A model generated the notes under the pieces. That model searched no databases. It was not told where the DNA came from and saw only the letters and a list, made by a program, of their open reading frames with translations. The position numbers were made by a program, and so were the translations under genes. Of a stretch of 64,000 nt of DNA, positions 1-64,000 are shown piece by piece (position 1 is the stretch's first letter; each line of letters starts with the position of its first letter). Where the stretch lies: the NCBI RefSeq assembly GCF_014639655.1, contig NZ_BMGB01000001.1, forward strand, positions 1,566,882 through 1,630,881, written 5' to 3'. The stretch is from Conyzicola nivalis. GTDB taxonomy: Bacteria; Actinomycetota; Actinomycetes; Actinomycetales; Microbacteriaceae.

Positions 1-456
1 CGTGCGGGCGACCATCGGGGTGGCGCGGTGGGTCTCGACCAGCGACGCGAGCGACGCGCCCGCTTCCTTCAGCCGCGCGAGCACCTCGTCGCACACCGCG
101 CGGGCGACGAGCATGGCCGCCGTGTCGAGGATGTCCTGGCTGGTGGCACCGAGGTGCACGTGGTCGGACGCGCCGTGGTGCAGCGCGTCGGCCGCCGCCC
201 CGAGCCATGTCACGAGCGGGATCACCGGGTTGCCGCCGGCGCGGGAGGCTGAGGCGATCGCCACGACGTCGGGCTCCGCCGTCTCGAGGCCGTCGCAGAC
301 CTCGAGCATCCACTCCGGCGCCACGCCCGTGTCGACCAGGGCGCGTGACAGCGCCAGCTCGACGCGAACCATCGCGGCGAGGAACGCCGCGTCGCCCGTC
401 AGTTCGAGGGCCCGGCTGCCCTGGGCGAGCGGGTCGAGCAGGCCGGCGTCGATCAT
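1..456 (-). CDS. pcaB: 3-carboxy-cis,cis-muconate cycloisomerase, N-terminal part (cut by window edge)
   Basis: Lactonises 3-carboxy-cis,cis-muconate, the product of protocatechuate 3,4-dioxygenase, in the beta-ketoadipate pathway (family knowledge). The 152 visible codons start MIDAGLLDPLAQG and show the fumarase/aspartase-superfamily segments GGNPVIPLV and HLGATSQDILDTA, which form part of the active site. The ATG at 456 overlaps the pcaG stop by four bases (ATGA), so translation is coupled and the gene is the third of a pcaH-pcaG-pcaB operon. The 3' part runs off the left edge, so nothing can be said about a possible fused pcaL/pcaC domain. The operon context and the superfamily motifs together make the call secure. 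Confidence 0.9.
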   Translation of the reverse strand, partial: MIDAGLLDPLAQGSRALELTGDAAFLAAMVRVELALSRALVDTGVAPEWMLEVCDGLETAEPDVVAIASASRAGGNPVIPLVTWLGAAADALHHGASDHVHLGATSQDILDTAAMLVARAVCDEVLARLKEAGASLASLVETHRATPMVART

Positions 457-974
457 GTGTACTCCAGGAACACGGTCTCGCCGTCGCCCTGCAGCCGGAT
501 GTCGAAGCGGTAGGAGCGTTCGGCGTCGGCCGTGGCGACGAGGGTCGTCCGGCGGTCGGCGGGCAGCGACCCGAGCAGCGCGTCGTCGACGTCGGAGAAG
601 TAGGCGCGGGTGAACAGGTGGTGGCTGAGGCCACGCGCGAAGATGGCGACGGTCGCGAACGAAGTGCCCGGGACGAGGGTCGTGAAGGAGTACTCGCCGG
701 CGAGGTTCGTCGCCGCGCGGCCGAAGCCCGTGAAGCCGAAACCGTCGCGCACCAGACTGCCCCGCCGCCGGCTCGGCGACCCCGTGTCATCCGCCTGCCA
801 GATTTCGATCACCGCGTCGCGCACGCCCGTTCCGGTTCCGTCGAAGACCGTGCCGTGCAGCCGGACCGCGCGCGGGTCGGCGGCCGGGGCGACCCGCGGG
901 CCGTCGTCGTAGGGCAGCGCGAAGTGGAAGAACGGCCCGACCGTCTGCGACGGGGTCGGCGCGAAGTCATTCAT
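453..974 (-). CDS. pcaG: protocatechuate 3,4-dioxygenase alpha subunit
   Basis: Structural partner of PcaH in the intradiol ring-cleaving dioxygenase that converts protocatechuate to 3-carboxy-cis,cis-muconate. The 173-residue protein has the intradiol-dioxygenase beta-barrel signatures TPSQTVGPFFHFAL at the N terminus, AVIEIWQADDTG, GFTGFGRAATNLAGEYSF and IFARGLSHHLFTRAYF. As usual for alpha subunits it lacks the Tyr/Tyr/His/His iron ligand set of PcaH. The ATG at 974 lies 8 bases inside the end of pcaH, and its stop overlaps the start of pcaB, so the three genes are translationally coupled. Length is slightly short for the family (about 190-200 residues) but complete. Confidence 0.96.
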   Translation of the reverse strand: MNDFAPTPSQTVGPFFHFALPYDDGPRVAPAADPRAVRLHGTVFDGTGTGVRDAVIEIWQADDTGSPSRRRGSLVRDGFGFTGFGRAATNLAGEYSFTTLVPGTSFATVAIFARGLSHHLFTRAYFSDVDDALLGSLPADRRTTLVATADAERSYRFDIRLQGDGETVFLEYT

Positions 975-1743
975 CGGCGTCCTCCGCCTCCAGCCAGGTC
1001 GACCGGGGGCCGGTCAGCACGATGTCCCAGCGGTAGCCGAGCGAGTGCTCGGGAACGCTCGAGGAGTGGTCGTACCGCCCGACGAGCCGCTCGCGCGCGG
1101 CCGGGTCGGCGATCGACTGGTAGATCGGGTCGAGGGCGAACAGCGGGTCGCCGGGAAAATACATCTGCGTCACCAGCCGCTGCGTGAACTGCGAGCCGAA
1201 CACCGAGAAGTGGATGTGCGCCGGACGCCAGGCGTTCGTGTGGTTGAGCCACGGGTACGGGCCGGGCTTGATGGTCCGGAACGAGTACGAGCCGTCGTCG
1301 CCGGTGATCGCCCGGCCCACCCCGGTGAAGTTCGGGTCGAGCGGCGCCGGGTGCTGGTCGCGCTTGTGCACGTAGCGCCCGGCCGAGTTCGCCTGCCAGA
1401 GCTCGATGAGCTGCGCGCGCACCGGCCGGCCGTCACCGTCGACGACGCGCCCGCTCACGGTGATGCGTTCGCCGAGCGGCTCGCCGGCGTGCTGGATCGT
1501 GAGGTCCGACTCGAGCTCGTCGACGTCGGTGTGGCCGAAGGCCGGGGAGAAGCGCTCGATCTCTTCCGGGTCGACCCTGACGAGCTGGTGGGTCGGATGT
1601 CTCAGCAGCGAGCTGCGGTAGGGCGGGTAGTCGCGGCGCGGGTGCAGCTCGGGGGCTCCCCCGGCGCTGACGAGGGCCGCGGCATCCGCCTCGATCTGCC
1701 GGATCTCCTCGGAGATCGCGGCCTGGGTCTCGGGCTGACTCAC
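967..1743 (-). CDS. pcaH: protocatechuate 3,4-dioxygenase beta subunit
   Basis: Catalytic, Fe(III)-binding subunit of protocatechuate 3,4-dioxygenase. In the 258-residue protein the four expected iron ligands are present with the spacing of the Pseudomonas enzyme: Tyr124 (AGRYVHKRD), Tyr163 (PGPYPWLNH), His176 and His178 (RPAHIHFS). An N-terminal PcaH-type segment (HPRRDYPPYRSSLLRHPTH) is also visible. The GTG start at 1743 is preceded by a purine-rich Shine-Dalgarno (AGGGGGAG). It is the first gene of the pca operon and follows an IclR gene on the same strand after 76 bases that contain a GTTCCACT-N3-TGG palindrome. Confidence 0.97.
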   Translation of the reverse strand: MSQPETQAAISEEIRQIEADAAALVSAGGAPELHPRRDYPPYRSSLLRHPTHQLVRVDPEEIERFSPAFGHTDVDELESDLTIQHAGEPLGERITVSGRVVDGDGRPVRAQLIELWQANSAGRYVHKRDQHPAPLDPNFTGVGRAITGDDGSYSFRTIKPGPYPWLNHTNAWRPAHIHFSVFGSQFTQRLVTQMYFPGDPLFALDPIYQSIADPAARERLVGRYDHSSSVPEHSLGYRWDIVLTGPRSTWLEAEDADE

Positions 1744-1812
1744 GATTCTCCCCCTAGCGACGACGACAGGCGGGTCCAGTCTGCGTCAGCGCGTCTCGAC
1801 GACGGAGCGGGT

Positions 1813-1826
1813 GTTCCACTCAATGG
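1813..1826. promoter_or_regulatory. putative IclR-type operator upstream of pcaH
   Basis: Plus strand reads GTTCCACTCAATGG, an imperfect palindrome with a CCA-N5-TGG core, 69 bases before the pcaH start. The same pattern is found at 5695, 7205 and 11140. A possible -10 element (CAGACT) for pcaH lies downstream of it. Its first bases overlap the stop of the IclR gene. Assignment to an IclR protein is inference from the neighbouring regulators. Confidence 0.55.
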
Positions 1827-2620
1827 GTGGCCCGTTGCCGGGAGAGGTGCGGCTGGCTGCTGAGGCGGCCGAGGTTGAGGGCGGCGAGGTGCACGGCGGG
1901 GCCGATGCGCCGCGGGTCGAAATTGCCGATGCGGCCGGAGACCGAGAGGGCGGCGACCGGGCGCGACTCGGTGGTGAGGATGGGGCTCGCCGCGGCGGTG
2001 ACGCCGGGTCCCGCCTCGGCGGTGGAATAGGCGAGCCCGGTGGCGCGGATGGTCTCGAGCTCGCGCAGCAGCGACGCGGAGTCGGTGATCGTGCCGGGCT
2101 GGTAGGCCACGAAGCCGTTCTCGATCACCCGCTCCACGACCTCGGGCGGCGAGAACGCGAGCAGGGCCTTGCCCGCGCCGGTCGCGTAGGCGGGCAGGCG
2201 TCCGCCGACGCGCGAGAGCAGGTACGAGGAGTCGTACCCGCGCAGGATGCCGATGTAGACGATCTCCGTGCCCTCGAGCACGGAGAGGTGCACGGTCTGC
2301 CGGGTGGAACTGCGCAGGTCGACCATGGTGGGGAGGGCGAGCGAGCGCAGTTCGTTGGGCTGGCCCGAGAGGGTGCCCAACTCGAACAGCCGCAGCCCGA
2401 TGCACACCAGCCCGCCGCGGCGCTCGAGGTAGCCGTGTTCGACGAGGCTCGACACGAGGCGCGAGGCCGTGGACTTCGGGAGGCCCGAGCGGCGGGCGAT
2501 CTCGTTGACCCCCATGCGGTCGTTCTGGGGCGTGAAGGCTCCGAGCACGGCGGTCATGCGTTCGATGATCGATACGGCGGCGTTCGGCTCGGCCACTGCT
2601 TCGTCACCACCCTTGGTCAC
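1820..2620 (-). CDS. IclR-family transcriptional regulator (candidate pca regulator)
   Basis: DNA-binding regulator with an N-terminal winged helix (about residues 15-75: VSIIERMTAVLGAF, GVNEIARRSGLPKSTASRLVSSL) and a C-terminal effector-binding IclR domain (about 80-255). It precedes pcaH on the same strand by 76 bases, so it is a candidate regulator of the pca operon, comparable in role to PcaR/PcaU-type IclR proteins. The GTG at 2620 directly abuts the palindrome TATCCAT-N3-ATGGATA with no Shine-Dalgarno, so a leaderless or slightly downstream start is possible. It is closely similar to the third IclR gene at 7220 through the HTH region, suggesting paralogues. The effector is unknown. Confidence 0.93.
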   Translation of the reverse strand: MTKGGDEAVAEPNAAVSIIERMTAVLGAFTPQNDRMGVNEIARRSGLPKSTASRLVSSLVEHGYLERRGGLVCIGLRLFELGTLSGQPNELRSLALPTMVDLRSSTRQTVHLSVLEGTEIVYIGILRGYDSSYLLSRVGGRLPAYATGAGKALLAFSPPEVVERVIENGFVAYQPGTITDSASLLRELETIRATGLAYSTAEAGPGVTAAASPILTTESRPVAALSVSGRIGNFDPRRIGPAVHLAALNLGRLSSQPHLSRQRATH

Positions 2621-2637
2621 TATCCATATTATGGATA
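2621..2637. promoter_or_regulatory. palindromic operator next to the IclR start
   Basis: TATCCATATTATGGATA has two perfect 7-bp arms around ATT. It touches the GTG of the minus-strand IclR gene and is 89 bases before the divergent IclR gene at 2727. It also contains an AT-rich -10-like core. Autoregulation by one of the flanking IclR proteins is the likely use; this is inference. Confidence 0.6.
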
Positions 2638-2726
2638 CATCATCTACGATATGAATACAGCATGGCCTTCCGCCGTGCCGCCGTCAATCGGGTAGCCCAC
2701 GGAGCCGCCCCGGAGAGGACTCGCCC

Positions 2727-3482
2727 GTGCCAGCAGAACGCACCGACATGGTCGGTAAAGCCCTCTCCCTGCTCGTGCTGCTCGGCGACACGGCACAGGG
2801 CGCGACGGCGACCGAACTCTCGGTGGCTGCCGCCCTGCCGTTCAGCACGACCCACCGCCTGCTGCGCTCGCTCTCGCAGCAGGGCTTCGTGGCCTTCGAC
2901 GCCGGCACCAAGCGGTACGCGCTCGGCATCCGGGTCTTCCAGCTCGGGCAGCGGGTGTCGAACGCGAACGGGTTGGCCGGTTCGTCCATCCCCGTGCTGC
3001 GTTCCCTCACCGAGCACACGCGCGAGGCCAGCATCCTCGGCGTGCTCGACACGAACCACGTTCTCACGGTGAGCAAGGTCGACGGGCCGCAGGCCTTCCG
3101 CGTCACGAGCGACCCCGGCACGCACAGCCCGCTGCACGCCACCGCGCTCGGCAAGGTGCTCGTGGCCTTCTCCGACGACTGGGAGGCCAGGGTCGCCGAA
3201 CTCGACCTGTTCGCCCGCACCGAGAAAACCATCACCGACCGCCGGGTGTTCCGCGGCGAGATCGAGCGCGTGCGCGAGCTCGGCTACGGCACCATGTACG
3301 AGGAGAACGAGGTCGGCATGAGCGCCCTCGCCGCCCCCGTGCGCTCGGCCGACGGACGGGTCATCGGCGCCGTCGCGATCGCGGCTCCGGTGTTCCGGTT
3401 GCCGTTCGACGAGCTTCTCGCGTTCCTGCCCCAGCTGCGGGCCGCCGCCGCCGAGCTCTCCGTGCGCGTTCCCGCGCCCTAG
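2727..3482 (+). CDS. IclR-family transcriptional regulator
   Basis: A 251-residue regulator with a winged-helix N-terminus (about residues 1-65: MVGKALSLLVLLGD, ATELSVAAALPFSTTHRLLRSL) and an IclR effector domain. It is divergent from the IclR gene at 1820. The GTG start at 2727 has a strong Shine-Dalgarno (GGAGAGGA, 2712-2719). It is less like the other two IclR proteins of the island, so it probably sees a different ligand or operator. Its stop overlaps the stop of the convergent Dabb gene at 3479. Confidence 0.92.
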   Translation: MPAERTDMVGKALSLLVLLGDTAQGATATELSVAAALPFSTTHRLLRSLSQQGFVAFDAGTKRYALGIRVFQLGQRVSNANGLAGSSIPVLRSLTEHTREASILGVLDTNHVLTVSKVDGPQAFRVTSDPGTHSPLHATALGKVLVAFSDDWEARVAELDLFARTEKTITDRRVFRGEIERVRELGYGTMYEENEVGMSALAAPVRSADGRVIGAVAIAAPVFRLPFDELLAFLPQLRAAAAELSVRVPAP

Positions 3483-3775
3483 GGCTCCACCTCGAAGTCG
3501 ACGACGGCGAGGGACGCCTTCACGTCCTTGGAGACGGCGAGCACCGCCGCGTGGGCCGGATGCGTGGAGTACGTCTCGAGGTCGGCGAGCGTCGAGAAGT
3601 CGGCGACGATCGCGAGTTCGTGGGACGCCGGGCCGTGCAGGACGTCTTCCCCGACCGACATCGACAGCACCTCGGGGATCTGTTCGGGCAGGTCGCGGAT
3701 CATGGCGATCCAGTGCGCCCTGGCCGCGGGCGTGAACTCGGGCACGAACGTGAAGACCGCGACGTGGCGGATCAC
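3479..3775 (-). CDS. Dabb (stress-responsive A/B barrel) domain protein
   Basis: A 98-residue single-domain protein of the dimeric alpha/beta-barrel (Dabb) fold: IRHVAVFTFVPEF at the N terminus, a helix with IPEVLSMSVGEDV, then HELAIVADFSTLADLETYSTHPAH. The GTG start at 3775 overlaps the quiC stop by four bases (GTGA), so the protein is made together with the dehydratase. Dabb proteins are small cofactor-free enzymes or binding proteins; the precise job in hydroaromatic degradation is not known from the sequence. Confidence 0.85.
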   Translation of the reverse strand: MIRHVAVFTFVPEFTPAARAHWIAMIRDLPEQIPEVLSMSVGEDVLHGPASHELAIVADFSTLADLETYSTHPAHAAVLAVSKDVKASLAVVDFEVEP

Positions 3776-5613
3776 GACAGGCCCGCCCGACGGGTGTGCT
3801 GTGCGGCGAGACGCACGGGCGCGTTCGTGGCTCCGTAGCCCGCGTAGCCCCGCCGCCTTTCGACGATCTCGAAGAAGACGCTGCCGAGCGACTCGGTATA
3901 GAAGTGCAGAAACTCGCCCCGCTCGTCGCGGTCGTACATGAGCTGCAGTTCGCGCAGCTGCTCGAGGAACGCCGGGTCGAGGTCGAAGCGCGAGTCGAGA
4001 TCGTCGTAGTAGTTGTCGCCGATCGGCAGGAAGGACAGGCCGCGCTGGCGTGCCCGCTTCGCCGCCGCCACAGCGTCGGTCGACGCGAAGGCCACGTGCT
4101 GGGCCTGCACCGGATTCGCTACGTTCTCGGCCGGTGCGAGATTCAACACCAGCCGGACCGCGCCGCCGGGTGCGCTCATCACCTGGCTGCGCACCAGCCC
4201 GGTCGGCGCGGCGACGTCGAGCGACGGCTGCGGGTCGAGCCCGAGCACGCTCGTGCAGAACAGCACGGCCGCGTCGAAGTACTCCCACGACTGCGCGAGG
4301 TTGACGTGGTCGACCCGGGTGACGAGGGAATCGGCGGCCGGAACCGGCGCGTTCTCGAACTCCGCGACCCAGGCCGGCACGCCCGCGGCGCCGATGCGTC
4401 CGAAGAACACCTCGGACGAGTCGGGCGCCCTGACGCCGAGAAGCGGTTCGTCGCCCGCCCCTTCCTCGCGCGGCACCGGCGGAGCGAGCAGTCGGGCGGC
4501 CCGCTCTGCGGCCGCGTGCGTGTCGGCGACGTCGAACCCGAGCGCGGCGACCGCCGGCGCACCCGCCGTGGCGTCGCCGTTGTTGATCACGACCCGCGCG
4601 CCGCCCTGCGCCCAGAGTTCGACCGGCTTGGTGCGGTGCGATCCGCCGTCGTCGAAGCCGAGTTGGTAGAGGGTCGTGCGCACACGGTCGCGTTGGCCGT
4701 CCTCGGCGCGGATCTCGACGAAGTTGAACCCGACGGGCGGGTCCATCTCCGGCAACGGCTCGACCCGCATGTGGGCGCCCTCGCTCCCGTCGCGGTCGAG
4801 CGCCTCCGACGCGAGTTCCTGCAGCCACTCGAGGGACCGCATCGCGTCGATAGCGGTGCGGAACGGGTCGGTTCGGCGGAACGTGTCGTTGAAGATCTCG
4901 AGCGAGACCGGTCCGTCGTACCCCGACCGCAGCAGGTGCCCCATGAAGTCGGCGAGGTCGAATGCGCCCTCGCCCGGAAACACCCGGTGGTGGCGGCTCC
5001 ACGACAGCAGGTCCATGGTGAGGCCCGGTGCATCCGCCATCTGGACGAAGAAGATCTTGTCGGCGGGGATCGTCTCGATCGCCACCGGGTCCCAGCCGCG
5101 GGAGAGGATGTGGAAACTGTCGAGGCAGTGACCGACGGCCGGGTGGTCGACCGAGCGCACGATGCGGGCCGCGTGCTCGTAGTCGGCCACGAAGCGTCCC
5201 CAGGCGAGCGCCTCGTAGGCGACGCGCACGCCGTTGTCGGCCGCGACATCGCCGAGGCGCCGCAACTGGTCGACCGCGAGCGCGTCGTCGGAGCTCACCG
5301 CCGTTCCGACGTTGCTGCAGAGCAGCATGGTGTCGATGCCGAGCCGGTTCATCAGGTCGAACTTGGCCCGCGCGCGGCGCAGATTGTGCCGCAGCTTCTC
5401 TTCGCTCACACCCTCGAAGTCGCGGAACGGCTGGTACAGGTCGAGGGTGATGCCCAGATCCACGGCGAGCGCCGCGACATCGCGCGGCGGCAGCGGTGAC
5501 GACACGAAGTCGGGCTCGAAGATCTCCACCCCGTCGAAGCCGGCCGCGGCGCTCGCCCTCAGCTTCTCGTCGAGCGTTCCGCTCAGGCACACCGTGGCAA
5601 TGGAAGTCTTCAT
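3772..5613 (-). CDS. quiC: 3-dehydroshikimate dehydratase fused to an HPPD-like domain
   Basis: Converts 3-dehydroshikimate to protocatechuate, joining quinate/shikimate breakdown to the pca pathway. The 613-residue protein has an N-terminal AP-endonuclease-2 like TIM barrel (1-280) whose metal ligands E134, D165, Q191 and E239 are all present at the positions I recall for Pseudomonas QuiC1. A C-terminal VOC/4-hydroxyphenylpyruvate-dioxygenase-like half follows (about 290-600) with candidate ligands in DHVNLA, QHVAFAS and FFEIVERR. This two-domain form is known in proteobacteria and some actinobacteria; the function of the C-terminal half is unsettled. The ATG at 5613 lies 81 bases from a GTTCCA-type palindrome. 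The gene is coupled to the downstream Dabb gene and divergent from aroQ. Confidence 0.93.
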   Translation of the reverse strand: MKTSIATVCLSGTLDEKLRASAAAGFDGVEIFEPDFVSSPLPPRDVAALAVDLGITLDLYQPFRDFEGVSEEKLRHNLRRARAKFDLMNRLGIDTMLLCSNVGTAVSSDDALAVDQLRRLGDVAADNGVRVAYEALAWGRFVADYEHAARIVRSVDHPAVGHCLDSFHILSRGWDPVAIETIPADKIFFVQMADAPGLTMDLLSWSRHHRVFPGEGAFDLADFMGHLLRSGYDGPVSLEIFNDTFRRTDPFRTAIDAMRSLEWLQELASEALDRDGSEGAHMRVEPLPEMDPPVGFNFVEIRAEDGQRDRVRTTLYQLGFDDGGSHRTKPVELWAQGGARVVINNGDATAGAPAVAALGFDVADTHAAAERAARLLAPPVPREEGAGDEPLLGVRAPDSSEVFFGRIGAAGVPAWVAEFENAPVPAADSLVTRVDHVNLAQSWEYFDAAVLFCTSVLGLDPQPSLDVAAPTGLVRSQVMSAPGGAVRLVLNLAPAENVANPVQAQHVAFASTDAVAAAKRARQRGLSFLPIGDNYYDDLDSRFDLDPAFLEQLRELQLMYDRDERGEFLHFYTESLGSVFFEIVERRRGYAGYGATNAPVRLAAQHTRRAGLS

Positions 5614-5694
5614 CGACGCACCGCTTCTCCCTCATCGACCCGTTGCTGATCCCCCAGTGTCCGAGGGCGCATCTCCGGGGCACAATCGCCGCGC

Positions 5695-5708
5695 CCATCC
5701 AGTGGAAC
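5695..5708. promoter_or_regulatory. shared operator motif between quiC and aroQ
   Basis: Minus strand reads GTTCCACTGGATGG. Towards quiC it is followed at fixed distance by GGCGATTGTG, and then by GACACT, which could serve as -35 and -10 elements. The site lies 81 bases from the quiC start and 74 from the aroQ start, so one site could serve both divergent genes. Confidence 0.6.
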
Positions 5709-5782
5709 GGGCCGTGCGCACGCCGAAGCTGGCCCGCAGAATGGCGGGCAGAGCAAATACCGACGGTCAAAGGAGACAGTGC

Positions 5783-6232
5783 ATGAACTCGCAGCGCCCC
5801 AGCATCCTCGTGGTGAACGGCCCCAATCTCAACCTGCTCGGCCTTCGCGAGCCGGGGATCTACGGGCACGACACGCTGGCCGACGCCGAGAAGCTCGCCC
5901 GCGACACCGCCGAGGCCGCGGGCTTCGACCTCGACTTCTTCCAGAGCAACTGGGAGGGCGCCATCGTCGACCGCCTGCATGAGGCGCGCGGGGTGGCGAA
6001 CGGCATCATCGTGAACCCGGCCGGTTTCACGAGCACGTCGATCACCCTGCTCGACACGCTGCTGGCGGTCTCGCTGCCGGTCGTCGAGGTGCACGTGTCG
6101 AACATCCACCGACGCGAACAGTTCCGGCACTTCTCCTACGTCTCGACCATGGCCGACGCGGTGATCGCGGGCTGCGGTATCGCCGGCTACCGGTACGCCG
6201 TCGACTACCTCGTGGCCCGCACCTCGAGCTGA
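5783..6232 (+). CDS. aroQ: type II 3-dehydroquinate dehydratase
   Basis: Interconverts 3-dehydroquinate and 3-dehydroshikimate. The 149-residue protein has the type II signature GPNLNLLGLREPGIYG with catalytic Arg22 and Tyr27, VNPAGFTSTS with Asn79, and VEVHVSNIHRRE with His104. The ATG at 5783 has a good Shine-Dalgarno (AAAGGAGA). Lying between a dehydroshikimate dehydratase and a quinate/shikimate dehydrogenase, it is most likely the catabolic copy (QuiB/QsuC role) rather than the biosynthetic one. It is convergent with aroE, with only 6 bases between their ends. Confidence 0.95.
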   Translation: MNSQRPSILVVNGPNLNLLGLREPGIYGHDTLADAEKLARDTAEAAGFDLDFFQSNWEGAIVDRLHEARGVANGIIVNPAGFTSTSITLLDTLLAVSLPVVEVHVSNIHRREQFRHFSYVSTMADAVIAGCGIAGYRYAVDYLVARTSS

Positions 6233-6238
6233 CCCTCG

Positions 6239-7126
6239 TCAGCCCAGCTGCCGGGCGCCCTGGCTGCCGGCCGCGATGATGCGCTCGAAATGACGCAGCA
6301 TCCGGTCGGCATCCGGCGTGATACCGGTGAAGAGACGGATTCCCTCGGCCGCCTGGAACACCAGCATGTACCCGCCGCCGACGGTGAGGCAGCCGAGCGC
6401 GCGGGCCGCGGTCATCAGCTCGGTCTCGAGGGGCATGTAGACGACGTCATGCACCCAGAGGTCGCGGCGCAGCAGGTCGAGGGGGACGGCAGACCCCGGA
6501 TGCGACGGCATGCCCACGGGGGACGCGTTGACGACGCCGTCGGCCGAGGGAAGAAAACGGCCCGCGTCGTCGACGGATCCGCCGACGATCGCCGTGCGCT
6601 CGTGCGCCGTGTTGAGCGAGTCGGCCACGGCGCCCGCTCGCTCGACGTCGACATCGAGGAGCACCAGCCGCTCGACGCCGCTGCGCAGCAGGGCGTGCGC
6701 CACGGCCACCCCGGCACCGCCCGCCCCGAACTGCACGACGGTGCGCCGCGGCACGCCCCCGAGGTTCTTCTCGATCGAATGGGCGAAGCCGTACCAGTCG
6801 GTGTTGTGGCCGATCAGCCGACCGCCGTCGAACACGATGGTGTTCACCGCTCCGAGCACCCAGGCGTCGCGGGACATCTCGTCGACGTGGTCGACCGCGA
6901 GCTGCTTAAAGGGGTGGGTGATGTTGACCCCGCGATAGCCACCCTCGCGAGCCGCCTCGATGGACGCCCCCACGTCGCCGTATGCGGCGTCCCGGCTGCC
7001 GTCGAAGATGTCGTAGCTGTAGTCGAGTCCGAGCGCCGCCGCCTCCGCCTCGTGCAGCACCGGCGACAGCGACAGCTCGAGCCCGAGGCCGATGAGACCG
7101 ACGCGATACGACTCAGTTGTGCCCAT
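6239..7126 (-). CDS. quinate/shikimate dehydrogenase (AroE/QsuD-like)
   Basis: Oxidises quinate or shikimate to the 3-dehydro compound in catabolism. The 295-residue protein starts MGTTESYRVGLIGLG; this ATG at 7126 was chosen over an upstream in-frame one because homology begins here. Visible are the substrate-binding SLSPVLHEAE segment, catalytic Lys74 (NITHPFKQ) and Asp110 (HNTDWYGF), the dinucleotide loop GAGGAGVA (135-142) and an acidic Asp158 after the second beta strand (LLDVD). That acidic residue suggests NAD rather than NADP, as in QsuD-type catabolic enzymes. Its promoter region carries the shared GTTCCA palindrome at 7205. Confidence 0.92.
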   Translation of the reverse strand: MGTTESYRVGLIGLGLELSLSPVLHEAEAAALGLDYSYDIFDGSRDAAYGDVGASIEAAREGGYRGVNITHPFKQLAVDHVDEMSRDAWVLGAVNTIVFDGGRLIGHNTDWYGFAHSIEKNLGGVPRRTVVQFGAGGAGVAVAHALLRSGVERLVLLDVDVERAGAVADSLNTAHERTAIVGGSVDDAGRFLPSADGVVNASPVGMPSHPGSAVPLDLLRRDLWVHDVVYMPLETELMTAARALGCLTVGGGYMLVFQAAEGIRLFTGITPDADRMLRHFERIIAAGSQGARQLG

Positions 7127-7204
7127 GCCTTGACCCCGTTGTCTCGTCGCTGATTTGTGCGTTGGAAGTGTGACCCGGAGCCCCGGAGGCGGCAATCGGC
7201 AGTG

Positions 7205-7218
7205 CCATCTAGTGGAAC
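7205..7218. promoter_or_regulatory. shared operator motif and promoter upstream of the quinate/shikimate dehydrogenase
   Basis: Minus strand reads GTTCCACTAGATGG, followed four bases later by GCCGATTGCC and, 17 bases after TTGCCG, by CACACT (possible -35/-10). It is 78 bases before the start at 7126. It sits just outside the stop codon of the upstream IclR gene. Confidence 0.6.
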
Positions 7219-7219
7219 G

Positions 7220-7957
7220 CTACAGACGCCGGGCGAGGCCGAGGGCGGCGGTTCGCACCGCGGGACCGGCGCCGGGCGCGTCGAACGCGCCCGTGCGGCC
7301 GCACACCGAGATGGCGGCGACCGCCCGGCCCGCGCCGTCGAGGATCGGGCTCGCCACGCAGTCCGCGCCGCTGTCCGAGTCGAGCGCGATGCCGCCGGCC
7401 CGCACCCCGTCGAGCTGCGCCCGGAACGCCGAGACCCTCACGGGCGCGGCACCCACCAGGGGCAGGCCGGTCTCGATGACGCGCTCGACGGCATCCGGGG
7501 CCGAGAAGGCGAGAATCGCCTTGCCGACGGCCGTCGCGTGCGCGGGCAGGCGGCTGCCGATGCGCGCCCTCGGCGCGGGCGGGTTGCGTCCGTGGATCAC
7601 CCCGACGTAGACCACCTCGACGCCCTCGAGCACGGCGAGCTGTACGGTGTGGCCCGTGACGTCGCGCAGGTCGGCCATCGCGGCGAGCGCGAGCGTGCGC
7701 AGGGCCTTCGGCTGCGCCGCCAGCTCGCCCAGTTCGAACAGCCGCAGGCCGAGCCGCACCCCGGCGCCGTCCCGCTCGAGGTAGCGGTGCTCGACCAGCT
7801 CGGAGACGAGGCGCGACACCGTCGACTTCGGTAGGTTCGCCCGTCGTGCCAGCTCGGAGATGCCGACCCGCTGGTCGTCCGCTCCGAAGCATCCGAGCAC
7901 GATGGTGACGCGCTCGATGACCGAGACGGCGTCGCTCCACTGCGAGGTGCGCATCAT
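7220..7957 (-). CDS. IclR-family transcriptional regulator (candidate quinate/shikimate regulator)
   Basis: A 245-residue regulator with winged helix (about 10-72: VSVIERVTIVLGCF, GISELARRANLPKSTVSRLVSEL) and C-terminal effector-binding domain. The HTH segment is nearly the same as that of the regulator at 1820, including KST-SRLV in the recognition helix, so the two may read the same operator. It starts with ATGATG at 7957 and lies between the TRAP transporter genes and the quinate/shikimate dehydrogenase, all on the minus strand. This places it as a candidate activator or repressor of the GTTCCA-motif promoters. Confidence 0.93.
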   Translation of the reverse strand: MMRTSQWSDAVSVIERVTIVLGCFGADDQRVGISELARRANLPKSTVSRLVSELVEHRYLERDGAGVRLGLRLFELGELAAQPKALRTLALAAMADLRDVTGHTVQLAVLEGVEVVYVGVIHGRNPPAPRARIGSRLPAHATAVGKAILAFSAPDAVERVIETGLPLVGAAPVRVSAFRAQLDGVRAGGIALDSDSGADCVASPILDGAGRAVAAISVCGRTGAFDAPGAGPAVRTAALGLARRL

Positions 7958-8019
7958 TCATCCGATACCGGCGCGAGGGGAGCGGGCCTTGCCGGTCCGC
8001 TCCCCCAACCGCGCTGGCG

Positions 8020-9066
8020 TCAGTTCACCATCCCGCGGATGGCTTCGTACAGCTCGAGACGTTCGCCGTCGTAGTAGCTGCCGAAGAACTCTTCCGCCTG
8101 CTCGATGAACGCCTCCTTGTCGACCTCGTCTTCCTCGACCACCGTGTACGAGGAGTCTGCGCGGTACTCGTCGAGGATCTTGTTCGTCTCCTCTTCGACG
8201 CACTCGCGGTTTTCCGCCCGGATGCCGTGGATGGTTTCGTCGAGCAGTTCGGCCTGCTCGTCGCTCAGCTTGTCGTAGGTGTTCTCGCCGACGACGAGCC
8301 AGTGGATGCCGACCTGGTGGTTGTTCAGCGAGGCGACCTTGAGGATCTCGTCGAAGCTCTGCGAGTGCGTCGCCACGATGGGGTTCTCCTGGCCGACGGC
8401 GATGCCCTGCTGCAGCGCCACGTAGATCTCCTCGTTCGCCACGGCGACGGGCTCGACGCCCATGGCCTCGGCGTTCGCCAGGAACTGCGGCGAGTCGGGG
8501 AACCGGATGGCGAGGCCCTCGAGGTCGTCGGGGCTTTCGATCGGTGTGTCCTTCGTCGTGAAGGTGCGGTTGCCGAAGAACCAGCCGTCGACGATGCGGG
8601 TTCCGGTCTCCTCGTTGAAGCTGGCGAAGAGGTCGGATGACTCGTTGTCGATCCAATCGAAGGTGTGGTCGACGTCGTTGAACACGTAGGCCGCGTCGAC
8701 GACGCCGATCGGCTCGTAGGTGGCGCTCAGCGCCGAGGCACCCTGCAGGTCGATGTCGATGTCGCCGGCCTGCACGGCCGCGAAACGCTCGGTGTCGGGC
8801 CCGAGCTGGCTGGCCGGGAAGAGGTCGACGGTGAAGCCGATGTCGGCCTCCTCGAGCCGCTCCTTCAGCAGCTCGACGCCGCAGTAGAAGTTGGGTGTGG
8901 TCTCGGGCTGGCTGGTGGCGACCGTCAGCGTGACGTCTTCGTTGCCACCTGAATCGCCTCCCCCGCCGTCGTCGGCGGGCGCGGCACATCCGGCGAGAAG
9001 GAGCGCTCCCGCCGTCAACACCGACGACGCGAACACGACCCGGGACTTGCTGTGAGCGTGGCTCAT
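8020..9066 (-). CDS. dctP: TRAP transporter substrate-binding lipoprotein (DctP family)
   Basis: Extracytoplasmic solute receptor of a tripartite ATP-independent periplasmic (TRAP) transporter. The 348-residue protein has a signal sequence with a lipobox (LLLAGC, Cys27), as expected for a Gram-positive receptor, then a Gly/Asp-rich linker and the DctP fold (LTVATSQPETTPNF, ASQLGPDTERFAAVQAGDID, WFFGNRTFTTK, QQGIAVGQENPI). The ATG at 9066 has an AAGGGAG Shine-Dalgarno. The ligand cannot be read directly; the surrounding quinate/shikimate genes suggest a hydroaromatic acid. Confidence 0.92.
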   Translation of the reverse strand: MSHAHSKSRVVFASSVLTAGALLLAGCAAPADDGGGGDSGGNEDVTLTVATSQPETTPNFYCGVELLKERLEEADIGFTVDLFPASQLGPDTERFAAVQAGDIDIDLQGASALSATYEPIGVVDAAYVFNDVDHTFDWIDNESSDLFASFNEETGTRIVDGWFFGNRTFTTKDTPIESPDDLEGLAIRFPDSPQFLANAEAMGVEPVAVANEEIYVALQQGIAVGQENPIVATHSQSFDEILKVASLNNHQVGIHWLVVGENTYDKLSDEQAELLDETIHGIRAENRECVEEETNKILDEYRADSSYTVVEEDEVDKEAFIEQAEEFFGSYYDGERLELYEAIRGMVN

Positions 9067-9146
9067 GTGAATCTCCCTTGTACTGTGCGGTTGCCGGAGC
9101 CACACGGCCCGGCACTGGACGGCCCGAACCGGGCCGAAGTATGGAG

Positions 9147-10421
9147 TTATAGCCCGAGCAGGTCGGGAACGATCGTGACGATCTGGGGGAAGACCGTGAG
9201 CAGGAGGAGCACGGCGACCAGCGGGATCAGGAACGGCAGCACCCCGCGGAAGACGACGCCCATCGGTTGCCGCGTGATCGACCCGACCACGAACAGCACC
9301 GCGCCGACGGGCGGGCTGAGCGATCCGATCATGAGGTTGAGGATCATCACGACACCCAGGTGTACCGGGTCGATGCCGAACTGCGCCGCGATCGGCATCA
9401 GCACCGGGACGAGCACGAGGATCACCGGCGGCGCCTCGAGGAACGTGCCGATGAGCAGCAGGATGACGTTCAGCACGAGAAGGAAGACGATGGGATTGTC
9501 GGTGAGCCCCGTGAGCCACTGACCGAGCACGCGGGAGACCTGCTCGCGGGCCAGCACCTGACCCATGAGGTTGGCCGCGCCCAGGATCAGCAGGATTCCT
9601 CCGGTGACGACCACGGTTTCCTTGGCCGACTGGATGAGCACTTTCAGCGAGAGCGTGCGGTAGATGGCACCGAGAACGATCATGTACGCGGCGGCGACCC
9701 CGGCACCCTCGGTGGGTGTGAAGATGCCGCCGATGATTCCGCCGAGAATGATGACCGGCGTGAACAGCGGGCCGATGACCCGGACCGTGGCGGCGCGGAA
9801 CACCTTTCCGTTGAAGGGACTGCCTTCCATGCCCTCGCGTTTGCGGGCCCAGATGAAGATGTACAGCGCGAGCCCGAACGTCATGAGCATCGCGGGCAGG
9901 ATCGAGCCGGCGAACAGCGCACCGGTCGAGATCGATGCCGTCGCGGCGAACAGGACGGCCGGGATGCTCGGCGGCATGATCGTGCTCAACAGCGAGCCCG
10001 ACGCGCTCAGCCCGGCGGCGAATCCGTAGGGATACCCCTGTCGGATCATCTGGGGAACCTGCACCTTGCTCAGTGCCGCCGCGTCCGCGAGGGCCGATCC
10101 GCTGATCCAGGAGAAGCCGACGCTCGTGCCCAGGTTCACGTAGGCGAGGTTGCCCCTCAGTCGCGGCAGGCTGGCGAGCGCGAAGTCGAAGAGCCTGGCG
10201 GCGATCCCGAGATGGTTCGCTATCGCCCCGACGAAGATGAATAGCGGCACCGCGAGCAACGGGAAGCTGTTGATGCCGTCGACGACCGACCGGATGGCCA
10301 GACCGGCGGAATTGCCGTTGGTGTAGAAGTACAGCATGCTCGACGCGATCATCGCGAAGGCGACGGGGACGCGCAGCAGGAGCAGCGCCGACATCACCAG
10401 GAGGTAGACGGTGAGGTCCAT
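9147..10421 (-). CDS. dctM: TRAP transporter large permease (DctM family)
   Basis: Sodium- or proton-driven large membrane subunit of the TRAP transporter. The 424-residue protein has about 12 hydrophobic segments and DctM signatures such as SFPLLAVPLFIFVGAI, GFSWISGSALADAAAL, STIMPPSIPAVLFA, FTPTEGAGVAAAY and NLMIGSLSPPVGAVLF. It follows dctQ with a one-base gap and precedes dctP, the order Q-M-P. Confidence 0.95.
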   Translation of the reverse strand: MDLTVYLLVMSALLLLRVPVAFAMIASSMLYFYTNGNSAGLAIRSVVDGINSFPLLAVPLFIFVGAIANHLGIAARLFDFALASLPRLRGNLAYVNLGTSVGFSWISGSALADAAALSKVQVPQMIRQGYPYGFAAGLSASGSLLSTIMPPSIPAVLFAATASISTGALFAGSILPAMLMTFGLALYIFIWARKREGMEGSPFNGKVFRAATVRVIGPLFTPVIILGGIIGGIFTPTEGAGVAAAYMIVLGAIYRTLSLKVLIQSAKETVVVTGGILLILGAANLMGQVLAREQVSRVLGQWLTGLTDNPIVFLLVLNVILLLIGTFLEAPPVILVLVPVLMPIAAQFGIDPVHLGVVMILNLMIGSLSPPVGAVLFVVGSITRQPMGVVFRGVLPFLIPLVAVLLLLTVFPQIVTIVPDLLGL

Positions 10422-10422
10422 G

Positions 10423-10995
10423 TCAGCCCTCCATTTCGGAGATGTCGAGCCGGGGTTCGGGGCGGTTCGCGGCGAAGATCTTCACGATCGAGTGCAGTAC
10501 GCCCGAGAGGAAACCGATCAGGGCGAAGATGTAGATCACGGCGAGCGGCATGTGCAGCACCGTCGTGACCCGTCGCCAGCCCTGTTCGATCATCAGCAGC
10601 GACTCCCACGCGAGAGCCGCGCACGTGGCGACCATAACGAGGGCGGCGAAAACGCGCAGGGCCACGAAAAGTTTTTTGCCCTGCAGGATCGAGTCGAACG
10701 CTTCGATGACGATGTGGCCGTTTTTTCCGATCAGGTACCCCGCGGTGATGAACGTGAGGGCGACCATCGACAGTCTCGCGACCTCGCCCGCGCCGACCCA
10801 CGCGATGGGCGGAATGTAGCGACCGATCACCTGGTACATCACGCCCGCGAAGATGAGCGCGAAGAATACGGTGCCTGCCCAGAGTTCGACCCGAGACAGC
10901 CAGCGGATCGGAGCGGGCAGGTGGTGGTCGGCTTCGGGCGGCGGCACGGCCGCGTTCGCCGGCGAGTCGGCACTGTTCGCCGGGTGGTCGCTCAC
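10423..10995 (-). CDS. dctQ: TRAP transporter small permease (DctQ family)
   Basis: Small four-helix membrane subunit that pairs with DctM. The helices are seen in WAGTVFFALIFAGVMYQVIGRY, LSMVALTFITAGYLIG, LFVALRVFAALVMVATC and MPLAVIYIFALIGFLSG, with the conserved Arg and acidic loop (IVIEAFD). The GTG at 10995 has no good Shine-Dalgarno but overlaps the TGA of a 22-codon upstream ORF (10992-11060) that has one, so coupled initiation here is likely. The frame stays open upstream to 11163, but that stretch is non-homologous and crosses the operator. Confidence 0.85.
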   Translation of the reverse strand: MSDHPANSADSPANAAVPPPEADHHLPAPIRWLSRVELWAGTVFFALIFAGVMYQVIGRYIPPIAWVGAGEVARLSMVALTFITAGYLIGKNGHIVIEAFDSILQGKKLFVALRVFAALVMVATCAALAWESLLMIEQGWRRVTTVLHMPLAVIYIFALIGFLSGVLHSIVKIFAANRPEPRLDISEMEG

Positions 10996-11060
10996 GAGCC
11001 ACACCGGACTCGTCGGATGCCGCCGAATGGGCGGGGCAACGATGCGACCTTTGACATCAT
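10992..11060 (-). CDS. short leader ORF ahead of the TRAP operon (22 codons)
   Basis: Begins ATGATG at 11060 behind a good Shine-Dalgarno (AGAGAGG, 11064-11070) and ends with a TGA that overlaps the dctQ GTG (GTGA). The peptide is basic at its end (GGIRRVRCGS). It may serve mainly to bring ribosomes to dctQ. Placing the first start at 11060 makes the operator-to-start distance 79 bases, as in the other promoters of the island. Confidence 0.4.
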   Translation of the reverse strand: MMSKVASLPRPFGGIRRVRCGS

Positions 11061-11139
11061 CAACCTCTCTGTCAATGTGCGGGCTCGTGCCGCTGACTGC
11101 GACTCTGGGCGGTCGGCAGCCCGCACACAAGCGACCGTC

Positions 11140-11153
11140 CCAGCGAATGGAAC
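11140..11153. promoter_or_regulatory. shared operator motif and promoter of the TRAP operon
   Basis: Minus strand reads GTTCCATTCGCTGG, then after four bases GTCGCTTGTG and 17 bases beyond TTGTGT the element CAGAGT. This matches the layout at 5695 and 7205. The motif lies 79 bases before the leader ORF. Confidence 0.55.
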
Positions 11154-11191
11154 GCACCGTCAATAGATGTGAGGATATATGTCAGATCAGA

Positions 11192-11563
11192 TCAGCCCCT
11201 GGTGGCTCGATCGTGGACGGTCACCGAGTAGCCGTCGAGATCCTGGAAAACGAAGGTCGTGCCGAACGGGCCGTCGAAGGGCTCCTGGACTACGACGGCT
11301 CCGGCGGCGACCACGGTCGCGTGCAGCGTCACCGTCTCGGGGTCGTGCAGCCAGAGAGCGACACCGAGTCCCGCCGGGCCCGCGTCGAGATCGACGCCTG
11401 GTGCTGCGTCACGAACCGCGAAGGTCGGCTGGGTGTCGAAAACGACCGCGTGCGGCGGCGAGAAGGGTGCGCGGGTGAGTCCGACGACGTTTTCGTAGAA
11501 GGCTGCCGCCTTCTCGAGGTCGCGCACTTGAAGGGCGATGAAATCTGGACCGGTGACGGCCAT
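11192..11563 (-). CDS. VOC (glyoxalase/bleomycin-resistance) family protein
   Basis: A 123-residue vicinal-oxygen-chelate domain protein: FIALQVRDLEKAAAFYENVVGL at the N terminus, two beta-alpha-beta-beta-beta modules and VFQDLDGYSVTVHD at the end. It is divergent from the MarR gene at 11620, and a TGTCAG-type operator lies between the two starts. The likely role is binding or conversion of a small hydrophobic or toxic compound sensed by the MarR protein; the substrate is unknown. Confidence 0.85.
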   Translation of the reverse strand: MAVTGPDFIALQVRDLEKAAAFYENVVGLTRAPFSPPHAVVFDTQPTFAVRDAAPGVDLDAGPAGLGVALWLHDPETVTLHATVVAAGAVVVQEPFDGPFGTTFVFQDLDGYSVTVHDRATRG

Positions 11564-11604
11564 GGTGGTTCTCCTCTATGTCAGTTTCCTTACATGCAAG
11601 AGTA

Positions 11605-11620
11605 TGTCAGGATACTGACA
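11605..11620. promoter_or_regulatory. MarR-type operator overlapping the marR start
   Basis: TGTCAG-GATA-CTGACA is a perfect 6-bp inverted repeat ending on the A of the marR ATG. A second TATGTCAG half-like copy lies at 11576-11583 near the VOC start. Typical arrangement for a MarR protein that represses itself and a divergent gene. Confidence 0.65.
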
Positions 11621-12039
11621 TGGGCAATACGCAAGTCGGATACGCGCTGAAGCAGGCGCAATCGCTTCTCCACCTCCGCATGGAAGAGGCGTTGCGGCCG
11701 CTCCAGCTCACCGTGTCCCAGTACTCCTGCCTGCACCACCTGCGCCGCGAACCCGGAATCTCGGCGGCGGCGCTCGCCCGGGGCACATTCGTCACCCGCC
11801 AATCCATGAACGCGATGTTGCAGCAGCTCATCGACCGCGGCCTGGTGGCACGGCCGCCCCGCGCCGAAAGCGGGCGCGCTCTCCCCACGCAGCTGACGCC
11901 CGCGGGATCCGATGCCCTGGACGCCGCGCAACACCTCGTCGACGGCGTCGAGCAGCGGATGCTCGGGCGCCTGTCGGCAACCGAGAGAGCCGCTCTGGCT
12001 CGCGGACTCGCCTCGTGCGTCGGTTCGCTCGAAGGCTGA
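11620..12039 (+). CDS. MarR-family transcriptional regulator
   Basis: A 139-residue winged-helix regulator (VSQYSCLHHLRREPGISAAALARGTFVTRQSMNAMLQQLIDRGLVARP is the HTH and wing). The start MGNTQVGYALK at 11620 was chosen because homology begins there and the ATG sits inside the operator with a TATGTC/GATACT -10-like element just before it, so the message is probably leaderless. It probably represses the divergent VOC gene. Confidence 0.88.
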   Translation: MGNTQVGYALKQAQSLLHLRMEEALRPLQLTVSQYSCLHHLRREPGISAAALARGTFVTRQSMNAMLQQLIDRGLVARPPRAESGRALPTQLTPAGSDALDAAQHLVDGVEQRMLGRLSATERAALARGLASCVGSLEG

Positions 12040-12082
12040 GCGACAGACCGCGTCTCGGCCGTGCCGCCGAGGCATAAAAAAT

Positions 12083-12116
12083 GCCCGGTTCCCCTGATAA
12101 ATCAGGGGAACCGGGC
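12083..12116 (-). terminator. intrinsic terminator of tRNA-Glu
   Basis: A perfect 16-bp stem (GCCCGGTTCCCCTGAT) with a 2-base centre, followed on the minus strand by a T-run (TTTTTT at 12075-12082). It lies just past the 3' end of tRNA-Glu and can also stop the convergent marR transcript. Confidence 0.9.
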
Positions 12117-12121
12117 TGTTG

Positions 12122-12194
12122 TGACCCCAACCGGATTCGAACCGGTGTTACCGCCGTGAGAGGGCAGCGTACTAGGCCGCTATACGATGGGGCC
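12122..12194 (-). tRNA. tRNA-Glu (CUC anticodon)
   Basis: A 73-nt cloverleaf on the minus strand: acceptor GGCCCCA pairing with TGGGGTC plus discriminator A, D-arm, anticodon loop CTCTCAC (anticodon CTC) and T-arm CCGGTTCGAATCCGG. CCA is not encoded. Confidence 0.97.
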
Positions 12195-12209
12195 GAAAGC
12201 AACTAGATG

Positions 12210-12238
12210 AGTATGCCATACGCGTCGAGCACTTCCAA
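12210..12238 (-). promoter_or_regulatory. promoter of tRNA-Glu
   Basis: Minus strand TTGGAA (12233-12238), 17-bp spacer and CATACT (12210-12215), with the tRNA 5' end 15 bases further on. Confidence 0.55.
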
Positions 12239-12252
12239 ACCGAGGCCCCGGT

Positions 12253-12277
12253 GGCCCTTCGACGGGCTCAGGGACCG
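12253..12277. repeat. short dispersed repeat (TTCGACAAGCTCAGG family)
   Basis: GGCCCTTCGACGGGCTCAGG followed by GACCG. The same family occurs at 20477, 20519, 49329 and 57792. On the minus strand its GGTCCCTGA supplies the last residues and stop codon of the epimerase-like gene at 12268. Confidence 0.8.
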
Positions 12278-13260
12278 GCATTCAGCAGCGCCGCCTCCTT
12301 CTCGGGCGGCAGGCCGACGACGGGGCGGTCGGGTCGTTGCGGTGCGACTCCCCCGATCCCGCGCAGCCAGCGCCCCGTGTCGCCGACCGTGTCGGCGAGC
12401 GGTCGCACCGTCAGTCCGGCGGCCAGCGCCGTGCTGACGTCGGCGCGGTGCATGCCGTCGGCGTCCGCCCCTGGCGGAATCCAGATCGGCAGCTCGAGCC
12501 ACGGCTCGATGCCCACGGCGGCGATCTGTTGCGGAGTGAACCAGCGCAGCCGGGCGTCGGATCCGGTCGCGGCGACGCACGCCTCGAGCACGTCGCTCAT
12601 CGTCGTGACGTCGGGCGGGCCGACGACGCTCACCGCTCCGGTCGCCGCGGTGTCCAGGCCAAACGCCGCGAGGTCTCGAGCGTCGATGTACTGCACGTGG
12701 GCCTCCGCCGGACCGGGCGCCACCACCTCGCCGCCGCGAGCGATGCGGGTGAGCCACCACGGCAGCCGGCCGATGTTCTCGCGCGGGCCGAGGATGAGCC
12801 CGGCCCGTAGCAGGAGGGACCGATCGCCGAAACCCGCGAGGGCGCCCAGTTCGCCGCCCCGTTTGGCGCGGGCGTAGTCGGAGTGGTCCAGATCGTCGGC
12901 CGAGGCCTCGACCACGGGCGCATCCTCGCGCGCGTAGGCGGCCGTCGGGTACGTGTGGACCGAACGGGATGACACGTAGACGTACTTGCCGGCGCGACGA
13001 GAGAGGAGAGCCGCGGCATCCGTCACCGCTTTCGGCGACCACGACCAGGTGTCCACGACGAGGTCCCACTCGCCGACGGCCAGGGCGTCGAGACCTCCGG
13101 GAGCCGTGCGGTCTCCCACGAGCGTGGTCACGTCGGCGCGCGGTTCACGGGTGCCGCGGTTGAATACCGTCACGTCGTGCCCGCGGGCGACGGCCTCGTC
13201 GACGAAGGCGTGCCCGACGAACTCGGTGCCGCCCAGGATCAGGACGCGTTTCGCTGTCAT
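12268..13260 (-). CDS. NAD-dependent epimerase/dehydratase-like (extended SDR) protein
   Basis: A 330-residue atypical extended short-chain dehydrogenase: the N-terminal nucleotide-binding motif is VLILGGTEFVGHAFVDEA and the protein continues as a Rossmann fold (VVDTWSW, KYVYVSSRSVHTYP, then a C-terminal substrate domain). The usual YxxxK is represented at best by DYARAKRGGE. Similar actinobacterial proteins are annotated as NAD-dependent epimerase or reductase without a proven substrate. The start MTAKRVLILGGT at 13260 is preferred over one seven codons upstream. The stop codon lies inside a dispersed repeat. Confidence 0.85.
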   Translation of the reverse strand: MTAKRVLILGGTEFVGHAFVDEAVARGHDVTVFNRGTREPRADVTTLVGDRTAPGGLDALAVGEWDLVVDTWSWSPKAVTDAAALLSRRAGKYVYVSSRSVHTYPTAAYAREDAPVVEASADDLDHSDYARAKRGGELGALAGFGDRSLLLRAGLILGPRENIGRLPWWLTRIARGGEVVAPGPAEAHVQYIDARDLAAFGLDTAATGAVSVVGPPDVTTMSDVLEACVAATGSDARLRWFTPQQIAAVGIEPWLELPIWIPPGADADGMHRADVSTALAAGLTVRPLADTVGDTGRWLRGIGGVAPQRPDRPVVGLPPEKEAALLNAGP

Positions 13261-13312
13261 CACCCCAGCGTCGCGCACCCGAGCCTGGTCGCCAAGCGAT
13301 TCTGCTCTCGGC

Positions 13313-13822
13313 CTACGACCAGCCCAGCGCGAATACGACGTCGTCGCCGAGTTCCGCCCCGGTGACCCGGTCGAGGTCGGGGCGGCGTTCGAGGCCCGCG
13401 CTCAACGCCGTGCGCTGCGAACCGACGTTGCCGGGTGTCGTGTAGGCGATGAGCGGATGCGCCGAATGCTCGTCGCGCCACAGTTCGACCGCGGCGCGCG
13501 CCACCTCGGTGGCGTAGCCCTTGCCCCACGCTCGCGGTGTGTAGCGGTAGAAGAGGTTGAGCACCGTGCGGTCGTTCCAGGTGGAGAAGCGGATGCCCGA
13601 GAAGCCCACGACGCCCTCGTCGTCGCGCACCGTCCAGTAACCGAAACCGTGCTCGTGCCAGTGCGTGAGCCAGTCGCCGAACTGCCGTTGGGCGTCGCTG
13701 CGGGCGATGAGTGGTCCGGCGGGGTTGAACGCGTTGGTGAGCGGGTCGGCGTGGATGCTCCACATCGCGTCGAAGTCGACCACGGACAGGCGGTCGATGG
13801 ACAGGCGTTCGGTGCGGGTCAC
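13313..13822 (-). CDS. GNAT-family N-acetyltransferase (RimJ/RimL-like)
   Basis: A 169-residue GCN5-related acetyltransferase. RTERLSIDRLSVVDFDAMW begins the fold, and RAWGKGYATEVARAAVELW is motif A, the acetyl-CoA pyrophosphate loop (family pattern RGKGYAxE). The GTG start at 13822 overlaps the stop of the hydrolase gene (GTGA), so it is the third gene of a coupled PhzF-hydrolase-GNAT operon. Substrate unknown. Confidence 0.88.
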   Translation of the reverse strand: MTRTERLSIDRLSVVDFDAMWSIHADPLTNAFNPAGPLIARSDAQRQFGDWLTHWHEHGFGYWTVRDDEGVVGFSGIRFSTWNDRTVLNLFYRYTPRAWGKGYATEVARAAVELWRDEHSAHPLIAYTTPGNVGSQRTALSAGLERRPDLDRVTGAELGDDVVFALGWS

Positions 13823-14712
13823 GCTCCGGCCGCCAGGTCGAGGATCGAGCGGGCGAACTCGCGCGGTTCCTGCTGCGGCACGTTGTGGCCGACGTTCGCG
13901 AGGCGCTCCTGCCCGTAGGGGCCGACGAATTGCGAGCGGTCGTCGTCGGCGTCGGCGCCGAGCACGCCGTCGGCTCCGGACTCGAGGACGATCGTCGGCA
14001 CGAGGATCGGCGGCGACTCGGCGAGCGCCGCCTCGATGGCGTCGTAGCGCGGGTCGCCCTCGACGAGACCGTAGCGGTGCCGGTAGGAGTGCACGACCAC
14101 GTCGACGAAGTCGGGGTTGTGCAGGCTGGGCGAGCTGGCGGCGAAGACCTCGGGACCGAAGTTCCAGGTGGGCGACCAGGTGCGCCAAAGCAGTTCGCAC
14201 AGCTCGTCGCGGTTGCGTTCGAGGCCGAGGCGGCCGCGCTCCCCGTGGAAGTAGTACTGGTACCAGTAGGTCGCCTCCCACGCGGGCGGCGCGGGCTCGC
14301 CGGCGGCAGCGAGGTTCTGCACGTTGTAGCCGCCGGCGCTGACGAGCCCCGTGACCCGCTCGGGCCATAGCGCCGCCACGATGCACGCGGCGCGTCCGCC
14401 CCAGTCGAATCCGCCGAGCACCGCGCTGTCGATGTCGAGGGCGTCGAGCAGGGCCAACAGGTCGGCGCCGAGCGCACCCTGCTGGCCGGACCGTTGTGTC
14501 GAATCGTCGAGGAACCGGGTCGGGCCGAAGCCGCGCAGGTAGGGCGCGATCACCCGGTGGCCGGCGCGCACCAGGCGTGGTGCGACCTCGTCGAACGCGC
14601 GAACGTCGTAGGGGAAGCCGTGCAGCAGCACGACCGGCGAGCCGTCGGCGGGCCCCCACTCCTCGTAGGCGATCTCGAGCACGTCGGTCGTCACCATCTT
14701 GATGTCGTTCAT
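13819..14712 (-). CDS. alpha/beta hydrolase, epoxide-hydrolase-like
   Basis: A 297-residue alpha/beta-hydrolase. The oxyanion region is VVLLHGFPYD, and the nucleophile elbow GGFDWGG carries Asp103 rather than Ser. That is the arrangement of epoxide hydrolases and haloalkane dehalogenases, which form an ester intermediate on Asp. The catalytic His is probably in LANVGHNVPQQEP near the C terminus. The ATG at 14712 overlaps the PhzF stop by four bases. Substrate unknown. Confidence 0.87.
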   Translation of the reverse strand: MNDIKMVTTDVLEIAYEEWGPADGSPVVLLHGFPYDVRAFDEVAPRLVRAGHRVIAPYLRGFGPTRFLDDSTQRSGQQGALGADLLALLDALDIDSAVLGGFDWGGRAACIVAALWPERVTGLVSAGGYNVQNLAAAGEPAPPAWEATYWYQYYFHGERGRLGLERNRDELCELLWRTWSPTWNFGPEVFAASSPSLHNPDFVDVVVHSYRHRYGLVEGDPRYDAIEAALAESPPILVPTIVLESGADGVLGADADDDRSQFVGPYGQERLANVGHNVPQQEPREFARSILDLAAGA

Positions 14713-15551
14713 GCGATCTCCACCGCCGTTCCGCTCACGACGATGCCGCCGGTCGGCGGGATGTCGACGGTCAGCAGGCTCGGTCGCCCGACGTGGGCGC
14801 CCTGGTTGATCAGCACGCGCTCGGGCGCGAGACCGAGCGCACGCAGGTAGCCGCCGACGGATGCCGCGGCGGAACCGGTCGCCGGATCCTCGGTGATCAC
14901 ACCGACCGGGAACAGGTTGCGCGCCTCGAACTCGTGGCTCGAAACGGCAAACAGGGTGGTGACGGTGCCGGCCCACCCCTGTTCGTCCATCAGCGCGCGC
15001 ATCGCCGCCGGGTCGAACGCGAAGCTGTCGAAGCGCGACCGGGAGGCGAAGACCAGCACCGGGTGCCGGTTGCCGGCGAACGAGACCCGCGGCGGGAAAC
15101 GCGGGTCGAGGTCGTCTCGGCCGATGTCGAGCAGACCGAGCAGGGTGTCGAGCACGCCGTCGTCGATGGCCGCGACCTCGGGTTCGACGCTCGTGAACGC
15201 CGCCGTGATCTCGTCTCCGTCGTGCGTGGTCTCGATCGAGATCGGGCCCACCGGGGTCTCGAAGGTGACGGTGCCGGCGCCGTCGCGCCGCGCGAGCGCA
15301 ACCGCGGTGGCGACGGTCGCGTGGCCGCAGAACGGCACCTCGGCGATGGGCGAGAAGTAGCGGACCCGGGCGTGCCTGGTGTTGCCGGCTATCGCGGGAT
15401 CGACGAGGAACGCGGTCTCGGCGAAGCCGACATCCGCGGCTATCTCCTGCATCCGAGTGTCGTCGAGGGAGCCGGCGTCGAGAACGATGCCGGCCGGGTT
15501 GCCGCCGTCGGGCGTCGAGGCGAACGCGGTGTATCGCAAAACGGAAGTCAT
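14709..15551 (-). CDS. PhzF-family isomerase/epimerase
   Basis: A 280-residue protein of the PhzF (diaminopimelate-epimerase-like) fold, with the conserved catalytic Glu45 in VGFAETAFL, the PFCGHATVATAVAL segment and EDPATGSAAASVGGYLRALG. No phenazine genes are nearby, so a phenazine role is not supported; most family members have unknown substrates. It is the first gene of a tightly coupled operon with a hydrolase and a GNAT acetyltransferase. Confidence 0.9.
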   Translation of the reverse strand: MTSVLRYTAFASTPDGGNPAGIVLDAGSLDDTRMQEIAADVGFAETAFLVDPAIAGNTRHARVRYFSPIAEVPFCGHATVATAVALARRDGAGTVTFETPVGPISIETTHDGDEITAAFTSVEPEVAAIDDGVLDTLLGLLDIGRDDLDPRFPPRVSFAGNRHPVLVFASRSRFDSFAFDPAAMRALMDEQGWAGTVTTLFAVSSHEFEARNLFPVGVITEDPATGSAAASVGGYLRALGLAPERVLINQGAHVGRPSLLTVDIPPTGGIVVSGTAVEIA

Positions 15552-15607
15552 TGCCCCATCGTCTCAGCTACCGACGACAGCGGGCATCGCCAATCGCCGA
15601 TGGGTGG

Positions 15608-16534
15608 CTACGGCATCAGAACGTAGAGCGCACCCGGCACGATCTCGACGTCCACCGGGAGCAGCGAGACCCGCTCGCCGTCGGCGTAGGCAGCGACCGA
15701 ATCCGCCTCGACGCGCACGGTCTTCGCGCGGTGCACGGTGACCCGCCGGTCGGTGAGGTGGGTGCCGGCGAACACGCGCGGGAACACCCGCAGGAACGCG
15801 ATGCGCGACAGCGGGGTCACGACGAGCACGTCGAACAGTCCATCGTCGATGACGGCGTCGGGGGTGACACGCATGCCGCCGCCGATCGACTGGTTGTTGC
15901 CGACGGCGATGAGCGCGGCGTCGGTCACGGTTTCGACCCCGTCGAGCACGAGGCGGTAGCGGATGGGGCGCAGCCGGGCCAGTTCGATCGCGAGTGCGAC
16001 GAGATAGCGGCTCTTCCCGCGCGGACGCCGCAGGGTGTTGGCGCGCTCGTTGACGATGGCGTCGAAGCCGGCCGAGAGCACGCTCGCGAACCAGGTGGTG
16101 CGGGGTTCGCCCGTGGAATCGTCGGTGTGGCGGATGCGCCCGGCGTCGATCGCCCGCGCCGGTCGCGCGAGGGCCGCCACGAGCACGTCGATCGCCGCGC
16201 CCGTGTCGCCGACGGGGATGCCGAGCCCGCGCGCCATGTCGTTGCCCGTGCCCGATGGGATGATTCCGAGCGGGATGGTTCCGGTGGCCAGCAGGTTCAC
16301 CCCGAGGCTTACCATGCCGTCGCCGCCGACGACCACGAGGGCGTCGGGCTTCTCGGCTAGGGCGCGGTTCGCGACCTCGACCAGCCGCGTGAAGCTGGGC
16401 TCTTCGAGGGCGGTGACGGTGTGACCGAGTGCGCGCAGCCGGGCGACGACGGTGGGGCCGACCGCGCGGCTCTTACCGAACGACGCGGACGGGTTGATGG
16501 CGACAACGATCGTCAGCGGCTGCGGTGTCGGCAC
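15608..16534 (-). CDS. diacylglycerol kinase / LCB5-family lipid kinase
   Basis: A 308-residue lipid kinase of the DagK family, acting at the membrane on diacylglycerol-like lipids. Motifs: INPSASFGKSRAVGP at the N terminus, the ATP-binding VVVGGDGMVSLGVN, IPLGIIPSGTGNDMARGLG and the C-terminal VEADSVAAYADGERVSLLPV. The GTG at 16534 (VPTPQPLTIVV) is preferred; the open frame further upstream runs into a dispersed repeat and is non-homologous. Confidence 0.88.
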   Translation of the reverse strand: MPTPQPLTIVVAINPSASFGKSRAVGPTVVARLRALGHTVTALEEPSFTRLVEVANRALAEKPDALVVVGGDGMVSLGVNLLATGTIPLGIIPSGTGNDMARGLGIPVGDTGAAIDVLVAALARPARAIDAGRIRHTDDSTGEPRTTWFASVLSAGFDAIVNERANTLRRPRGKSRYLVALAIELARLRPIRYRLVLDGVETVTDAALIAVGNNQSIGGGMRVTPDAVIDDGLFDVLVVTPLSRIAFLRVFPRVFAGTHLTDRRVTVHRAKTVRVEADSVAAYADGERVSLLPVDVEIVPGALYVLMP

Positions 16535-16555
16535 GGGTTCATCGTAACTGCGGAT

Positions 16556-16639
16556 GCGGGTCGAGTAGGTCGCCCAGCGACCGTATCGAAACCCTCGCCC
16601 GGTTTCCATACCGGCCGTAGACGGCCTTGCTCAACCCGC
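16556..16639. repeat. palindromic dispersed repeat, copy 1
   Basis: About 84 bp beginning GCGGGTCGAGTAGGTCGC and ending GCTCAACCCGC. The ends are complementary and the centre has TATCGAAACC and GGTTTCCATA arms. It is a close copy of 18362-18446. Its right end, read on the minus strand as GCGGGTTGA, supplies the final Ala-Gly-stop of the TetR gene at 16631. Confidence 0.85.
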
Positions 16640-17224
16640 TTCGACCCGCAGACCGGCCAGCAGCAGCGCTACCAGCCGGCGCGCGTCGTACTTCGGGTCG
16701 CTGTCGTCGCCGACGCTGAGATTGCCGATGCCGCGCAGCAGTTCGTACGCGCTGACCTCGGATGTGATCTGGCCCGCCCGCACCGCGGCGTCGATCAGCT
16801 GGCCGCACGCCGGAAGGAGGTGCTCGGTGAAGTAGCCGTGCAACTGCTCGAATCCCGCGCGGTCGTGCTGCAGGGCGCCGGCGAGCCCGTGCTTGGTCAC
16901 GAGGAAGTCGACGAAGAGGTCGGACCATTCGACGAGTGCGGCGTGTGGTGACGCAGCGCTCGCGAGCAAGGTCGGAGCGGCCTCCGCGCAGGCGATGACC
17001 TGGTGGCGGAATACCGCGACGACGAGATCCGCCCGGGTCGGGAAGTGCCGATAGATGGTCGCCACACCGACGCCTGCCTTCGCCGCGACGTCGCGCACGG
17101 GAGCTTCGACCCCCGACGATACGAATACGGCGGCCGCGGCATCCAGCAACGCCTGCTCGTTGCGCTGGGCGTCCGCGCGTTTGGTGCGCGTCGACGTCTG
17201 TGATCCGTCGTCTGTCGTGGTCAC
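16631..17224 (-). CDS. TetR-family transcriptional regulator
   Basis: A 197-residue regulator with N-terminal HTH (ALLDAAAAVFVSSGVEAPVRDVAAKAGVGVATIYRHFPTRADLVVAVFRHQ). It is divergent from the aldo-keto reductase at 17336. Two GGAACAGTG palindromes in the gap are its likely operators. The GTG at 17224 was chosen because upstream residues would cross those operators. Its stop codon lies inside a dispersed repeat. Confidence 0.9.
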   Translation of the reverse strand: MTTTDDGSQTSTRTKRADAQRNEQALLDAAAAVFVSSGVEAPVRDVAAKAGVGVATIYRHFPTRADLVVAVFRHQVIACAEAAPTLLASAASPHAALVEWSDLFVDFLVTKHGLAGALQHDRAGFEQLHGYFTEHLLPACGQLIDAAVRAGQITSEVSAYELLRGIGNLSVGDDSDPKYDARRLVALLLAGLRVEAG

Positions 17225-17255
17225 GGTGGTTTCTTTCGCGGCGAGGCTTGCGAAA

Positions 17256-17294
17256 CGGAACAGTGTTCCGTATCGTTGCGGAACAGTGATCCGC
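17256..17294. promoter_or_regulatory. pair of TetR operators
   Basis: CGGAACAGTGTTCCG (17256-17270) is a perfect 6-bp palindrome with a 3-bp centre. GCGGAACAGTGATCCGC (17278-17294) is a second related copy. Their centres are 23 bp apart, close to two helical turns. They lie between the divergent TetR and aldo-keto reductase starts. Confidence 0.75.
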
Positions 17295-17335
17295 TTATCC
17301 AGTATGGCAGACACGACTATCCCGATGGAGAAACC

Positions 17336-18355
17336 ATGAAGTACCGCACCCTCGGTCGCACCGGCGTCCAGGTCAGCACGCTCGCGCTCGGCGCCATGAA
17401 CTTCGGCGCGATCGGCAAGACCACTCAAGACGACGCCACGGCGATCGTCGACGCCGCCCTGGCGGCAGGCATCAACCTCATCGACACCGCCGACCGTTAC
17501 AGCAACGGCGAATCAGAGGAGATGGTTGGCAAAGCGATCGCTGGCCGTCGCGACGACCTCGTGCTGGCGACCAAGTTCTACTCGCCGATGAGCGACGAGC
17601 GCAATCACCGGGGCACGTCGCGACGGTGGACGGTGACGGCGCTCGAAGACAGCCTGCGACGACTCGGGGTCGACCACATCGATTTGTATCAGGTGCATCG
17701 CTGGGACCCGACGACGAGCGACGACGAGACCCTGTCGGCCCTGACCGATCTGCAGCGCGCGGGCAAGATCCGCTACTTCGGTTCGTCCACCTACCCGGCG
17801 TACCGCATCGTGCAGGCGCAGTGGGCGGCTCGCGAGAACCGCTCGGGCCGCTTCGTGACCGAACAGCCCGGTTACTCGATCCTGCAGCGAGGGATCGAGA
17901 CGCACGTGCTGCCCGCGACCGAGGAGTACGGCATGGGCGTGCTCGCCTGGAGCCCCCTCGCGTCGGGCTGGTTGTCGGGGGCGATCCGCGCCGGGCAGGA
18001 GATCAGCACGAACCGCTCGACTGTTATGGCGGGTCGGTACGACCTGTCCGTTCCGGCGAACCAGGCCAAGCTCGACGCGGTCGAGAAACTCGCGAAGGTC
18101 GCAGATGACGCCGGTCTCAGCATGATCCAGCTCGCGCTCGGCTTCGTCACGGCCCACCCGGCCGTGACCAGCGCGATCATCGGGCCGCGCACGACCGCAC
18201 ACCTCGACTCGCAGCTAGCCGCGGCCGACGTCGAGCTGTCTAACGACGTGCTCGACGCCATCGACGCCATCGTGCCGCCCGGCACCGACCTCGCGCCCGA
18301 GGAGAAGTTCGACACCCCGCCGTCGCTGCTCGACGCGAGTCTGCGCCGCCGCTGA
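17336..18355 (+). CDS. aldo/keto reductase
   Basis: A 339-residue NADPH-dependent (beta/alpha)8-barrel oxidoreductase. Seen: MKYRTLGRTGVQVSTLALGAMNFG, the catalytic Asp/Tyr segment LIDTADRYSNGESEE, catalytic Lys in VLATKFYSP, His in LYQVHRWDP and the cofactor-binding SAIIGPRTTAHLD near the end. The ATG at 17336 has a GATGGAG Shine-Dalgarno. It is probably controlled by the divergent TetR protein through the twin operators. Substrate unknown. Confidence 0.92.
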   Translation: MKYRTLGRTGVQVSTLALGAMNFGAIGKTTQDDATAIVDAALAAGINLIDTADRYSNGESEEMVGKAIAGRRDDLVLATKFYSPMSDERNHRGTSRRWTVTALEDSLRRLGVDHIDLYQVHRWDPTTSDDETLSALTDLQRAGKIRYFGSSTYPAYRIVQAQWAARENRSGRFVTEQPGYSILQRGIETHVLPATEEYGMGVLAWSPLASGWLSGAIRAGQEISTNRSTVMAGRYDLSVPANQAKLDAVEKLAKVADDAGLSMIQLALGFVTAHPAVTSAIIGPRTTAHLDSQLAAADVELSNDVLDAIDAIVPPGTDLAPEEKFDTPPSLLDASLRRR

Positions 18356-18361
18356 GCCGTG

Positions 18362-18446
18362 AGCGGGTTGAGTAGGTCGCTCAGCGACCGTATCGAACCC
18401 TCGCCCGGTTTCGATACGGGCCGTAGCCGGCCCTACTCAACCCGCT
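18362..18446. repeat. palindromic dispersed repeat, copy 2 (probable bidirectional terminator)
   Basis: About 85 bp with complementary ends AGCGGGTTGAGTAGG and CCTACTCAACCCGCT and inner arms GTATCGAA/TTCGATAC. It lies exactly between the convergent ends of the aldo-keto reductase and copB, where it could fold and stop both transcripts. It is closely similar to 16556-16639. Confidence 0.85.
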
Positions 18447-18452
18447 GGCCCG

Positions 18453-20564
18453 CTACAGCTTTACCCGCCGCAGCAGCTGCGCGTTCAGCGCCACCACGAT
18501 CGTCGACACCGACATGAAGATCGCGCCGACGGCGGGCGAGAGCAGCACCCCGGCGCCGTACAGCGCCCCTGCGGCGAGCGGAATGCCGATGACGTTGTAG
18601 CCGGCGCCCCACCACAGGTTCTGCTGCATCTTGCGGTACGTCGCCTTCGAAAGACGGAACGCCGCGAGCACACCCCTCGGATCGCTCGAGGCCAGCACGA
18701 TGCCGGCCGATTCGATCGCGACATCCGTGCCCGCCCCGATCGCGATCCCGACGTCCGCCTGGGCGAGAGCCGGAGCGTCGTTCACGCCGTCGCCGACCAT
18801 CGCCACGCGGGTGCCGTCCTTCTGCAGCCCCGACACGACGTCCGCCTTCTGTCCGGGAAGCACCTCGGCGAACACCTCGGTGATGCCCAGCTGCGCCGCG
18901 ACCCAGTCGCCGACCTCGCGCGAGTCTCCGGTGAGCATCGCGACGCGCACGCCGCTCTTCTGCAGTTCGGCGACCGCCTCGGCCGACTCGGGGCGGATGA
19001 CGTCGGCGAGCGCCACGAGCCCGAGCACGCTCGTGTCGTCGAGCACGTAGACGACGGTCTTGCCCTGCGCGCTGGCGTCGCGGCCGGCGACTTCGAGTTC
19101 GGCGGGGAGGTCGAGCCCACGCTCGGTCACGACGCGTCCGCTCGCGACGGTGATGCGGCGCCCGTCGACGGTCGCGGATGCGCCCCGCCCCGAGAGCGAC
19201 TCGAAGTCGGTCGCCCGCGGTACCTCGAGAGGCCCCGCCGCCGCGACGATGGCGCGGGCGATCGGGTGTTCGGAGTCCGCCTCGACGGAGCCGGCGAGCG
19301 CCAACACCTCGTCGCCGTCGAGCCCGGCGGCCGCGACGACGTTCGCCACGCCCTGCTTGCCCTCGGTCAGGGTTCCGGTCTTGTCGAACAGCACCACCTG
19401 GATGTTGCGGGCGTCCTCGAGTGCCGCACGCGATCGCACGAGCAGGCCCTTCTTCGCGCCGATCGCCGTGGACAGCTGCGCCACGAGCGGGATCGCGAGA
19501 CCGAGGGCGTGCGGGCAGGCGATGATCAGCACGGTGACCACACGTTCGATCACGAACGCGGGATCGTCGGGGGTCACGAGCGCCCAGACCACGAGCGTGA
19601 TCACCGCGGCGGCGACCGCTATATAGAAGAGGAGCGCGGCGGCGCGATCGGCGAGTACCTGCGGGCCCGACTTGCTGGCCTGCGCGTCGGCGACCAGCTT
19701 CATCACGCCGGCGATCGCGGTGTCGTCGCCCGTCTTGGTCACGCGAACCCGCAGCGCGCCCGAACCGTTGATGCTTCCGGCGATGACCCCGTCGCCCACG
19801 GTCTTCGCCACGGCGCTGGACTCTCCGGTGAGCAGCGATTCGTTGACTTCGGATGCGCCCTCGCTCACCTCACCGTCGACCGGTACCGCGGCGCCGGGCC
19901 GCACGAGCACGGTGTCGCCGACGCTGAGCGAGGCGACGGGCATGGTCATGGCGTGGTCGCCGTGCAGTACGTCCGCTTCATCCGGGATCAACTTCGCCAA
20001 CTCGCCGAGCGCGTTCTGCGCGCCCATGATGGCGCTCATCTCCACCCAGTGGCCGAGCAGCATGATGGTGATCAGGGTGGCGAGCTCCCACCAGAAGTCC
20101 ATGCCGGGGAATCCGAGCAGAACCGCGAGGCTATAGACCAGGGCCACGACGATGGCCAACGAGATGAGGGTCATCATGCCGGGCTGCTTCGCGCGCAGTT
20201 CCTGCACTCCGCCGCGGATGAAGACGAGTCCGCCGTAGAAGAAGATGACGATCGCGAACGCCGCCGGGATGAATTCGCTGCCGGGGAAGCGTGGACCGTC
20301 GAGGCCGAGGATGTCCTGCAGGCCGTGCGAGAAGACCAGGGTGGGGATGGTGAGCACGAGGCTCAGCCAGAACTTGCGGCGGAACTGCGCGGGGTCGTGG
20401 TGCGAGTGGTCGCCGTGGCCTTCGCGGCCCGCGTGGCCTTCGTGGCCCGCGTGGCCTTCGTGTCCTTCGTGGTGATCGGTCGCTGAGCCTGTCGAAGCGC
20501 CGTGATCGTGATGTTCGTGCGTTGAGCCCGTCGAAACGACGTGGCCCGTAGGGTGCTGGGTCAT
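18453..20564 (-). CDS. copB: copper-exporting P1B-type ATPase, CopB type
   Basis: Membrane pump that exports copper. The 703-residue protein starts with a cytoplasmic His-rich tail (about 16 His in residues 4-56) instead of a CxxC heavy-metal domain. The actuator TGES is at 247-250, the membrane metal site CPH at 350-352 (IIACPHALGLAIPL), the phosphorylation site DKTGT at 394-398, and the C-terminal membrane part ends GAIFMSVSTIVVALNAQLL. CPH plus the His-rich tail is typical of the CopB (P1B-3) group. The His-rich tail includes two copies of a dispersed DNA repeat (20477-20538) encoding STGS. It begins one base from the csoR stop, forming a csoR-copB operon under a CsoR operator. Confidence 0.94.
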   Translation of the reverse strand: MTQHPTGHVVSTGSTHEHHDHGASTGSATDHHEGHEGHAGHEGHAGREGHGDHSHHDPAQFRRKFWLSLVLTIPTLVFSHGLQDILGLDGPRFPGSEFIPAAFAIVIFFYGGLVFIRGGVQELRAKQPGMMTLISLAIVVALVYSLAVLLGFPGMDFWWELATLITIMLLGHWVEMSAIMGAQNALGELAKLIPDEADVLHGDHAMTMPVASLSVGDTVLVRPGAAVPVDGEVSEGASEVNESLLTGESSAVAKTVGDGVIAGSINGSGALRVRVTKTGDDTAIAGVMKLVADAQASKSGPQVLADRAAALLFYIAVAAAVITLVVWALVTPDDPAFVIERVVTVLIIACPHALGLAIPLVAQLSTAIGAKKGLLVRSRAALEDARNIQVVLFDKTGTLTEGKQGVANVVAAAGLDGDEVLALAGSVEADSEHPIARAIVAAAGPLEVPRATDFESLSGRGASATVDGRRITVASGRVVTERGLDLPAELEVAGRDASAQGKTVVYVLDDTSVLGLVALADVIRPESAEAVAELQKSGVRVAMLTGDSREVGDWVAAQLGITEVFAEVLPGQKADVVSGLQKDGTRVAMVGDGVNDAPALAQADVGIAIGAGTDVAIESAGIVLASSDPRGVLAAFRLSKATYRKMQQNLWWGAGYNVIGIPLAAGALYGAGVLLSPAVGAIFMSVSTIVVALNAQLLRRVKL
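20477..20538. repeat. two dispersed-repeat copies inside the copB reading frame
   Basis: CGGTCGCTGAGCCTGTCGAA (20477-20496, extending to 20499) and GCGTTGAGCCCGTCGAAACG (20519-20538). On the coding strand each is read in the same frame, giving STGSAT and STGSTH within the His-rich tail of CopB. Confidence 0.8.
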
Positions 20565-20845
20565 TACTCTCCCCTGTTGTTGTTGAGTTCGTAGACCTTG
20601 AGCAGTTCGTCGACGGCGAGCTCTTGCTGCTCTCCCCCGGCGGCGAACATGTCGGTCACGTGGGTGCGCAGGTGGTTCTCGACGAGCAGTTTGTTGAGGC
20701 TGCGCAGGCTTTTCTGGATGGCGAGCGACTGCGTGATGATGTCCATGCAGTAGTCCTCGTTGTCGATCATTCTCTCGAGGCCGCGCATCTGCCCCTCGAG
20801 GATTTTGGTGCGGTGCAGCGCGCGCTTCTTGATATCGGCGATCAT
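20564..20845 (-). CDS. csoR: CsoR/RcnR-family metal-responsive repressor
   Basis: A 93-residue all-helical repressor of the DUF156 family (RTKILEGQMRGLERMIDNEDYCMDIITQSLAIQKSL). It should release its operator when metal binds. The metal ligands expected as Cys-His-Cys are here Cys33, His58 and His62: the spacing 25 and 4 matches CsoR, but the last ligand is His. This is closer to the C-H-H pattern of RcnR-like proteins, although the context (CopB and a CsoR-type operator) argues for copper. The ATG at 20845 sits a few bases after a TATACT -10 element, so the message is probably leaderless. Confidence 0.92.
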   Translation of the reverse strand: MIADIKKRALHRTKILEGQMRGLERMIDNEDYCMDIITQSLAIQKSLRSLNKLLVENHLRTHVTDMFAAGGEQQELAVDELLKVYELNNNRGE

Positions 20846-20855
20846 GTCAAGGAGT

Positions 20856-20872
20856 ATACCCCCCGGGGGTAT
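20856..20872. promoter_or_regulatory. CsoR-type operator
   Basis: ATACCCCCCGGGGGTAT matches the ATACCCC/GGGGTAT form of known CsoR operators. On the csoR strand it overlaps the TATACT -10 element. It also lies 42 bases upstream of the divergent MBL-fold gene. Confidence 0.85.
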
Positions 20873-20913
20873 CGCATTCAACGCTCGTGCACCCCCGGTC
20901 GTACGCTGGATCC

Positions 20914-21549
20914 ATGAAGCTGACCAAGCACGAACACGCCACCCTCGTCCTCGAAAAAGCCAACGAGACGCTGGTTGTCGACCCGGGTGCATTCACCCTC
21001 CCGCTCACCGAGGTGCGCCACGTGGTGGCGATCGTCATCACGCACGAGCACCCCGACCACTGGACGCCGGAACAGCTCGACCGCATCCTCGAGATGAATC
21101 CCGACGCCAAGATCTACGGCCCGCAGGGCGTCGCGATCGCCGCATCCGCCTACCCCGTCATCGTGGTGCGCGACGGGGACGAGATCGCGGCCGGCGGATT
21201 CACGCTGCGCTTCTTCGGCGAGAAGCACGCCGTCATCCACTCGTCGTTGCCCACCATCGACAACGTCGGCGTGCTGGTCGACGGCGCCGTCTTCTACCCG
21301 GGCGACTCGTTCACCATCCCTCCGGTCGAGGTCGACGTGCTGGCCGTGCCCGCCGGAGCCCCCTGGCTCAAGATCGGCGAGGCGATCGACTACGTCGCGG
21401 CGGTGAAGCCCAAGCGCTCGTTCCCGACGCACCAGATGGTGCTGTCGGTCATCGGAAGCAACATGGCCAACGACCGCATCAAGGCGGTCACCGAGGCGAA
21501 CGGCGGCGAGTTCTTCCCGCTCGAGCCGGGGCAGTCGCTCGAGCTGTAG
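20914..21549 (+). CDS. MBL-fold metal-dependent hydrolase (UlaG-like)
   Basis: A 211-residue metallo-beta-lactamase-fold protein with the metal motif THEHPDHW (His44, His46, Asp48, His49), a later Asp in VFYPGDSFTIPP and His in SFPTHQMVLS. The fold and length resemble UlaG-like and related small MBL hydrolases; the substrate is not known. It is divergent from csoR and 42 bases from the CsoR operator, so copper control is possible but unproven. Confidence 0.85.
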   Translation: MKLTKHEHATLVLEKANETLVVDPGAFTLPLTEVRHVVAIVITHEHPDHWTPEQLDRILEMNPDAKIYGPQGVAIAASAYPVIVVRDGDEIAAGGFTLRFFGEKHAVIHSSLPTIDNVGVLVDGAVFYPGDSFTIPPVEVDVLAVPAGAPWLKIGEAIDYVAAVKPKRSFPTHQMVLSVIGSNMANDRIKAVTEANGGEFFPLEPGQSLEL

Positions 21550-21666
21550 CGGCGCTTCGGGGGCGGATGACGCGGGGCCGGCGCGGCTCGTCGGCGGGGA
21601 TTCACGCCGCGGCGAGCGCGTAGGGCCCGTGTCATCCTGTCCTCCACAGGTGGTGGCCCGCTAGCG

Positions 21667-21675
21667 TTATCCACA
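21667..21675. other. DnaA-box-like 9-mer in the gap before the DUF222-HNH gene
   Basis: TTATCCACA, identical to the classical DnaA-box consensus, lies in the 187-bp gap 21550-21736. The reverse form CTGTGGATAA is found at 27838-27847. The rest of the gap holds a possible promoter (TTGACC near 21690 and an AT-rich TTTTTTATTAAT stretch). Confidence 0.4.
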
Positions 21676-21736
21676 GCATAAACGGTGCTTGACCTGCTTT
21701 TTTATTAATGTCGGTGGTGCCGGTGACACTTCAGGC

Positions 21737-23140
21737 ATGAACGAATCGACAGAGGTGATCCGGCAGATCGGCGACCAGCTCGCAGCTCTTGCGACGGTGC
21801 CCGCTGCCGCTGCGACCGACGACGATCTCGTCGCCTTCGCGGTCGAACTCGAGCGAGCGGGGCGCTTCGTCGACGCCCTGCGAACGCGGGCCGCGGCCGA
21901 GCTCGACGAGCGATCGTCGAGCCGGCTCGACGGGCTATCCGACAGGTACGGCTTCCGCACCGGCGCCCAGTTGCTCGAATTCCTGACCCGCGTCTCCCCG
22001 GCAGAGGCGGCGCGTCGGGTGCGCCTCGGACGAGCGACGATCAGCACAGCGAGTCTCGTCGGCGACGAGCTGCCGCCCAAGCACCCACGGGTCGCTGCGG
22101 CTCTTCAGCGGGGCGAGATCGGAGTCGACTCGGCGAACATCATCATCCGCTGCCTCGACCAGGCGTCGCCGCACGCCTCCGTCGAAGACCTCGAGGTCGC
22201 CGAGGCCGAGCTGGTTGATGCGGCGGCCCACGACGGTGCCGACCTCATCGCTGTCCAGGCGCGGGCATGGCGCGAGGCGCTCGACGCCGACGGTGCCGAG
22301 CCGCGCGACGAACGAATCCAGCGACTGCGCTCGTTCCGGATCGGTCGCGAGAACGAGAACGGTCTCACGCCCTTCAGCGGGGCGGCCGATCCCTACTTTG
22401 CCGGCCTGCTGCGTACCGCCCTTAACAACGCGAACAGGCCGGGCGTCGAACCTCGCTTTCTTTCCGAGACCGACCGGCAGACGGGTCTCAGCATCGTCGA
22501 GTCCGACGAGGGCGAGGTGATCGAAGGTGTCACCGATCCGCGCACGCGCGATCAGCGCAACTACGACGTGCTGCAGGGTGTTGTCACGGCGGGGCTCCGA
22601 TCTACCGGAACGAAGACCGGCGAGATGCGCGATCTCGCCCAGGTCACCGCCGTGATCACCATGGACGATCTCGAATCAGGCAGCGGTGTCGCCTGGATCG
22701 ACGACGTCACCGAACCCGTTTCCGCCGCGACGACCGCGGAGGTGGTCTGCGCGAAAGGACTCGCCAAGATCATCATCGGCGAGAACGGCGAGCCGCTCTA
22801 TCTCGGCAAGCACAAGCGCTACTTCACCGCCGCTCAGATGCGCGCTCTCGCCGTGCGCGACGGTGGCTGTGTCTGGCCGGGCTGTGGTGCACCGGCTGCC
22901 TGGGCCGAAGGGCATCACGTTCGCGCGTACGCCGACGGCGGCCCGACCGACATCGACAACGGGGTGCTTCTCTGCCGGTACCACCACCACAAACTGCATC
23001 GATCCGGTTTCCAGATCCGCATGATCGACGCTCGACCGCACATGCTGTTGACGCCGGCGATGGACCCGGCGCAGAGATGGCGCCCGGTCGGGAAATCCCG
23101 AATCGAGGCGGTTCAGGTGCGGCGGGAGAAGGCCGGGTGA
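21737..23140 (+). CDS. DUF222 / HNH endonuclease-domain protein (13E12 type)
   Basis: A 467-residue protein of the actinobacterial DUF222-HNH (REP13E12-like) family. The N-terminal helical DUF222 region spans about 1-300, and a C-terminal HNH nuclease domain follows at about 375-430: CVWPGCG, then EGHHVRAYADGGPTDIDNGVLLCRYHHHKLH with the zinc and catalytic residues. These genes are often multicopy; their role, whether mobile-element related, defence or DNA processing, is not settled. The start MNESTEVIRQIG at 21737 begins the homology. Confidence 0.9.
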   Translation: MNESTEVIRQIGDQLAALATVPAAAATDDDLVAFAVELERAGRFVDALRTRAAAELDERSSSRLDGLSDRYGFRTGAQLLEFLTRVSPAEAARRVRLGRATISTASLVGDELPPKHPRVAAALQRGEIGVDSANIIIRCLDQASPHASVEDLEVAEAELVDAAAHDGADLIAVQARAWREALDADGAEPRDERIQRLRSFRIGRENENGLTPFSGAADPYFAGLLRTALNNANRPGVEPRFLSETDRQTGLSIVESDEGEVIEGVTDPRTRDQRNYDVLQGVVTAGLRSTGTKTGEMRDLAQVTAVITMDDLESGSGVAWIDDVTEPVSAATTAEVVCAKGLAKIIIGENGEPLYLGKHKRYFTAAQMRALAVRDGGCVWPGCGAPAAWAEGHHVRAYADGGPTDIDNGVLLCRYHHHKLHRSGFQIRMIDARPHMLLTPAMDPAQRWRPVGKSRIEAVQVRREKAG

Positions 23141-23286
23141 CGGGCCGGGCGGGGCGGGCCGGGGCGGGCGGACCGGGCGGCGCGGTCGGGCCGGTCGGGC
23201 CGGGCGGCGCTTGTCGCAACGCCGAGTCGCGAAGCGCGAGCCCGCGGGCTCGGCCGGTCTCGGCTGGGCTCGGCCGGCTGCAACGA
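23141..23286. other. very GC-rich low-complexity spacer
   Basis: Runs of GGGCCGGGCGGGGC and CGGGCGGCG followed by CTCGGCCGG direct repeats. No convincing gene. It separates the convergent DUF222-HNH and reductase genes and could fold into terminator-like structures. Confidence 0.6.
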
Positions 23287-23880
23287 TTACCCGCGCGGCA
23301 CCGGGTAGACCAGGTGCGTCACCCGCGCCGTCTGGATGATCGTGGTCGGTTCGTCGAGCACGCGGGTGGAGCCGCCCGTGAAGTACGGACGCCCCGAGCC
23401 CAACACGACAGGCGCAAGGTCGATCCGCACCTCATCGAGTAGACCTGCCTCGAGGGCCTGCGTCGCCACCTCTCCCGCCGCGACGCTGACTTCCCGTCGG
23501 CCGGCGATGGTCTGCGCCACCCGGATCGCCGCCTCCACACCGTCGGTCACGAAGTGGAAGTCCTTCGCGCCCGTGTAGCTCCAGTCGGCGGGCGGCTCGT
23601 GCGTCATCACGACGACCGGAACGTCATACGGATGCCGCCCCTTCCAACCGTCGGTGACATCGAACAGCCGCCGACCAACGACGATGGCGCCGAGCGCGAG
23701 TGTCTGATCGCGGAGATAGTCGTGGCTGGGTTCGGTGACGTGGAAGGTCAGATCGTCCATCGCGGTGGTCATCTCGATGCCGCCCGCCTGATACCAGTCG
23801 AACAGTGCCCCCGGATCGTCGTCGTCGTAGGCGATGTAGCCGTCGAGCGACATCGACGCCGTGGAATAGACCGTGCCCAT
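23287..23880 (-). CDS. dihydrofolate-reductase-family (RibD C-terminal domain) protein
   Basis: A 197-residue protein of the stand-alone RibD-C/DHFR-like family: MGTVYSTASMSLDGYIAY at the N terminus, LGAIVVGRRLFDVTDGW, VPVVVMTHEPP, and the pyridine-nucleotide segment VSVAAGEVATQALEAGLLDEVRIDLAPVVLGSGRPYF. It probably reduces a small heterocycle with NADPH; the substrate is unknown. It is divergent from the TetR gene at 24012. Confidence 0.9.
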   Translation of the reverse strand: MGTVYSTASMSLDGYIAYDDDDPGALFDWYQAGGIEMTTAMDDLTFHVTEPSHDYLRDQTLALGAIVVGRRLFDVTDGWKGRHPYDVPVVVMTHEPPADWSYTGAKDFHFVTDGVEAAIRVAQTIAGRREVSVAAGEVATQALEAGLLDEVRIDLAPVVLGSGRPYFTGGSTRVLDEPTTIIQTARVTHLVYPVPRG

Positions 23881-23948
23881 CGCGCACCTCCGGCTTGTTT
23901 GCCGTCAAATGTAGGAGTCGTCGGCGTGGGAGGTCAACCGGTCGAATC

Positions 23949-23996
23949 GCAACCTTGCAGTTCCGCAACTTTGCACTTGCGTAACTTTGCGCATCG
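23949..23996. promoter_or_regulatory. three tandem 16-bp repeats, probable TetR operator
   Basis: Three adjoining 16-base units begin GCAACCTTGC, GCAACTTTGC and GTAACTTTGC. They are followed by CGCAATAATGG, a likely -10, just before the TetR start. Nothing else is seen in this 131-bp intergenic region. Confidence 0.6.
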
Positions 23997-24011
23997 CGCA
24001 ATAATGGACCC

Positions 24012-24632
24012 ATGACATCCGAGACCCTGGGGCTGCGCGACCGCAAGCGCATCGAGACGCGCGAGCGCCTCGAGAAGTGCGCGGTCACCCTCGTGATGCG
24101 CGACGGCATCGAGAACGCGACCATCGACGCGATCAGCGATCTCGCCGATGTCTCGCCGCGCACCTTCTTCAACTACTTCGACAGCAAGGAAGACGCGATC
24201 CTGGGTCTACGTGATGTCGAGATCACCGACGAGGCGATCGCTGCCCACATCGCCAGCCATCCCGACGCCGACGCGATCGAGTCGATCGTCCGGCTCATCG
24301 TCACCCGGCTCGGCACGTCGATCACCGAGCGCGAGGTGCGCGCCACCCGGCTGGAACTCGTGCTGCGACATCCGCAACTCATGGGCAGGCAGTTCGCCCA
24401 GATGACGCGCATGGCCGAGCGGCTCTCGAGCGCGGTCACCGCGATCCTCGAACGCGACCCCCGGTTCGACGGCGCCGACTCCCCCACCACCGAACTCGTC
24501 CTCGCCATCTGCGGAGCCGCCGTGCGCGTCGCCGTGATGGAACTCGCGGCCTCGCACTGCGAGCCCGACCCCGAACAACTGCAACAGCGGGCCATCGTGC
24601 TCGTCAGAGAGGTAGTACAGAAACTCCAATGA
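24012..24632 (+). CDS. TetR-family regulator of the adjacent efflux gene
   Basis: A 206-residue regulator with the TetR HTH (RKRIETRERLEKCAVTLVMRDGIENATIDAISDLADVSPRTFFNYFDSKEDAILG). The TFFNYF segment is typical of regulators of MFS drug pumps. Its stop overlaps the start of the MFS gene (ATGA), so regulator and pump form one operon under the tandem 16-bp repeats. The start has no Shine-Dalgarno and lies close to the -10, consistent with a leaderless message. Confidence 0.92.
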   Translation: MTSETLGLRDRKRIETRERLEKCAVTLVMRDGIENATIDAISDLADVSPRTFFNYFDSKEDAILGLRDVEITDEAIAAHIASHPDADAIESIVRLIVTRLGTSITEREVRATRLELVLRHPQLMGRQFAQMTRMAERLSSAVTAILERDPRFDGADSPTTELVLAICGAAVRVAVMELAASHCEPDPEQLQQRAIVLVREVVQKLQ

Positions 24633-26278
24633 GCGCCACAACCACCACAGCGCGACCCGCCGCCGATCCGGCGCTGAAACGCAACATCCTGCTCGTCTTC
24701 GCCGGGCTCATGGTCACGATGCTGCTCGCGTCACTCGACCAGACCATCTTCTCCACCGCGCTCCCGACGATCGTCGGCGAGCTCGACGGCGTCGACCACA
24801 TGCTGTGGGTGACGACCGCCTACATCCTCGCGTCCACGATCATGCTGCCCGTCTACGGCAAGCTCGGCGACCTCATCGGCCGCAAGGGCCTGTTCATCGG
24901 CGCGATCGGCCTGTTCATCGCCGGCTCGATCGTCGGCGGCCTGGCGGACAACATGGCCTGGCTCATCGCCGGCCGCGCCATCCAGGGCCTCGGCGGCGGC
25001 GGTCTTATGATCCTGTCGCAGGCGATCATCGCCGACGTGGTCCCCGCCCGCGAACGCGGCAAGTACATGGGGATCATGGGCGGCGTCTTCGCGCTGTCGT
25101 CCGTCGCCGGACCGCTGTTGGGCGGCTGGTTCACCGAGGGCATCGGCTGGCGCTGGGCGTTCTGGATGAACATCCCGCTCGGCATCCTCGCCATCGCCTC
25201 GGCCGTGGTCTTCCTCAAGCTGCCGAAGGTGGAGCACGCCAGGCCGCGCATCGACTTCACCGGAATGGGCCTGCTCGCGCTCGCCTCGACGTGCCTCATG
25301 CTCGTGACCACGTGGGGCGGAACGACCTACGACTGGGATTCCGTCGTGATCATCGGTCTCATCGCCGGCTTCGTCGTCACCGCCGTCGCGTTCGTGATGG
25401 TGGAGCGCGCCGCCGCCGAGCCGATCATGCCGCTGCACCTCTTCACGGACCGCAACTTCAACCTCACCACGATCGCCGGCCTCATCACCGGTATCGCCAT
25501 GTTCGGCGCCCTCGCCTACCTGCCGACCTACCTGCAGATGGTCACCGGCGTGAACGCCACCGAGGCGGGCCTGCTGATGATCCCGATGATGGCGGCGCTC
25601 CTGATCTCGTCGATCGCCTCGGGCCAGCTCGTGAGCCGCACCGGACGCTACAAGTGGCTGCCGATCGTGGGCACGTTCATCGTGGCCGCAGCACTCGTGC
25701 TGATGTCGACCATGACACCCGAGCTCCCGATCTGGATTCTCTGCTCGTACCTCGCGCTGATGGGACTCGGTCTCGGAATGAGCATGCAGATCCTCATCCT
25801 CATCGTGCAGAACTCGTTCCCGGTGCGCGAGGTCGGAACAGCGACGGCGTCGAACAACTACTTCCGCCAGATCGGTGCCTCGCTGGGCGCCGCGATCGTC
25901 GGCAGCCTGTTCGTCGCCCGCCTCACCGACCTGCTCGCCGAGCGCATGCCCGCCGGCGCCGCGGACGGCGGCGGCTCGAACTCGTTCACCCCCGCCATCG
26001 TGCGCGACCTGCCCGACGCGGTGCGCGACGTGATCGTCGGCGCGTACAACGACGCGCTCACCCCGGTGTTCCTCTACATGGTGCCGCTCGTGATCGTCGC
26101 CGCGATCCTGCTCTGCTTCGTGCAGGAGAAGCCCCTCGCCACCACGATCGAACGCGACATCCTGCCGGAGTCGCTCGAGATCGACGGCGCATCGAGCGTG
26201 GCACTCACCACCGCATCGATCCCGGTGGTCGGCGGTTCGGATGACACGGCGCGCGCAGAACGCACGCCCCGGGCGTAA
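24629..26278 (+). CDS. DHA2-family MFS multidrug efflux transporter
   Basis: A 549-residue 14-TM drug/proton antiporter. Signatures: LASLDQTIFSTALPTIVGEL (motif D1), GKLGDLIGRKGLF (motif A), GRAIQGLGGGGLMILSQAIIADVVPARERGKYMG and SSVAGPLLGGWFTEGIGWRWAFWMNIPLG (motif C region). It is coupled to the upstream TetR regulator. A strong hairpin follows at 26294-26333. Confidence 0.95.
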   Translation: MSATTTTARPAADPALKRNILLVFAGLMVTMLLASLDQTIFSTALPTIVGELDGVDHMLWVTTAYILASTIMLPVYGKLGDLIGRKGLFIGAIGLFIAGSIVGGLADNMAWLIAGRAIQGLGGGGLMILSQAIIADVVPARERGKYMGIMGGVFALSSVAGPLLGGWFTEGIGWRWAFWMNIPLGILAIASAVVFLKLPKVEHARPRIDFTGMGLLALASTCLMLVTTWGGTTYDWDSVVIIGLIAGFVVTAVAFVMVERAAAEPIMPLHLFTDRNFNLTTIAGLITGIAMFGALAYLPTYLQMVTGVNATEAGLLMIPMMAALLISSIASGQLVSRTGRYKWLPIVGTFIVAAALVLMSTMTPELPIWILCSYLALMGLGLGMSMQILILIVQNSFPVREVGTATASNNYFRQIGASLGAAIVGSLFVARLTDLLAERMPAGAADGGGSNSFTPAIVRDLPDAVRDVIVGAYNDALTPVFLYMVPLVIVAAILLCFVQEKPLATTIERDILPESLEIDGASSVALTTASIPVVGGSDDTARAERTPRA

Positions 26279-26293
26279 ACGCCCGAACCGACA

Positions 26294-26333
26294 ACGGCGG
26301 CCTCCCCTCCCTCGCGGGTGGGGAGGCCGCCGT
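26294..26333 (+). terminator. hairpin terminator after the MFS gene
   Basis: A 14-bp perfect stem (ACGGCGGCCTCCCC and its complement) with a 12-base loop, 15 bases past the stop. No clear T-run. Confidence 0.75.
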
Positions 26334-26367
26334 CGTTGGGGTGCGGCCGTCGGGCCGGGCGCTCCAG

Positions 26368-26616
26368 CTACTCGGGCGCTCGGGCGCGTTCGGCGTCGCG
26401 CCGACGCTGGATGCGACGCGCGACGAGCTGGCTCGCCACGATCTGCAGAACGACCACCGCCATCACGATGTAGCCCGCCACGATGACGTTGGCGGTCGAG
26501 CCCCACGCGAACGCGGCGACCGCCAGCCCGACCGCGATGCCCCACACCGCCCAGTAGGCGGACGCGAACACCCCGGTGTGCGTCGCCTCCCAGAGGGCAC
26601 TGCGCTGCTTGACCAC
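26368..26616 (-). CDS. small two-TM membrane protein
   Basis: An 82-residue hypothetical protein with two hydrophobic helices (ASAYWAVWGIAVGLAVAAFAW and VIVAGYIVMAVVVLQIVASQ) and a basic C-terminal tail (RRIQRRRDAERAR). The GTG at 26616 follows a good Shine-Dalgarno (AGGGAGAG), so it is preferred to in-frame starts further upstream. No function is recognised. Confidence 0.65.
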   Translation of the reverse strand: MVKQRSALWEATHTGVFASAYWAVWGIAVGLAVAAFAWGSTANVIVAGYIVMAVVVLQIVASQLVARRIQRRRDAERARAPE

Positions 26617-26638
26617 CGCTCTCTCCCTACTGGCCACG

Positions 26639-27730
26639 CTAGGCATAGCACCTGATGTAGGCGAGATGCGCGTAGGAGACGAAGTTAGCCTTCCACACCC
26701 GGAACCCGATGCACTGACCGCTGCCGAGCGCGAGACTGGCCTGCGCCCATGCTCCGGCGAGAACAGCCGCGCACACCGGCGCTCCACCGCCGAGGATGGC
26801 GCACGCTCCGCCCACCGGCAGCACGTTGGCCGCGAGGGCCGCCGTCTCGCCGCGTGTCAGTTCGAGCGTGCACCACAGCCGGTCACAGCGCACCCGCGGG
26901 TCGGCGATCACCGGGTAGGCCGCACCGGCGTGCGACACGTTCTGCGTGAGGATGTTGCCGGCCACCGAGTACGACGTGGGTACGGCGGCACCGGTCGCAT
27001 CCTTCGCCCAGGCCGGCACGACCGAGTTCACGACGGCTCCGCTGGCACTGAGAACGTCGATGCCACCACCCTCGACCGGCCGCAATACCGCCGGCTTGCC
27101 GTCAACGGTGAACGCGAACCGGTAGGCGGTCGGTGCGGTCGGCGCGTTGATCACGACGTACCCGGCATTGCCGCCGGTGCTCGCCGCGCTGAGGGCGAAC
27201 GCCGAGTCGGCCGTGTTCGCGTACACAGCCAGGCCGGACGGGCTGAGCGCCTTGGCGGAACCCGCATCGGTCACCGGCGTGATACTGAGGCTGTTCGTCC
27301 CGGTCGGAACGGTGAGTCCGGTCTTCAGCGAGACTCTCGCGCCGCTCGTGACCGCCGGTGCCTGTGCGGTAGACGAGGCATCCGGCGCCGCCAGCTTGGA
27401 GCGCGACGGGGGCGCGACATCCGCGACGGCCCCCGCCCCGCGAAGGATCTGCTCGACCCCCGCCGCATCGACACTGCCCGCGTTAGTGCTGCCCGCGTTA
27501 GCACTGCCCGCGTTGGCACTGCCCGCGTTGGCACTGCCCGCGTTGGCACTGCCCGCGTTGGCACTGCCCGCGCCGACACCCACGGCGTGTGCCGGGCTGG
27601 CCGTGAGTGTCGACGCGGTGATCGTGAGGGCCGCGATCGCGGCGAGCACAAGGACTCTCTTCGACCGTGCCCCGGTTGGGTAGGCCTGATGGGCCCGCGC
27701 CGGGAAGCCGTCGGTTGGCAAACTTTTCAC
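26639..27730 (-). CDS. secreted protein with GSANA repeats and a cysteine-containing C-terminal domain
   Basis: A 363-residue exported protein of unknown function. It has a long basic n-region, a hydrophobic core (VLVLAAIAALTITAS) and a likely signal-peptidase site after AHA (residue 49). Seven 5-residue repeats (GSANA, with GSTNA and GSVDA) cover residues 55-89. A middle domain ends in AAYPVIADPRV, a form common in secreted actinobacterial proteins. The last 80 residues hold several Cys (CDRLWC, GACAILGGGAPVC, GQCIG, IRCYA) and a Gly/Ala-rich hydrophobic segment, resembling a Cys-containing C-terminal domain seen on many actinobacterial secreted proteins. The GTG at 27730 has a strong AAGGAG Shine-Dalgarno. 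An antimicrobial or surface-associated role is possible but unproven. Confidence 0.8.
   Translation of the reverse strand: MKSLPTDGFPARAHQAYPTGARSKRVLVLAAIAALTITASTLTASPAHAVGVGAGSANAGSANAGSANAGSANAGSANAGSTNAGSVDAAGVEQILRGAGAVADVAPPSRSKLAAPDASSTAQAPAVTSGARVSLKTGLTVPTGTNSLSITPVTDAGSAKALSPSGLAVYANTADSAFALSAASTGGNAGYVVINAPTAPTAYRFAFTVDGKPAVLRPVEGGGIDVLSASGAVVNSVVPAWAKDATGAAVPTSYSVAGNILTQNVSHAGAAYPVIADPRVRCDRLWCTLELTRGETAALAANVLPVGGACAILGGGAPVCAAVLAGAWAQASLALGSGQCIGFRVWKANFVSYAHLAYIRCYA
27464..27568. repeat. 15-bp tandem repeat in coding sequence
   Basis: Seven units of a 15-bp repeat (plus strand GCACTGCCCGCGTTG and variants), coding for the GSANA repeats. Five units are essentially identical, which suggests recent expansion or slippage. 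Confidence 0.9.
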
Positions 27731-27876
27731 AATGTTGCTCCTTTGTCTTCGGTGGATCCCGGCACGCGGAAGACGTTATGGGAGCAACAGCGGGAGCGGT
27801 GCGAATGGAAGGAAACCGGTCGGGAAAATCGGGCGGCCTGTGGATAACCCGGGCCGGCTCGCGGTGGTGAGTCGCG

Positions 27877-28431
27877 CTAGCGCGCGGCGCGTACTTCTTC
27901 GAGCCGCCGCAGAACGATCGCCTCGAACCGCACGTAGAGACTCTCCGGGCCATCGTCGTCGCGCGCCTCGAGGATCCAGCGGTTCGTCACCTCGAAGCAC
28001 TCGAGGGTGACGTCGACCGTCAGCTGCTCAAGCAGTCCGTCACTGATCCGGCCGCCGACGAGGGTGCGGATCTGCGTGGCGATCAGCGGCCCCATGACGG
28101 CGGACATCCGCGCGTCGAGCCGGGGCGCGATCGATCCGACCCGCATCGCACGGTAGAACGCGCGGCGCCTGGCGAAGTGATGGGAGAAAGTACTCACCGT
28201 GGGCGCACCGGATCCGTCGAGACCGAGGTCGGCGGTGGCCAGGCGCAGCGCGGCCTCGATCAGCAGCTCGTCGACCGAGTCGAAGAGTGCGGATGCCACG
28301 CCGGCGTCGACCCGCGCGGCGGCGGCGATCTCGTCCAGAGTGACGACGGAGGTTCCGGCGCGCTCGACGACACCGATCGCGGCCGCGGCGAGAGCGGCAC
28401 GCTGATCAGCGGTCCCCCGGCGCTCAGTCAT
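27877..28431 (-). CDS. TetR-family transcriptional regulator
   Basis: A 184-residue protein with a TetR-like HTH (RAALAAAAIGVVERAGTSVVTLDEIAAAARVDAGVASALFDSVDELLIEAAL) in which the usual YxHF of the recognition helix is replaced by ALFDS. The C-terminal helices have no recognisable ligand signature. The 146-bp gap between it and the secreted protein contains CTGTGGATAA at 27838. Its target is not evident. Confidence 0.82.
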   Translation of the reverse strand: MTERRGTADQRAALAAAAIGVVERAGTSVVTLDEIAAAARVDAGVASALFDSVDELLIEAALRLATADLGLDGSGAPTVSTFSHHFARRRAFYRAMRVGSIAPRLDARMSAVMGPLIATQIRTLVGGRISDGLLEQLTVDVTLECFEVTNRWILEARDDDGPESLYVRFEAIVLRRLEEVRAAR

Positions 28432-28489
28432 TGCTGCAATCGTACCGAGCGCACATTTGACCCGGCTGTGCGGCCGCCGCAGGTTGGCC

Positions 28490-28828
28490 CTACTGCGCCC
28501 AGTCCTCCTGGATGATGCGCGGCGACGCGTGGATGTTCACCATCAGCGACCGTCGATCGGAACGGTTCTTGAACTCGTGCCACGCACCCGCCGGCACGAC
28601 CGCGATCGTGCCGGCCCCGAGCATCCGCAGCTCTCCGTCGACGATCACCTCGATGTCGCCCTCGATGATCACGAAGGTCTCGTCGTACGGGTGACGGTGC
28701 TTGTCGGCGCCACCGCCCGGCTGGTTGCGGACGACGAAGAAGGAGACGGATGATCCGAGCCCCTCGCCCTCGAAGCGGGCGGTACCGCCCGCCACCCGCG
28801 TCAACGTCTCGAAGTCGATAGTTTCCAT
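28490..28828 (-). CDS. single-domain cupin protein
   Basis: A 112-residue cupin-2 protein. Motif 1 is GGGADKHRHPYDETFVIIEG (His44, His46, Glu50) and motif 2 is VVPAGAWHEFKN (His84), the usual 3-His/1-Glu metal set. It may be an isomerase, dioxygenase or ligand sensor; no substrate can be inferred. The ATG at 28828 begins METIDFETLTRV. Confidence 0.88.
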   Translation of the reverse strand: METIDFETLTRVAGGTARFEGEGLGSSVSFFVVRNQPGGGADKHRHPYDETFVIIEGDIEVIVDGELRMLGAGTIAVVPAGAWHEFKNRSDRRSLMVNIHASPRIIQEDWAQ

Positions 28829-28854
28829 GGCGCAGATAGTAGGCCGTGGCGCCG

Positions 28855-29121
28855 TCACTCGTAAGTGCCGACCAGAACCCACTCGTTTCGGGCGGAGTCG
28901 AGCCGCACGTCGAACACGCGGCAGTCGCCGGTGATGGTGGTCGCCTGGAAGCGCCAGCCGCCGCCAAGACCGGCGGTCGGGTGCATCGTCCACTCGTTTA
29001 TGGGAGTGGCAGGCAAAACCGTGGGAGCATCCGAAACCCGGTAACGCTCTCCGGCGTAGACCAGGCGACGCGGCACCCCGCGCTCGTCGAGCCACACCGC
29101 GACGCGATCGTGCAGCATCAT
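28855..29121 (-). CDS. small LexA-box-controlled protein (DUF6504-like)
   Basis: An 88-residue protein: MMLHDRVAVWLDERGVPRRLVYAGERYRVSD, then INEWTMHPTAG, GWRFQATT and CRVFDVRLD. It resembles small actinobacterial proteins (DUF6504-like) that I recall beside the imuA-imuB-dnaE2 mutasome genes; this is from memory of the pattern. A perfect LexA box lies 16 bases upstream and a GGAGGT Shine-Dalgarno is present. No mutasome gene is seen here, so it is an orphan. Confidence 0.8.
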   Translation of the reverse strand: MMLHDRVAVWLDERGVPRRLVYAGERYRVSDAPTVLPATPINEWTMHPTAGLGGGWRFQATTITGDCRVFDVRLDSARNEWVLVGTYE

Positions 29122-29136
29122 GTCAGTACCTCCATC

Positions 29137-29156
29137 ATTCGAACACACGTTCGAAT
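29137..29156. promoter_or_regulatory. SOS (LexA) box
   Basis: ATTCGAAC-ACAC-GTTCGAAT, with perfect 8-bp arms, matches the actinobacterial and Bacillus LexA consensus CGAAC-N4-GTTCG. It lies between the DUF6504-like gene (16 bases) and the SDR gene (55 bases). Confidence 0.88.
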
Positions 29157-29211
29157 GTATCGATGATGGCACTCCTCCGCGCGACACGCCAAACGAGCCT
29201 AGGCTCAAATC

Positions 29212-30006
29212 ATGCGAATCGATCTCGAAGGCACAACCGCGCTCGTCACCGGCTCCACCCAGGGCATCGGGCTCGCCATCGCGACGGGTCTGGCCGCCGC
29301 CGGAGCCCGCGTGGCGATCAACGGGCGCAGCGAATCCAGCGTGCAGCGCGGCATCAGCGACGTGCGATCGACCGTGCCCGACGCCCAGCTGATCCCGCTC
29401 GTCGCCGACATCAGCACCGAGGAGGGCAGCGCGACCGCGGTCGAAACGGTGCCCGACGTCGACATCCTCGTCAACAACCTCGGGATCTTCGGGGCGAAGC
29501 CGGTGCTCGAGATCGACGACGAAGAGTGGAAGCGCTACTTCGACGTCAACGTGCTCACCGCGGTGCGCCTCACCCGCCTGTACCTGCCGGGGATGATGGA
29601 GCGCGAGTGGGGACGCGTTCTGAACATCGCGAGCGACTCGGCGATCGTGATCCCGGCCGAGATGGTGCACTACGGCGTCTCGAAGACCGCGCTGCTCGGC
29701 GTCTCGCGCGGCTACGCGAAGGAGGCCGCCGGCACCGGCGTGACCGTGAACTCGGTCATCGCCGGCCCGACCCACACCAAGGGCGTCGAGGACTTCGTCT
29801 ACGAACTCGTCGACCCGGCCCTGCCGTGGGACGAGGCACAGCACGAGTTCATGCTCAAGCACCGCCCGCAGTCGCTGCTGCAGCGGCTGATCGAGCCGGA
29901 GGAGATCGCCAACATGGTCGTCTACCTCAGCTCGCGTTTCGCCTCCGCGACGACGGGGGCCGCCGTCCGGGTGGACGGCGGCTACGTCGACTCGATCGTG
30001 CCCTAG
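29212..30006 (+). CDS. short-chain dehydrogenase/reductase
   Basis: A 264-residue classical SDR: cofactor motif TALVTGSTQGIGLAIATG, NNLGIFG, the catalytic Ser of IASDSAIVIP and the YGVSK Tyr/Lys pair, then the C-terminal AVRVDGGYVDSI. An Asn-Gly-Arg segment after beta-2 (INGRSES) suggests NADP. It is divergent from the LexA-box gene, so the box might also affect it. Substrate unknown. Confidence 0.92.
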   Translation: MRIDLEGTTALVTGSTQGIGLAIATGLAAAGARVAINGRSESSVQRGISDVRSTVPDAQLIPLVADISTEEGSATAVETVPDVDILVNNLGIFGAKPVLEIDDEEWKRYFDVNVLTAVRLTRLYLPGMMEREWGRVLNIASDSAIVIPAEMVHYGVSKTALLGVSRGYAKEAAGTGVTVNSVIAGPTHTKGVEDFVYELVDPALPWDEAQHEFMLKHRPQSLLQRLIEPEEIANMVVYLSSRFASATTGAAVRVDGGYVDSIVP

Positions 30007-30012
30007 TCGCGC

Positions 30013-32298
30013 CTAGGCGGTTTCTTCCGGCTCCAGCTCTTCGCGGCGCAGGATGAGGAAGCGCGCGCCGTACGGCTCGAGGGTGATCGGGAAGCTGTGC
30101 AGGTCGTCGACGACGCCGATTTCGGTGTCGTCCGCGGCATCCGTCACCGTCGCCCGCGGCGGGAGCGACTCCGAATGGATCGTCCCCTCGATCGCCTCGT
30201 CGGTGAAGTTGAGCGCGGTGATCTGCATCACGGGCAGGCCGTTCTCGTCGAAGTCGAGCAGTTCGTGCACGAGCACGAGCATGCCAGGGCGGGCGACGTT
30301 CGGGATGTCGACCTGCGTTGCCGTCGCGATGCCGTACTTCGCGCGCACGGCGAGCATCGCCCGGAGGCGCTGGGCGAACGAGTCGGGCTCGGCGAGCTGC
30401 TCGGGGAGCGGCCCGTAGAGCGACCGCGCACGCGGCATTCCCGACGGCGACTTCGTGGCCTCGGGCGACTGGCCGAGCAGGTCGAGGGCACCGCGCTCGA
30501 TCCAGCGGGTGTCACCCTCTGCGATCAGGTCGGCGACCTCGTCGCGCGGCACCGTCAGCATGCCGAGCAGGTCCCAGCCGGAGAGCGCGAAGACGCCGGG
30601 CTGCCACGAGTTGAACGCTGCCAGCAGCAGGTGCGCGTCGCGGATGGGCGCGACGTCGTCGTCTCCGATGGACTCGAGCGTCTCGTGACCGCGCGTCGCG
30701 GCGATCAGCGACGCCGTCGTGCAGGCGATGCCGTTCGTGGTGAACACGAGGTTGTAGTCGGCGGCCGGCTCGGTGAGCGCGACCGTGAGGTCGGACCGCA
30801 CGGATTCGGCCAGCTCGGCGCCGGTGACCTCGCCGTTCTTGTAGGAGAAGAGGTCGTCTTTGTGCAGCGTGGCCCAGTGCACGAGCTCGTAGGTGAGCTC
30901 GTCGTGGTTCTGCAGACCGTGCACCAGGCTGACGGGCTCGACGCCCAGCTCGAGCGAGGTGCGCAGCGTGAGACGCAGGAACTCGGTGTCGCCGGTCGCG
31001 AGGGCGTGGTGGTATGCCGGACGGTTGATGAAGTCGTAGGAGAGGTCGGCGCCGACGACGCTGGTGTCCCTGATGTCTTCGATCGTGAGGTTGAGCTCCT
31101 GGAAGCTGAAGCCGCCGACCTTGCGCACCATGCCGGCGATGATCTGGTTCGCGGCGTGCGAGAGCGGGTGGCCCTCCGACCAGGCCGGGAGACCCTCCGC
31201 GCTCTTCTCGACGCCGAGGAATCCGTTGGCGTCGAGTCGCAGCGCGCTCGTGCCGAGGTCGCCGAGCGAGTGCAGGGCATCGCCGATCACCAGGCGCATA
31301 CCCGCGAAAGTCGGGTCGAGCCAGTTGACCGAGGGCTGACCCTCCTTGAAGTAGTGCAGGTAAACCCAGCGGCGGGTGACACCGTCGACGCCGATCACGG
31401 GAGCGGTCGCGCTCCAGTTCGTCTCCTTGACGCCGGGCTGGTAGAAGATCACGCGCTGCAGCTCGCCGATGATGTAGCCATGCTCGGCGAGCGCGGCCTC
31501 CGTCGCCGAATCCAGGTTGACCGAGTCGCGGCCGGCCGGGACCTCGGGCAGGAGTCCCCACTCCTCTTCCGGGATCTCGACCATGTGGTAGATGCCGGGG
31601 TAGTCCTTGAACGCCATCTCGGCGAGGCGGAAGTCCGCGCCCTTGCCGGTGTGGCCGGGTACGATGTCGTCGATGATGATGCCGTCGTGTTCTTCCGCGA
31701 CATCCGTCATGCGACGGAAGGTGTCCTCGTCGCCGAACGCCGGGTCGATCTCGGTGCTGATGCGGTCGAAGTGGCCGTCGACGCTGGGGGTCTCGCCCCA
31801 GCCGACGATGCCGCCGGCGCGCTTGACGGGTCCGGTGTGCACGCCGTTGATGCCGATGGCCTGGAAGGCCTCCCAGAGCTCGGGCTCGGCGAGCGCGGCG
31901 AGGAACGACTCGCCGGGGCGGGTCATGATCGAGATCGGGTAGGCGGTGAACCACACGTCGGAGATGCCGACCGCGCGACGGGCGTCGGGGCGGGCGTAGG
32001 GGTTGCGCCACATGCTCGGCTGGCCCGAGAGCTGGCGGCTGAGCACGTCGGCGTCCTTGAGCATCGCCTGACGCACGAGCCACTCGACGTACGCCGGGTT
32101 CAGCCCGTTAGCCGAACGCGGGTCGGAGAACGAGCGTCGGAGGCTGCCGCCACGCAGGTTGGCGCGGGGGCGGAGACGCCGGGGCCGCGCCGGATAGAGC
32201 TGCTCGTCGTAGGTGATCTCCGAAGGGTCGCGTTCGAGGATTTCCTCTTCCGCGTCCGGTCCGGTCAGTTCGGGATTTTCGTCGTTCACACTTGCCAC
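30013..32298 (-). CDS. GH13 alpha-glucosyltransferase, trehalose-synthase-like
   Basis: A 761-residue glycoside hydrolase family 13 protein. The family motifs are [12 protein letters not shown] (Asp/His, 210-216), ALRLDANGF with nucleophile Asp356, FQELN with acid/base Glu401, and GLQNHDELT with His465/Asp466. The NHDELT form resembles TreS, which interconverts maltose and trehalose. It is longer than typical TreS (550-600 residues) owing to an acidic and then basic N-terminal extension of about 100 residues and a C-terminal beta domain ([17 protein letters not shown]). It could instead be another GH13 glucosyltransferase. The region between 32298 and 32459 shows nothing clear. Confidence 0.82.
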
Positions 32299-32458
32299 CT
32301 TTTCATGCCGCGCCGGCTCCCCTCGACAGTACAGGCCGCAGGTGTCGCGCGCGGTCTTCCGGCACGCCCTGTCGCTTCCCCGCCCGGTGTGTCATACCCC
32401 GAACGACCGCTGCTGAGAAGCCGTTGATGACGCTGTCGGCCGCGCGTAGTTTTGCGTG

Positions 32459-32623
32459 ATGACTACCGAGAACACCCGCGGGGACGCCCAGCCATCCGAC
32501 GAGCCGACCGCCGCCGAGCTCGAACTCCAGGACAGCCTGCGGTCCATCCGCAATGTCGGCGAAAACGCGGGACGCGGCAGCGAGCCCGACGAAGACGACG
32601 AGGCGACGTCTCCCCACAGTTAA
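32459..32623 (+). CDS. small acidic hypothetical protein (54 residues)
   Basis: ATG at 32459 to TAA at 32623 encodes a hydrophilic acidic peptide (MTTENTRGDAQPSDEP at the start, SEPDEDDEATSPHS at the end) with high third-position GC. There is no Shine-Dalgarno, but a TAGTTT -10-like element lies just before the start, consistent with a leaderless gene. Function unknown; it may not be expressed. Confidence 0.45.
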   Translation: MTTENTRGDAQPSDEPTAAELELQDSLRSIRNVGENAGRGSEPDEDDEATSPHS

Positions 32624-32673
32624 GGGGCCGCCCTCCGACGATTCGGATGTCTCGGCAGGAGCATTGACGTTTG

Positions 32674-32695
32674 GGTGATGTTTCACTTACTCTCG
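32674..32695. promoter_or_regulatory. shared 22-bp regulatory motif upstream of the ABC exporter
   Basis: GGTGA-N4-TCACTTACTCTCG on the plus strand, 39 bases before the ABC ATPase start. The same motif occurs on the minus strand at 35814-35835 ahead of the NTF2-like gene. The GGTGA/TCAC(T) part is palindromic. Confidence 0.6.
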
Positions 32696-32734
32696 CACCT
32701 GTGAGATGGCCATCCGGTCGTGAAGGAGCCGATT

Positions 32735-33478
32735 GTGGACGACGTACTGCTGAGCGCGCGCGACCTGACGAAGAGTTTTGCGACCCGCGGCGCCGCTGAC
32801 ACACCACCCGCTCTGCGCGGGGTGTCCCTCGACGTGCGCGCGGGCGAATTCGTCAGCATCGTCGGTCCGAGCGGTTCGGGAAAGTCGACCCTCCTCTACT
32901 GCCTCAGCGGACTCGAACTGCCGACGTCGGGAACGGTCGAGATCGGCGGCGTCGACATCTCCCGACTCAGCCCCAACCGGCGCGCGACCCTCAGGCGGGA
33001 GCGCGTGGGCTTCGTGTTCCAGTCGTACAACCTCATTCCGTCACTCACGGTGCGGGAGAACGTCGCCCTGCCCGCCCGCCTCTCGCGCCGCCCGACCGAC
33101 GACGCGGCGGTCGACGGCACTCTCGCCCGGGTGGGACTCGCCGCGCTCGCGAAGGTCTACCCCGGCACCCTGTCGGGCGGACAACAGCAGCGCGTCGCCA
33201 TCGCCCGCGTGCTCGCCACCGCCCCCGATGTGGTGTTCGCCGACGAGCCGACCGGCGCGCTCGACACCGCCGCCGGTTCCGTCGTGCTCGATCTGCTGCG
33301 GGAGGCCGCTGCCGACGGCCACGCGGTGGTGATGGTGACCCACGACCTCGACGCCGCCGCCCGCGCCGACCGCGTGCTCGTGATCCGCGACGGCGCGCTG
33401 CACCGCGAACTCGCGCGGCCCACGTCGCGCGAGATCTTCGACGCCGTCGAGCAGTCCGCCCGTCGCAGCGCATCGTGA
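32735..33478 (+). CDS. ABC transporter ATPase (MacB/LolD type)
   Basis: A 247-residue ATPase with Walker A GPSGSGKST, Q-loop FVFQSYNLIP, signature LSGGQQQR, Walker B VVFADEPTGALD and H-loop VMVTHD. This is the subfamily that pairs with FtsX-like permeases. The GTG at 32735 is preferred because AAGGAG lies 6-7 bases upstream; an in-frame GTG five codons earlier would place that Shine-Dalgarno inside the gene. It overlaps the permease start (GTGA). Confidence 0.92.
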   Translation: MDDVLLSARDLTKSFATRGAADTPPALRGVSLDVRAGEFVSIVGPSGSGKSTLLYCLSGLELPTSGTVEIGGVDISRLSPNRRATLRRERVGFVFQSYNLIPSLTVRENVALPARLSRRPTDDAAVDGTLARVGLAALAKVYPGTLSGGQQQRVAIARVLATAPDVVFADEPTGALDTAAGSVVLDLLREAAADGHAVVMVTHDLDAAARADRVLVIRDGALHRELARPTSREIFDAVEQSARRSAS

Positions 33479-34824
33479 CCACGCTCGTCTTCGCCGACAT
33501 GGTGCGATCGGCGCGCATCTGGTTCGGGGCGTTCATCGTCGTCGCGGTCGCCGCTTTCGCGGCCACGGTTCCCGCGGCACTCACCGAAACGGGCCTGCGC
33601 GACGCGACGCTCGCGGGCTACGCGCTCGTCGCGATCGCGGCCACGATCACCCTGCTGACGGTCATCGCGACGGTCGTCGTGGTCGGCTCCGTCATGCGGC
33701 TCACCGTGGCGCTGCGCCGCCGGAGTTACGCGCTCTGGCAGACGGTCGGGGTGATGCCGTCCCGGGTGCGGGGCGTCGTGGTGACGCAACTGCTGGTCGT
33801 CGCGGCCGCAGGGGCCGCTCTCGGCGCGGCGGTGGGTGCCTTCGTGACGCCGGCGGCCACGGAGAGCGCACTCGACGGGTCGAACGGCGTGGACACGTTC
33901 GACGTCACGATCTCGCCGATCGTCGCCGCGGGTACGGCCGTCGCCGTCGCCGTCGTCGCGCTGTTGGCGGGCGACTCGGCCGCGCGCCGGGCGGCCCGCA
34001 CCAGTCCGCTCGAGGTCTTGCGCGAGTCGCCCGTGGTTCGCGGCGCCCGCGTGTGGCCACGATGGGCCATCGCGGTCGTTCTCCTCGCCGTGGTGGCGCA
34101 GATGCTCTCCGGCCTCGCGGCATCGGCCGCGGCCGGCGGGGGCGCGGCGGCGATTCTCATCGGCCCGCTGCTGGTCGCGGCGACGGCCGCGCTCGGCCCG
34201 GTCGTCTTCCCCCGCGTCATGCGTCTCTGGACGGCGATCGTGCCGGCGAGCGCCTCGGCGTCGTGGTTCGTCGCCCGCGCCAACACCCTCTACGCCGTCG
34301 ACCGCAGCTCGAGCATCGTGGCCTCGCTCCTCGTCGCGGTGGCATTGCCCGGCACGTTCGCGGCGGGCGAGGGCACTCTCGCCCGCGCCCTGGCGATCCT
34401 TCAGGGTGGCGAGGCGGTGCAGAACCCCGGCGGCACGACACTTCTCGTGCTCGGTGGTCCGGTGTTGTTGGCGGCGGCCGGCGCAGCCGCGGCGACCGTG
34501 ATGTCGAGCGGGGCACGCGCGCGCGAAGGCGCCCTGCTCAGCGCCGCCGGCGCACCGCCCGGATTCGGCCTCGCGACCGCGCTGTGGGAGGGCGCGATCC
34601 AGGTCGTCACGGCCGGGCTCATCGCCGCGGTCGTGATCGCGGTGACAGCGACGGCCCAGGCCTGGATCCTCTCGACGGTGGCTCCGGGGGCGACCCCCGA
34701 CTTCTCCCCCGTCACCTTCGGATCCACCTTCGCCGTGACGACGGCGGGATTGCTGCTGGCGACCCTCGTTCCCACCCTGGCGACGAAAAAGCAGGAGGTA
34801 CCGCAGGCGCTGGGCGACGAGTAG
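33475..34824 (+). CDS. ABC transporter permease, FtsX-like
   Basis: A 449-residue membrane protein with an N-terminal helix (WFGAFIVVAVAAFAATVPAAL), a three-helix FtsX-like block (about 50-175, with the cytoplasmic ALWQTVGVMPSRVRGVV motif that contacts the ATPase), a middle pair of helices, and a second FtsX-like block at the C terminus (EGALLSAAGAPPGFGLATALWEG). This is the two-block architecture of BceB/exporter permeases. Such pairs usually export peptides or lipophilic compounds. The cargo is unknown; the downstream MarR regulator suggests an inducible toxicant. Confidence 0.9.
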   Translation: MTTLVFADMVRSARIWFGAFIVVAVAAFAATVPAALTETGLRDATLAGYALVAIAATITLLTVIATVVVVGSVMRLTVALRRRSYALWQTVGVMPSRVRGVVVTQLLVVAAAGAALGAAVGAFVTPAATESALDGSNGVDTFDVTISPIVAAGTAVAVAVVALLAGDSAARRAARTSPLEVLRESPVVRGARVWPRWAIAVVLLAVVAQMLSGLAASAAAGGGAAAILIGPLLVAATAALGPVVFPRVMRLWTAIVPASASASWFVARANTLYAVDRSSSIVASLLVAVALPGTFAAGEGTLARALAILQGGEAVQNPGGTTLLVLGGPVLLAAAGAAAATVMSSGARAREGALLSAAGAPPGFGLATALWEGAIQVVTAGLIAAVVIAVTATAQAWILSTVAPGATPDFSPVTFGSTFAVTTAGLLLATLVPTLATKKQEVPQALGDE

Positions 34825-34921
34825 AGCGGGGTCGCCCCGGCCGAGTTCCCCATCTCCCCGGCTGCTGCGAAGATGGATGAGTGCGGGTGGGTTCGCGCCG
34901 CACCGGACAGGGTCAACGAAC

Positions 34922-35434
34922 ATGGCAAAGCATCAGGTACCGACGGGGTCGCCATTCGGGCTCCTCACCGACGAGGAGAGCCGCGCCTGGTTCGCCTACA
35001 TGAAGCTGCAGTTGCGACTGCGCTACGAGATGAACCGCCAGCTGCAGGCCGACAGCGGCATTTCGCTCGCCGACTACGACGTTATGGTCGCTCTCACCAG
35101 CGCGGAGGGCGCCCGTATGAGCATGTCGGCCCTCGCCACGCGCATCGGGTGGGAGCGCAGCCGCACCTCCCATCACGTCAAACGCATGACCGGCCGCGGC
35201 CTTCTCGCGCTGTCACCCTCGGCCGCAGACCGGCGTGTGACCGAGGTGAGTCTTTCCGCCGAGGGCTGGGGCGTGCTGCGGGATGCGACCCCCCGCCACG
35301 TCGAGCTCGTGCGCTCCATGTTTTTCTCCGGGCTCGATCCGGCGCTGCTCGACGCGCTGAGCGCGTCACTCGAGCAGGCGTACGAGACGGTCATCGAGCA
35401 CGGAACGCTCCCCCGCCCCGACGACCACCCGTGA
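34922..35434 (+). CDS. MarR-family transcriptional regulator
   Basis: A 170-residue winged-helix regulator (SLADYDVMVALTSAEGARMSMSALATRIGWERSRTSHHVKRMTGRGLLALSPSAADRRVTEVSLS; the DRR motif of the wing is present). It follows the ABC exporter genes by 97 bases and is convergent with the NTF2-like gene. Both the exporter and the NTF2-like gene carry a GGTGA-N4-TCACTTACTYTCG motif, making this protein the likely reader of that motif. Start MAKHQVPTGSP chosen by homology. Confidence 0.9.
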   Translation: MAKHQVPTGSPFGLLTDEESRAWFAYMKLQLRLRYEMNRQLQADSGISLADYDVMVALTSAEGARMSMSALATRIGWERSRTSHHVKRMTGRGLLALSPSAADRRVTEVSLSAEGWGVLRDATPRHVELVRSMFFSGLDPALLDALSASLEQAYETVIEHGTLPRPDDHP

Positions 35435-35447
35435 GACGCGCCCGCCC

Positions 35448-35801
35448 CTAACGCAGCAGCAGGGTGTAGACCTTCGCGAGCCTCTCACCTTCGACGAATC
35501 CCACGTCGACCCCCGACACGACAGCCGGTTGGCCCTCCGGCCCGAACTCCCATGCGAGATACGCGAGATCGCCGGCCTCGTAGACCGGGCCGCCCGCACG
35601 GAAGACGAAGTCCGGTGCCCCGTCGAGCACTTCCTGTGCCTTCCTGTGGATAGCGTCGTGGCCGATCGCGCTGTCGTCGGGGTCGGTGAACACGACGTCA
35701 TCGGTGTAGGTGCGGGCGATCGCCGTGGTCCTGCGCTGCGGGTCGCGTTCGGCGAACACCTCGAGCAGATTGGCTCGCATAAGCGATTCGGCTGTAGACA
35801 T
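35448..35801 (-). CDS. NTF2-like / SnoaL-type protein
   Basis: A 117-residue protein of the NTF2-like cone fold: SLMRANLLEVFAERDPQRRTTAIARTYTDDVVFTDPDDSAIGHDAIHRKAQEVLDG, then FGPEGQPAVVSGVDVGFVEGERLAKVYTLLL. Such proteins can be isomerases or binding proteins. The ATG at 35801 has AAGGGGC upstream; an in-frame start 11 codons earlier would overlap the regulatory motif. It is probably regulated by the convergent MarR protein. Confidence 0.88.
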   Translation of the reverse strand: MSTAESLMRANLLEVFAERDPQRRTTAIARTYTDDVVFTDPDDSAIGHDAIHRKAQEVLDGAPDFVFRAGGPVYEAGDLAYLAWEFGPEGQPAVVSGVDVGFVEGERLAKVYTLLLR

Positions 35802-35813
35802 GAAGAGCCCCTT

Positions 35814-35835
35814 CGAAAGTAAGTGATTTGTCACC
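35814..35835. promoter_or_regulatory. shared 22-bp regulatory motif upstream of the NTF2-like gene
   Basis: Minus strand GGTGA-N4-TCACTTACTTTCG, 12 bases before the start codon. It matches 32674-32695 at 17 of the 18 specified bases outside N4, with only the Y position differing. Confidence 0.6.
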
Positions 35836-35863
35836 TAAATTGAAGCGTTCGCGAGCTCTCGCG

Positions 35864-37555
35864 TCAAGAGCGCGTGCGGTTCGAGGGGATCAACATCGGA
35901 GCGACGGGACGTTCCGTCTCCCTACGCGGCATCGTCAGTGTCATCCGGGTTCCGTTCTCCGGCGACGACCGTTCGATCGTCACGTGTCCACCGTGCGCGG
36001 TCATGATGTTCTTGACCACGAACAGTCCGAGCCCGAAGCCCTGCACCGCCTGATCCCGCGCGTGCTGTGTGCGATAGAACCTGTCGAAGACGCGGGTCTG
36101 CTCGGAGCGTGTCATCCCGGGCCCGCCGTCGGAGACGCTGATCCGCACGGAGTCGTCGTCGGTGACCTGGGAGACGGTGACGGTGCTCCCGGACGGGCTG
36201 AACTTGATCGCGTTGGCGATGAGTTCGTCGAGCGCCTGCGAGATTCTGCCTGCGTCGATGTGGGCGCTGGCCGGTCCGGTCACCGTGTTGTCTAGCGTGA
36301 CACCGCGCGAACGCGCCTTGTCGGATGCGCGCTGCACGCACGAGGCGACGAGTGCGACGACATCGGTGTCCGCCGGGCGCAGCGTTAGGGCGGTATCGGC
36401 GGATCCCGCCATGTAGGAGATCCGCTCGGCCAGGGTGTTCATGTTGCGTCGCACGATCTGGAGGTAGACGAGAGCTTCGGCGTTCGTCGTGGGGTCGAGG
36501 TCGTCGGCGATCAGTTCCAGATAGCCGACCACCGAAGTCAGGGGTGTGCGCAGTTCGTGCGAGACGGTGCCGAGAAACTCTTCCCGCACCGAGATGGCGG
36601 CGGCGAGCTCGGTGATGTCATAGGCCATGACGACCGTGCCGAGCAGTGCGCCGTCCTCTCGCTCCACTCGGCGCGAGGAGGCCAGGATGGCAGACTGCTG
36701 ATCCGGTGGGCCGAGCCACTCCAGGTGGTCCTCGAGCAGTTCACCACGGAGCGCCCGCGGGATGATCTGGTCTTCGATGGCGATGGCAGTCTTGCGGTCG
36801 GCGGCCAGAACCTGCTCGCCGCCGTACGGCGGCTGGTCGAGCTCGAAGCCGACGGCCCGGGTCATTCCCCTGGCCAGCGCGTTCGACAGCAGCAGCTCGT
36901 TGTCGGAGGAGTAGAACGCCACTCCAGCGTTGACGGTGTCGAGAATATTGCGCGACAGGATCTCGTTGTCGAGGGCTCGGCGCAGGGTCACCGTCTGCTC
37001 CCGACTGGCTTCCGCGAGCTTTTCGGCATTGCGGCGTAGTTGCAGCGCCGCCAGGTTCACGACCAACGCGATGCCGATGGCGAGAGCGGGAAGCGTGATC
37101 ACGTTCAACCACTCCACCCCGTTCGACGGCCACGCGCCGCGGTAGATGAACGGGAAGGTGGAGATGAAGCACGCGCCGGCAAGGGCGACGAACACGACCC
37201 CGGGACGGAATCCGTAGGCGAGCCAGAGGATGGGGAAGATGACGAGGATGCCGACAGACGGGATGACCTGGATGAGTTCCGTGCGCATAAACGTGACGCC
37301 GACGATGTCGGTGATCGCCACAAGGATCATCCACGACGGTGCGATTTTCTCCCACGGGAAGACGAGCATCGACACGGAGGCGAAAAGGATGACGGCGAGC
37401 CCGGCGGGCAGAATGAACGACTGGTACGACTCCGGCAGCACGATGGCCGTGGCGATTCCCACGAAGAGAGCGCCCGCCAGCAACGGCAGTTGGGCCTGCA
37501 AAAACACCTGGAACCGGCCGGACGGAGTCGCACTCACGTCGAACATTGACATCAC
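35864..37555 (-). CDS. orphan membrane sensor histidine kinase
   Basis: A 563-residue kinase. Five or six hydrophobic segments (about 20-175) form an integral-membrane sensor. A coiled linker follows (RRNAEKLAEASREQTVTLRRALDNE), then a PAS-like domain (about 205-320). The HisKA phospho-acceptor is in GTVSHELRTPLTSVVGYLELIADDL (His near 332), and the HATPase domain has LIANAIKFSPSG (N box), DGGPGM (G1) and GFGLGLFVVKNIMTAHGGHV (G2). No response regulator is seen within the window, so the partner is elsewhere. Confidence 0.93.
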   Translation of the reverse strand: MMSMFDVSATPSGRFQVFLQAQLPLLAGALFVGIATAIVLPESYQSFILPAGLAVILFASVSMLVFPWEKIAPSWMILVAITDIVGVTFMRTELIQVIPSVGILVIFPILWLAYGFRPGVVFVALAGACFISTFPFIYRGAWPSNGVEWLNVITLPALAIGIALVVNLAALQLRRNAEKLAEASREQTVTLRRALDNEILSRNILDTVNAGVAFYSSDNELLLSNALARGMTRAVGFELDQPPYGGEQVLAADRKTAIAIEDQIIPRALRGELLEDHLEWLGPPDQQSAILASSRRVEREDGALLGTVVMAYDITELAAAISVREEFLGTVSHELRTPLTSVVGYLELIADDLDPTTNAEALVYLQIVRRNMNTLAERISYMAGSADTALTLRPADTDVVALVASCVQRASDKARSRGVTLDNTVTGPASAHIDAGRISQALDELIANAIKFSPSGSTVTVSQVTDDDSVRISVSDGGPGMTRSEQTRVFDRFYRTQHARDQAVQGFGLGLFVVKNIMTAHGGHVTIERSSPENGTRMTLTMPRRETERPVAPMLIPSNRTRS

Positions 37556-37644
37556 GCCGGCCTTTCCAGAATCAGCATCGCTGACACAGGGAACTCTAGC
37601 CGCACATGTTCGATCCGCCGCGCCGACGCGTTCGCCATGCTCGG

Positions 37645-37995
37645 TCAGAGCTTGTAGAAGTCACCGACGAGCGCGACAATGCACACCGCCGGCGCAACCA
37701 CGAACAACAGGAGTCCGACGCGCAGAAGCGACGTGATCCGGACAGCCGCGCGCCGCGCATCCGAACCAGATGGAAGCGCTGCTGCCGCGAACACCGACAC
37801 CATGACGCCGCCGAGGAGTGATCCGGCCCAGAAAACCCGCTCCCACCGGTCGACGAGCACGCCGGCGAACCATCCCGAGACGATCACCGACCCGCAGATG
37901 ATCGCCATTGTCAAAGCGGCGGCGCAGAAGAGCACGGCCGCGTGCCGTTCCAGTTCCGACCGTCGCCGCTCGGCGACGTCATCCGAGTCCATCAT
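37645..37995 (-). CDS. small membrane protein, three TM segments
   Basis: A 116-residue hypothetical protein: a charged N terminus (MMDSDDVAERRRSELERH), then three hydrophobic helices (AAVLFCAAALTMAIICGSVI, FWAGSLLGGVMVSVFAAAAL and VGLLLFVVAPAVCIVALVG). No family is recognised. It follows the acidic 78-residue gene on the same strand. Confidence 0.65.
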   Translation of the reverse strand: MMDSDDVAERRRSELERHAAVLFCAAALTMAIICGSVIVSGWFAGVLVDRWERVFWAGSLLGGVMVSVFAAAALPSGSDARRAAVRITSLLRVGLLLFVVAPAVCIVALVGDFYKL

Positions 37996-38026
37996 CGCGC
38001 CCAGTCACCGCGCAGACGGTGATGCT

Positions 38027-38263
38027 TCAGTCCTTGCCCGCGTGACCGGTCGGGTCGTATTCGAAGGGGGCATCCAGTTCCCCCGCATCGTCAGGCCCAC
38101 CGGTACCGGGCAGCACCTTTACGTCGTCGGGGTCGATGGCCGGGTCGTCGAACGCCTCGCTGTCGCCCACAGGTTCGCCCTGCTTTGCGGCGATGTCGCG
38201 CTCGTTGGTGTCTTGGTATCCGTCGCCCGGAGTTCCCGGTGCTGCTTCGCCGTGTGTGCTCAT
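38027..38263 (-). CDS. small acidic hypothetical protein
   Basis: A 78-residue, Asp/Glu/Gly/Pro-rich protein with no hydrophobic segment (GYQDTNERDIAAKQGEPVG, PDDVKVLPGTGGPDDAGELD). Its composition suggests disorder. Similar small acidic proteins are common in Microbacteriaceae; no function is known. The next 117 bases (38264-38380) hold nothing recognisable beyond a short GGCC hairpin. Confidence 0.6.
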   Translation of the reverse strand: MSTHGEAAPGTPGDGYQDTNERDIAAKQGEPVGDSEAFDDPAIDPDDVKVLPGTGGPDDAGELDAPFEYDPTGHAGKD

Positions 38264-38380
38264 CGTTAAACCGTAGGTAGGCGGCTCGACACTGGAAACC
38301 CATTGCGTTGCAGTGCAGGGCGTGTCTGGCAGCTCGCGATCACCCGCATCCTCACCTCACCTCGGGCCGAGGCCCGACGC

Positions 38381-39817
38381 CTAGCGCTGCGAAAAGTCCG
38401 CCCCGAGAGTTTCGACTTCAGCCCGGTTTCCGCCCTTGCTTTTCGCTACATACATGGCCCGGTCGGCCAGGCGGATGAGCTGCTCGACCGATGCGATGCC
38501 TGCCGGTGCGGCGTCGAGGGCGACGCCGATGCTCGCGGTGATCCGGTGGTGGGGGGACAGCTCGGGGAACGGCTCGGCGATCGCCGCACGCGCCCGTTCG
38601 GCGATCGCCATCGCGTCGGAACCTGTTGTCGCCTCGATCGTGGCGACGAACTCGTCGCCGCCATAGCGGGCCACGGAGTCGGTCTCGCGGAATATCCCCT
38701 TCAACCGTTGGGCGACACGGCCCAACAGCAGGTCTCCCGCGGCGTGGCCGAGTTCGTCGTTGACCTGCTTGAAGCCGTCGAGGTCGAGGAACATGATGGC
38801 GGGCGTGCGGGCGACCCCGTGGAACTGCTGTTCGAACAGCCGGCGGTTGGGCAGCCCCGTGGTTTCGTCGAGCATCGCGCTTCGGCGGAGACGCTCCTCC
38901 AGTCGCAGACGGGTGAAGACCTGCGCCGCCTGCTGGGCGAGGGCGCGAATCAACGGTTCCGCCTGCTCGTCGAAGGTGCGCCGGTTGGCGAAGTAGCAGG
39001 CCACGGTCCCGATCTGCGAGTCATGGTCGGTGATCGGGGACACCAGGACCGAGTGGACCCCGCTCGCTCGGAAAACGTCGGCGATCCCCACTCCGGGCAG
39101 GTATTGTTCCGCCTCTTCTGGATCCGTGATGGCGAGGATCTGTCCGAGCTGCATCGTCCGTGCTCCGGTCGGCGGCGCCTCGGTCGGCCATCGATCGACC
39201 AGCGGGTTCGTCCCGCCGATCAGCGAGAATTCCGTTCCGTCTGCGACATGCACGCTCGACCAGTCCGCGCGGAACGTCCGGCGAGCGGTTTCGGCGAGTT
39301 GCTCGGCCAACTCGGGGGCGGTCACCGAGTTAGCGAAGCTCACCGATGCGGCGAGCAGCAGCTGCAGACGCTCGCTCTGGCGCAGTGCGGCGAGATGCGC
39401 ACGTTCGGCGTCGTCGTCGAGACGCAGTTGGCGGCTGGCGTCGACGACGGCCACGACGGTGTTGCCGTTCTCGATCTTGTTCGACGCCAGGAGCAGCGGT
39501 CGGGCGCCCGCTTCCGCCGGCCGAAGGACGGCTGTCCGCGGGATGAGACCGGTGCCTCCCGCGGCGACAGTGAGCGCTTCGGCTAGTTCGGATTCGCCGA
39601 CCCCGAACACATCGGAGAGGTGGTTTCCCACGACGCTCTGGGCGGAAAGAGAGAACCAGCGGGCGAACAGATCGTTCGCGTCGACGATGATGCCGGCGGC
39701 TGTCAGTTCAAGGAGTCCAATAGGGGCATAGTTCGCTACCGGATCGTGCACTTTCCCCCGCCTACCTGCACTTCCTGTGCGCAGGTAAAGCATCTCGTTT
39801 TCGTTGTCCGACGTCAA
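38381..39817 (-). CDS. PAS-GAF-GGDEF diguanylate cyclase
   Basis: A 478-residue signalling enzyme expected to make cyclic di-GMP. An N-terminal PAS domain (about 25-140: YAPIGLLELTAAGIIVDANDLFARWFSL) and a GAF domain (about 155-310) precede the GGDEF domain (320-475), which has DETTGLPNRRLFEQQF, LDLDGFKQVND and an intact active site YGGDEF (near 386). The signature is complete, so activity is likely. It starts 15 bases after the BLUF gene on the same strand, suggesting a blue-light to c-di-GMP operon. Confidence 0.93.
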   Translation of the reverse strand: MTSDNENEMLYLRTGSAGRRGKVHDPVANYAPIGLLELTAAGIIVDANDLFARWFSLSAQSVVGNHLSDVFGVGESELAEALTVAAGGTGLIPRTAVLRPAEAGARPLLLASNKIENGNTVVAVVDASRQLRLDDDAERAHLAALRQSERLQLLLAASVSFANSVTAPELAEQLAETARRTFRADWSSVHVADGTEFSLIGGTNPLVDRWPTEAPPTGARTMQLGQILAITDPEEAEQYLPGVGIADVFRASGVHSVLVSPITDHDSQIGTVACYFANRRTFDEQAEPLIRALAQQAAQVFTRLRLEERLRRSAMLDETTGLPNRRLFEQQFHGVARTPAIMFLDLDGFKQVNDELGHAAGDLLLGRVAQRLKGIFRETDSVARYGGDEFVATIEATTGSDAMAIAERARAAIAEPFPELSPHHRITASIGVALDAAPAGIASVEQLIRLADRAMYVAKSKGGNRAEVETLGADFSQR

Positions 39818-39832
39818 TTCCGCCGCGGAGCG

Positions 39833-40261
39833 TCAGGACTTACGAGGCAGCCAGTACTCCCCGAGCCATTCCAAGAACTGCTGCGCCTCGTTGTCGGCGT
39901 GCTCCAACCGGGTCCGGCCCGACCGGGCGAAGAAGTCCTCGAACCCGTCGAGCCGTTCTAGGGAGTCGCCGGCCGCGGCCTGGAACCCCATCGTCCACTG
40001 CGGGAACTGGCGTGACCAGATCTGCTTCTGCCTCATCGTGTGCACGTCACGGTGCCGGGGGTCCGCGGCGATTGCGGCAACCCGGGCGAGAAGGATCTCG
40101 TCGTCGCCCTCCACGATCTGCACGAAGCGGCCGCGGTGATACAGCAGCATTCCGGTGATGCCGTCACGCGCGTTGTTCACCCGTGAGACCGCGAGGATCC
40201 CCTCGATGTCTTCGGCCGTCATCGGCGCGCTCGCGACGCTCACGTATGCGATGGACAGCAT
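39833..40261 (-). CDS. BLUF-domain blue-light photoreceptor
   Basis: A 142-residue short BLUF protein that should bind FAD and sense blue light. The flavin residues Tyr6, Asn30 and Gln48 have the same spacing as Tyr21, Asn45 and Gln63 of AppA. The RDGITGMLLYHRGRFVQIVEG and RQFPQWTMGF segments are typical. The C-terminal 40 residues are helical and could contact a partner. The ATG at 40261 was chosen by homology. The gene lies directly upstream of a GGDEF gene. Confidence 0.94.
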   Translation of the reverse strand: MLSIAYVSVASAPMTAEDIEGILAVSRVNNARDGITGMLLYHRGRFVQIVEGDDEILLARVAAIAADPRHRDVHTMRQKQIWSRQFPQWTMGFQAAAGDSLERLDGFEDFFARSGRTRLEHADNEAQQFLEWLGEYWLPRKS

Positions 40262-40349
40262 TGCGACCCCCCGGGGCTCGGCGTCGGCGGCGGGCCGGCG
40301 GTTCGTCCAATACTCACACACGACGGGCAGACACATGTCGCTTAAAACG

Positions 40350-40373
40350 AAAAAGCCCCGGATGTCCGGGGCT
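40350..40373 (-). terminator. intrinsic terminator of tRNA-Gln
   Basis: Minus-strand stem GCCCCGGA/TCCGGGGC (extended by one A-T pair) followed by TTTTT, 16 bases past the tRNA 3' end. Confidence 0.88.
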
Positions 40374-40388
40374 ATCGTCTCGCTAAAG

Positions 40389-40460
40389 CTGGGGTACCTG
40401 GACTCGAACCAAGAACAAAAGAATCAGAATCTTCCGTGTTGCCAATTACACCATACCCCA
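40389..40460 (-). tRNA. tRNA-Gln (CUG anticodon)
   Basis: A 72-nt cloverleaf: acceptor TGGGGTA/TACCCCA with discriminator G, D-arm GTGTAATTGGCAACAC, anticodon loop TTCTGAT (anticodon CTG) and T-arm with GGTTCGAGTCC. CCA not encoded. A TAAAGT -10-like element is at 40493-40498. Confidence 0.96.
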
Positions 40461-40549
40461 CAGTCCCCAACCGAAGCTCGGGCCGACGGTCTACTTTAGC
40501 CCATACCCGGCCAGAGTAAAAACCGAGTCGGTTCCGACCCGGCCGGGGG

Positions 40550-41443
40550 TCAGGCGAGCAGGTCGCGGTTGAGCGCCGCGGCCAGTTTCGCGCCGGCACC
40601 GGCCGCGACGATGAGCTGCTGCGGTCCCGGCGCGGTCGAGTCGCCGGCCGCATAGACGCCGGGCACCGAGGTGCGTCCGCCGCCGTCGACGACGAGGTAG
40701 CCGTCCGCGTCTGCCTCGAGTCCGAGCGAGTCGACGTAGGCCAGGTTGGGGGCGTAGACGGGTCGCACGAACGCGGCGACCCGCGGCACGGTCTCTCCGT
40801 CAGCGAGGGTGACTCCGGTGAGGCCGCTACGGTCCCCCGTGACATCCGCAACCTGTCGTCTGTCGACCCGGATACCGCGCTCGGCGAGGCGGGCCTCGTC
40901 CGCTTCGCCGATGAGTCCGATTCCGTTCGTGAAGACGATGAGGTCGCGGCTCCACTGCGAGATGAGGATGGCGCGCTCGGCCAGGTCGTCGGTCTCGCCG
41001 ATGAGGGCGATCGGCTTGTCGGCGTACTCGTAGGCGTCGCACTCGACGCAGCTGTGCACCGTGGTTCCGTAGAACTGGCGCAGACTGGGCAGCGCGGGGA
41101 ACTTCTCGGTGAGGCCGGTGGTGATGACGATCGTACGGGTGGTGATGGATGTCGCGCCGTACGCCACCACGAACCCGTCGGCTTCGCGCGTCACCGAGGT
41201 GACCACCGCCTTCTCGAACGACGCCTCGGGATAGGCTTCCAGCTCTTCGCGTCCGAGGCGGCGCAGCTCGAGCGGCGGGATGCCGTCGCGCGTGACGAAG
41301 CCGTGGGCGGCGAACGTCGCCGCGTTGCGCGGGCGGTTGCTGTCGAGCACGTGCGTGGTGCGGCGGGCTCGCGCGAGGTTGAGCGCGGCGCTGAGTCCGG
41401 CGGGACCGCCGCCGATCACGACGACCTCTCGATCGAAACTCAC
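40550..41443 (-). CDS. thioredoxin-reductase-like FAD/NAD(P) oxidoreductase
   Basis: A 297-residue class II pyridine-nucleotide-disulfide oxidoreductase. The FAD motif is [21 protein letters not shown], a redox CxxC is in [15 protein letters not shown], the NAD(P) site is [14 protein letters not shown] with GETD instead of the usual GGGDSA, and the C-terminal FAD contact is [11 protein letters not shown]. The changed NAD(P) motif suggests a ferredoxin-NADP reductase or special reductase rather than canonical TrxB. The GTG at 41443 overlaps the gltX stop. Confidence 0.87.
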
Positions 41444-42915
41444 AGCTGGGCCCGCAGGTTCCGCAGGCGGGTGAGGCTCGACTCCTTGCCGAGCAGCTCC
41501 ATCGACTCGAACAGCGGCGGGCTGATGCGCTTGCCGCTGATGGCGGAACGCAGCGGCCCGAACGCGATGCGCGGCTTGAGCTCGAGGCCCTCGATCAGCG
41601 CGGCACGCAGCGCGGCCTCGATGGCCTCGTGGTTCCACGCGGTGACGTCGCCGAGGGCGGCGATGGAGGCGTCGAGCACGGCGGCACCCGCGTCGCCCGG
41701 CATCGCGTCGGCGTCGACGACGATCGCGCCGTCGCTGAGGAAGAGGAAGCCGAGCAGGGCCGGGGCCTCGCCGAGCAGCTGCATGCGCTCCTGCACGAGC
41801 GGGGTCGCGCGGCGCAGCAGGTCGCGGTGCTCGTCGCTGGCGACGAGGCTGCCGAGATAGGGCTCGATGCGGGCGGCTAGGTCGTCGACCGCGAGCAGCC
41901 GGATGTGGTCGCCGTTGATCGACTCCGCCTTCTTCAGGTCGAAGCGTGCCGGGTTCGGGTTCACGTCGGTGACGTCGAACGCGGCGACCATCTCCTCGGA
42001 GGAGAAGACGTCGCGGTCGTGCGAGAGCGACCAGCCGAGCAGCGACAGGTAGTTGAGCAGCCCCTCGGGAACGAAGCCGCGCTCCCGGTGGTGGAACAGG
42101 TTCGACTCGGGGTCGCGCTTGGAGAGCTTCTTGTTGTTCTCGCCCATGACGTAGGGCAGGTGGCCGAAGCGCGGGATGAACTCGGTGACACCGATCTCGA
42201 TCAGAGCGGTGTACAGGGCGATCTGGCGCGGGGTCGACGAGAGCAGGTCCTCGCCACGCAGCACGTGCGTGATGCCCATCAACGCGTCATCCACGGGGTT
42301 CACGAACGTGTAGAGCGGAGCACCGTTGGGGCGCACGACCACGAAGTCGGTGAAAGAGCCGGCCGGGAAGGTGATCTCGCCGCGCACGAGGTCGTCGAAG
42401 CTGAGGTCGGTGTCCGGAACGCGCAGGCGCAGGGCCGGGCTGCGGCCCTCGGCCTTGAACGCCGCGATCTGCTCGGGCGTGAGGTCGCGCTCGAAGTTGT
42501 CGTAGCCCTGCTTGGGGTCGCGACCGGCGGCGATGTTGCGGGCCTCGATCTCCTCGCCGGTGGCGAAGCTCTCGTAGAGGTGGCCGGAGGCCTTGAGCTG
42601 CGCGATCACGCCGAGGTAGATGTCGCTGCGCTGCGACTGGCGGTAGGGCTCGTGCGGCCCGCCGGTCTCCACGCCCTCGTCCCAGGTGAGCCCGAGCCAG
42701 CGCATGGCGTCGAGCAGCTGGGTGTAGCTCTCTTCACTGTCGCGCGCGGCGTCGGTGTCTTCGATGCGGAACACGAGCTTGCCGCCGGTGTGGCGCGCGT
42801 AGGCCCAGTTGAAGAGAGCGGTTCGGATGAGACCGACGTGCGGGGTCCCGGTGGGCGACGGGCAGAATCGCACGCGCACATCGGCACCGGCAGCGGTGGA
42901 GAAGGTGGCAGACAT
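41440..42915 (-). CDS. gltX: glutamyl-tRNA synthetase
   Basis: Charges tRNA-Glu (and tRNA-Gln in organisms using the amidotransferase route) with glutamate. The 491-residue class I synthetase has the HIGH-type motif [18 protein letters not shown] (residues 20-37), FRIEDTD, and the KMSKS-type motif KKLSKRD. An anticodon-binding C-terminal domain follows. The gene lies close to a tRNA-Gln, a common actinobacterial arrangement. Confidence 0.98.
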
Positions 42916-42927
42916 ATCGCCCCAATC

Positions 42928-44148
42928 CTACCGGCGCGAGAGGAGCCGCAGCCGGATCGCCAGCACGACGGTCACGGTCACGATAACGAGGGCGAGCGAG
43001 GCGAGTCCCGAGTAGCCGAGCAGGGCGAGCACGGGCCCGGCGAGCGCGCCGCCCAAAGCTCCCGCGATGTTCATCGCCAGGTCGGACCGGCCCTGCAGGA
43101 TCGACCGCCGCTCGGCCGCGACCGACTCGGCGAGCAGGGCGGAACCGGCGACGGTCGACGCGCTCCAACCGAGCCCGAGCAGCACGAGTCCGACAGTGAC
43201 GCCGGTCTGGCTGTCGGCAGCCACGGCGACGGTGACGAGTGCCGCGACGAAGATGCCCTGGCCCAACAGGATCACCGGCACCCGCCCCGCGCGGTCGGCC
43301 AGCGCGCCGAAGACGGGCGAGAGCAGGTACATGCCCGCGATGTGCAGGCTGATGACGAGGCCGATGATGGTGATGGATGATCCGTGGCCGCTCAAATGCA
43401 CCGGGGTCATCGACATCACCGAGACCATCACCGCGTGGCTGAGCGCCACGGCCGTGATCGCGAACGCGGCGCGGCGCGGGCTGCCGACCGCGGGCGCCAC
43501 CGACGAGGGGGTGGCGGGCGCGGCATCCAGCTCCTGGCGCAGCAGCAGGGGGTCTGGGCGCAGTCCGACGACGTAGACGACCGCCGCGACGATCTGCGCG
43601 ACGACGGTGAAGACGAACGAGCCGGCGAGCGGCGGCAGACCGAGGGCCGCGCCGACCGACTCCCCCGGTCCCACGAGGTTGGGGCCGACGATGGCGCCGA
43701 GCGACGTCGCCCAGACCACGAGCGACAGGTCGCGCGCCCGGTGCTTCGAGCTCGCGAGGTCGGTGGCGGCGAACCGGGACTGCAGGGCGACGGCGGTTCC
43801 GCTGCCCAGCAGGGCGAGGGCGAGCAACAGCAACGGGAAGGAGTCGACGACCACGCTCGTGATCGTGACGACGGCGCCGAGTGCCGCTACCAGCGCGCCG
43901 ACCGTGAGTGCGACGCGGCGACCGCGGGCCCGGGCGAGTCGCGCGAGCGGGATGGCGGCCGCCGCGGCACCCAGCGTGGTCATGGTCGCCGCCATGCCGC
44001 TCCAGGCCGGCGAACCGGAGAGTTCGGCGGCGATGATCGCGCCGAGCGAGAGGCCGGCGCCGAGACCGAGTCCGCCGAGCACCTGCCCGACGGATAGCAA
44101 CGCTACCGAGCGACGCTGGGTCGCGCGGTAGTCGTCGAGCGAGGTCAT
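42928..44148 (-). CDS. MFS transporter (12 TM)
   Basis: A 406-residue major facilitator with about 12 hydrophobic segments. A degenerate motif A is visible in the loops (PLARLARARGRRVAL and GALADRAGRVPVI). It follows the FAH-family gene with a 4-base overlap and precedes gltX by 12 bases. Substrate unknown; the family includes drug and sugar exporters. Confidence 0.9.
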   Translation of the reverse strand: MTSLDDYRATQRRSVALLSVGQVLGGLGLGAGLSLGAIIAAELSGSPAWSGMAATMTTLGAAAAAIPLARLARARGRRVALTVGALVAALGAVVTITSVVVDSFPLLLLALALLGSGTAVALQSRFAATDLASSKHRARDLSLVVWATSLGAIVGPNLVGPGESVGAALGLPPLAGSFVFTVVAQIVAAVVYVVGLRPDPLLLRQELDAAPATPSSVAPAVGSPRRAAFAITAVALSHAVMVSVMSMTPVHLSGHGSSITIIGLVISLHIAGMYLLSPVFGALADRAGRVPVILLGQGIFVAALVTVAVAADSQTGVTVGLVLLGLGWSASTVAGSALLAESVAAERRSILQGRSDLAMNIAGALGGALAGPVLALLGYSGLASLALVIVTVTVVLAIRLRLLSRR

Positions 44149-44915
44149 GCGCGAGGGCGGGTGGTGTTTCCGAGGGTGCCGATGCCGCTGATGCCGACCT
44201 CGACGAACTGGCCGGGCGCGATGTCACCGGAGCCTGCCGGGGATCCGGTCATGATGATGTCGCCGGGCAGGAGGGTCCAGATGCCGGAGGCGAACGCGAC
44301 GAGTTCGGCGACGGTGTTCTTCATGTCGCCCGTCGAGCCGGAGAGGCGGTTCTCCCCCTCGACCCTGGTCGTGATCGTGGCGTTCGACGCGTCGAACTCG
44401 GTCTCGATGATCGGGCCGATCGGCGCGAACGTGTCGTAGCCCTTCGCCCGCGACTGCTGGCCGGCCTCGCCCATGAGGTCGATCGCCGTCACGTCATTGC
44501 CGACCGTGTAACCGAAGACGAAGTCGGTGGCGTCGTCGGCCGAGACGTTCTTGGCGATGCGGCCGATCACCACGACGAGCTCGCCCTCGTGCACGATCGT
44601 TCCGGCATCGGACGGCAGCAGGATCGGGTCGCCTGGGCCGACCACCGAGGTGTTCGGCTTGAGGAAGAGCAGCGGGGCGGCGTCGGTGTCCTCGTCGGGG
44701 TTCGCCGGGTAGTTACCCTCGACCGCGATCACCTTCGAGCGCGGGATGACCGGGGCGAGCAGCCGCACCGACGCGATCGGCACGCGCTCCTCGGTCGTGT
44801 CGAACCCGCTGAACATCGGGTCGCCCTCGAGCACGACGATCTCGTCGCCGTCGACGATGCCGAAACGGGGGTCCCCACCAGTGCTGAAGCGCGCGATTTT
44901 CACGCTGTCAACCAT
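44145..44915 (-). CDS. fumarylacetoacetate hydrolase (FAH) family protein
   Basis: A 256-residue FAH-fold enzyme (2-hydroxyhepta-2,4-diene-1,7-dioate isomerase/acylpyruvase-like). The metal-binding EGELVVVIGRI and the downstream VFGYTVGNDVTAIDLM, SRAKGYDTFAPIGP, MKNTVAELVAFAS and LLPGDIIMTGSPAGSG segments are conserved. In actinobacteria this gene commonly sits between the leuB/ilvE region and gltX, as here. The start MVDSVKIARF at 44915 is tentative; a GTG four codons later is possible. Confidence 0.92.
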   Translation of the reverse strand: MVDSVKIARFSTGGDPRFGIVDGDEIVVLEGDPMFSGFDTTEERVPIASVRLLAPVIPRSKVIAVEGNYPANPDEDTDAAPLLFLKPNTSVVGPGDPILLPSDAGTIVHEGELVVVIGRIAKNVSADDATDFVFGYTVGNDVTAIDLMGEAGQQSRAKGYDTFAPIGPIIETEFDASNATITTRVEGENRLSGSTGDMKNTVAELVAFASGIWTLLPGDIIMTGSPAGSGDIAPGQFVEVGISGIGTLGNTTRPRA

Positions 44916-44962
44916 AGCGAAGCTGCGCGGCCCGCCCACCGCACGGGGTTAGCGTGGGACGC

Positions 44963-45967
44963 ATGGAACATAGATATCTCGGAAACAGCGGCCTCAAGGT
45001 CTCGGAAATCACCTACGGAAACTGGCTGACCCACGGGTCGCAGGTCGAGAACGAGGTCGCGACCCGCTGCGTGCACGCCGCCCTCGACGCCGGCATCACC
45101 ACCTTCGACACCGCGGACACCTACGCGAACACCGCCGCGGAGCAGGTTCTCGGCGACGCGCTCAAGGGCCAGCGCCGCCAGTCGCTCGAGATCTTCACCA
45201 AGGTCTACTTCCCGACCGGGCCGAAGGGGCCGAACGACACCGGGCTCAGCCGCAAGCACATCCGCGAGTCGATCGACGCCTCGCTCGTGCGCCTCGGCAC
45301 CGAGTACGTCGACCTCTACCAGGCACACCGTTACGACTACGAGACCCCGCTCGAAGAGACCATGCAGGCGTTCGCGCAGGTCGTCCACCAGGGCAAGGCG
45401 CTCTACATCGGCGTTTCCGAGTGGTCGGCCGAGCAGCTGCGCGCCGGCCACCAGCTCGCCACCGAGCTCGGCATCCAGCTGATCTCGAACCAGCCGCAGT
45501 ACTCCGCGCTCTGGCGCGTGATCGAGGCCGAGGTCGTGCCCACGTCGGTCGAGCTCGGCATCAGCCAGATCGTCTGGTCGCCGGTCGCGCAGGGTGTGCT
45601 CACCGGCAAGTACAAGCCCGGAGCCGAGCTTCCCGAGGGAACGCGGGCGACGGATGCCGCGGGAGGAGCCGACATGATCGGATCGTGGCTGCGCGACGAG
45701 GTGCTCGAGGGCGTACAGAAGCTCGAGCCGATCGCCGCCGAGAACGGGCTCACGATGGCGCAGCTCGCCGTGGCCTGGGTGCTGCAGAACGACAACGTGG
45801 CGTCGGCGATCATCGGGGCGTCGCGTCCCGAGCAGGTGACTGACAACGTGAAGGCGTCCGGCGTGAAGCTCTCCACCGACACGCTCGCCGCGATCGACGC
45901 GGCCATCGGCGGCGTCGCCGAGAAGGACGCGTCCCTCACCGTCGGCCGCTCGCCGAAGACCCGCTAG
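44963..45967 (+). CDS. aldo/keto reductase (voltage-gated K+ channel beta-subunit-like)
   Basis: A 334-residue AKR: MEHRYLGNSGLKVSEITYGNWLTHG, catalytic Asp/Tyr in TFDTADTYANTAAE, Lys in EIFTKVYFP, His in LYQAHRYDYETPLEETMQA, and the cofactor site ASAIIGASRPEQVTDN. The layout matches the KCNAB/YghZ-like subgroup. It is divergent from the FAH gene with 47 bases between starts. Substrate unknown. Confidence 0.92.
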   Translation: MEHRYLGNSGLKVSEITYGNWLTHGSQVENEVATRCVHAALDAGITTFDTADTYANTAAEQVLGDALKGQRRQSLEIFTKVYFPTGPKGPNDTGLSRKHIRESIDASLVRLGTEYVDLYQAHRYDYETPLEETMQAFAQVVHQGKALYIGVSEWSAEQLRAGHQLATELGIQLISNQPQYSALWRVIEAEVVPTSVELGISQIVWSPVAQGVLTGKYKPGAELPEGTRATDAAGGADMIGSWLRDEVLEGVQKLEPIAAENGLTMAQLAVAWVLQNDNVASAIIGASRPEQVTDNVKASGVKLSTDTLAAIDAAIGGVAEKDASLTVGRSPKTR

Positions 45968-46051
45968 CCGCGGTCGCCGCCCGGTGCGCGGCGTATTTTC
46001 GCTGGCGCGCTCGAATGTTCGGGCGCGCCGATGAAAAAACGCAGCGCGAGC

Positions 46052-46137
46052 CGGCGGCGCTGCCGTTCGGCTCGAGTGCGGGCGTGCGAACAAGCGCACT
46101 CGAGCCAGACGGGCGCACCCGGTTTCGAGACCGCCGC
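46052..46137. repeat. long direct repeat, left copy
   Basis: About 86 bp that recur at 46660-46745 with roughly ten mismatches by eye. Each copy contains a hairpin with arms like GGCTCGAGTGCG and CGCACTCGAGCC. The pair brackets two small membrane genes. A tRNA D-arm-like stretch overlaps the inner edge. Confidence 0.85.
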
Positions 46138-46161
46138 GGGCGGCGCGCTAGACCGGCTGAG

Positions 46162-46383
46162 CTAACGGTAGGCGGCGATGGTGAAGCTGATTGCGATAGT
46201 CAGCAACCCAGCGGCCCAGAATGTCGCCGGGGGTGCCCAGAAAACAGGGTCCAGCCAGAACGGGCGACTCGTCGCCGCGCCCGACGACCTTCGCTCGCGG
46301 CGACGTTCTGTCCCCTTGCTGACCATCTGAATGGCCAGCTGGATGCAACCGAAAAGGAGGAGGGTCGCCCCGAAGCCACTCAT
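46162..46383 (-). CDS. small membrane protein B of a coupled pair
   Basis: A 73-residue hypothetical protein with two hydrophobic segments (GATLLLFGCIQLAIQMV and FWAAGLLTIAISFTIAAY) separated by a basic loop (SKGTERRRERR). The ATG at 46383 overlaps the stop of the upstream gene (ATGA), so it is translated with it. By eye it is less GC-rich than its surroundings. No family recognised. Confidence 0.6.
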   Translation of the reverse strand: MSGFGATLLLFGCIQLAIQMVSKGTERRRERRSSGAATSRPFWLDPVFWAPPATFWAAGLLTIAISFTIAAYR

Positions 46384-46631
46384 GAACCCGAGGCGAATCT
46401 GCCGAGTATGGCCATCACAATCCATAGAAATCCGAGAACCACCCACCCGGCCGCTATCACACGCACCAAGACGGGATGAAAAAATTGCCTGGCCGCTCTC
46501 GACTCCCCGTAGATGCGCCTATTGAGGGTCGACATAACCCTGACGAATGGTCCGGCATGAATGAAAATGGCGATCCCGGCGATGAAGACGACTCCGCCGA
46601 CGATCAGGCCGATCGCGTTGTCGAACGTCAT
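46380..46631 (-). CDS. small membrane protein A of a coupled pair
   Basis: An 83-residue hypothetical protein with two TM helices (AIGLIVGGVVFIAGIAIFIHAG and VRVIAAGWVVLGFLWIVMAI) around a basic loop (TLNRRIYGESRAARQFFHP). An AAAGGCGA Shine-Dalgarno precedes the ATG at 46631. With protein B it forms a two-gene unit lying between ~86-bp direct repeats. Function unknown. Confidence 0.65.
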   Translation of the reverse strand: MTFDNAIGLIVGGVVFIAGIAIFIHAGPFVRVMSTLNRRIYGESRAARQFFHPVLVRVIAAGWVVLGFLWIVMAILGRFASGS

Positions 46632-46659
46632 CTATTCGTCGCCTTTCTTAGGGTGTGAA

Positions 46660-46745
46660 CGGCGGCGCTGCCGTCTGGCTCGAGTGCGGACGTGCGAGCG
46701 GGCGCACCCGAGCCAGACGGGCGCACCCGGCCTCGAGACGGCCGG
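46660..46745. repeat. long direct repeat, right copy
   Basis: Partner of 46052-46137, 608 bases to the right. Its hairpin lies next to the ilvE stop codon and may end transcripts there. Confidence 0.85.
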
Positions 46746-46749
46746 CGCC

Positions 46750-47862
46750 CTACGCGTCGAGGCGCATCATCCAGCCGTGCACGTCGTCGCGACGCCCGTA
46801 CTGGATGTCGGTCAGTTCCTCGCGCAGTGACAGCGTGAGTTCGCCAGCGGGCGCATCCGCACTGCCGATCTCGAAGTCTGCGCTCTTGACGAGCGCGATC
46901 GGCGTGACCACCGCGGCGGTCCCGCAGGCGAAGGCCTCGACGATGTCGCCGGATGCCGCGCCCTCACGCCACTCCTCGAGGCTGACGCGTCGGCGCTCCA
47001 CCGTGTGGCCGCGGTCTTCGGCGAGCTGCAGGATCGAGTCGCGCGTGATGCCCTCGAGGATCGAGTCGGACTCGGGCGTGACGAGGGTGCCGTCCTTGTA
47101 GACCAGCACGACGTTCATGCCGCCGAGCTCTTCGAGGTAGGTGCCCTCTTCACTGTCGAGGAACAGCACCTGGTCGCAGCCGTTGTCGTAGGCCTCCGCC
47201 TGGGCGACGAGCGAGGAGGCGTAGTTGCCGCCGGTCTTGGCCGCACCCGTTCCGCCCTTGCCGGCGCGCGAGTAGTTCGTCGACAGCCAGACCTTGATCG
47301 GCACCACTCCGCCCGACGCGAAATAGGGTCCGGCCGGGCTGGCGATCACGTAGTAGTTGACCTTCTCGGCCGGGCGCACACCGAGGAACGCCTCCTTGGC
47401 GAACATGAACGGACGCAGGTAGAGGCTCGTGTCGGGTTCCGACGGCACCCAGGCGTGGTCGGCCTTGATGATCTCCTTGAGCGAGTCGATGAAGTACTCG
47501 GTGGGGAGTTCGGGCATCGCCATGCGGCGCGCGGAACGCTGCATCCGCTCGGCGTTCTTTTCCGGACGGAAGGTCCAGATCGAGCCGTCCGCGTGACGGT
47601 AGGCCTTCATGCCCTCGAAGACCTCCTGGCCGTAGTGCAGCACGGCCGCGGCCGGGTCGAGGGCGATCGGGCCGTACGGCTGCACGCGCGGGCGGTGCCA
47701 GCTGCCACGCGCCGACCAGCAGATGTCGACCATGTGGTCGGTGAAGTGCTTGCCGAACCCCGGGTCGGCGAGGATCTCCATGCGCTCCATCTCCGACTTG
47801 GCCTCGGGGTTGGTGGAGCGCAGGAACTGCAGGGTGGTTGGCGCGAGGAGGTTCTTGATCAT
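46750..47862 (-). CDS. ilvE: branched-chain amino acid aminotransferase
   Basis: PLP-dependent last step of leucine, isoleucine and valine synthesis. The 370-residue class IV aminotransferase has the PLP lysine Lys209 (GAAKTGGNYASS), GQEVFEGMKAYRHADGSIWTFRP, DQVLFLDSEEGTYLEELGGMNV and the C-terminal ACGTAAVVTPI. It lies 27 bases downstream of leuB on the same strand. Confidence 0.97.
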   Translation of the reverse strand: MIKNLLAPTTLQFLRSTNPEAKSEMERMEILADPGFGKHFTDHMVDICWSARGSWHRPRVQPYGPIALDPAAAVLHYGQEVFEGMKAYRHADGSIWTFRPEKNAERMQRSARRMAMPELPTEYFIDSLKEIIKADHAWVPSEPDTSLYLRPFMFAKEAFLGVRPAEKVNYYVIASPAGPYFASGGVVPIKVWLSTNYSRAGKGGTGAAKTGGNYASSLVAQAEAYDNGCDQVLFLDSEEGTYLEELGGMNVVLVYKDGTLVTPESDSILEGITRDSILQLAEDRGHTVERRRVSLEEWREGAASGDIVEAFACGTAAVVTPIALVKSADFEIGSADAPAGELTLSLREELTDIQYGRRDDVHGWMMRLDA

Positions 47863-47889
47863 GCTGGCTGGTCCTGTCGGGTCGGTGAA

Positions 47890-48945
47890 CTAATTCTTGG
47901 TGAGCGAGGCCGCGATGGCGTCGCCGATCTGCGCCGTGCTGCGCGGCGTGGAGCCACGGGCGGCGAGATCGGCAGACACGGCTGCGGAGACGCGAGCCGA
48001 GGCATCCGTCTGCCCGATGTGCTCGAGCAACAGGGCCACGGAGAGGATCGCTGCGGTGGGATCGGCTTTCTGCTGGCCGGCGATGTCGGGGGCCGATCCG
48101 TGGACCGGCTCGAACATGCTCGGGAAGGTTCCGTCCGGGTTGATGTTGCCGGAGGCGGCCAGTCCGATTCCGCCGCTGATAGCGGCAGCAAGATCGGTGA
48201 TGATGTCGCCGAAGAGGTTGTCCGTGACGATGGTGTCAAACCTACCCGGATTCGTGACCAGGAATATAGTCACCGCGTCGATGTGCAGGTAGTCGACGGC
48301 CACGTCGGGGTATTCCAACGCGACCCGGTCGACGGTGCGCTGCCAGAGCGAGCCGGCGAAGACGAGCACGTTGGTCTTGTGCACGAGGGTGAGTTTTTTT
48401 GCGGGTCTGGATGACGCGGTCTCGAAGCCAAACCGCACGAGACGTTCCACGCCGAAGGCCGTGTTCACGGAGATCTCGTTGGCCACCTCGGCGGGCGTGC
48501 CCACGCGGATGGCGCCGCCGTTGCCGACGTACGGCCCCTCGGTGCCCTCGCGCACGACCACGAAGTCGACGTGTCCCGGGTTCGCGAGCGGCGACTCGAC
48601 GCTGGGGAACAGCATGGTCGGACGCAGGTTCACGTAGTGGTCGAGCGCGAACCGCAGCTTGAGCAGCAGGCCCCGCTCGATGATGCCGCCCTTGAGCCGC
48701 GGGTCGCGCGGGTCGCCGCCGACCGCGCCGAGCAGGATCGCGTCGTGCTGCTTGAGCGCGTCGAGATCGGCGTCGTCGAGAATGCGTCCCGTCTCGAGGA
48801 AGTGCCCCGCGCCGAAGGGGTACTCGGTGGCGGCGACGTCGACGTCGGAGTCGACCGCGGCCCGCAGCACCTTCAGGGCTTCGGCGATGACTTCGGGTCC
48901 GATGCCGTCTCCGGGAATGACGGCGAGATTGAGGGAAGTGGGCAT
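47890..48945 (-). CDS. leuB: 3-isopropylmalate dehydrogenase
   Basis: NAD-dependent oxidative decarboxylation in leucine synthesis. The 351-residue protein has [21 protein letters not shown], the substrate-binding arginines in [26 protein letters not shown], and the C-terminal NAD-binding [25 protein letters not shown]. Length is typical for the actinobacterial form. It forms an operon with ilvE. Confidence 0.97.
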
Positions 48946-48970
48946 TGGTAAAGCGTACTGCCCGGCGGTG

Positions 48971-49029
48971 TTTCACCCCATAGCAGCGCGGACGCGACGC
49001 GCGCAAGGTGGTGTCGCTGTGGGGTGAAA
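48971..49029. promoter_or_regulatory. inverted repeat between leuB and the DUF6458 gene
   Basis: TTTCACCCCATAGC (48971-48984) and its near complement GCTGTGGGGTGAAA (49016-49029), separated by 31 bases in the gap between divergent genes. A TATTCT -10 for the DUF6458 gene follows at 49044-49049. Confidence 0.5.
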
Positions 49030-49055
49030 GCGCTTCGTGTCGCTATTCTGAGCGC

Positions 49056-49313
49056 ATGAGTATTGGAAGCGGTATTGCCCTGTTCGTAATCGGCGCGATT
49101 CTGGCGTTCGCCGTCAATGTGCAGATGGACTGGATCAACCTCGACATCATCGGCTACGTGCTGATGGGTGCCGGAGTCCTGATCTTCATCCTCGGCCTCG
49201 TGCTGATGACCCGTAAGCGCCAGTCGACCACCACGGTGCGCTCGAACGTCGATCCCGCCAGCGGCGAGGCCGTTCAGCAGCGCTCGACGATCACGCCGAA
49301 CGACACGATCTAA
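49056..49313 (+). CDS. DUF6458-family small membrane protein
   Basis: An 85-residue protein with two hydrophobic helices (SIGSGIALFVIGAILAFAV and IIGYVLMGAGVLIFILGLVLM) and a hydrophilic tail. The MSIGxGIxLxxxGAILAFAV start is the DUF6458 signature, found almost only in actinobacteria. The ATG follows a TATTCT element by six bases, suggesting a leaderless message. Function unknown. Confidence 0.85.
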   Translation: MSIGSGIALFVIGAILAFAVNVQMDWINLDIIGYVLMGAGVLIFILGLVLMTRKRQSTTTVRSNVDPASGEAVQQRSTITPNDTI

Positions 49314-49328
49314 GTTCCACCAGCGATT

Positions 49329-49388
49329 CGGTCGCTGAGCCCGTCGAAGCGCCCCCACCCGGGTGCCCTTCGACAAGCTCAGGGACCG
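49329..49388. terminator. dispersed-repeat hairpin, probable bidirectional terminator
   Basis: Two opposed copies of the TTCGACAAGCTCAGG repeat form a hairpin (CGGTCGCTGAGC near 49329 and GCTCAGGGACCG ending 49388) between the convergent DUF6458 and MFS genes. Confidence 0.75.
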
Positions 49389-49396
49389 TTTCGTCG

Positions 49397-50911
49397 TTAA
49401 CCCCGCACCTTCCGCAGTGTGACCAGCGTCACGGTGATCGCGACGGCCATCAGCGCCACCGCCACCCATGACGTGGTCACCACGCCGAAGTCGAACGCCG
49501 CCCGCGCCGACTCGAGCAGCCGCTCGCCGAGGTCGTCCGGCAGCGTCGACGCCACCTCGACCGCCCCGCCGAGAGTCTCCTTAGCGGCGCTGGCGTCGGC
49601 GCCGCCCACCCCGTCGGGGATCACGATCGACGTGCGGTACGACGCGGCGAGGATGCTGCCGAGCACCGCCGTGCCGAGGACCGCGCCGATCTCGTAGGCG
49701 GTCTCGGAAACACCGGATGCGGCTCCCGCCTTCGCCGACGGAACGCTCGAGATGATGAGGTCGTTCGAGAGCGTCTCCGCGGCGCCGATTCCGGCGCCGA
49801 GCACACAGAACGCGACGATGAGGCTGACGATCGTGGCATCCGCGCCGATCAGCGCGATCGACGCGTACGCTCCGAGCGACAGGGCGAGACCGCCCGCCAT
49901 GATGAAGCCGGGGCGGATGCGGCGCACGAGCGGCACGACCAGCAGGCCGGCGACGATGATCACGACGGTGCCGGGAACGAGCGCCATCGCGGCGTCGAAC
50001 GGTGTCATGGCGAGCACGAGCTGCAGGTGCTGGGTGAGGAAGAACAGGAAGCCCACGAGCGAGAAGACGCTCACCAGGTTGACGACGACGGCACCGCTGA
50101 AGGCGGGGACGCGGAACAGCTTCATGTCGAGCATGGGGTTCTCGCGACCGAGCAGTCGACGCACGAACAGTACTCCCGCGGCCACGCCCACGAGAACGAG
50201 CGCGACCGGCAGCACGCCGAGACCCTCGGTCGCGAACGACTTGATCGCGTAGACGATGGGCGCGAGCGCGGCCATCGACAGCAGGATGCTCGGCAGGTCG
50301 AACGGGCCGGGCGACGGGTCCTTCGACTCGCGGACGAGGATGGGGGCGAGGATCAGCAGCGGCAGCAGAACGGGCACCGCGACGAGGAAGGTCGAGCCCC
50401 ACCAGAAGTTCTCGAGCAGCAGCCCGCCGACGATCGGGCCGATCGCCGAATCGGCCGAGAAGCCCGTGGCCCAGATGGCGATGGCGAGGCGGCGCTCCCT
50501 GCGGTCGGTGAAGATCGTGCGCAGCAGCGAGAGCGTGGAGGGCATGAGCATGGCACCGAAGAATCCGAGCAGGACGCGGGCCGCGATGAGCCAGGTCGCA
50601 TCCGGGGCGAAGGCGGCGACGATCGAGACGACTCCGAAGCCCACGGATCCGATCATGAGCATGCGGCGGCGGCCGTAGCGGTCGCCGAGGTTGCCCATGG
50701 CTACGAGCAGGCCGGCGAGCACGAGCGGGTAGGCGTCGACGATCCAGAGCTGGGCGGCGGCGCTGGGCAGCAGGTCCCGGGCGATGTGCGGCAGGGCGAA
50801 GCTCAGCACGGTGTTGTCGATCGACACCAGCAGCACCGGCAGCATGAGCACGGCGAGGGCGGCCCAGCGCTGGGGCGTGGCAATAACGCGGGGTTCTTCG
50901 AGGGTGCTCAT
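49397..50911 (-). CDS. DHA2-family MFS multidrug transporter (QacA/SmvA-like)
   Basis: A 504-residue 14-TM antiporter: motif D1 LVSIDNTVLSFALPHIARDL, motif A GNLGDRYGRRRMLMIG, the segment ARVLLGFFGAMLMPSTLSLLRTIF, and SADSAIGPIVGGLLLENFWWGSTF (motif C). It is divergent from a TetR gene, with a 22-bp perfect palindrome between the starts. Confidence 0.94.
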   Translation of the reverse strand: MSTLEEPRVIATPQRWAALAVLMLPVLLVSIDNTVLSFALPHIARDLLPSAAAQLWIVDAYPLVLAGLLVAMGNLGDRYGRRRMLMIGSVGFGVVSIVAAFAPDATWLIAARVLLGFFGAMLMPSTLSLLRTIFTDRRERRLAIAIWATGFSADSAIGPIVGGLLLENFWWGSTFLVAVPVLLPLLILAPILVRESKDPSPGPFDLPSILLSMAALAPIVYAIKSFATEGLGVLPVALVLVGVAAGVLFVRRLLGRENPMLDMKLFRVPAFSGAVVVNLVSVFSLVGFLFFLTQHLQLVLAMTPFDAAMALVPGTVVIIVAGLLVVPLVRRIRPGFIMAGGLALSLGAYASIALIGADATIVSLIVAFCVLGAGIGAAETLSNDLIISSVPSAKAGAASGVSETAYEIGAVLGTAVLGSILAASYRTSIVIPDGVGGADASAAKETLGGAVEVASTLPDDLGERLLESARAAFDFGVVTTSWVAVALMAVAITVTLVTLRKVRG

Positions 50912-50919
50912 GGCATTTA

Positions 50920-50941
50920 CTGTACCGTCTGGACGGTACAG
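50920..50941. promoter_or_regulatory. TetR operator between MFS and TetR genes
   Basis: Perfect palindrome with 10-bp arms (CTGTACCGTC and its complement) around TG. It is 8 bases from the MFS start and 31 from the TetR start. Confidence 0.85.
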
Positions 50942-50972
50942 CGATCAAGCCCGCGCGACTACGCTTGAGGGC

Positions 50973-51524
50973 ATGGTCCAGAAGACGTCAGCCAAGGAGT
51001 CGGTGCTCGACGCGTTCGAACGCGTGGTGATCGAGCGCGGCGAGCGGGCCGCCACCCTCGAGGCCGTGGCCGTCGAGGCGGGCGTCTCGAAGGGCGGCCT
51101 GCTCTACCACTTCGGTGCGAAGAAAGACCTCGTCGAGGGGCTGGTCGCGCGAATGGACGCGCTCGCGGCGGCCGATCTCGAGCAGTTGGCGGCGGCCACC
51201 GACGGGATCGTGAGCCGGTTCATCCGCTCGTCCGTCGTCGTCGGAACCCCCTTCGACAGCACCTACATCGCGATGACCCGGCTGGCGCAGTCGGGGTTGT
51301 ACCCCGAAGCGAACGCCGCGCTCGCGAGCGTGGAACACGGCTGGCGCACGCTCATCGAGGAAGCCGTGGGCGACCCCGCGGTGGCGCGGCTCGTGCTGCT
51401 CGTCGGCGACGGGCTGTACTACAACGCGGCGCTGTTCCCGTTCGACAAGCTGCCGACGCCGCGCACCGAGCTCGACGACGTCATCGCCGCGATCGAAGAG
51501 CTGGCGCGCTCGCGTAAGGCCTGA
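50973..51524 (+). CDS. TetR-family regulator of the adjacent MFS pump
   Basis: A 183-residue regulator: HTH in SVLDAFERVVIERGERAATLEAVAVEAGVSKGGLLYHFGAKKDLVEGLV (the SKGGLLYHF form is typical of TetR drug-pump regulators). The open frame runs upstream through the operator, but MVQKTSAKESVLDAF at 50973 begins the homology. It probably represses itself and the MFS gene. Confidence 0.91.
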   Translation: MVQKTSAKESVLDAFERVVIERGERAATLEAVAVEAGVSKGGLLYHFGAKKDLVEGLVARMDALAAADLEQLAAATDGIVSRFIRSSVVVGTPFDSTYIAMTRLAQSGLYPEANAALASVEHGWRTLIEEAVGDPAVARLVLLVGDGLYYNAALFPFDKLPTPRTELDDVIAAIEELARSRKA

Positions 51525-51527
51525 CCG

Positions 51528-53117
51528 CTACTCGGTGATGTCGATCTCACGCATGAGGTCGGCGTCGATGGCGAGGCGCACCTTCTCGAGCAGGCCCTCG
51601 GGCGCGGGCGAGTCCACGGTGAGCACGCTGAGCGCGGCTCCCCCGGCTTCCCGGCGGGCGACCTGCATGCCGGCGATGTTGATGGATGCCTCGCCGAATT
51701 CCTTGCCGTACACGGCGACGATTCCGGGGCGGTCGGTGTAGACCATCACGATGAGGTGGTCGGCGAAGGGCACCTCGACGTCGTAGCCGTTGATCTCGAC
51801 GATCTTCTCGATCTGCTTGGTGCCGGTGAGCGTGCCGGAGACCGAGATCTCCGAGCCGTCGGCGAGCGAACCGCGGATCGAGAGGAGGTTGCGGTACTCC
51901 TCGCTCTCGCTCTCGGTGATCAGGCGCACGGTGACGCCGCGCTGCTCGGCGAGCAGGGGCGCGTTGACGTAGCTGACCGACTCGCTCACGATGTTCGAGA
52001 AGATGCCCTTGAGGGCGGCGAGCTTGAGCACGCTCACGTCGAACTCGGCGATCTCCCCGCGCACTTCGACGTCGATCGACGTGACGGGGCTGTCGGCGAG
52101 GCCGGAGAACACCTGGCCGAGCTTCTCGATGAGCGGGATGCCCGGGCGGACGCTCGGGTCGATGACGCCGCCCGCGACGTTAACCGCGTCGGGGACGAGT
52201 TCGCCGCCGAGCGCGAGGCGCACCGACTTGGCGACCGAGACGCCGGCCTTCTCCTGGGCCTCGTCGGTCGACGCACCGAGGTGCGGCGTGAGGATGATGT
52301 TCTCGAGTGAGAGCAGCGGCGAATCGAGCGGCGGCTCGTTGACGAACACGTCGAGGCCGGCGCCGGCGATGCGGTTCGACTTGAGCGCCGCGTAGAGCGC
52401 GTCCTCGTCGATGAGTCCGCCGCGGGCCACGTTCACGATGAACGCGGTGGGCTTCATGATCGCGAACTGGTCGGTGGAGATCATGCCCGTGGTCTCGGGC
52501 GTCTTCGGCATGTGGATGGTGATGAAGTCGCTCTGCGCGAGCAGTTCGTCGAGCGTGAGCAGCGTGACACCGAGCTGCTGGGCGCGCGCCGCCGTCACGT
52601 AGGGGTCGTAGGCGACGACGTTCATGCCGAACGCCTGAAGGCGGGCGGTGATGAGCGCGCCGATGCGGCCGAGGCCGATGATGCCGACGGTCTTCTCGTA
52701 GAGCTCGACGCCCGTGTACTTGGAACGCTTCCAGGTTCCGGCGGCGAGGCTCGCGTGCGCGGCCGGGATGAACCGGGACAGGCTGATGATGTGGCCGACC
52801 GTGAGCTCGGCGGCCGAGATGATGTTCGAGGTGGGCGCGTTCACGACCATGACGCCGGCGGTCGTCGCCGACTTGATGTCGACGTTGTCGAGACCGACAC
52901 CCGCGCGGGCGATCACCTTGAGGTGGGGGGCCGCTGCGATGGCCTCCTGGTCGACCTTGGTCGCGGAGCGGATGAGGATCGCACTGGCGTCGGAGAGCGC
53001 GGAGAGCAGCGCCGGACGGTCGGTTCCGTCGACGTTGCGCACGTCGAAGTCGGGACCGAGGGCCTCGACCGTAGCGGGGGAAAGTTCTTCGGCAATCAGC
53101 ACGATCGGCTTGGTCAC
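51528..53117 (-). CDS. serA: D-3-phosphoglycerate dehydrogenase
   Basis: First step of serine synthesis. The 529-residue protein is the long (type 1) form: catalytic and NAD domains (1-310) with GIIGLGRIGALITARLQAFGMNVVAYDPY, the arginine motif NVARGGLIDEDALY, Glu in DVFVNEPP and His in LTPHLGASTDEAQ, then an allosteric substrate-binding (ASB) domain and a C-terminal ACT domain (about 455-529: LIVMVYTDRPGIVAVYGKEFGEASINIAGMQV) for serine feedback. This length is typical of actinobacteria. Confidence 0.98.
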   Translation of the reverse strand: MTKPIVLIAEELSPATVEALGPDFDVRNVDGTDRPALLSALSDASAILIRSATKVDQEAIAAAPHLKVIARAGVGLDNVDIKSATTAGVMVVNAPTSNIISAAELTVGHIISLSRFIPAAHASLAAGTWKRSKYTGVELYEKTVGIIGLGRIGALITARLQAFGMNVVAYDPYVTAARAQQLGVTLLTLDELLAQSDFITIHMPKTPETTGMISTDQFAIMKPTAFIVNVARGGLIDEDALYAALKSNRIAGAGLDVFVNEPPLDSPLLSLENIILTPHLGASTDEAQEKAGVSVAKSVRLALGGELVPDAVNVAGGVIDPSVRPGIPLIEKLGQVFSGLADSPVTSIDVEVRGEIAEFDVSVLKLAALKGIFSNIVSESVSYVNAPLLAEQRGVTVRLITESESEEYRNLLSIRGSLADGSEISVSGTLTGTKQIEKIVEINGYDVEVPFADHLIVMVYTDRPGIVAVYGKEFGEASINIAGMQVARREAGGAALSVLTVDSPAPEGLLEKVRLAIDADLMREIDITE

Positions 53118-53200
53118 GAATCAAGTCCTAACAGGGGTGCAGTGGATGTCGAACGGTATTCGCACAACCCGGCGAGTCTACTCCGAGGCAGAATGGCCGG

Positions 53201-53596
53201 ATGGGCGACGCTGCACTCGACGTAATACAAGCGATAGTGCTCTGCGCTCTCGTGCTGCTTTTCGTGGGCATGGGGGTGAACCACTTCCGGAGGGGTCCGG
53301 CGCGAGTGATGGCCGCCATGATCCCGCCCCGGCTCCGTCGCCGCGGCCTACCGAAACCGATGACCCTGGTCTACCTCACCGGCGTGTGCGAGATCGCGGG
53401 AGGGCTGGGGCTCGCTTTCCCTGTCACCCGGCTCGCGGCATACGTGGCTCTCATCGTCTTTCTCGTCGCCGTCTTTCCGGCAAATGCCTACGCGGCCAAG
53501 CACCCCGAGAAGTTCGGGCGTGGCGCGATCCCGTTCTGGCCGAGACTTGCCGGTCAGGCGGTACTTATCGCCCTGTTGGTGTTCGTCGTTCTGTAG
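53201..53596 (+). CDS. DoxX-like integral membrane protein
   Basis: A 131-residue protein with four hydrophobic segments (AIVLCALVLLFVGMGVNHF, MTLVYLTGVCEIAGGLGLAF, AAYVALIVFLVAVFPANAYAA and LAGQAVLIALLVFVVL). The GVNHFRRG and GVCEIAGGLGL segments place it with DoxX/DoxD-like proteins of unknown function. It is divergent from serA. Confidence 0.85.
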   Translation: MGDAALDVIQAIVLCALVLLFVGMGVNHFRRGPARVMAAMIPPRLRRRGLPKPMTLVYLTGVCEIAGGLGLAFPVTRLAAYVALIVFLVAVFPANAYAAKHPEKFGRGAIPFWPRLAGQAVLIALLVFVVL

Positions 53597-53884
53597 GCCC
53601 CCGGATGCCACGCCCCGGCCTATAAGCCACATGTCTGTTACCGTGGTGGCAGGAAATTCATTTTCATTCATCTTGGACGCGAATGCTCGGCTGCCCTTCG
53701 GGAGGCGCCGTGCGTGCGTACGGTGAGCCCCTGACGGACACGATCCCGCGATCGATCCCGCACGGTTCCAGAGCACGATTGCCGGAGCCGCGCAGCCTAG
53801 GGCTACCCGTCCACAAAGCACAGTCGCCCAAGTTTCGTTTCCGCTTAATCGCGGAAGTTTTGTGGCGCGCACGGGAGTTTTCGC
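53597..53884 (+). promoter_or_regulatory. 288-bp leader of the proVWX operon
   Basis: No convincing gene; a 31-codon frame from an ATG at 53630 is possible but weak. The 3' part has an inverted repeat TTCCGCTTAATCGCGGAA (53839-53856) flanked by AAGTTTCG and AAGTTTTG, 28 bases before the proV GTG. I could not match the leader to a known riboswitch. Osmotic control is expected from the gene function but not shown. Confidence 0.45.
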
Positions 53885-55132
53885 GTGACCGAATCGCAAC
53901 AACAGTCCAGCATCCTGACGGCCACCGGTCTCGGTAAGACCTTCGGCAAGAACCGCGCCGTGATCGACGCGTCGTTCGACGTTCAGCGCGGCGAGATCTT
54001 CGTCGTGATGGGCCTGTCCGGCTCGGGCAAGTCGACGCTCATCCGCATGCTCAACGGCCTGCTGGAGCCGACGTCCGGCAGCGTGACCGTCGCCGGCACC
54101 ACCATCTCCGGGCTGCCTGCCGCGAAACTGCGCGAGGTGCGCAAGCGCAGCGTTTCGATGGTCTTCCAGCACTTCGCGCTGCTCCCCCACCGCACGGTGA
54201 TCGACAACGTGGCCTACGGCCTCGAAATCCAGGGCGTAGCGAAGGCCGAACGACTCGAGCGCGCCAACACGATCATCCGGCTGGTCGGGCTCGACGGGCG
54301 GCAGAACAGCCTGCCGTCGCAGCTCTCCGGCGGAATGCAGCAGCGCGTCGGCCTCGGCCGTGCGCTCGCGAGTGACACCGACATCCTGCTTATGGACGAG
54401 GCGTTCTCCGCCCTCGACCCGCTCATCCGCCGCGAGATGCAGGAGCAGCTCATCGAGTTGCAGAGCGAACTGGGCAAGACCATCATCTTCATCACCCACG
54501 ACCTGAACGAGGCCATGTTCCTCGGTGACCGCATCGCGGTCATGCGCGACGGCCGCATCGTGCAGATCGGCACGCCAGAGGAGATCCTCACCGACCCGGC
54601 GAACGACTACGTCGCCCAGTTCGTGCAGGACGTCGACCGTGCCCGCGTGCTCACCGCCGCGAGCGTTATGGAGCCGGCCCGCTCGGTGGTCACCGTGACG
54701 GCCGGCCCGCGGGCGGCACTGCGCACGATGCGCGACCTGCAGTCGCAGGCGACCTTCGTGCTCGGCCGCGACCGCACCTTCGCCGGGGTGGTGCGCGACC
54801 GCGACGTGCTGCGCCAGGTGAAGCGCGGCGAGACCGACCTCCGCAGCATCCTGCTCGACGACGCCACGACGGTCACCTCGGACGTCGTGATCAGCGAACT
54901 CGTCGAACTGTCGGTGGGCAGCGACCTGCCGATCGCCGTTCTCGACGACAGGAAGCGGCTGATCGGTGTCATCCCGCGCGTCACGCTGCTCGCCGCCCTC
55001 GGCAACGTGAGCACCCACACCGGCGAGATCCCCGTCACCGAGACGATCGCCACGATCACCGTGAGCGAGATGACCGACACGCTGCTCGATCCCACCCTGC
55101 TGGATCCCACCCTCGAAGGAGCAGACCGTTGA
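53885..55132 (+). CDS. proV: glycine betaine/proline ABC transporter ATPase with CBS domains
   Basis: ATPase of an osmoprotectant importer (OpuA/ProU type). In the 415-residue protein the ABC domain (1-265) has Walker A GLSGSGKST, Q-loop MVFQHFALLP, signature LSGGMQQR, Walker B ILLMDEAFSALDPL and switch His IFITHDLNEAM. A tandem CBS domain (about 270-400) usually senses ionic strength or c-di-AMP in this family. Near the end the sequence LLDPT is duplicated. The GTG at 53885 has GGGAG upstream. It overlaps proW (ATGA-like TTGA). Confidence 0.95.
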   Translation: MTESQQQSSILTATGLGKTFGKNRAVIDASFDVQRGEIFVVMGLSGSGKSTLIRMLNGLLEPTSGSVTVAGTTISGLPAAKLREVRKRSVSMVFQHFALLPHRTVIDNVAYGLEIQGVAKAERLERANTIIRLVGLDGRQNSLPSQLSGGMQQRVGLGRALASDTDILLMDEAFSALDPLIRREMQEQLIELQSELGKTIIFITHDLNEAMFLGDRIAVMRDGRIVQIGTPEEILTDPANDYVAQFVQDVDRARVLTAASVMEPARSVVTVTAGPRAALRTMRDLQSQATFVLGRDRTFAGVVRDRDVLRQVKRGETDLRSILLDDATTVTSDVVISELVELSVGSDLPIAVLDDRKRLIGVIPRVTLLAALGNVSTHTGEIPVTETIATITVSEMTDTLLDPTLLDPTLEGADR

Positions 55133-56073
55133 ACGACTTCCGCATACCCCTCGGCTCGTGGGTCGAGGGCATCATCGACTTCATCACCGACACCTTCGGG
55201 TTCCTCTTCGACTTCGTCGCCACGGTCGTCTCCGGGGCCTACGACATCGTCGACGCCGTCTTCTCCACCCCGCCGTTCTGGGCGGTCATCATCGTGCTCG
55301 CGGTGCTCGGCTTCGCCGCCCGCGGCTGGAAGTTCGCCCTCGGCACGATCATCGGTCTCACCGTGATCGTGGGCGTCGACCAGTGGGACAACGCCATGGA
55401 CACGCTCGCCCTCGTACTCGTCGCGAGCATCATCGCCATCCTCATCGCGGTGCCGCTCGGAATCGCGGCGGCCAAGAACCGCACGACGTCGAACTTCCTG
55501 CGCCCCATCCTCGACTTCACGCAGACGATGCCCGCTTTCGTCTACCTGATCCCGGCCCTCATCCTGTTCGGGATCGGCGTCGTACCCGGCGTCGTGGCGA
55601 CGATCATCTTCGCCGTCGCGCCCGGGGTGCGGCTGACCGAGCTCGGCATCCGCGGCGTGGACACCGAGGTCGTCGAGGCCGGCCAGGCGTTCGGAGCATC
55701 ACCCTGGCGCATCCTGCGTCAGATCCAGCTGCCGCTCGCGATGCCGAGCATCATGGCCGGAATAAACCAGGTCATCATGCTCTCGCTCTCGATGGTCGTG
55801 ATCGCCGGCATGGTCGGCGCCGGCGGCCTCGGCCAGCCCGTGGTCGCGAGCCTGAACCGCATCGACGTCGCGCTCGGCTTCGAGGCCGGACTGTCGGTCG
55901 TTATCCTCGCCATCTTCCTCGACCGGCTCACCGCCGCGCTCGGCGGAGGAGAGACACCCGTCGGTCGCCTGCTGGGCCGCCGTAGCCGGGCACGCCTCGA
56001 AAGCGGCGCCGCGACATCCGACATTCAGACCACGGATGCCCCGGCTCGCGAACTCGCGGACAGCCGCGCCTGA
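55129..56073 (+). CDS. proW: glycine betaine/proline ABC transporter permease
   Basis: A 314-residue membrane subunit with about seven TM helices and the EAA-type coupling loop EVVEAGQAFGASPWRILRQIQLPLAMPSIMAGINQ. The N-terminal stretch (WVEGIIDFITDTFGFLFDFVATVV) is typical of ProW. The start is TTG at 55129, overlapping the proV stop and preceded by GAAGGAGCAG. Confidence 0.95.
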   Translation: MNDFRIPLGSWVEGIIDFITDTFGFLFDFVATVVSGAYDIVDAVFSTPPFWAVIIVLAVLGFAARGWKFALGTIIGLTVIVGVDQWDNAMDTLALVLVASIIAILIAVPLGIAAAKNRTTSNFLRPILDFTQTMPAFVYLIPALILFGIGVVPGVVATIIFAVAPGVRLTELGIRGVDTEVVEAGQAFGASPWRILRQIQLPLAMPSIMAGINQVIMLSLSMVVIAGMVGAGGLGQPVVASLNRIDVALGFEAGLSVVILAIFLDRLTAALGGGETPVGRLLGRRSRARLESGAATSDIQTTDAPARELADSRA

Positions 56074-56122
56074 TCTCCACCTCCCGCACCAAACGCTCCC
56101 GCTCCACAAGAAGAGGACCACA

Positions 56123-57016
56123 ATGAAAAACCGCACAACAGCATTCATCGCTCTCGGCGCCGTCGGCATGTTCGCCCTCGCCGGCTGCGCGCCCGCCGCA
56201 TCCGAGAAGGTCGGCGACGGCAACAAGGACAACAAGGAGTTGAACCTCGCCGTGTTCAACGGCTGGGACGAGGGCATCGCCGCGTCCGAGCTGTGGAAGG
56301 CCATCCTCGACGAGAAGGGCTACGACGTCGAGCTGTCGTACGCCGACGCGGCCCCCGTGTTCCTCGGCCTCTCGAAGGGCGACTACGACCTGACGCTCGA
56401 CGTGTGGTTGCCCGACACGCACGCCGCGTACCTCGAGTCGTACGGCGACGACATCACCGACCTCGGCGCGTGGAACGAGGAGTCGAAGCTCGTCGTCGCG
56501 GTGAACGAGGACGCTCCGATCGACTCGCTCGCCGAGCTGGCCGACAACGCCGACCTGTTCGACAACGAGATCGTCGGCATCGAGCCCGGCGCCGGCCTGA
56601 CCGCCGCGATGGAGGAGCGCGTCATCCCCGGCTACGGCCTCGAGGACATGGACTTCACCACCTCGTCGACCGCCGCCATGCTGACCGCGCTGACCAAGGC
56701 GACCGACGCCGGCGAGAACATCGTGGTCACCCTTTGGGAGCCGCACTGGGCGAACGCCGAGTTCCCCATCAAGACGCTCGAGGACCCCGAGGGAACCCTC
56801 GCCGACCTCGAGAGCCTGCACGCCTTCGGCAGCGCCGACTTCGAGACCGACTACCCGCAGGTCGCCGAGTGGATGGACGGCTTCGAGATGGATCTCGAGA
56901 CGCTGTATTCGCTCGAGCAGGCCATGTTCGTCGACTACGACGGCACGGACTACGAGCCCGTCGTCGAGAAGTGGATCGAAGACAATCAGGAGTACGTCGA
57001 CTCGCTCACAAGCTAG
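56123..57016 (+). CDS. proX: glycine betaine/proline-binding lipoprotein
   Basis: Substrate receptor of the ProVWX importer. The 297-residue precursor has a signal with lipobox ALAGC (Cys22), then the OpuAC fold: LAVFNGWDEGIAASELWK, SYADAAPVFLGLSKGDYDLTLDVWLP, IVGIEPGAGLTAAMEE and NIVVTLWEPHWANAEFPIK. The Trp-rich segments are consistent with an aromatic box for quaternary ammonium ligands. The ATG at 56123 follows AAGAGGACCAC. Confidence 0.95.
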   Translation: MKNRTTAFIALGAVGMFALAGCAPAASEKVGDGNKDNKELNLAVFNGWDEGIAASELWKAILDEKGYDVELSYADAAPVFLGLSKGDYDLTLDVWLPDTHAAYLESYGDDITDLGAWNEESKLVVAVNEDAPIDSLAELADNADLFDNEIVGIEPGAGLTAAMEERVIPGYGLEDMDFTTSSTAAMLTALTKATDAGENIVVTLWEPHWANAEFPIKTLEDPEGTLADLESLHAFGSADFETDYPQVAEWMDGFEMDLETLYSLEQAMFVDYDGTDYEPVVEKWIEDNQEYVDSLTS

Positions 57017-57032
57017 TCGCCCCCTCGGGATC

Positions 57033-57089
57033 AGAGGGGCAATGAATCGACCTTCCGCCGTCGTGCGGGGGCCGGTTCATTGCCCCTCT
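57033..57089. terminator. terminator after proX (bidirectional)
   Basis: A 14-bp perfect stem (AGAGGGGCAATGAA with its complement) ending in a TCTTTCTCG tract, between the convergent proX and the membrane gene at 57112. Confidence 0.88.
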
Positions 57090-57111
57090 TTCTCGTTAAG
57101 CGGGTGGGGCG

Positions 57112-57456
57112 TCAGGCGACGGCGAGCGCGTTGACGCTGAGGCTCAGCGCGGCGACGGCCACCAACGCGAGCAGGAAGATCAGCGCCTTCATCGCGAGCG
57201 TGTGACGCCGGCCGGCGACGAACGCGACGACGTAGGCCAGGGGCGGGATCGCGATGCCCACCGCGATCAGCAGCCACGGCACGTCACCCGCGGGAAGGCC
57301 GACCGCTTCGAGCTGGGCGTAGAGCTTGGGGAGTTCGATCGCGTTCTGGATCGCCTCCCACAGGTCGTAGGCGAAGAACAGCGCGAACAGCAGCGCCACG
57401 GCGAGGCCCGCCCAGCCGAGGCGGCGGCCGGTCCGTACGTTGTCGGTTTCGGTCAC
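57112..57456 (-). CDS. small membrane protein (three to four TM)
   Basis: A 114-residue hypothetical protein: after VTETDNVRTGRRLG come hydrophobic segments WAGLAVALLFALFFAYDLWEAI, VPWLLIAVGIAIPPLAYVVAFVAG and ALIFLLALVAVAALSLSVNAL. The GTG at 57456 starts one base before the end of the neighbouring gene at 57458, so the two genes form an operon. Function unknown. Confidence 0.75.
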   Translation of the reverse strand: MTETDNVRTGRRLGWAGLAVALLFALFFAYDLWEAIQNAIELPKLYAQLEAVGLPAGDVPWLLIAVGIAIPPLAYVVAFVAGRRHTLAMKALIFLLALVAVAALSLSVNALAVA

Positions 57457-57457
57457 G

Positions 57458-57964
57458 TCACACCCCCAGGAAGTACGGGATCGGGGCCAGCAGCACGAGT
57501 CCGAGCAGCAGCCAGAGCAGTCGCGTGATCGGCTTCGACTCGCGGGTGAGCCCGAACACGCCGAGGAACCAGAGGGGCGCCGCGGCGACCGCGAGCACAC
57601 CGCCCAGGCCGGTCATAAACGCGCCGAGGGCGCTCGGGTCCACGTAGGCGTTGCGTCGCACGGTCGTGAACCAGCCGATGGCGTACAGCACAAACGCGCC
57701 CGCGATGATGCCGTAGGTGACGAGCAGGATGGAGCTGACGGGCGCGTCGGCCTCGGTCGCCGAGCGCGCCTCGGTCGCCGAGCGCGCCTCGGTCGCTGAG
57801 CCTGTCGAAGCGCGCTTCACCCGCACCGGCTTCTCGGCCGCCGGCTTCGGCCCCTCGACATAGCTGGCGTCGCGGATGCTCGTGTCCCAGTTCAGGGCCT
57901 CTTCGAGCTCGTCGTCGGCCTCGTCGGTGCGCGGCGGGTCGTCTCTGCGCGGGTCGTCGGTCAT
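57458..57964 (-). CDS. membrane protein with an expanded Ser-Ala-Thr-Glu repeat linker
   Basis: A 168-residue hypothetical protein. It has an acidic N-terminal half (MTDDPRRDDPPRTDEADDELEEAL), a linker in which ARSATE is repeated (residues about 53-72), then three hydrophobic segments (ILLVTYGIIAGAFVLYAIGWF, GAFMTGLGGVLAVAAAPLWFLGVFGL and LLWLLLGLVLLAPIPYFLG). The linker is made of a dispersed DNA repeat plus 18-bp duplications. A TAGGGT element ahead of the ATG suggests a leaderless message. No function recognised. Confidence 0.8.
   Translation of the reverse strand: MTDDPRRDDPPRTDEADDELEEALNWDTSIRDASYVEGPKPAAEKPVRVKRASTGSATEARSATEARSATEADAPVSSILLVTYGIIAGAFVLYAIGWFTTVRRNAYVDPSALGAFMTGLGGVLAVAAAPLWFLGVFGLTRESKPITRLLWLLLGLVLLAPIPYFLGV
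57750..57814. repeat. 18-bp tandem repeat fused to a dispersed repeat inside a gene
   Basis: Three adjoining copies of GCCTCGGTCGCCGAGCGC, the last running into GGTCGCTGAGCCTGTCGAAG, a TTCGACAAGCTCAGG-family repeat. All stay in frame in the gene at 57458. Confidence 0.85.
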
Positions 57965-57990
57965 GCCGAAAACCCTACCCGCCCGCCGAT

Positions 57991-58070
57991 CACCGACGCC
58001 TGAGTGCCCGACGCCTGTGTGCCCGACGCCCGTGTGCCCGACGCCCGTGTGCCCGACGCCCGTGTGCCCG
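57991..58070. repeat. 15-bp tandem repeat in the intergenic gap
   Basis: About five units of GCCCGACGCCCGTGT, the first degenerate, directly beyond the stop of the phosphoesterase gene and 27 bases ahead of the gene that ends at 57964. Confidence 0.85.
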
Positions 58071-58071
58071 G

Positions 58072-61000
58072 TCAGGCGTTCGGGTCCCGCTCCCAACGCC
58101 AGCCCGCACTCGACCGGGCGAGCGGCGCCTCGGCGACCGGCTTCACCGTGATCGCCGACGTGTCCACGCGCTTGACGTACTGGAAGCCGACGGATGCACC
58201 GAACTCGTCGTCGTCGGCGGTGTACCGGTTCTGTACTCCCGCTTCGATGATCCGCCACGGGCGTCCGTTCGCGAGGGTGTCGCCTCTCCCGTTCTCGGGG
58301 CGGAACTGCTGGTAGTCGTAGTCGAAGCTGGCCGTGGCGTCCAGCCGCGCCGAGAACGTGTCGACCGCGACCCTCGAGCTCGCGAGGTCGATCTGCAGCA
58401 GCCGCTGGAACCCCGTCGCCCGCTCCCCCGTATGCGTGCGGAACTCCTGATAGTCGGCCAGCAGCTCGACCACGTCGTGCCCTTCGATGCCGCCGGCGTT
58501 CTCGGTGACGATCTGCCCGATGCCGTGGAAGTGGCCCGACAGCACGACGACCACGTTGCGGTTGGGCGCGATCACCCGATCCCACAGCTTCTGCCCGTTC
58601 GACACCCAGCGCGAGTTCGCCGAGCGGTGCGCGTCTTCGAGGTCGGTCTTCGGCGTCACGTGCTCGTGCGTCGAGACGACGACGTTGTGGTCGGGGTGCG
58701 CGGTCACGACCTCCGACGCCCACGCGATCTCCGCCTCGCCGTACGCGTACGGCAGCGACAGCATCAAGAACCGCGCGCCACCCTGCTCGAAGGTGGAGTA
58801 GTTCGCGCTGTTGTCGTCGGGCGCGATCGATCCGGCGTACGTCTCCGTATCGGCGTAGCGCGACGGTGGGAAGTACTCGTTGAAGAGGCCGTTCGTCACG
58901 CCGCGCTTGTTGTCGTGGTTGCCCGGCAGCACGCTGTTCGGCACCCCCGCCTCGTCGAGGATCGCCTGGGCCGCACTCGCCCGCTCGAATTCACGGCGCG
59001 CCCTCGTGTCATCCTGATTCGGGTCCACCCAGTTCTGCACTAGGTCTCCGGTGTGCGTCGCGAAGGCGATCTTGCGGTCGTCGGCGCTCTCGGCGATCCA
59101 GCTGACGAGCTCTGCGTACACCGCGGGATAGGTCTCGGTGAGGTACTGCGTGTCGGTGATGTGCGAGATCGCGAGGTCGTAGTCGTCGGGGTTCTCGAGC
59201 GCGCCGTCGGCCTCCGCCGCGAGCGTCGGCTCGGTGCGCGGCCCGTTCTGGGCGAGGAGGGTGACGGTTCCGGCGTCGATGTCGTTCTTCTTCAGCTCGC
59301 CCTCGAGCGCGGACGTTCCCGCGTCGAGCAGGCGCCATTCGGATGCCGCGGCATCCCACACACTGAACTGGATCTCGTTGCGGCCGCTCGTCGAGCCGGC
59401 CCAGGTCACCACGGATCCGGCGCCGAGACCCTCCGCGTCGATCACGAAGCGTTGGTACGGATACTCCCACGCGTCGTTTTCCGCGGCTGCCGGCGCCGCG
59501 GGATCGAGCTGGGTCTCGGCGGCGCCCACCCGCTTGGCGAGCGGCGCAGCGCTCGAGCCCGAGTACGCCTCGAGCACGGTGACCGCGGCGCCCGGCGTGA
59601 CGACCGGCTCGGCCGCGACCGTGCGCGCGGGCAGCGGCGTGCCCGCCGACACCGCCAGCGTCGGGTCGACCCACTCGTGCTCGTCGAGCTCGCCCGGCGT
59701 GGCGGGGGCGGTCACGAAGTCGTCGTCGTCGACCCCGGTGAATCGTGTGCGCTGGAAGGTCTCGCCGCGCATCCGGTCGGGCGCGAAGGTGGCGATCGCG
59801 ACACCCTTGGTGCACGGGCTGGGGGTGACGAGGCTCTCGTCCATCTCGTTGAGCGCGTAGACCCCCGCGCTGTCGATGCGGTGGCCCGTGGCATCCGCAA
59901 CCCAGACCCCACCGCCCAGGAAGTTGAGCGACGTGTCGTACGTGACGTCGCCCGCGATGCCGGTGCCGGCGCGCGCCGCGACGAACGTGGCTCCGGGGTT
60001 CAGCTCCGTGCCGTCGGGAACCGTCGCCTGCACCTCGCGGCTGCGGATGCCGCTCACCTCGCAGCGGCGGATCGTGTACCCGCCGATGTCGACGGTCTGC
60101 TCGCCGTAGTTGCCGAGCTCGATGTAGTTGTTCGGCTGGCGGCCGCCCGGCAGCTGGTCGCTCGACGGGTCGTTGCCGATCTCGCTGATCGCGACCGACG
60201 GCTCGCCGTACGCGAACTCCTGGGCGAACACGCTCGCCGCGCGGCTCGCGTTGGCCCGGCCAGGCGTGCGCTGCGCGACGATGAAGCCGTCGTCGGTCAG
60301 CTGGTACGACTCGTCGGCGACGAAGTCGAGCACGGCCGGGAGCTTGTCGTTCTGGCAGGCGCTGTCGTCGTAGTTCGAGGTCGCGACGCGGTCGACGAGG
60401 CGGTCGTCGGCGGTCTGGAGAAGGACCCCGGATGTCACGTCCGCCAGTTCCCGCCCGTACTCGGCGTCGGCGTCGCCCGTGAAGCCCGGCCCGCCGATCA
60501 CGAAGCGCTCGCCCGGCGCGATCCTGGTGTGGTCGGCCACCGTCAGCTGCAGTGTGTCGGGCCGAACGCGCCCGCTCGCCGTGCAGCGGAAGAGCTGCCA
60601 GCCGCCGATGTCGACGCGCGCGTCAGAGGTATTGAGCAGCTCGACGAACTCGTCGTCGGGGGCGTCGGCGCCGGCCGCCGCGAACTCGGAGATCACCACA
60701 CCAGTATTCGCGCGGGGCGTCGGCCGGGTGGTGTTGGCCGCGCCGATCGTCGACGGCGCCGCGACGAAGTCCTCTGCCGGGTTGCCCGTGGCGGTGACGC
60801 GCTGCCAGCTCTCGCCGAGCGCGAAGTTGAGCGTGTTAGTCAGGTTCGAGCCGACGGTGCACTCGCTGGTGGTCGGCCAGGGCTCGTTCGGGTAGACGCC
60901 CACGGCGTCGGCGCGCACCCCGCCCGGTGCCTCGAGGTAGAGGCCGAAGCCGTTGATCGAATACGGCTGGCTCACGTGCGCGTCGCCCGGCATCCCGACC

Positions 61001-61326
61001 TTGCTCACGGTGAAGATCTCGCCCGGCTGCAGCACGACCCCGTGCAGGTCGCCCTCCGGCCGCCCGAAGTTGGCGCGCAGGCCCTGCACGCTGCAGCGGT
61101 AGACGCTCCAGCCGGTGAGGTCGACCGCGGTCTCGCCCCAGTTGCGCAGCTCGAAGAAGCCGTCGGCGTCGGACCGCGGCCCGCCGTTGCGCACCTCGTT
61201 GAAGAGCACGGTGCCGGTGCTGGCAGCGTTCCCGGACGACGCGGCGAGCGCTGGTTGCGGAGTGGCGATCACCCCCGTCGTCGCGACAGCGGAAACAAGC
61301 AGAACGGCGATCAGCAGCTGGCGCAC
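58072..61326 (-). CDS. secreted lamin-tail-domain / metallophosphoesterase protein
   Basis: A 1084-residue exported protein. A signal peptide (LLIAVLLVSAVATTGVIATPQPALA) is followed by three lamin-tail domains (about 38-190, 205-365 and 378-540), each starting with VxxNEVRNGG or VISEF/AISEIG-type strands and containing paired Cys. A beta-rich linker precedes a calcineurin-like phosphoesterase domain (about 710-1000) with metal motifs SHITDTQY, THTGDLV, LPGNHDNKRG, VVSTHEH and LSGHFHG. Lamin-tail domains occur on bacterial extracellular nucleases and phosphatases, so an exported nuclease or phosphatase is the likely role. There is no obvious cell-wall anchor. Confidence 0.9.
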   Translation of the reverse strand: MRQLLIAVLLVSAVATTGVIATPQPALAASSGNAASTGTVLFNEVRNGGPRSDADGFFELRNWGETAVDLTGWSVYRCSVQGLRANFGRPEGDLHGVVLQPGEIFTVSKVGMPGDAHVSQPYSINGFGLYLEAPGGVRADAVGVYPNEPWPTTSECTVGSNLTNTLNFALGESWQRVTATGNPAEDFVAAPSTIGAANTTRPTPRANTGVVISEFAAAGADAPDDEFVELLNTSDARVDIGGWQLFRCTASGRVRPDTLQLTVADHTRIAPGERFVIGGPGFTGDADAEYGRELADVTSGVLLQTADDRLVDRVATSNYDDSACQNDKLPAVLDFVADESYQLTDDGFIVAQRTPGRANASRAASVFAQEFAYGEPSVAISEIGNDPSSDQLPGGRQPNNYIELGNYGEQTVDIGGYTIRRCEVSGIRSREVQATVPDGTELNPGATFVAARAGTGIAGDVTYDTSLNFLGGGVWVADATGHRIDSAGVYALNEMDESLVTPSPCTKGVAIATFAPDRMRGETFQRTRFTGVDDDDFVTAPATPGELDEHEWVDPTLAVSAGTPLPARTVAAEPVVTPGAAVTVLEAYSGSSAAPLAKRVGAAETQLDPAAPAAAENDAWEYPYQRFVIDAEGLGAGSVVTWAGSTSGRNEIQFSVWDAAASEWRLLDAGTSALEGELKKNDIDAGTVTLLAQNGPRTEPTLAAEADGALENPDDYDLAISHITDTQYLTETYPAVYAELVSWIAESADDRKIAFATHTGDLVQNWVDPNQDDTRARREFERASAAQAILDEAGVPNSVLPGNHDNKRGVTNGLFNEYFPPSRYADTETYAGSIAPDDNSANYSTFEQGGARFLMLSLPYAYGEAEIAWASEVVTAHPDHNVVVSTHEHVTPKTDLEDAHRSANSRWVSNGQKLWDRVIAPNRNVVVVLSGHFHGIGQIVTENAGGIEGHDVVELLADYQEFRTHTGERATGFQRLLQIDLASSRVAVDTFSARLDATASFDYDYQQFRPENGRGDTLANGRPWRIIEAGVQNRYTADDDEFGASVGFQYVKRVDTSAITVKPVAEAPLARSSAGWRWERDPNA

Positions 61327-61407
61327 GCCTCAAGCGTGGGCGGCCCCCGTGTACGCCCCGTGGCGGCCGGGTGTGCCGCCGGTGAACACTAGCCCCGCTG
61401 CCTTCCC

Positions 61408-61491
61408 TGCCAAATGAAGGAGATTTCACCGGCGAGGCCCGCCGATCGCACCCAACGTGTGACCGGGCGCCATAATTTCCTTCATTTGGCA
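61408..61491. promoter_or_regulatory. long-armed inverted repeat between divergent secreted genes
   Basis: TGCCAAATGAAGGAGATT (61408-61425) and AATTTCCTTCATTTGGCA (61474-61491) form 18-bp arms with one mismatch and a 48-bp spacer. They lie 82 bases from the phosphoesterase start and 26 from the lipoprotein start. Confidence 0.7.
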
Positions 61492-61516
61492 GCCGGCGGC
61501 TGGGTAGGCTCATGCC

Positions 61517-62107
61517 ATGTCGACGAAAACTCGAGTGATGCTGGCAGCGATGGTGTTCGCCCTGGCGGTGAGCGGATGCGCGACCGCCACCGACAACGTC
61601 GTCGAGCCGGCGGCGCAGGCAACGCAGACGCCAACCCCGGCGCCGACGCTCACCGAGTCGGAACTGCTGGCGTGGCAGCAGTTCGCGGCGAACAACCCCG
61701 GTTCCCTGGGTCCGGGCGAGGGCGAGATCGAGTACGCCCAAGCACGGCGCGACTTCCCGCTGGCAATGCCCGAGGGAACGACCATCCCCGAGACGACCGC
61801 GTTCGACTTCTACGCGCCCGGCGGTGCCCTCGGGCGCGGGGCGGGATACGGGCTCGTTTCCTGGACCTGGCTCTGCGCCACGGAGACGGAACTGCTCGAC
61901 GCCATCGACGAGGGCGACGACGCCCGTGCCGACGAGTCGTTCGCGCAGCTCGAGGCGTGGATGGCCCTGCCGTCGGAGTTGCGCGTGCTCGAGGGGCTCG
62001 ACGCGTTCCGCTCCGTGGTGATCGACCCCGCCCGCGCGGGCGACACGGAGGGCCTGGAAGCCGACCGGCAGTCATGGTGCGCCCAAGCCCCGTTCGACAC
62101 CGAGTAG
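61517..62107 (+). CDS. lipoprotein of unknown function
   Basis: A 196-residue exported lipoprotein with signal VMLAAMVFALAVSGC (lipobox Cys21) and a Thr/Pro/Gln linker (QATQTPTPAPTLTESE). The mature part is acidic, with two Cys (WLCATE and SWCAQA) that may form a disulfide. No family is recognised. Divergent from the phosphoesterase gene across the inverted repeat. The gap 62108-62214 is very GC-rich and shows nothing clear. Confidence 0.8.
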   Translation: MSTKTRVMLAAMVFALAVSGCATATDNVVEPAAQATQTPTPAPTLTESELLAWQQFAANNPGSLGPGEGEIEYAQARRDFPLAMPEGTTIPETTAFDFYAPGGALGRGAGYGLVSWTWLCATETELLDAIDEGDDARADESFAQLEAWMALPSELRVLEGLDAFRSVVIDPARAGDTEGLEADRQSWCAQAPFDTE

Positions 62108-62214
62108 CCGCGCACCCACGCCCGCCCCGCAGCCGGCCCGCAGGCGCCCGCGCACCCCGCCCGCAGCGCGGCGTTACACGCGCGTCACATGAATGATGTT
62201 GACTCGTCTGAATC

Positions 62215-63018
62215 ATGGATCTCATCACTGTGCGCGAAACCCGGGTCGCCCGCACCCGCGACGACCTCGTTTTCGCGCCCGGCGAAGAGCCGCTGGGCGG
62301 CGGCACCTGGCTGTTCTCCGAGGAGCAGCCCGGACTCACCGGCCTGGTCGACCTGACGGTGCTCGGCTGGCAGCCCATCGTGGAGTCCGAGGCGACGCTC
62401 ACCATCGCCGCCACCTGCACGATCGCCGAGTTGGCGCGCATTCCCCGGCGCGAGGGCTGGAAGGCGCATCCGCTCTTCTCGCAGACGGCCAATTCGCTGC
62501 TCGCGAGCTTCAAGATCTGGAACATCGCCACGGTCGGCGGCAACATCTGCACCTCGCTGCCCGCGGGTCCGATGATCTCGTTGGCGAGCGCACTGGATGC
62601 CACGGCTCTCGTCTGGGCGACCGACGGCTCAGATCGCCGCCTGCCCGTCGCCGACCTCGTCACGGCGTCGCGCGAGAACCTGCTCGCGCACGGCGAGGTG
62701 CTGCGCGCGATCGAGATCCCCACGACCAGCCTGGAGGCGCGTACCGGTTTCCGCCGCATCGCGCTCTCGCCGCTCGGCCGCACGGGCACGCTCGTGATCG
62801 CGCGCGTCGACGCGAGCGGCGAGGCGGTGTTCACCGTGTCGGGTGGCACGACCCGTCCGCGGGTGCTGCGGTTCGACGGACTGCCGTCGCGGGAGGCGCT
62901 CCAGTACGCCGTCGAGAGCATCACCGAGTGGTTCACCGACCCGCACGGCGCCGCCGACTGGCGCCGCGCGATGAGCGTGCTGTTCGCCGAAGAACTGCGG
63001 GAAGAGCTGAGCGCATGA
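62215..63018 (+). CDS. xanthine-dehydrogenase-type FAD-binding subunit
   Basis: A 267-residue FAD subunit of a molybdenum hydroxylase (CO dehydrogenase medium-chain/XdhB-like). The FAD-binding segments are LGGGTWLFSE near the N terminus and KIWNIATVGGNICTSLPAGP in the middle, followed by the C-terminal CO_deh_flav_C-type domain (FRRIALSPLGRTGTLVIARV). It is coupled by an ATGA overlap to the next gene. Purine hydroxylation is likely but the substrate is not defined by sequence. Confidence 0.9.
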   Translation: MDLITVRETRVARTRDDLVFAPGEEPLGGGTWLFSEEQPGLTGLVDLTVLGWQPIVESEATLTIAATCTIAELARIPRREGWKAHPLFSQTANSLLASFKIWNIATVGGNICTSLPAGPMISLASALDATALVWATDGSDRRLPVADLVTASRENLLAHGEVLRAIEIPTTSLEARTGFRRIALSPLGRTGTLVIARVDASGEAVFTVSGGTTRPRVLRFDGLPSREALQYAVESITEWFTDPHGAADWRRAMSVLFAEELREELSA

Positions 63019-64000
63019 GATTCGAGATCAACGGCGAGAGCGTCGAGGCACAGCCCGAGCCCGGCCAGGTGCTGCGCACCCTCCTGCGCGACCTCGACCA
63101 TTTCGAGGTGAAGAAGGGCTGCGACGCCGGTGACTGCGGCGCGTGCTCCGTGCTGCTCGAGGGCGAGCCGATCCACTCCTGCATCTACCCCGCGCACCGG
63201 TTGGAGGGCGCCCACGTCACGACCGTCGCCGGACTCGGCACACCCGACCACCCGCATCCGATGCAGCAGAGCTTCGTCGACGCGGCCGGCTTCCAGTGCG
63301 GATTCTGCACCGCGGGCATGATCGTCACCGCGTCGACCTTCACCGAGGAAGACAAGGACGACCTGCCGCGACTACTCAAGGGCAATCTCTGCCGCTGCAC
63401 CGGCTACCGGTCGATCAAAGACGCCATCTGCGGCGTGCGCAACACCGTCGAGGCCCCCGTGGGCGACGCGGCCGGCCGCAGCGTTAAGGCGCCCGCCGGC
63501 ATGCGGGTCGCGACCGGCACCGAGCCGTACACGCTCGACATTCCCACGATCGACGCGCCCACCCTCGACGGCACGCCGACCGCCGTGCTGCACCTCGCGG
63601 TACTCAAGAGCCCGCACGCGCACGCGCGCATCCTCTCGATCGATGCGAGCGCGGCCCAGACGCTGCCGGGCGTGCACGCCGTATTGACCCACCGCGACTC
63701 CCCCGCGACGCTCTTCTCGACCGGACGCCACGAGATGCGCACCGACGACCCCGACGACACCCTCGTCTTCGACACCGTGCTGCGCTTCCGCGGGCAGCGC
63801 GTCGCAGCGGTCGTCGCCGACACCGTAGCGATCGCCCAGCGCGCCCTCGACCTCATCGACGTCGAGTACGAGCTGTTGCCGGCGGTCTTCGATCCGGATG
63901 CGGCCCGCCGCCCCGGCGCGCCGCTGTTGCACCCGGACAAGGGCGACGAGAGCCGCATCTCCGAACCCGGCCGCAACGTGCTGGCCCAGATGCACAGCGA
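63015..64000 (+). CDS. fused [2Fe-2S] and molybdopterin subunit of a xanthine-dehydrogenase-type enzyme (cut by window edge)
   Basis: N-terminal 328 codons of a larger gene. Residues 1-75 form a plant-type [2Fe-2S] domain (Cys36, Cys41, Cys44, Cys56), and residues 76-160 the second [2Fe-2S] domain (FQCGFCTAGM with Cys95/Cys98, NLCRCTGYRS with Cys126/Cys128). The start of the aldehyde oxidase/xanthine dehydrogenase a/b hammerhead domain follows (VLKSPHAHARILSIDAS, FRGQRVAAVVADT). Iron-sulfur and molybdenum parts are joined in one chain while the FAD subunit is separate. The Mo-binding domains lie beyond the window. Confidence 0.9.
   Translation, partial: MRFEINGESVEAQPEPGQVLRTLLRDLDHFEVKKGCDAGDCGACSVLLEGEPIHSCIYPAHRLEGAHVTTVAGLGTPDHPHPMQQSFVDAAGFQCGFCTAGMIVTASTFTEEDKDDLPRLLKGNLCRCTGYRSIKDAICGVRNTVEAPVGDAAGRSVKAPAGMRVATGTEPYTLDIPTIDAPTLDGTPTAVLHLAVLKSPHAHARILSIDASAAQTLPGVHAVLTHRDSPATLFSTGRHEMRTDDPDDTLVFDTVLRFRGQRVAAVVADTVAIAQRALDLIDVEYELLPAVFDPDAARRPGAPLLHPDKGDESRISEPGRNVLAQMHS

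Follow-up and report, generated by a model that had tools for sequence, protein, structure and literature searches.

A pair of small, putative membrane-protein genes between similar hairpin repeats in a variable slot of the Conyzicola nivalis chromosome

Gene pair and direct repeats between AKR and ilvE

The window analysed is a 64,000-nucleotide stretch of the Conyzicola nivalis genome (G000; 3.34 Mb in three contigs), and coordinates given without a label refer to it. An ORF on the plus strand (44954-45967), which we take by recognition to be an aldo/keto reductase gene (AKR), is convergent to a unit of two minus-strand ORFs, orfB (46162-46383; 73 aa) and orfA (46380-46631; 83 aa). On the right the unit is flanked by a third minus-strand ORF (46750-47862), presumably the branched-chain aminotransferase gene ilvE, also named by recognition, which ends at 46750. 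orfA and orfB both start with ATG and overlap by ATGA. Kyte-Doolittle profiles with a 19-residue window reach maxima of 2.78 and 2.59 in orfA, giving two clear predicted TM segments, and 1.75 and 1.74 in orfB, giving two weaker ones. Structures predicted by AlphaFold without an alignment contain helices only (pLDDT 83 for orfA and 68 for orfB). Neither protein scored above the cut-offs of Pfam and other protein-family libraries; the best library matches of orfA are weak (Spore_YtrH 0.043, PD-T4-6 0.017) and orfB has none. Nothing convincing was obtained for either from PADLOC or PHROGs, a fold search with orfA gave no match at E≤0.001, and orfB has no significant sequence match to orfA. No promoter was recognized near the pair.

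The unit is bracketed by a direct repeat pair of 85 nt (46052-46136 and 46660-46744, spaced by 608 bp). The two copies are 88% identical with 10 differences, and identity falls immediately beyond both edges; among about 200,000 random 85-bp pairs drawn from the window none was above 54.1%. Each copy contains an inverted repeat with 25-nt arms, and the 73-nt hairpins of the two copies have folding energies of -49.4 and -53.3 kcal/mol. When extra flank was included, copy 2 folded better than all of 200 shuffles on either strand, and copy 1 was equalled by 10 and 7 of 200 shuffles. At the left edge of the repeat two palindromes meet, P1 (45979-46052) and P2 (46053-46126). P1 is 74 bp long, starts 12 bp past the AKR stop and scores 79.2 bits with the covariance model R1, of which it is one of the seven founding copies. 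Copy 1, a P2 hairpin with a short tail that abuts P1, scores 87.1 bits with the model R2. Copy 2, which consists of P2 and the same short tail without P1, scores 85.2 bits; both window copies were used in building R2. Between copy 2 and the start of orfA, which is downstream of it, are 28 bp, and the ilvE stop is 5 bp away on the other side. No RNA family of Rfam exceeded its gathering score over 45900-46900.

The DNA between the copies measures 523 bp with a GC content of 0.602, and third-position GC is 0.70 in orfA and 0.77 in orfB, compared with 0.84-0.93 in five neighbouring genes. The sequence-only reading of this locus, in which ~86-bp copies with about ten differences enclose a ~520-bp unit of two overlapping genes less GC-rich than its flanks, is borne out by these measurements. 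Its description of both products as two-TM proteins holds clearly for orfA, but in orfB the two segments are weaker.

Two candidate explanations were rejected. An insertion sequence with target duplication does not fit, as the 523-bp unit holds only orfA and orfB and no transposase, and the repeats are too long; 85 bp is far beyond the length of insertion-sequence target duplications. A stretch at the orfB stop (46152-46166), which resembles a tRNA D-arm, was considered as a tRNA remnant. ARAGORN calls no tRNA there, and the matching pattern had been derived from the window itself, which made it uninformative.

The slot between AKR and ilvE in congeners

None of the five congeners examined matched orfA, two of them being only 63% and 82% complete. 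ilvE was found in four of the five at E≤1e-80, the genome without a match being the 63% complete one (G002). In all four genomes with ilvE the unit is missing behind it, and three different arrangements are seen there. In the closest congener, G001, whose ilvE is 93% identical, about 2 kb separate AKR from ilvE and encode two proteins named by eye, a response regulator and its neighbour, a sensor kinase; no P1 or P2 match was found in this slot. In G005 (ilvE 87% identical) the interval extends over 11.3 kb of transport and catabolic genes, again named by eye, and P1 occurs there about 335 bp past the AKR stop. In G003 and G004 a gene of the fumarylacetoacetase family adjoins ilvE, and no AKR was detected at E≤1e-100. 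At that threshold AKR was matched in 35 of 60 genomes, our own included. Of 110 AKR loci, 30 were fetched with flanks of 1.5 kb and 80 with flanks of at most 4 kb, some of them ended by contig ends. Our own genome alone had ilvE within the flank, and the fumarylacetoacetase-family gene was there in three genomes, our own, G001 and G005.

The copy of the latter gene beside AKR in the window (44145-44939) reads EGNYPANPDED where G003 and G004 have GLNY followed by a histidine, and the G001 copy is similar to that of the window. The GLNY and histidine stretch is a conserved active-site stretch, and the window gene may be a non-catalytic paralogue.

When the DNA of the whole unit was searched against 398 genomes of the bacterial family, 75 gave a match; among the matches listed there was no copy of the unit, and those outside our own genome were 25-90 bp pieces that were coding or GC-rich. 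The slot between the convergent AKR and ilvE genes is variable. The orfA/orfB pair is accessory, because orfA is unmatched in the congeners, the arrangements behind ilvE differ, GC is lower and the flanking hairpins are sisters. Conservation in place of both genes and both repeats, which the sequence-only reading had set against an insertion, was not seen. The empty site with a single repeat copy that it had proposed to look for did not turn up either: no congener slot had AKR and ilvE separated by one P2 copy without genes.

A dispersed family of palindromes

The models R1 and R2 were built from seven and six hand-picked copies of P1 and P2, respectively. At E≤0.01, R1 matched at least 11 and R2 at least 9 of 60 genomes, including our own; R1 and R2 cross-match each other, and the weaker matches outside the genus may be generic hairpins. 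In our own genome at least seven P1 places and at least ten P2 places were found, and four of these are joined composites, giving 13 elements. Elsewhere in the genus, with both strands counted, P1 gave at least 55 matches in G001, 18 in G005, 12 in G002 and 1 in G004. P2 gave at least 30 in G001 and none among the scored candidates in G002-G005. Among the papers listed in literature searches on such repeats, none describes the P1/P2 palindrome family, and we make no claim that it is unpublished.

Covariation was assessed against shuffled alignments. In 18 copies of P1, 17 of 29 pairs had changed on both sides, compared with 12.5 in shuffles, of which 4 in 500 did as well. The double-changed cells numbered 49, compared with 25.0 in shuffles, a count that none of the 500 reached. 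In 10 copies of P2 covariation was weak, its score being reached by 16 and its paired fraction by 163 of 500 shuffles, and pairing changes are therefore claimed for P1 only. Correction of one palindrome arm by the other could be an alternative source of the paired changes. The results point to P1 as a covarying palindrome family with copies that mark the ends of genes.

The two P2 copies of the window stand apart within this family. Compared over 74 bp, the two have 88% identity, and of the 44 remaining pairings of the ten P2 copies the closest has 77%. In the last 24 bp, which include the tail, the window copies share 21 positions, and the other eight share 8-14 with either of them. By this comparison the two are sister copies within a dispersed hairpin family. 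A joined P1-P2 element also occurs in the same order at two other loci (L286 and L290) and reversed at a third (L287), and copy 1, which is such a composite, was therefore inferred to be the older of the two.

Other hairpins were noted in passing. Behind ilvE in G001 (L219, near 4010-4075) lies a palindrome of the form TTGAGCCTGTCGA...TCGACAGGCTCAA, which is not P2, so that a hairpin of another kind occupies the same gene end. Two hairpins precede an mscL-like gene in G001 (L293, 1564-1833) and one does so in our own genome (L283, 1933-2006). Within the window, an inverted repeat with 24-nt arms (26288-26339) overlaps the start of a tRNA-Trp gene (26328-26410).

Placement of the hairpins at gene ends

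The stop codon of a coding-like frame lies within 40 bp of 10 of the 13 hairpin elements of our genome, when antisense frames at copy 2 and at the right copy of another P2 pair (L281, see below) are left out of the count. This placement is terminator-like. The three exceptions are the L287 element, which is 140 bp from a stop codon, and the right L281 copy and L290, which lie between divergent genes; not all elements are therefore terminators. A T-run terminator was found at neither P2 copy, so that the classical definition of an intrinsic terminator does not apply to them, and the sole T-run match nearby is a short stem at 45975-45993. A strong hairpin just past a stop codon, the position expected of U-lacking (I-shaped) terminators, was found at the same ten elements. 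Judged by sequence and position, these long palindromes, which belong to a lineage-specific family, probably act as U-less, two-way terminators.

In a rival explanation the two copies would be ordinary terminators drawn from one hairpin family, one serving ilvE and the other the convergent AKR and orfB genes. No duplication would then have accompanied the genes, and the likeness of the two copies would result from gene conversion or from a chance recent spread. The frequency of these elements at gene ends agrees with this, as do related hairpins at the matching gene ends of G001, namely those of the mscL-like gene (L293) and a LacI-type gene (L301), the genes being matched by eye. Against it, the window copies resemble each other much more closely than any other P2 pair does, and their likeness extends into a tail that is missing from the other eight copies. 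We consider this explanation unlikely.

A second P2 pair and the cassette question

The sequence-only reading had suggested an inserted cassette or a duplicated hairpin element with cargo, and had proposed a search for other repeat pairs with different cargo. The one further pair found around cargo in our own genome is at L281, where two P2 copies bracket an AbiEi-like gene (1973-3165; G000:C1:1827472-1828664; AbiEi_4 E 0.024, under the cut-off). Its flanking copies are only 66% identical. In G001 (L294) an orthologue with 48% identity over 314 aa occupies the same place beside a biotin carboxylase gene, and the hairpins around it are distinct in sequence, score weakly with the models (25-36 bits) and were not counted as P2. 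That the sister species has this gene in an unchanged position is evidence against a general P2 cassette mechanism. A fixed cassette system, given the unlike L281 copies and the gene conserved in place, was therefore rejected as the leading reading. Of the original suggestion the anatomy stands, that is, an accessory unit between sister hairpins, but the cassette system does not, no empty site having been found.

In a more general form, P2 hairpins would be recombination sites, comparable to integron attC sites or the hairpins of single-strand transposons, with a dedicated enzyme moving the cargo. The exact position of the gene pair between direct hairpin repeats and the existence of a second P2 pair agree with such a mobile system. 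The dissimilarity of that second pair, the conserved place of its gene, the six of ten P2 copies that have no nearby partner and the lack of a recombinase within the unit argue against it, and we regard it as improbable. More improbable still is a version in which P2 sites allow small immunity-type genes to be captured downstream of host genes and a new P2 copy stays behind after every insertion; if true, P2 capture would be a minimal cassette system that is carried by terminators and needs no integron.

Relatives of orfA and their neighbourhoods

A single-sequence search with orfA of the 398 family genomes gave matches in nine, including our own, at E≤0.01; most were marginal, and the best outside our genome was in G437 (E 3.4e-6). 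A four-row profile, made of orfA, its paralogue on contig 2 of our genome and two G437 proteins, matched at least 25 of the 398 genomes at E≤0.001, with our own and G437 included and with several weak matches sitting within much longer frames. Against a profile of 18 family members, from which orfA, its paralogue and G437 were excluded, orfA scored 39.1 bits (E 1.9e-10 among 6155 sequences), and 300 shuffles of orfA in two runs scored 6.2 bits at most; this test is not fully independent, because the members had been gathered with a profile containing orfA. By these comparisons orfA belongs to a patchy family of two-TM proteins. Close relatives of orfA were absent from the genome-contig and viral-contig sets searched, and none was found among the plasmids or phages searched. 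For orfB only marginal matches and no convincing relative were obtained; it gave no match to the 18-member profile at E≤50 and is not a member of the orfA family.

Neighbourhoods of 6.5-11 kb were fetched around orfA relatives in 16 genomes, mainly those with the stronger matches. Proteins of the Rhs type, which are polymorphic toxins, were found close to the relatives in five (G437, G359, G441, G350 and G141), of which G437 had contributed to the four-row profile and the other four had not. The Rhs core was above cut-off in G437, G359 and G441, G350 has RHS repeats (E 1.1e-172), and G141 reached 31.4 bits, slightly below the NCBIfam cut-off of 32.5; Pfam gave no match to the Rhs proteins of G437 and G141. 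At these loci the orfA relatives lie downstream of the Rhs gene, among other small and often membrane-type proteins. No Rhs gene was present in the fetched stretch of the other 11 genomes, nor within about 3 kb of the relatives in the 8 remaining matching genomes. The same applies to both orfA copies of our own genome in the stretch examined, which for the paralogue covered 10 kb. As a control, 80 AKR loci (675 kb) were searched with a home-made Rhs profile, built from four of the five Rhs cores and missing the G350 type, and none matched. The orfA/orfB pair is flanked by AKR and ilvE, so that no toxin gene directly precedes it; the same would be true of an orphan immunity gene.

Two of the neighbourhoods had other features. 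An integrase lies near the orfA relative of G227, and in G429 (L341, 1851-6290) two ATPase-like proteins and a Vsr-like endonuclease stand beside the relative, with the look, by eye, of a defence island.

The pair might also be a small toxin, a holin-like or a stress membrane module that has nothing to do with immunity and persisted by chance because the convergent slot tolerates it. Small two-TM proteins are generic, and the weak library matches of orfA and the lack of any for orfB agree with such a module. Against it stand the sequence relatives of orfA that were met repeatedly in Rhs-linked arrays, and we consider it rather unlikely. The results point to a patchy two-TM family which, within this bacterial family, is partly linked to Rhs arrays and otherwise occurs as orphan copies.

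Discussion

The reading that we favour, with a confidence that is evenly balanced, is that the two genes are an orphan membrane pair of an immunity-like kind, lodged in a variable slot between convergent genes, and that a terminator hairpin was duplicated around them. An immunity-like role is proposed because orfA is related to proteins in immunity-type arrays behind Rhs toxins. orfA and orfB would probably be co-translated through the ATGA overlap into two small membrane proteins. By analogy with ExiCD, discussed below, these would most likely form an orphan immunity or membrane-protection complex against the membrane-acting toxin of a rival. The pair was probably acquired horizontally. As to the order and mechanism of insertion, we infer that copy 2 is likely a duplicate of copy 1, which lies in the P1-P2 composite behind AKR, and that it most likely arose with the insertion or by recombination between the repeats. 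Termination at the hairpins would keep the pair insulated from its neighbours AKR and ilvE.

Several points weigh against this reading. Copy 2 lies just upstream of orfA, and a strong terminator there would isolate the pair from ilvE when no promoter of its own has been recognized. Rhs genes are lacking from most of the enlarged neighbourhoods (11 of 16) and orfB has no convincing relative. The slot of the closest congener carries neither P1 nor P2. Together, the orfA family and the P1 palindromes offer a way to test how orphan immunity genes become established in chromosomes; convergent slots bounded by repeated terminators would let such genes land safely and would supply short stretches of homology for exchange.

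ExiC and ExiD of Staphylococcus aureus are reported to be two membrane immunity proteins with six predicted TM helices each that counter a type VII toxin and also occur as orphans in antitoxin islands (PMC12744356). The present pair resembles them in being a membrane-protein pair (ExiC and ExiD are needed together) encoded without a toxin in a variable region. It differs in having about two TM segments per protein, and the two are likened by architecture and context, not by sequence.

The immunity genes esaG and tipC are described in another study as reshaped by recombination at homology blocks of 55-100 nt (PMC9484751). Short homologous blocks of a recombination-capable length, at or between immunity-type genes, are common to that description and to our locus. 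At our locus, however, a hairpin belonging to a family spread over the genome takes the role of the block, and recombinants were not seen. The same study reports little evidence of such recombination for the membrane-toxin immunity genes tsaI (PMC9484751), which also speaks against the favoured reading.

For Streptomyces clavuligerus, a transcript-end study describes highly structured (I-shaped) ends that lack U, some of them two-way (PMC8269248). Those 3' ends were mapped experimentally, in contrast to P1 and P2, which are known from their sequence and position; GC-rich stem-loops without a U tract in a GC-rich actinobacterium are the shared feature. Finally, stem-loop sequence families of bacterial genomes are characterized in a survey as dispersed, structured and mainly intergenic, with a terminator function suggested for some (PMC2267715). 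P1 and P2, likened to them by description, are likewise dispersed, structured and mainly intergenic.
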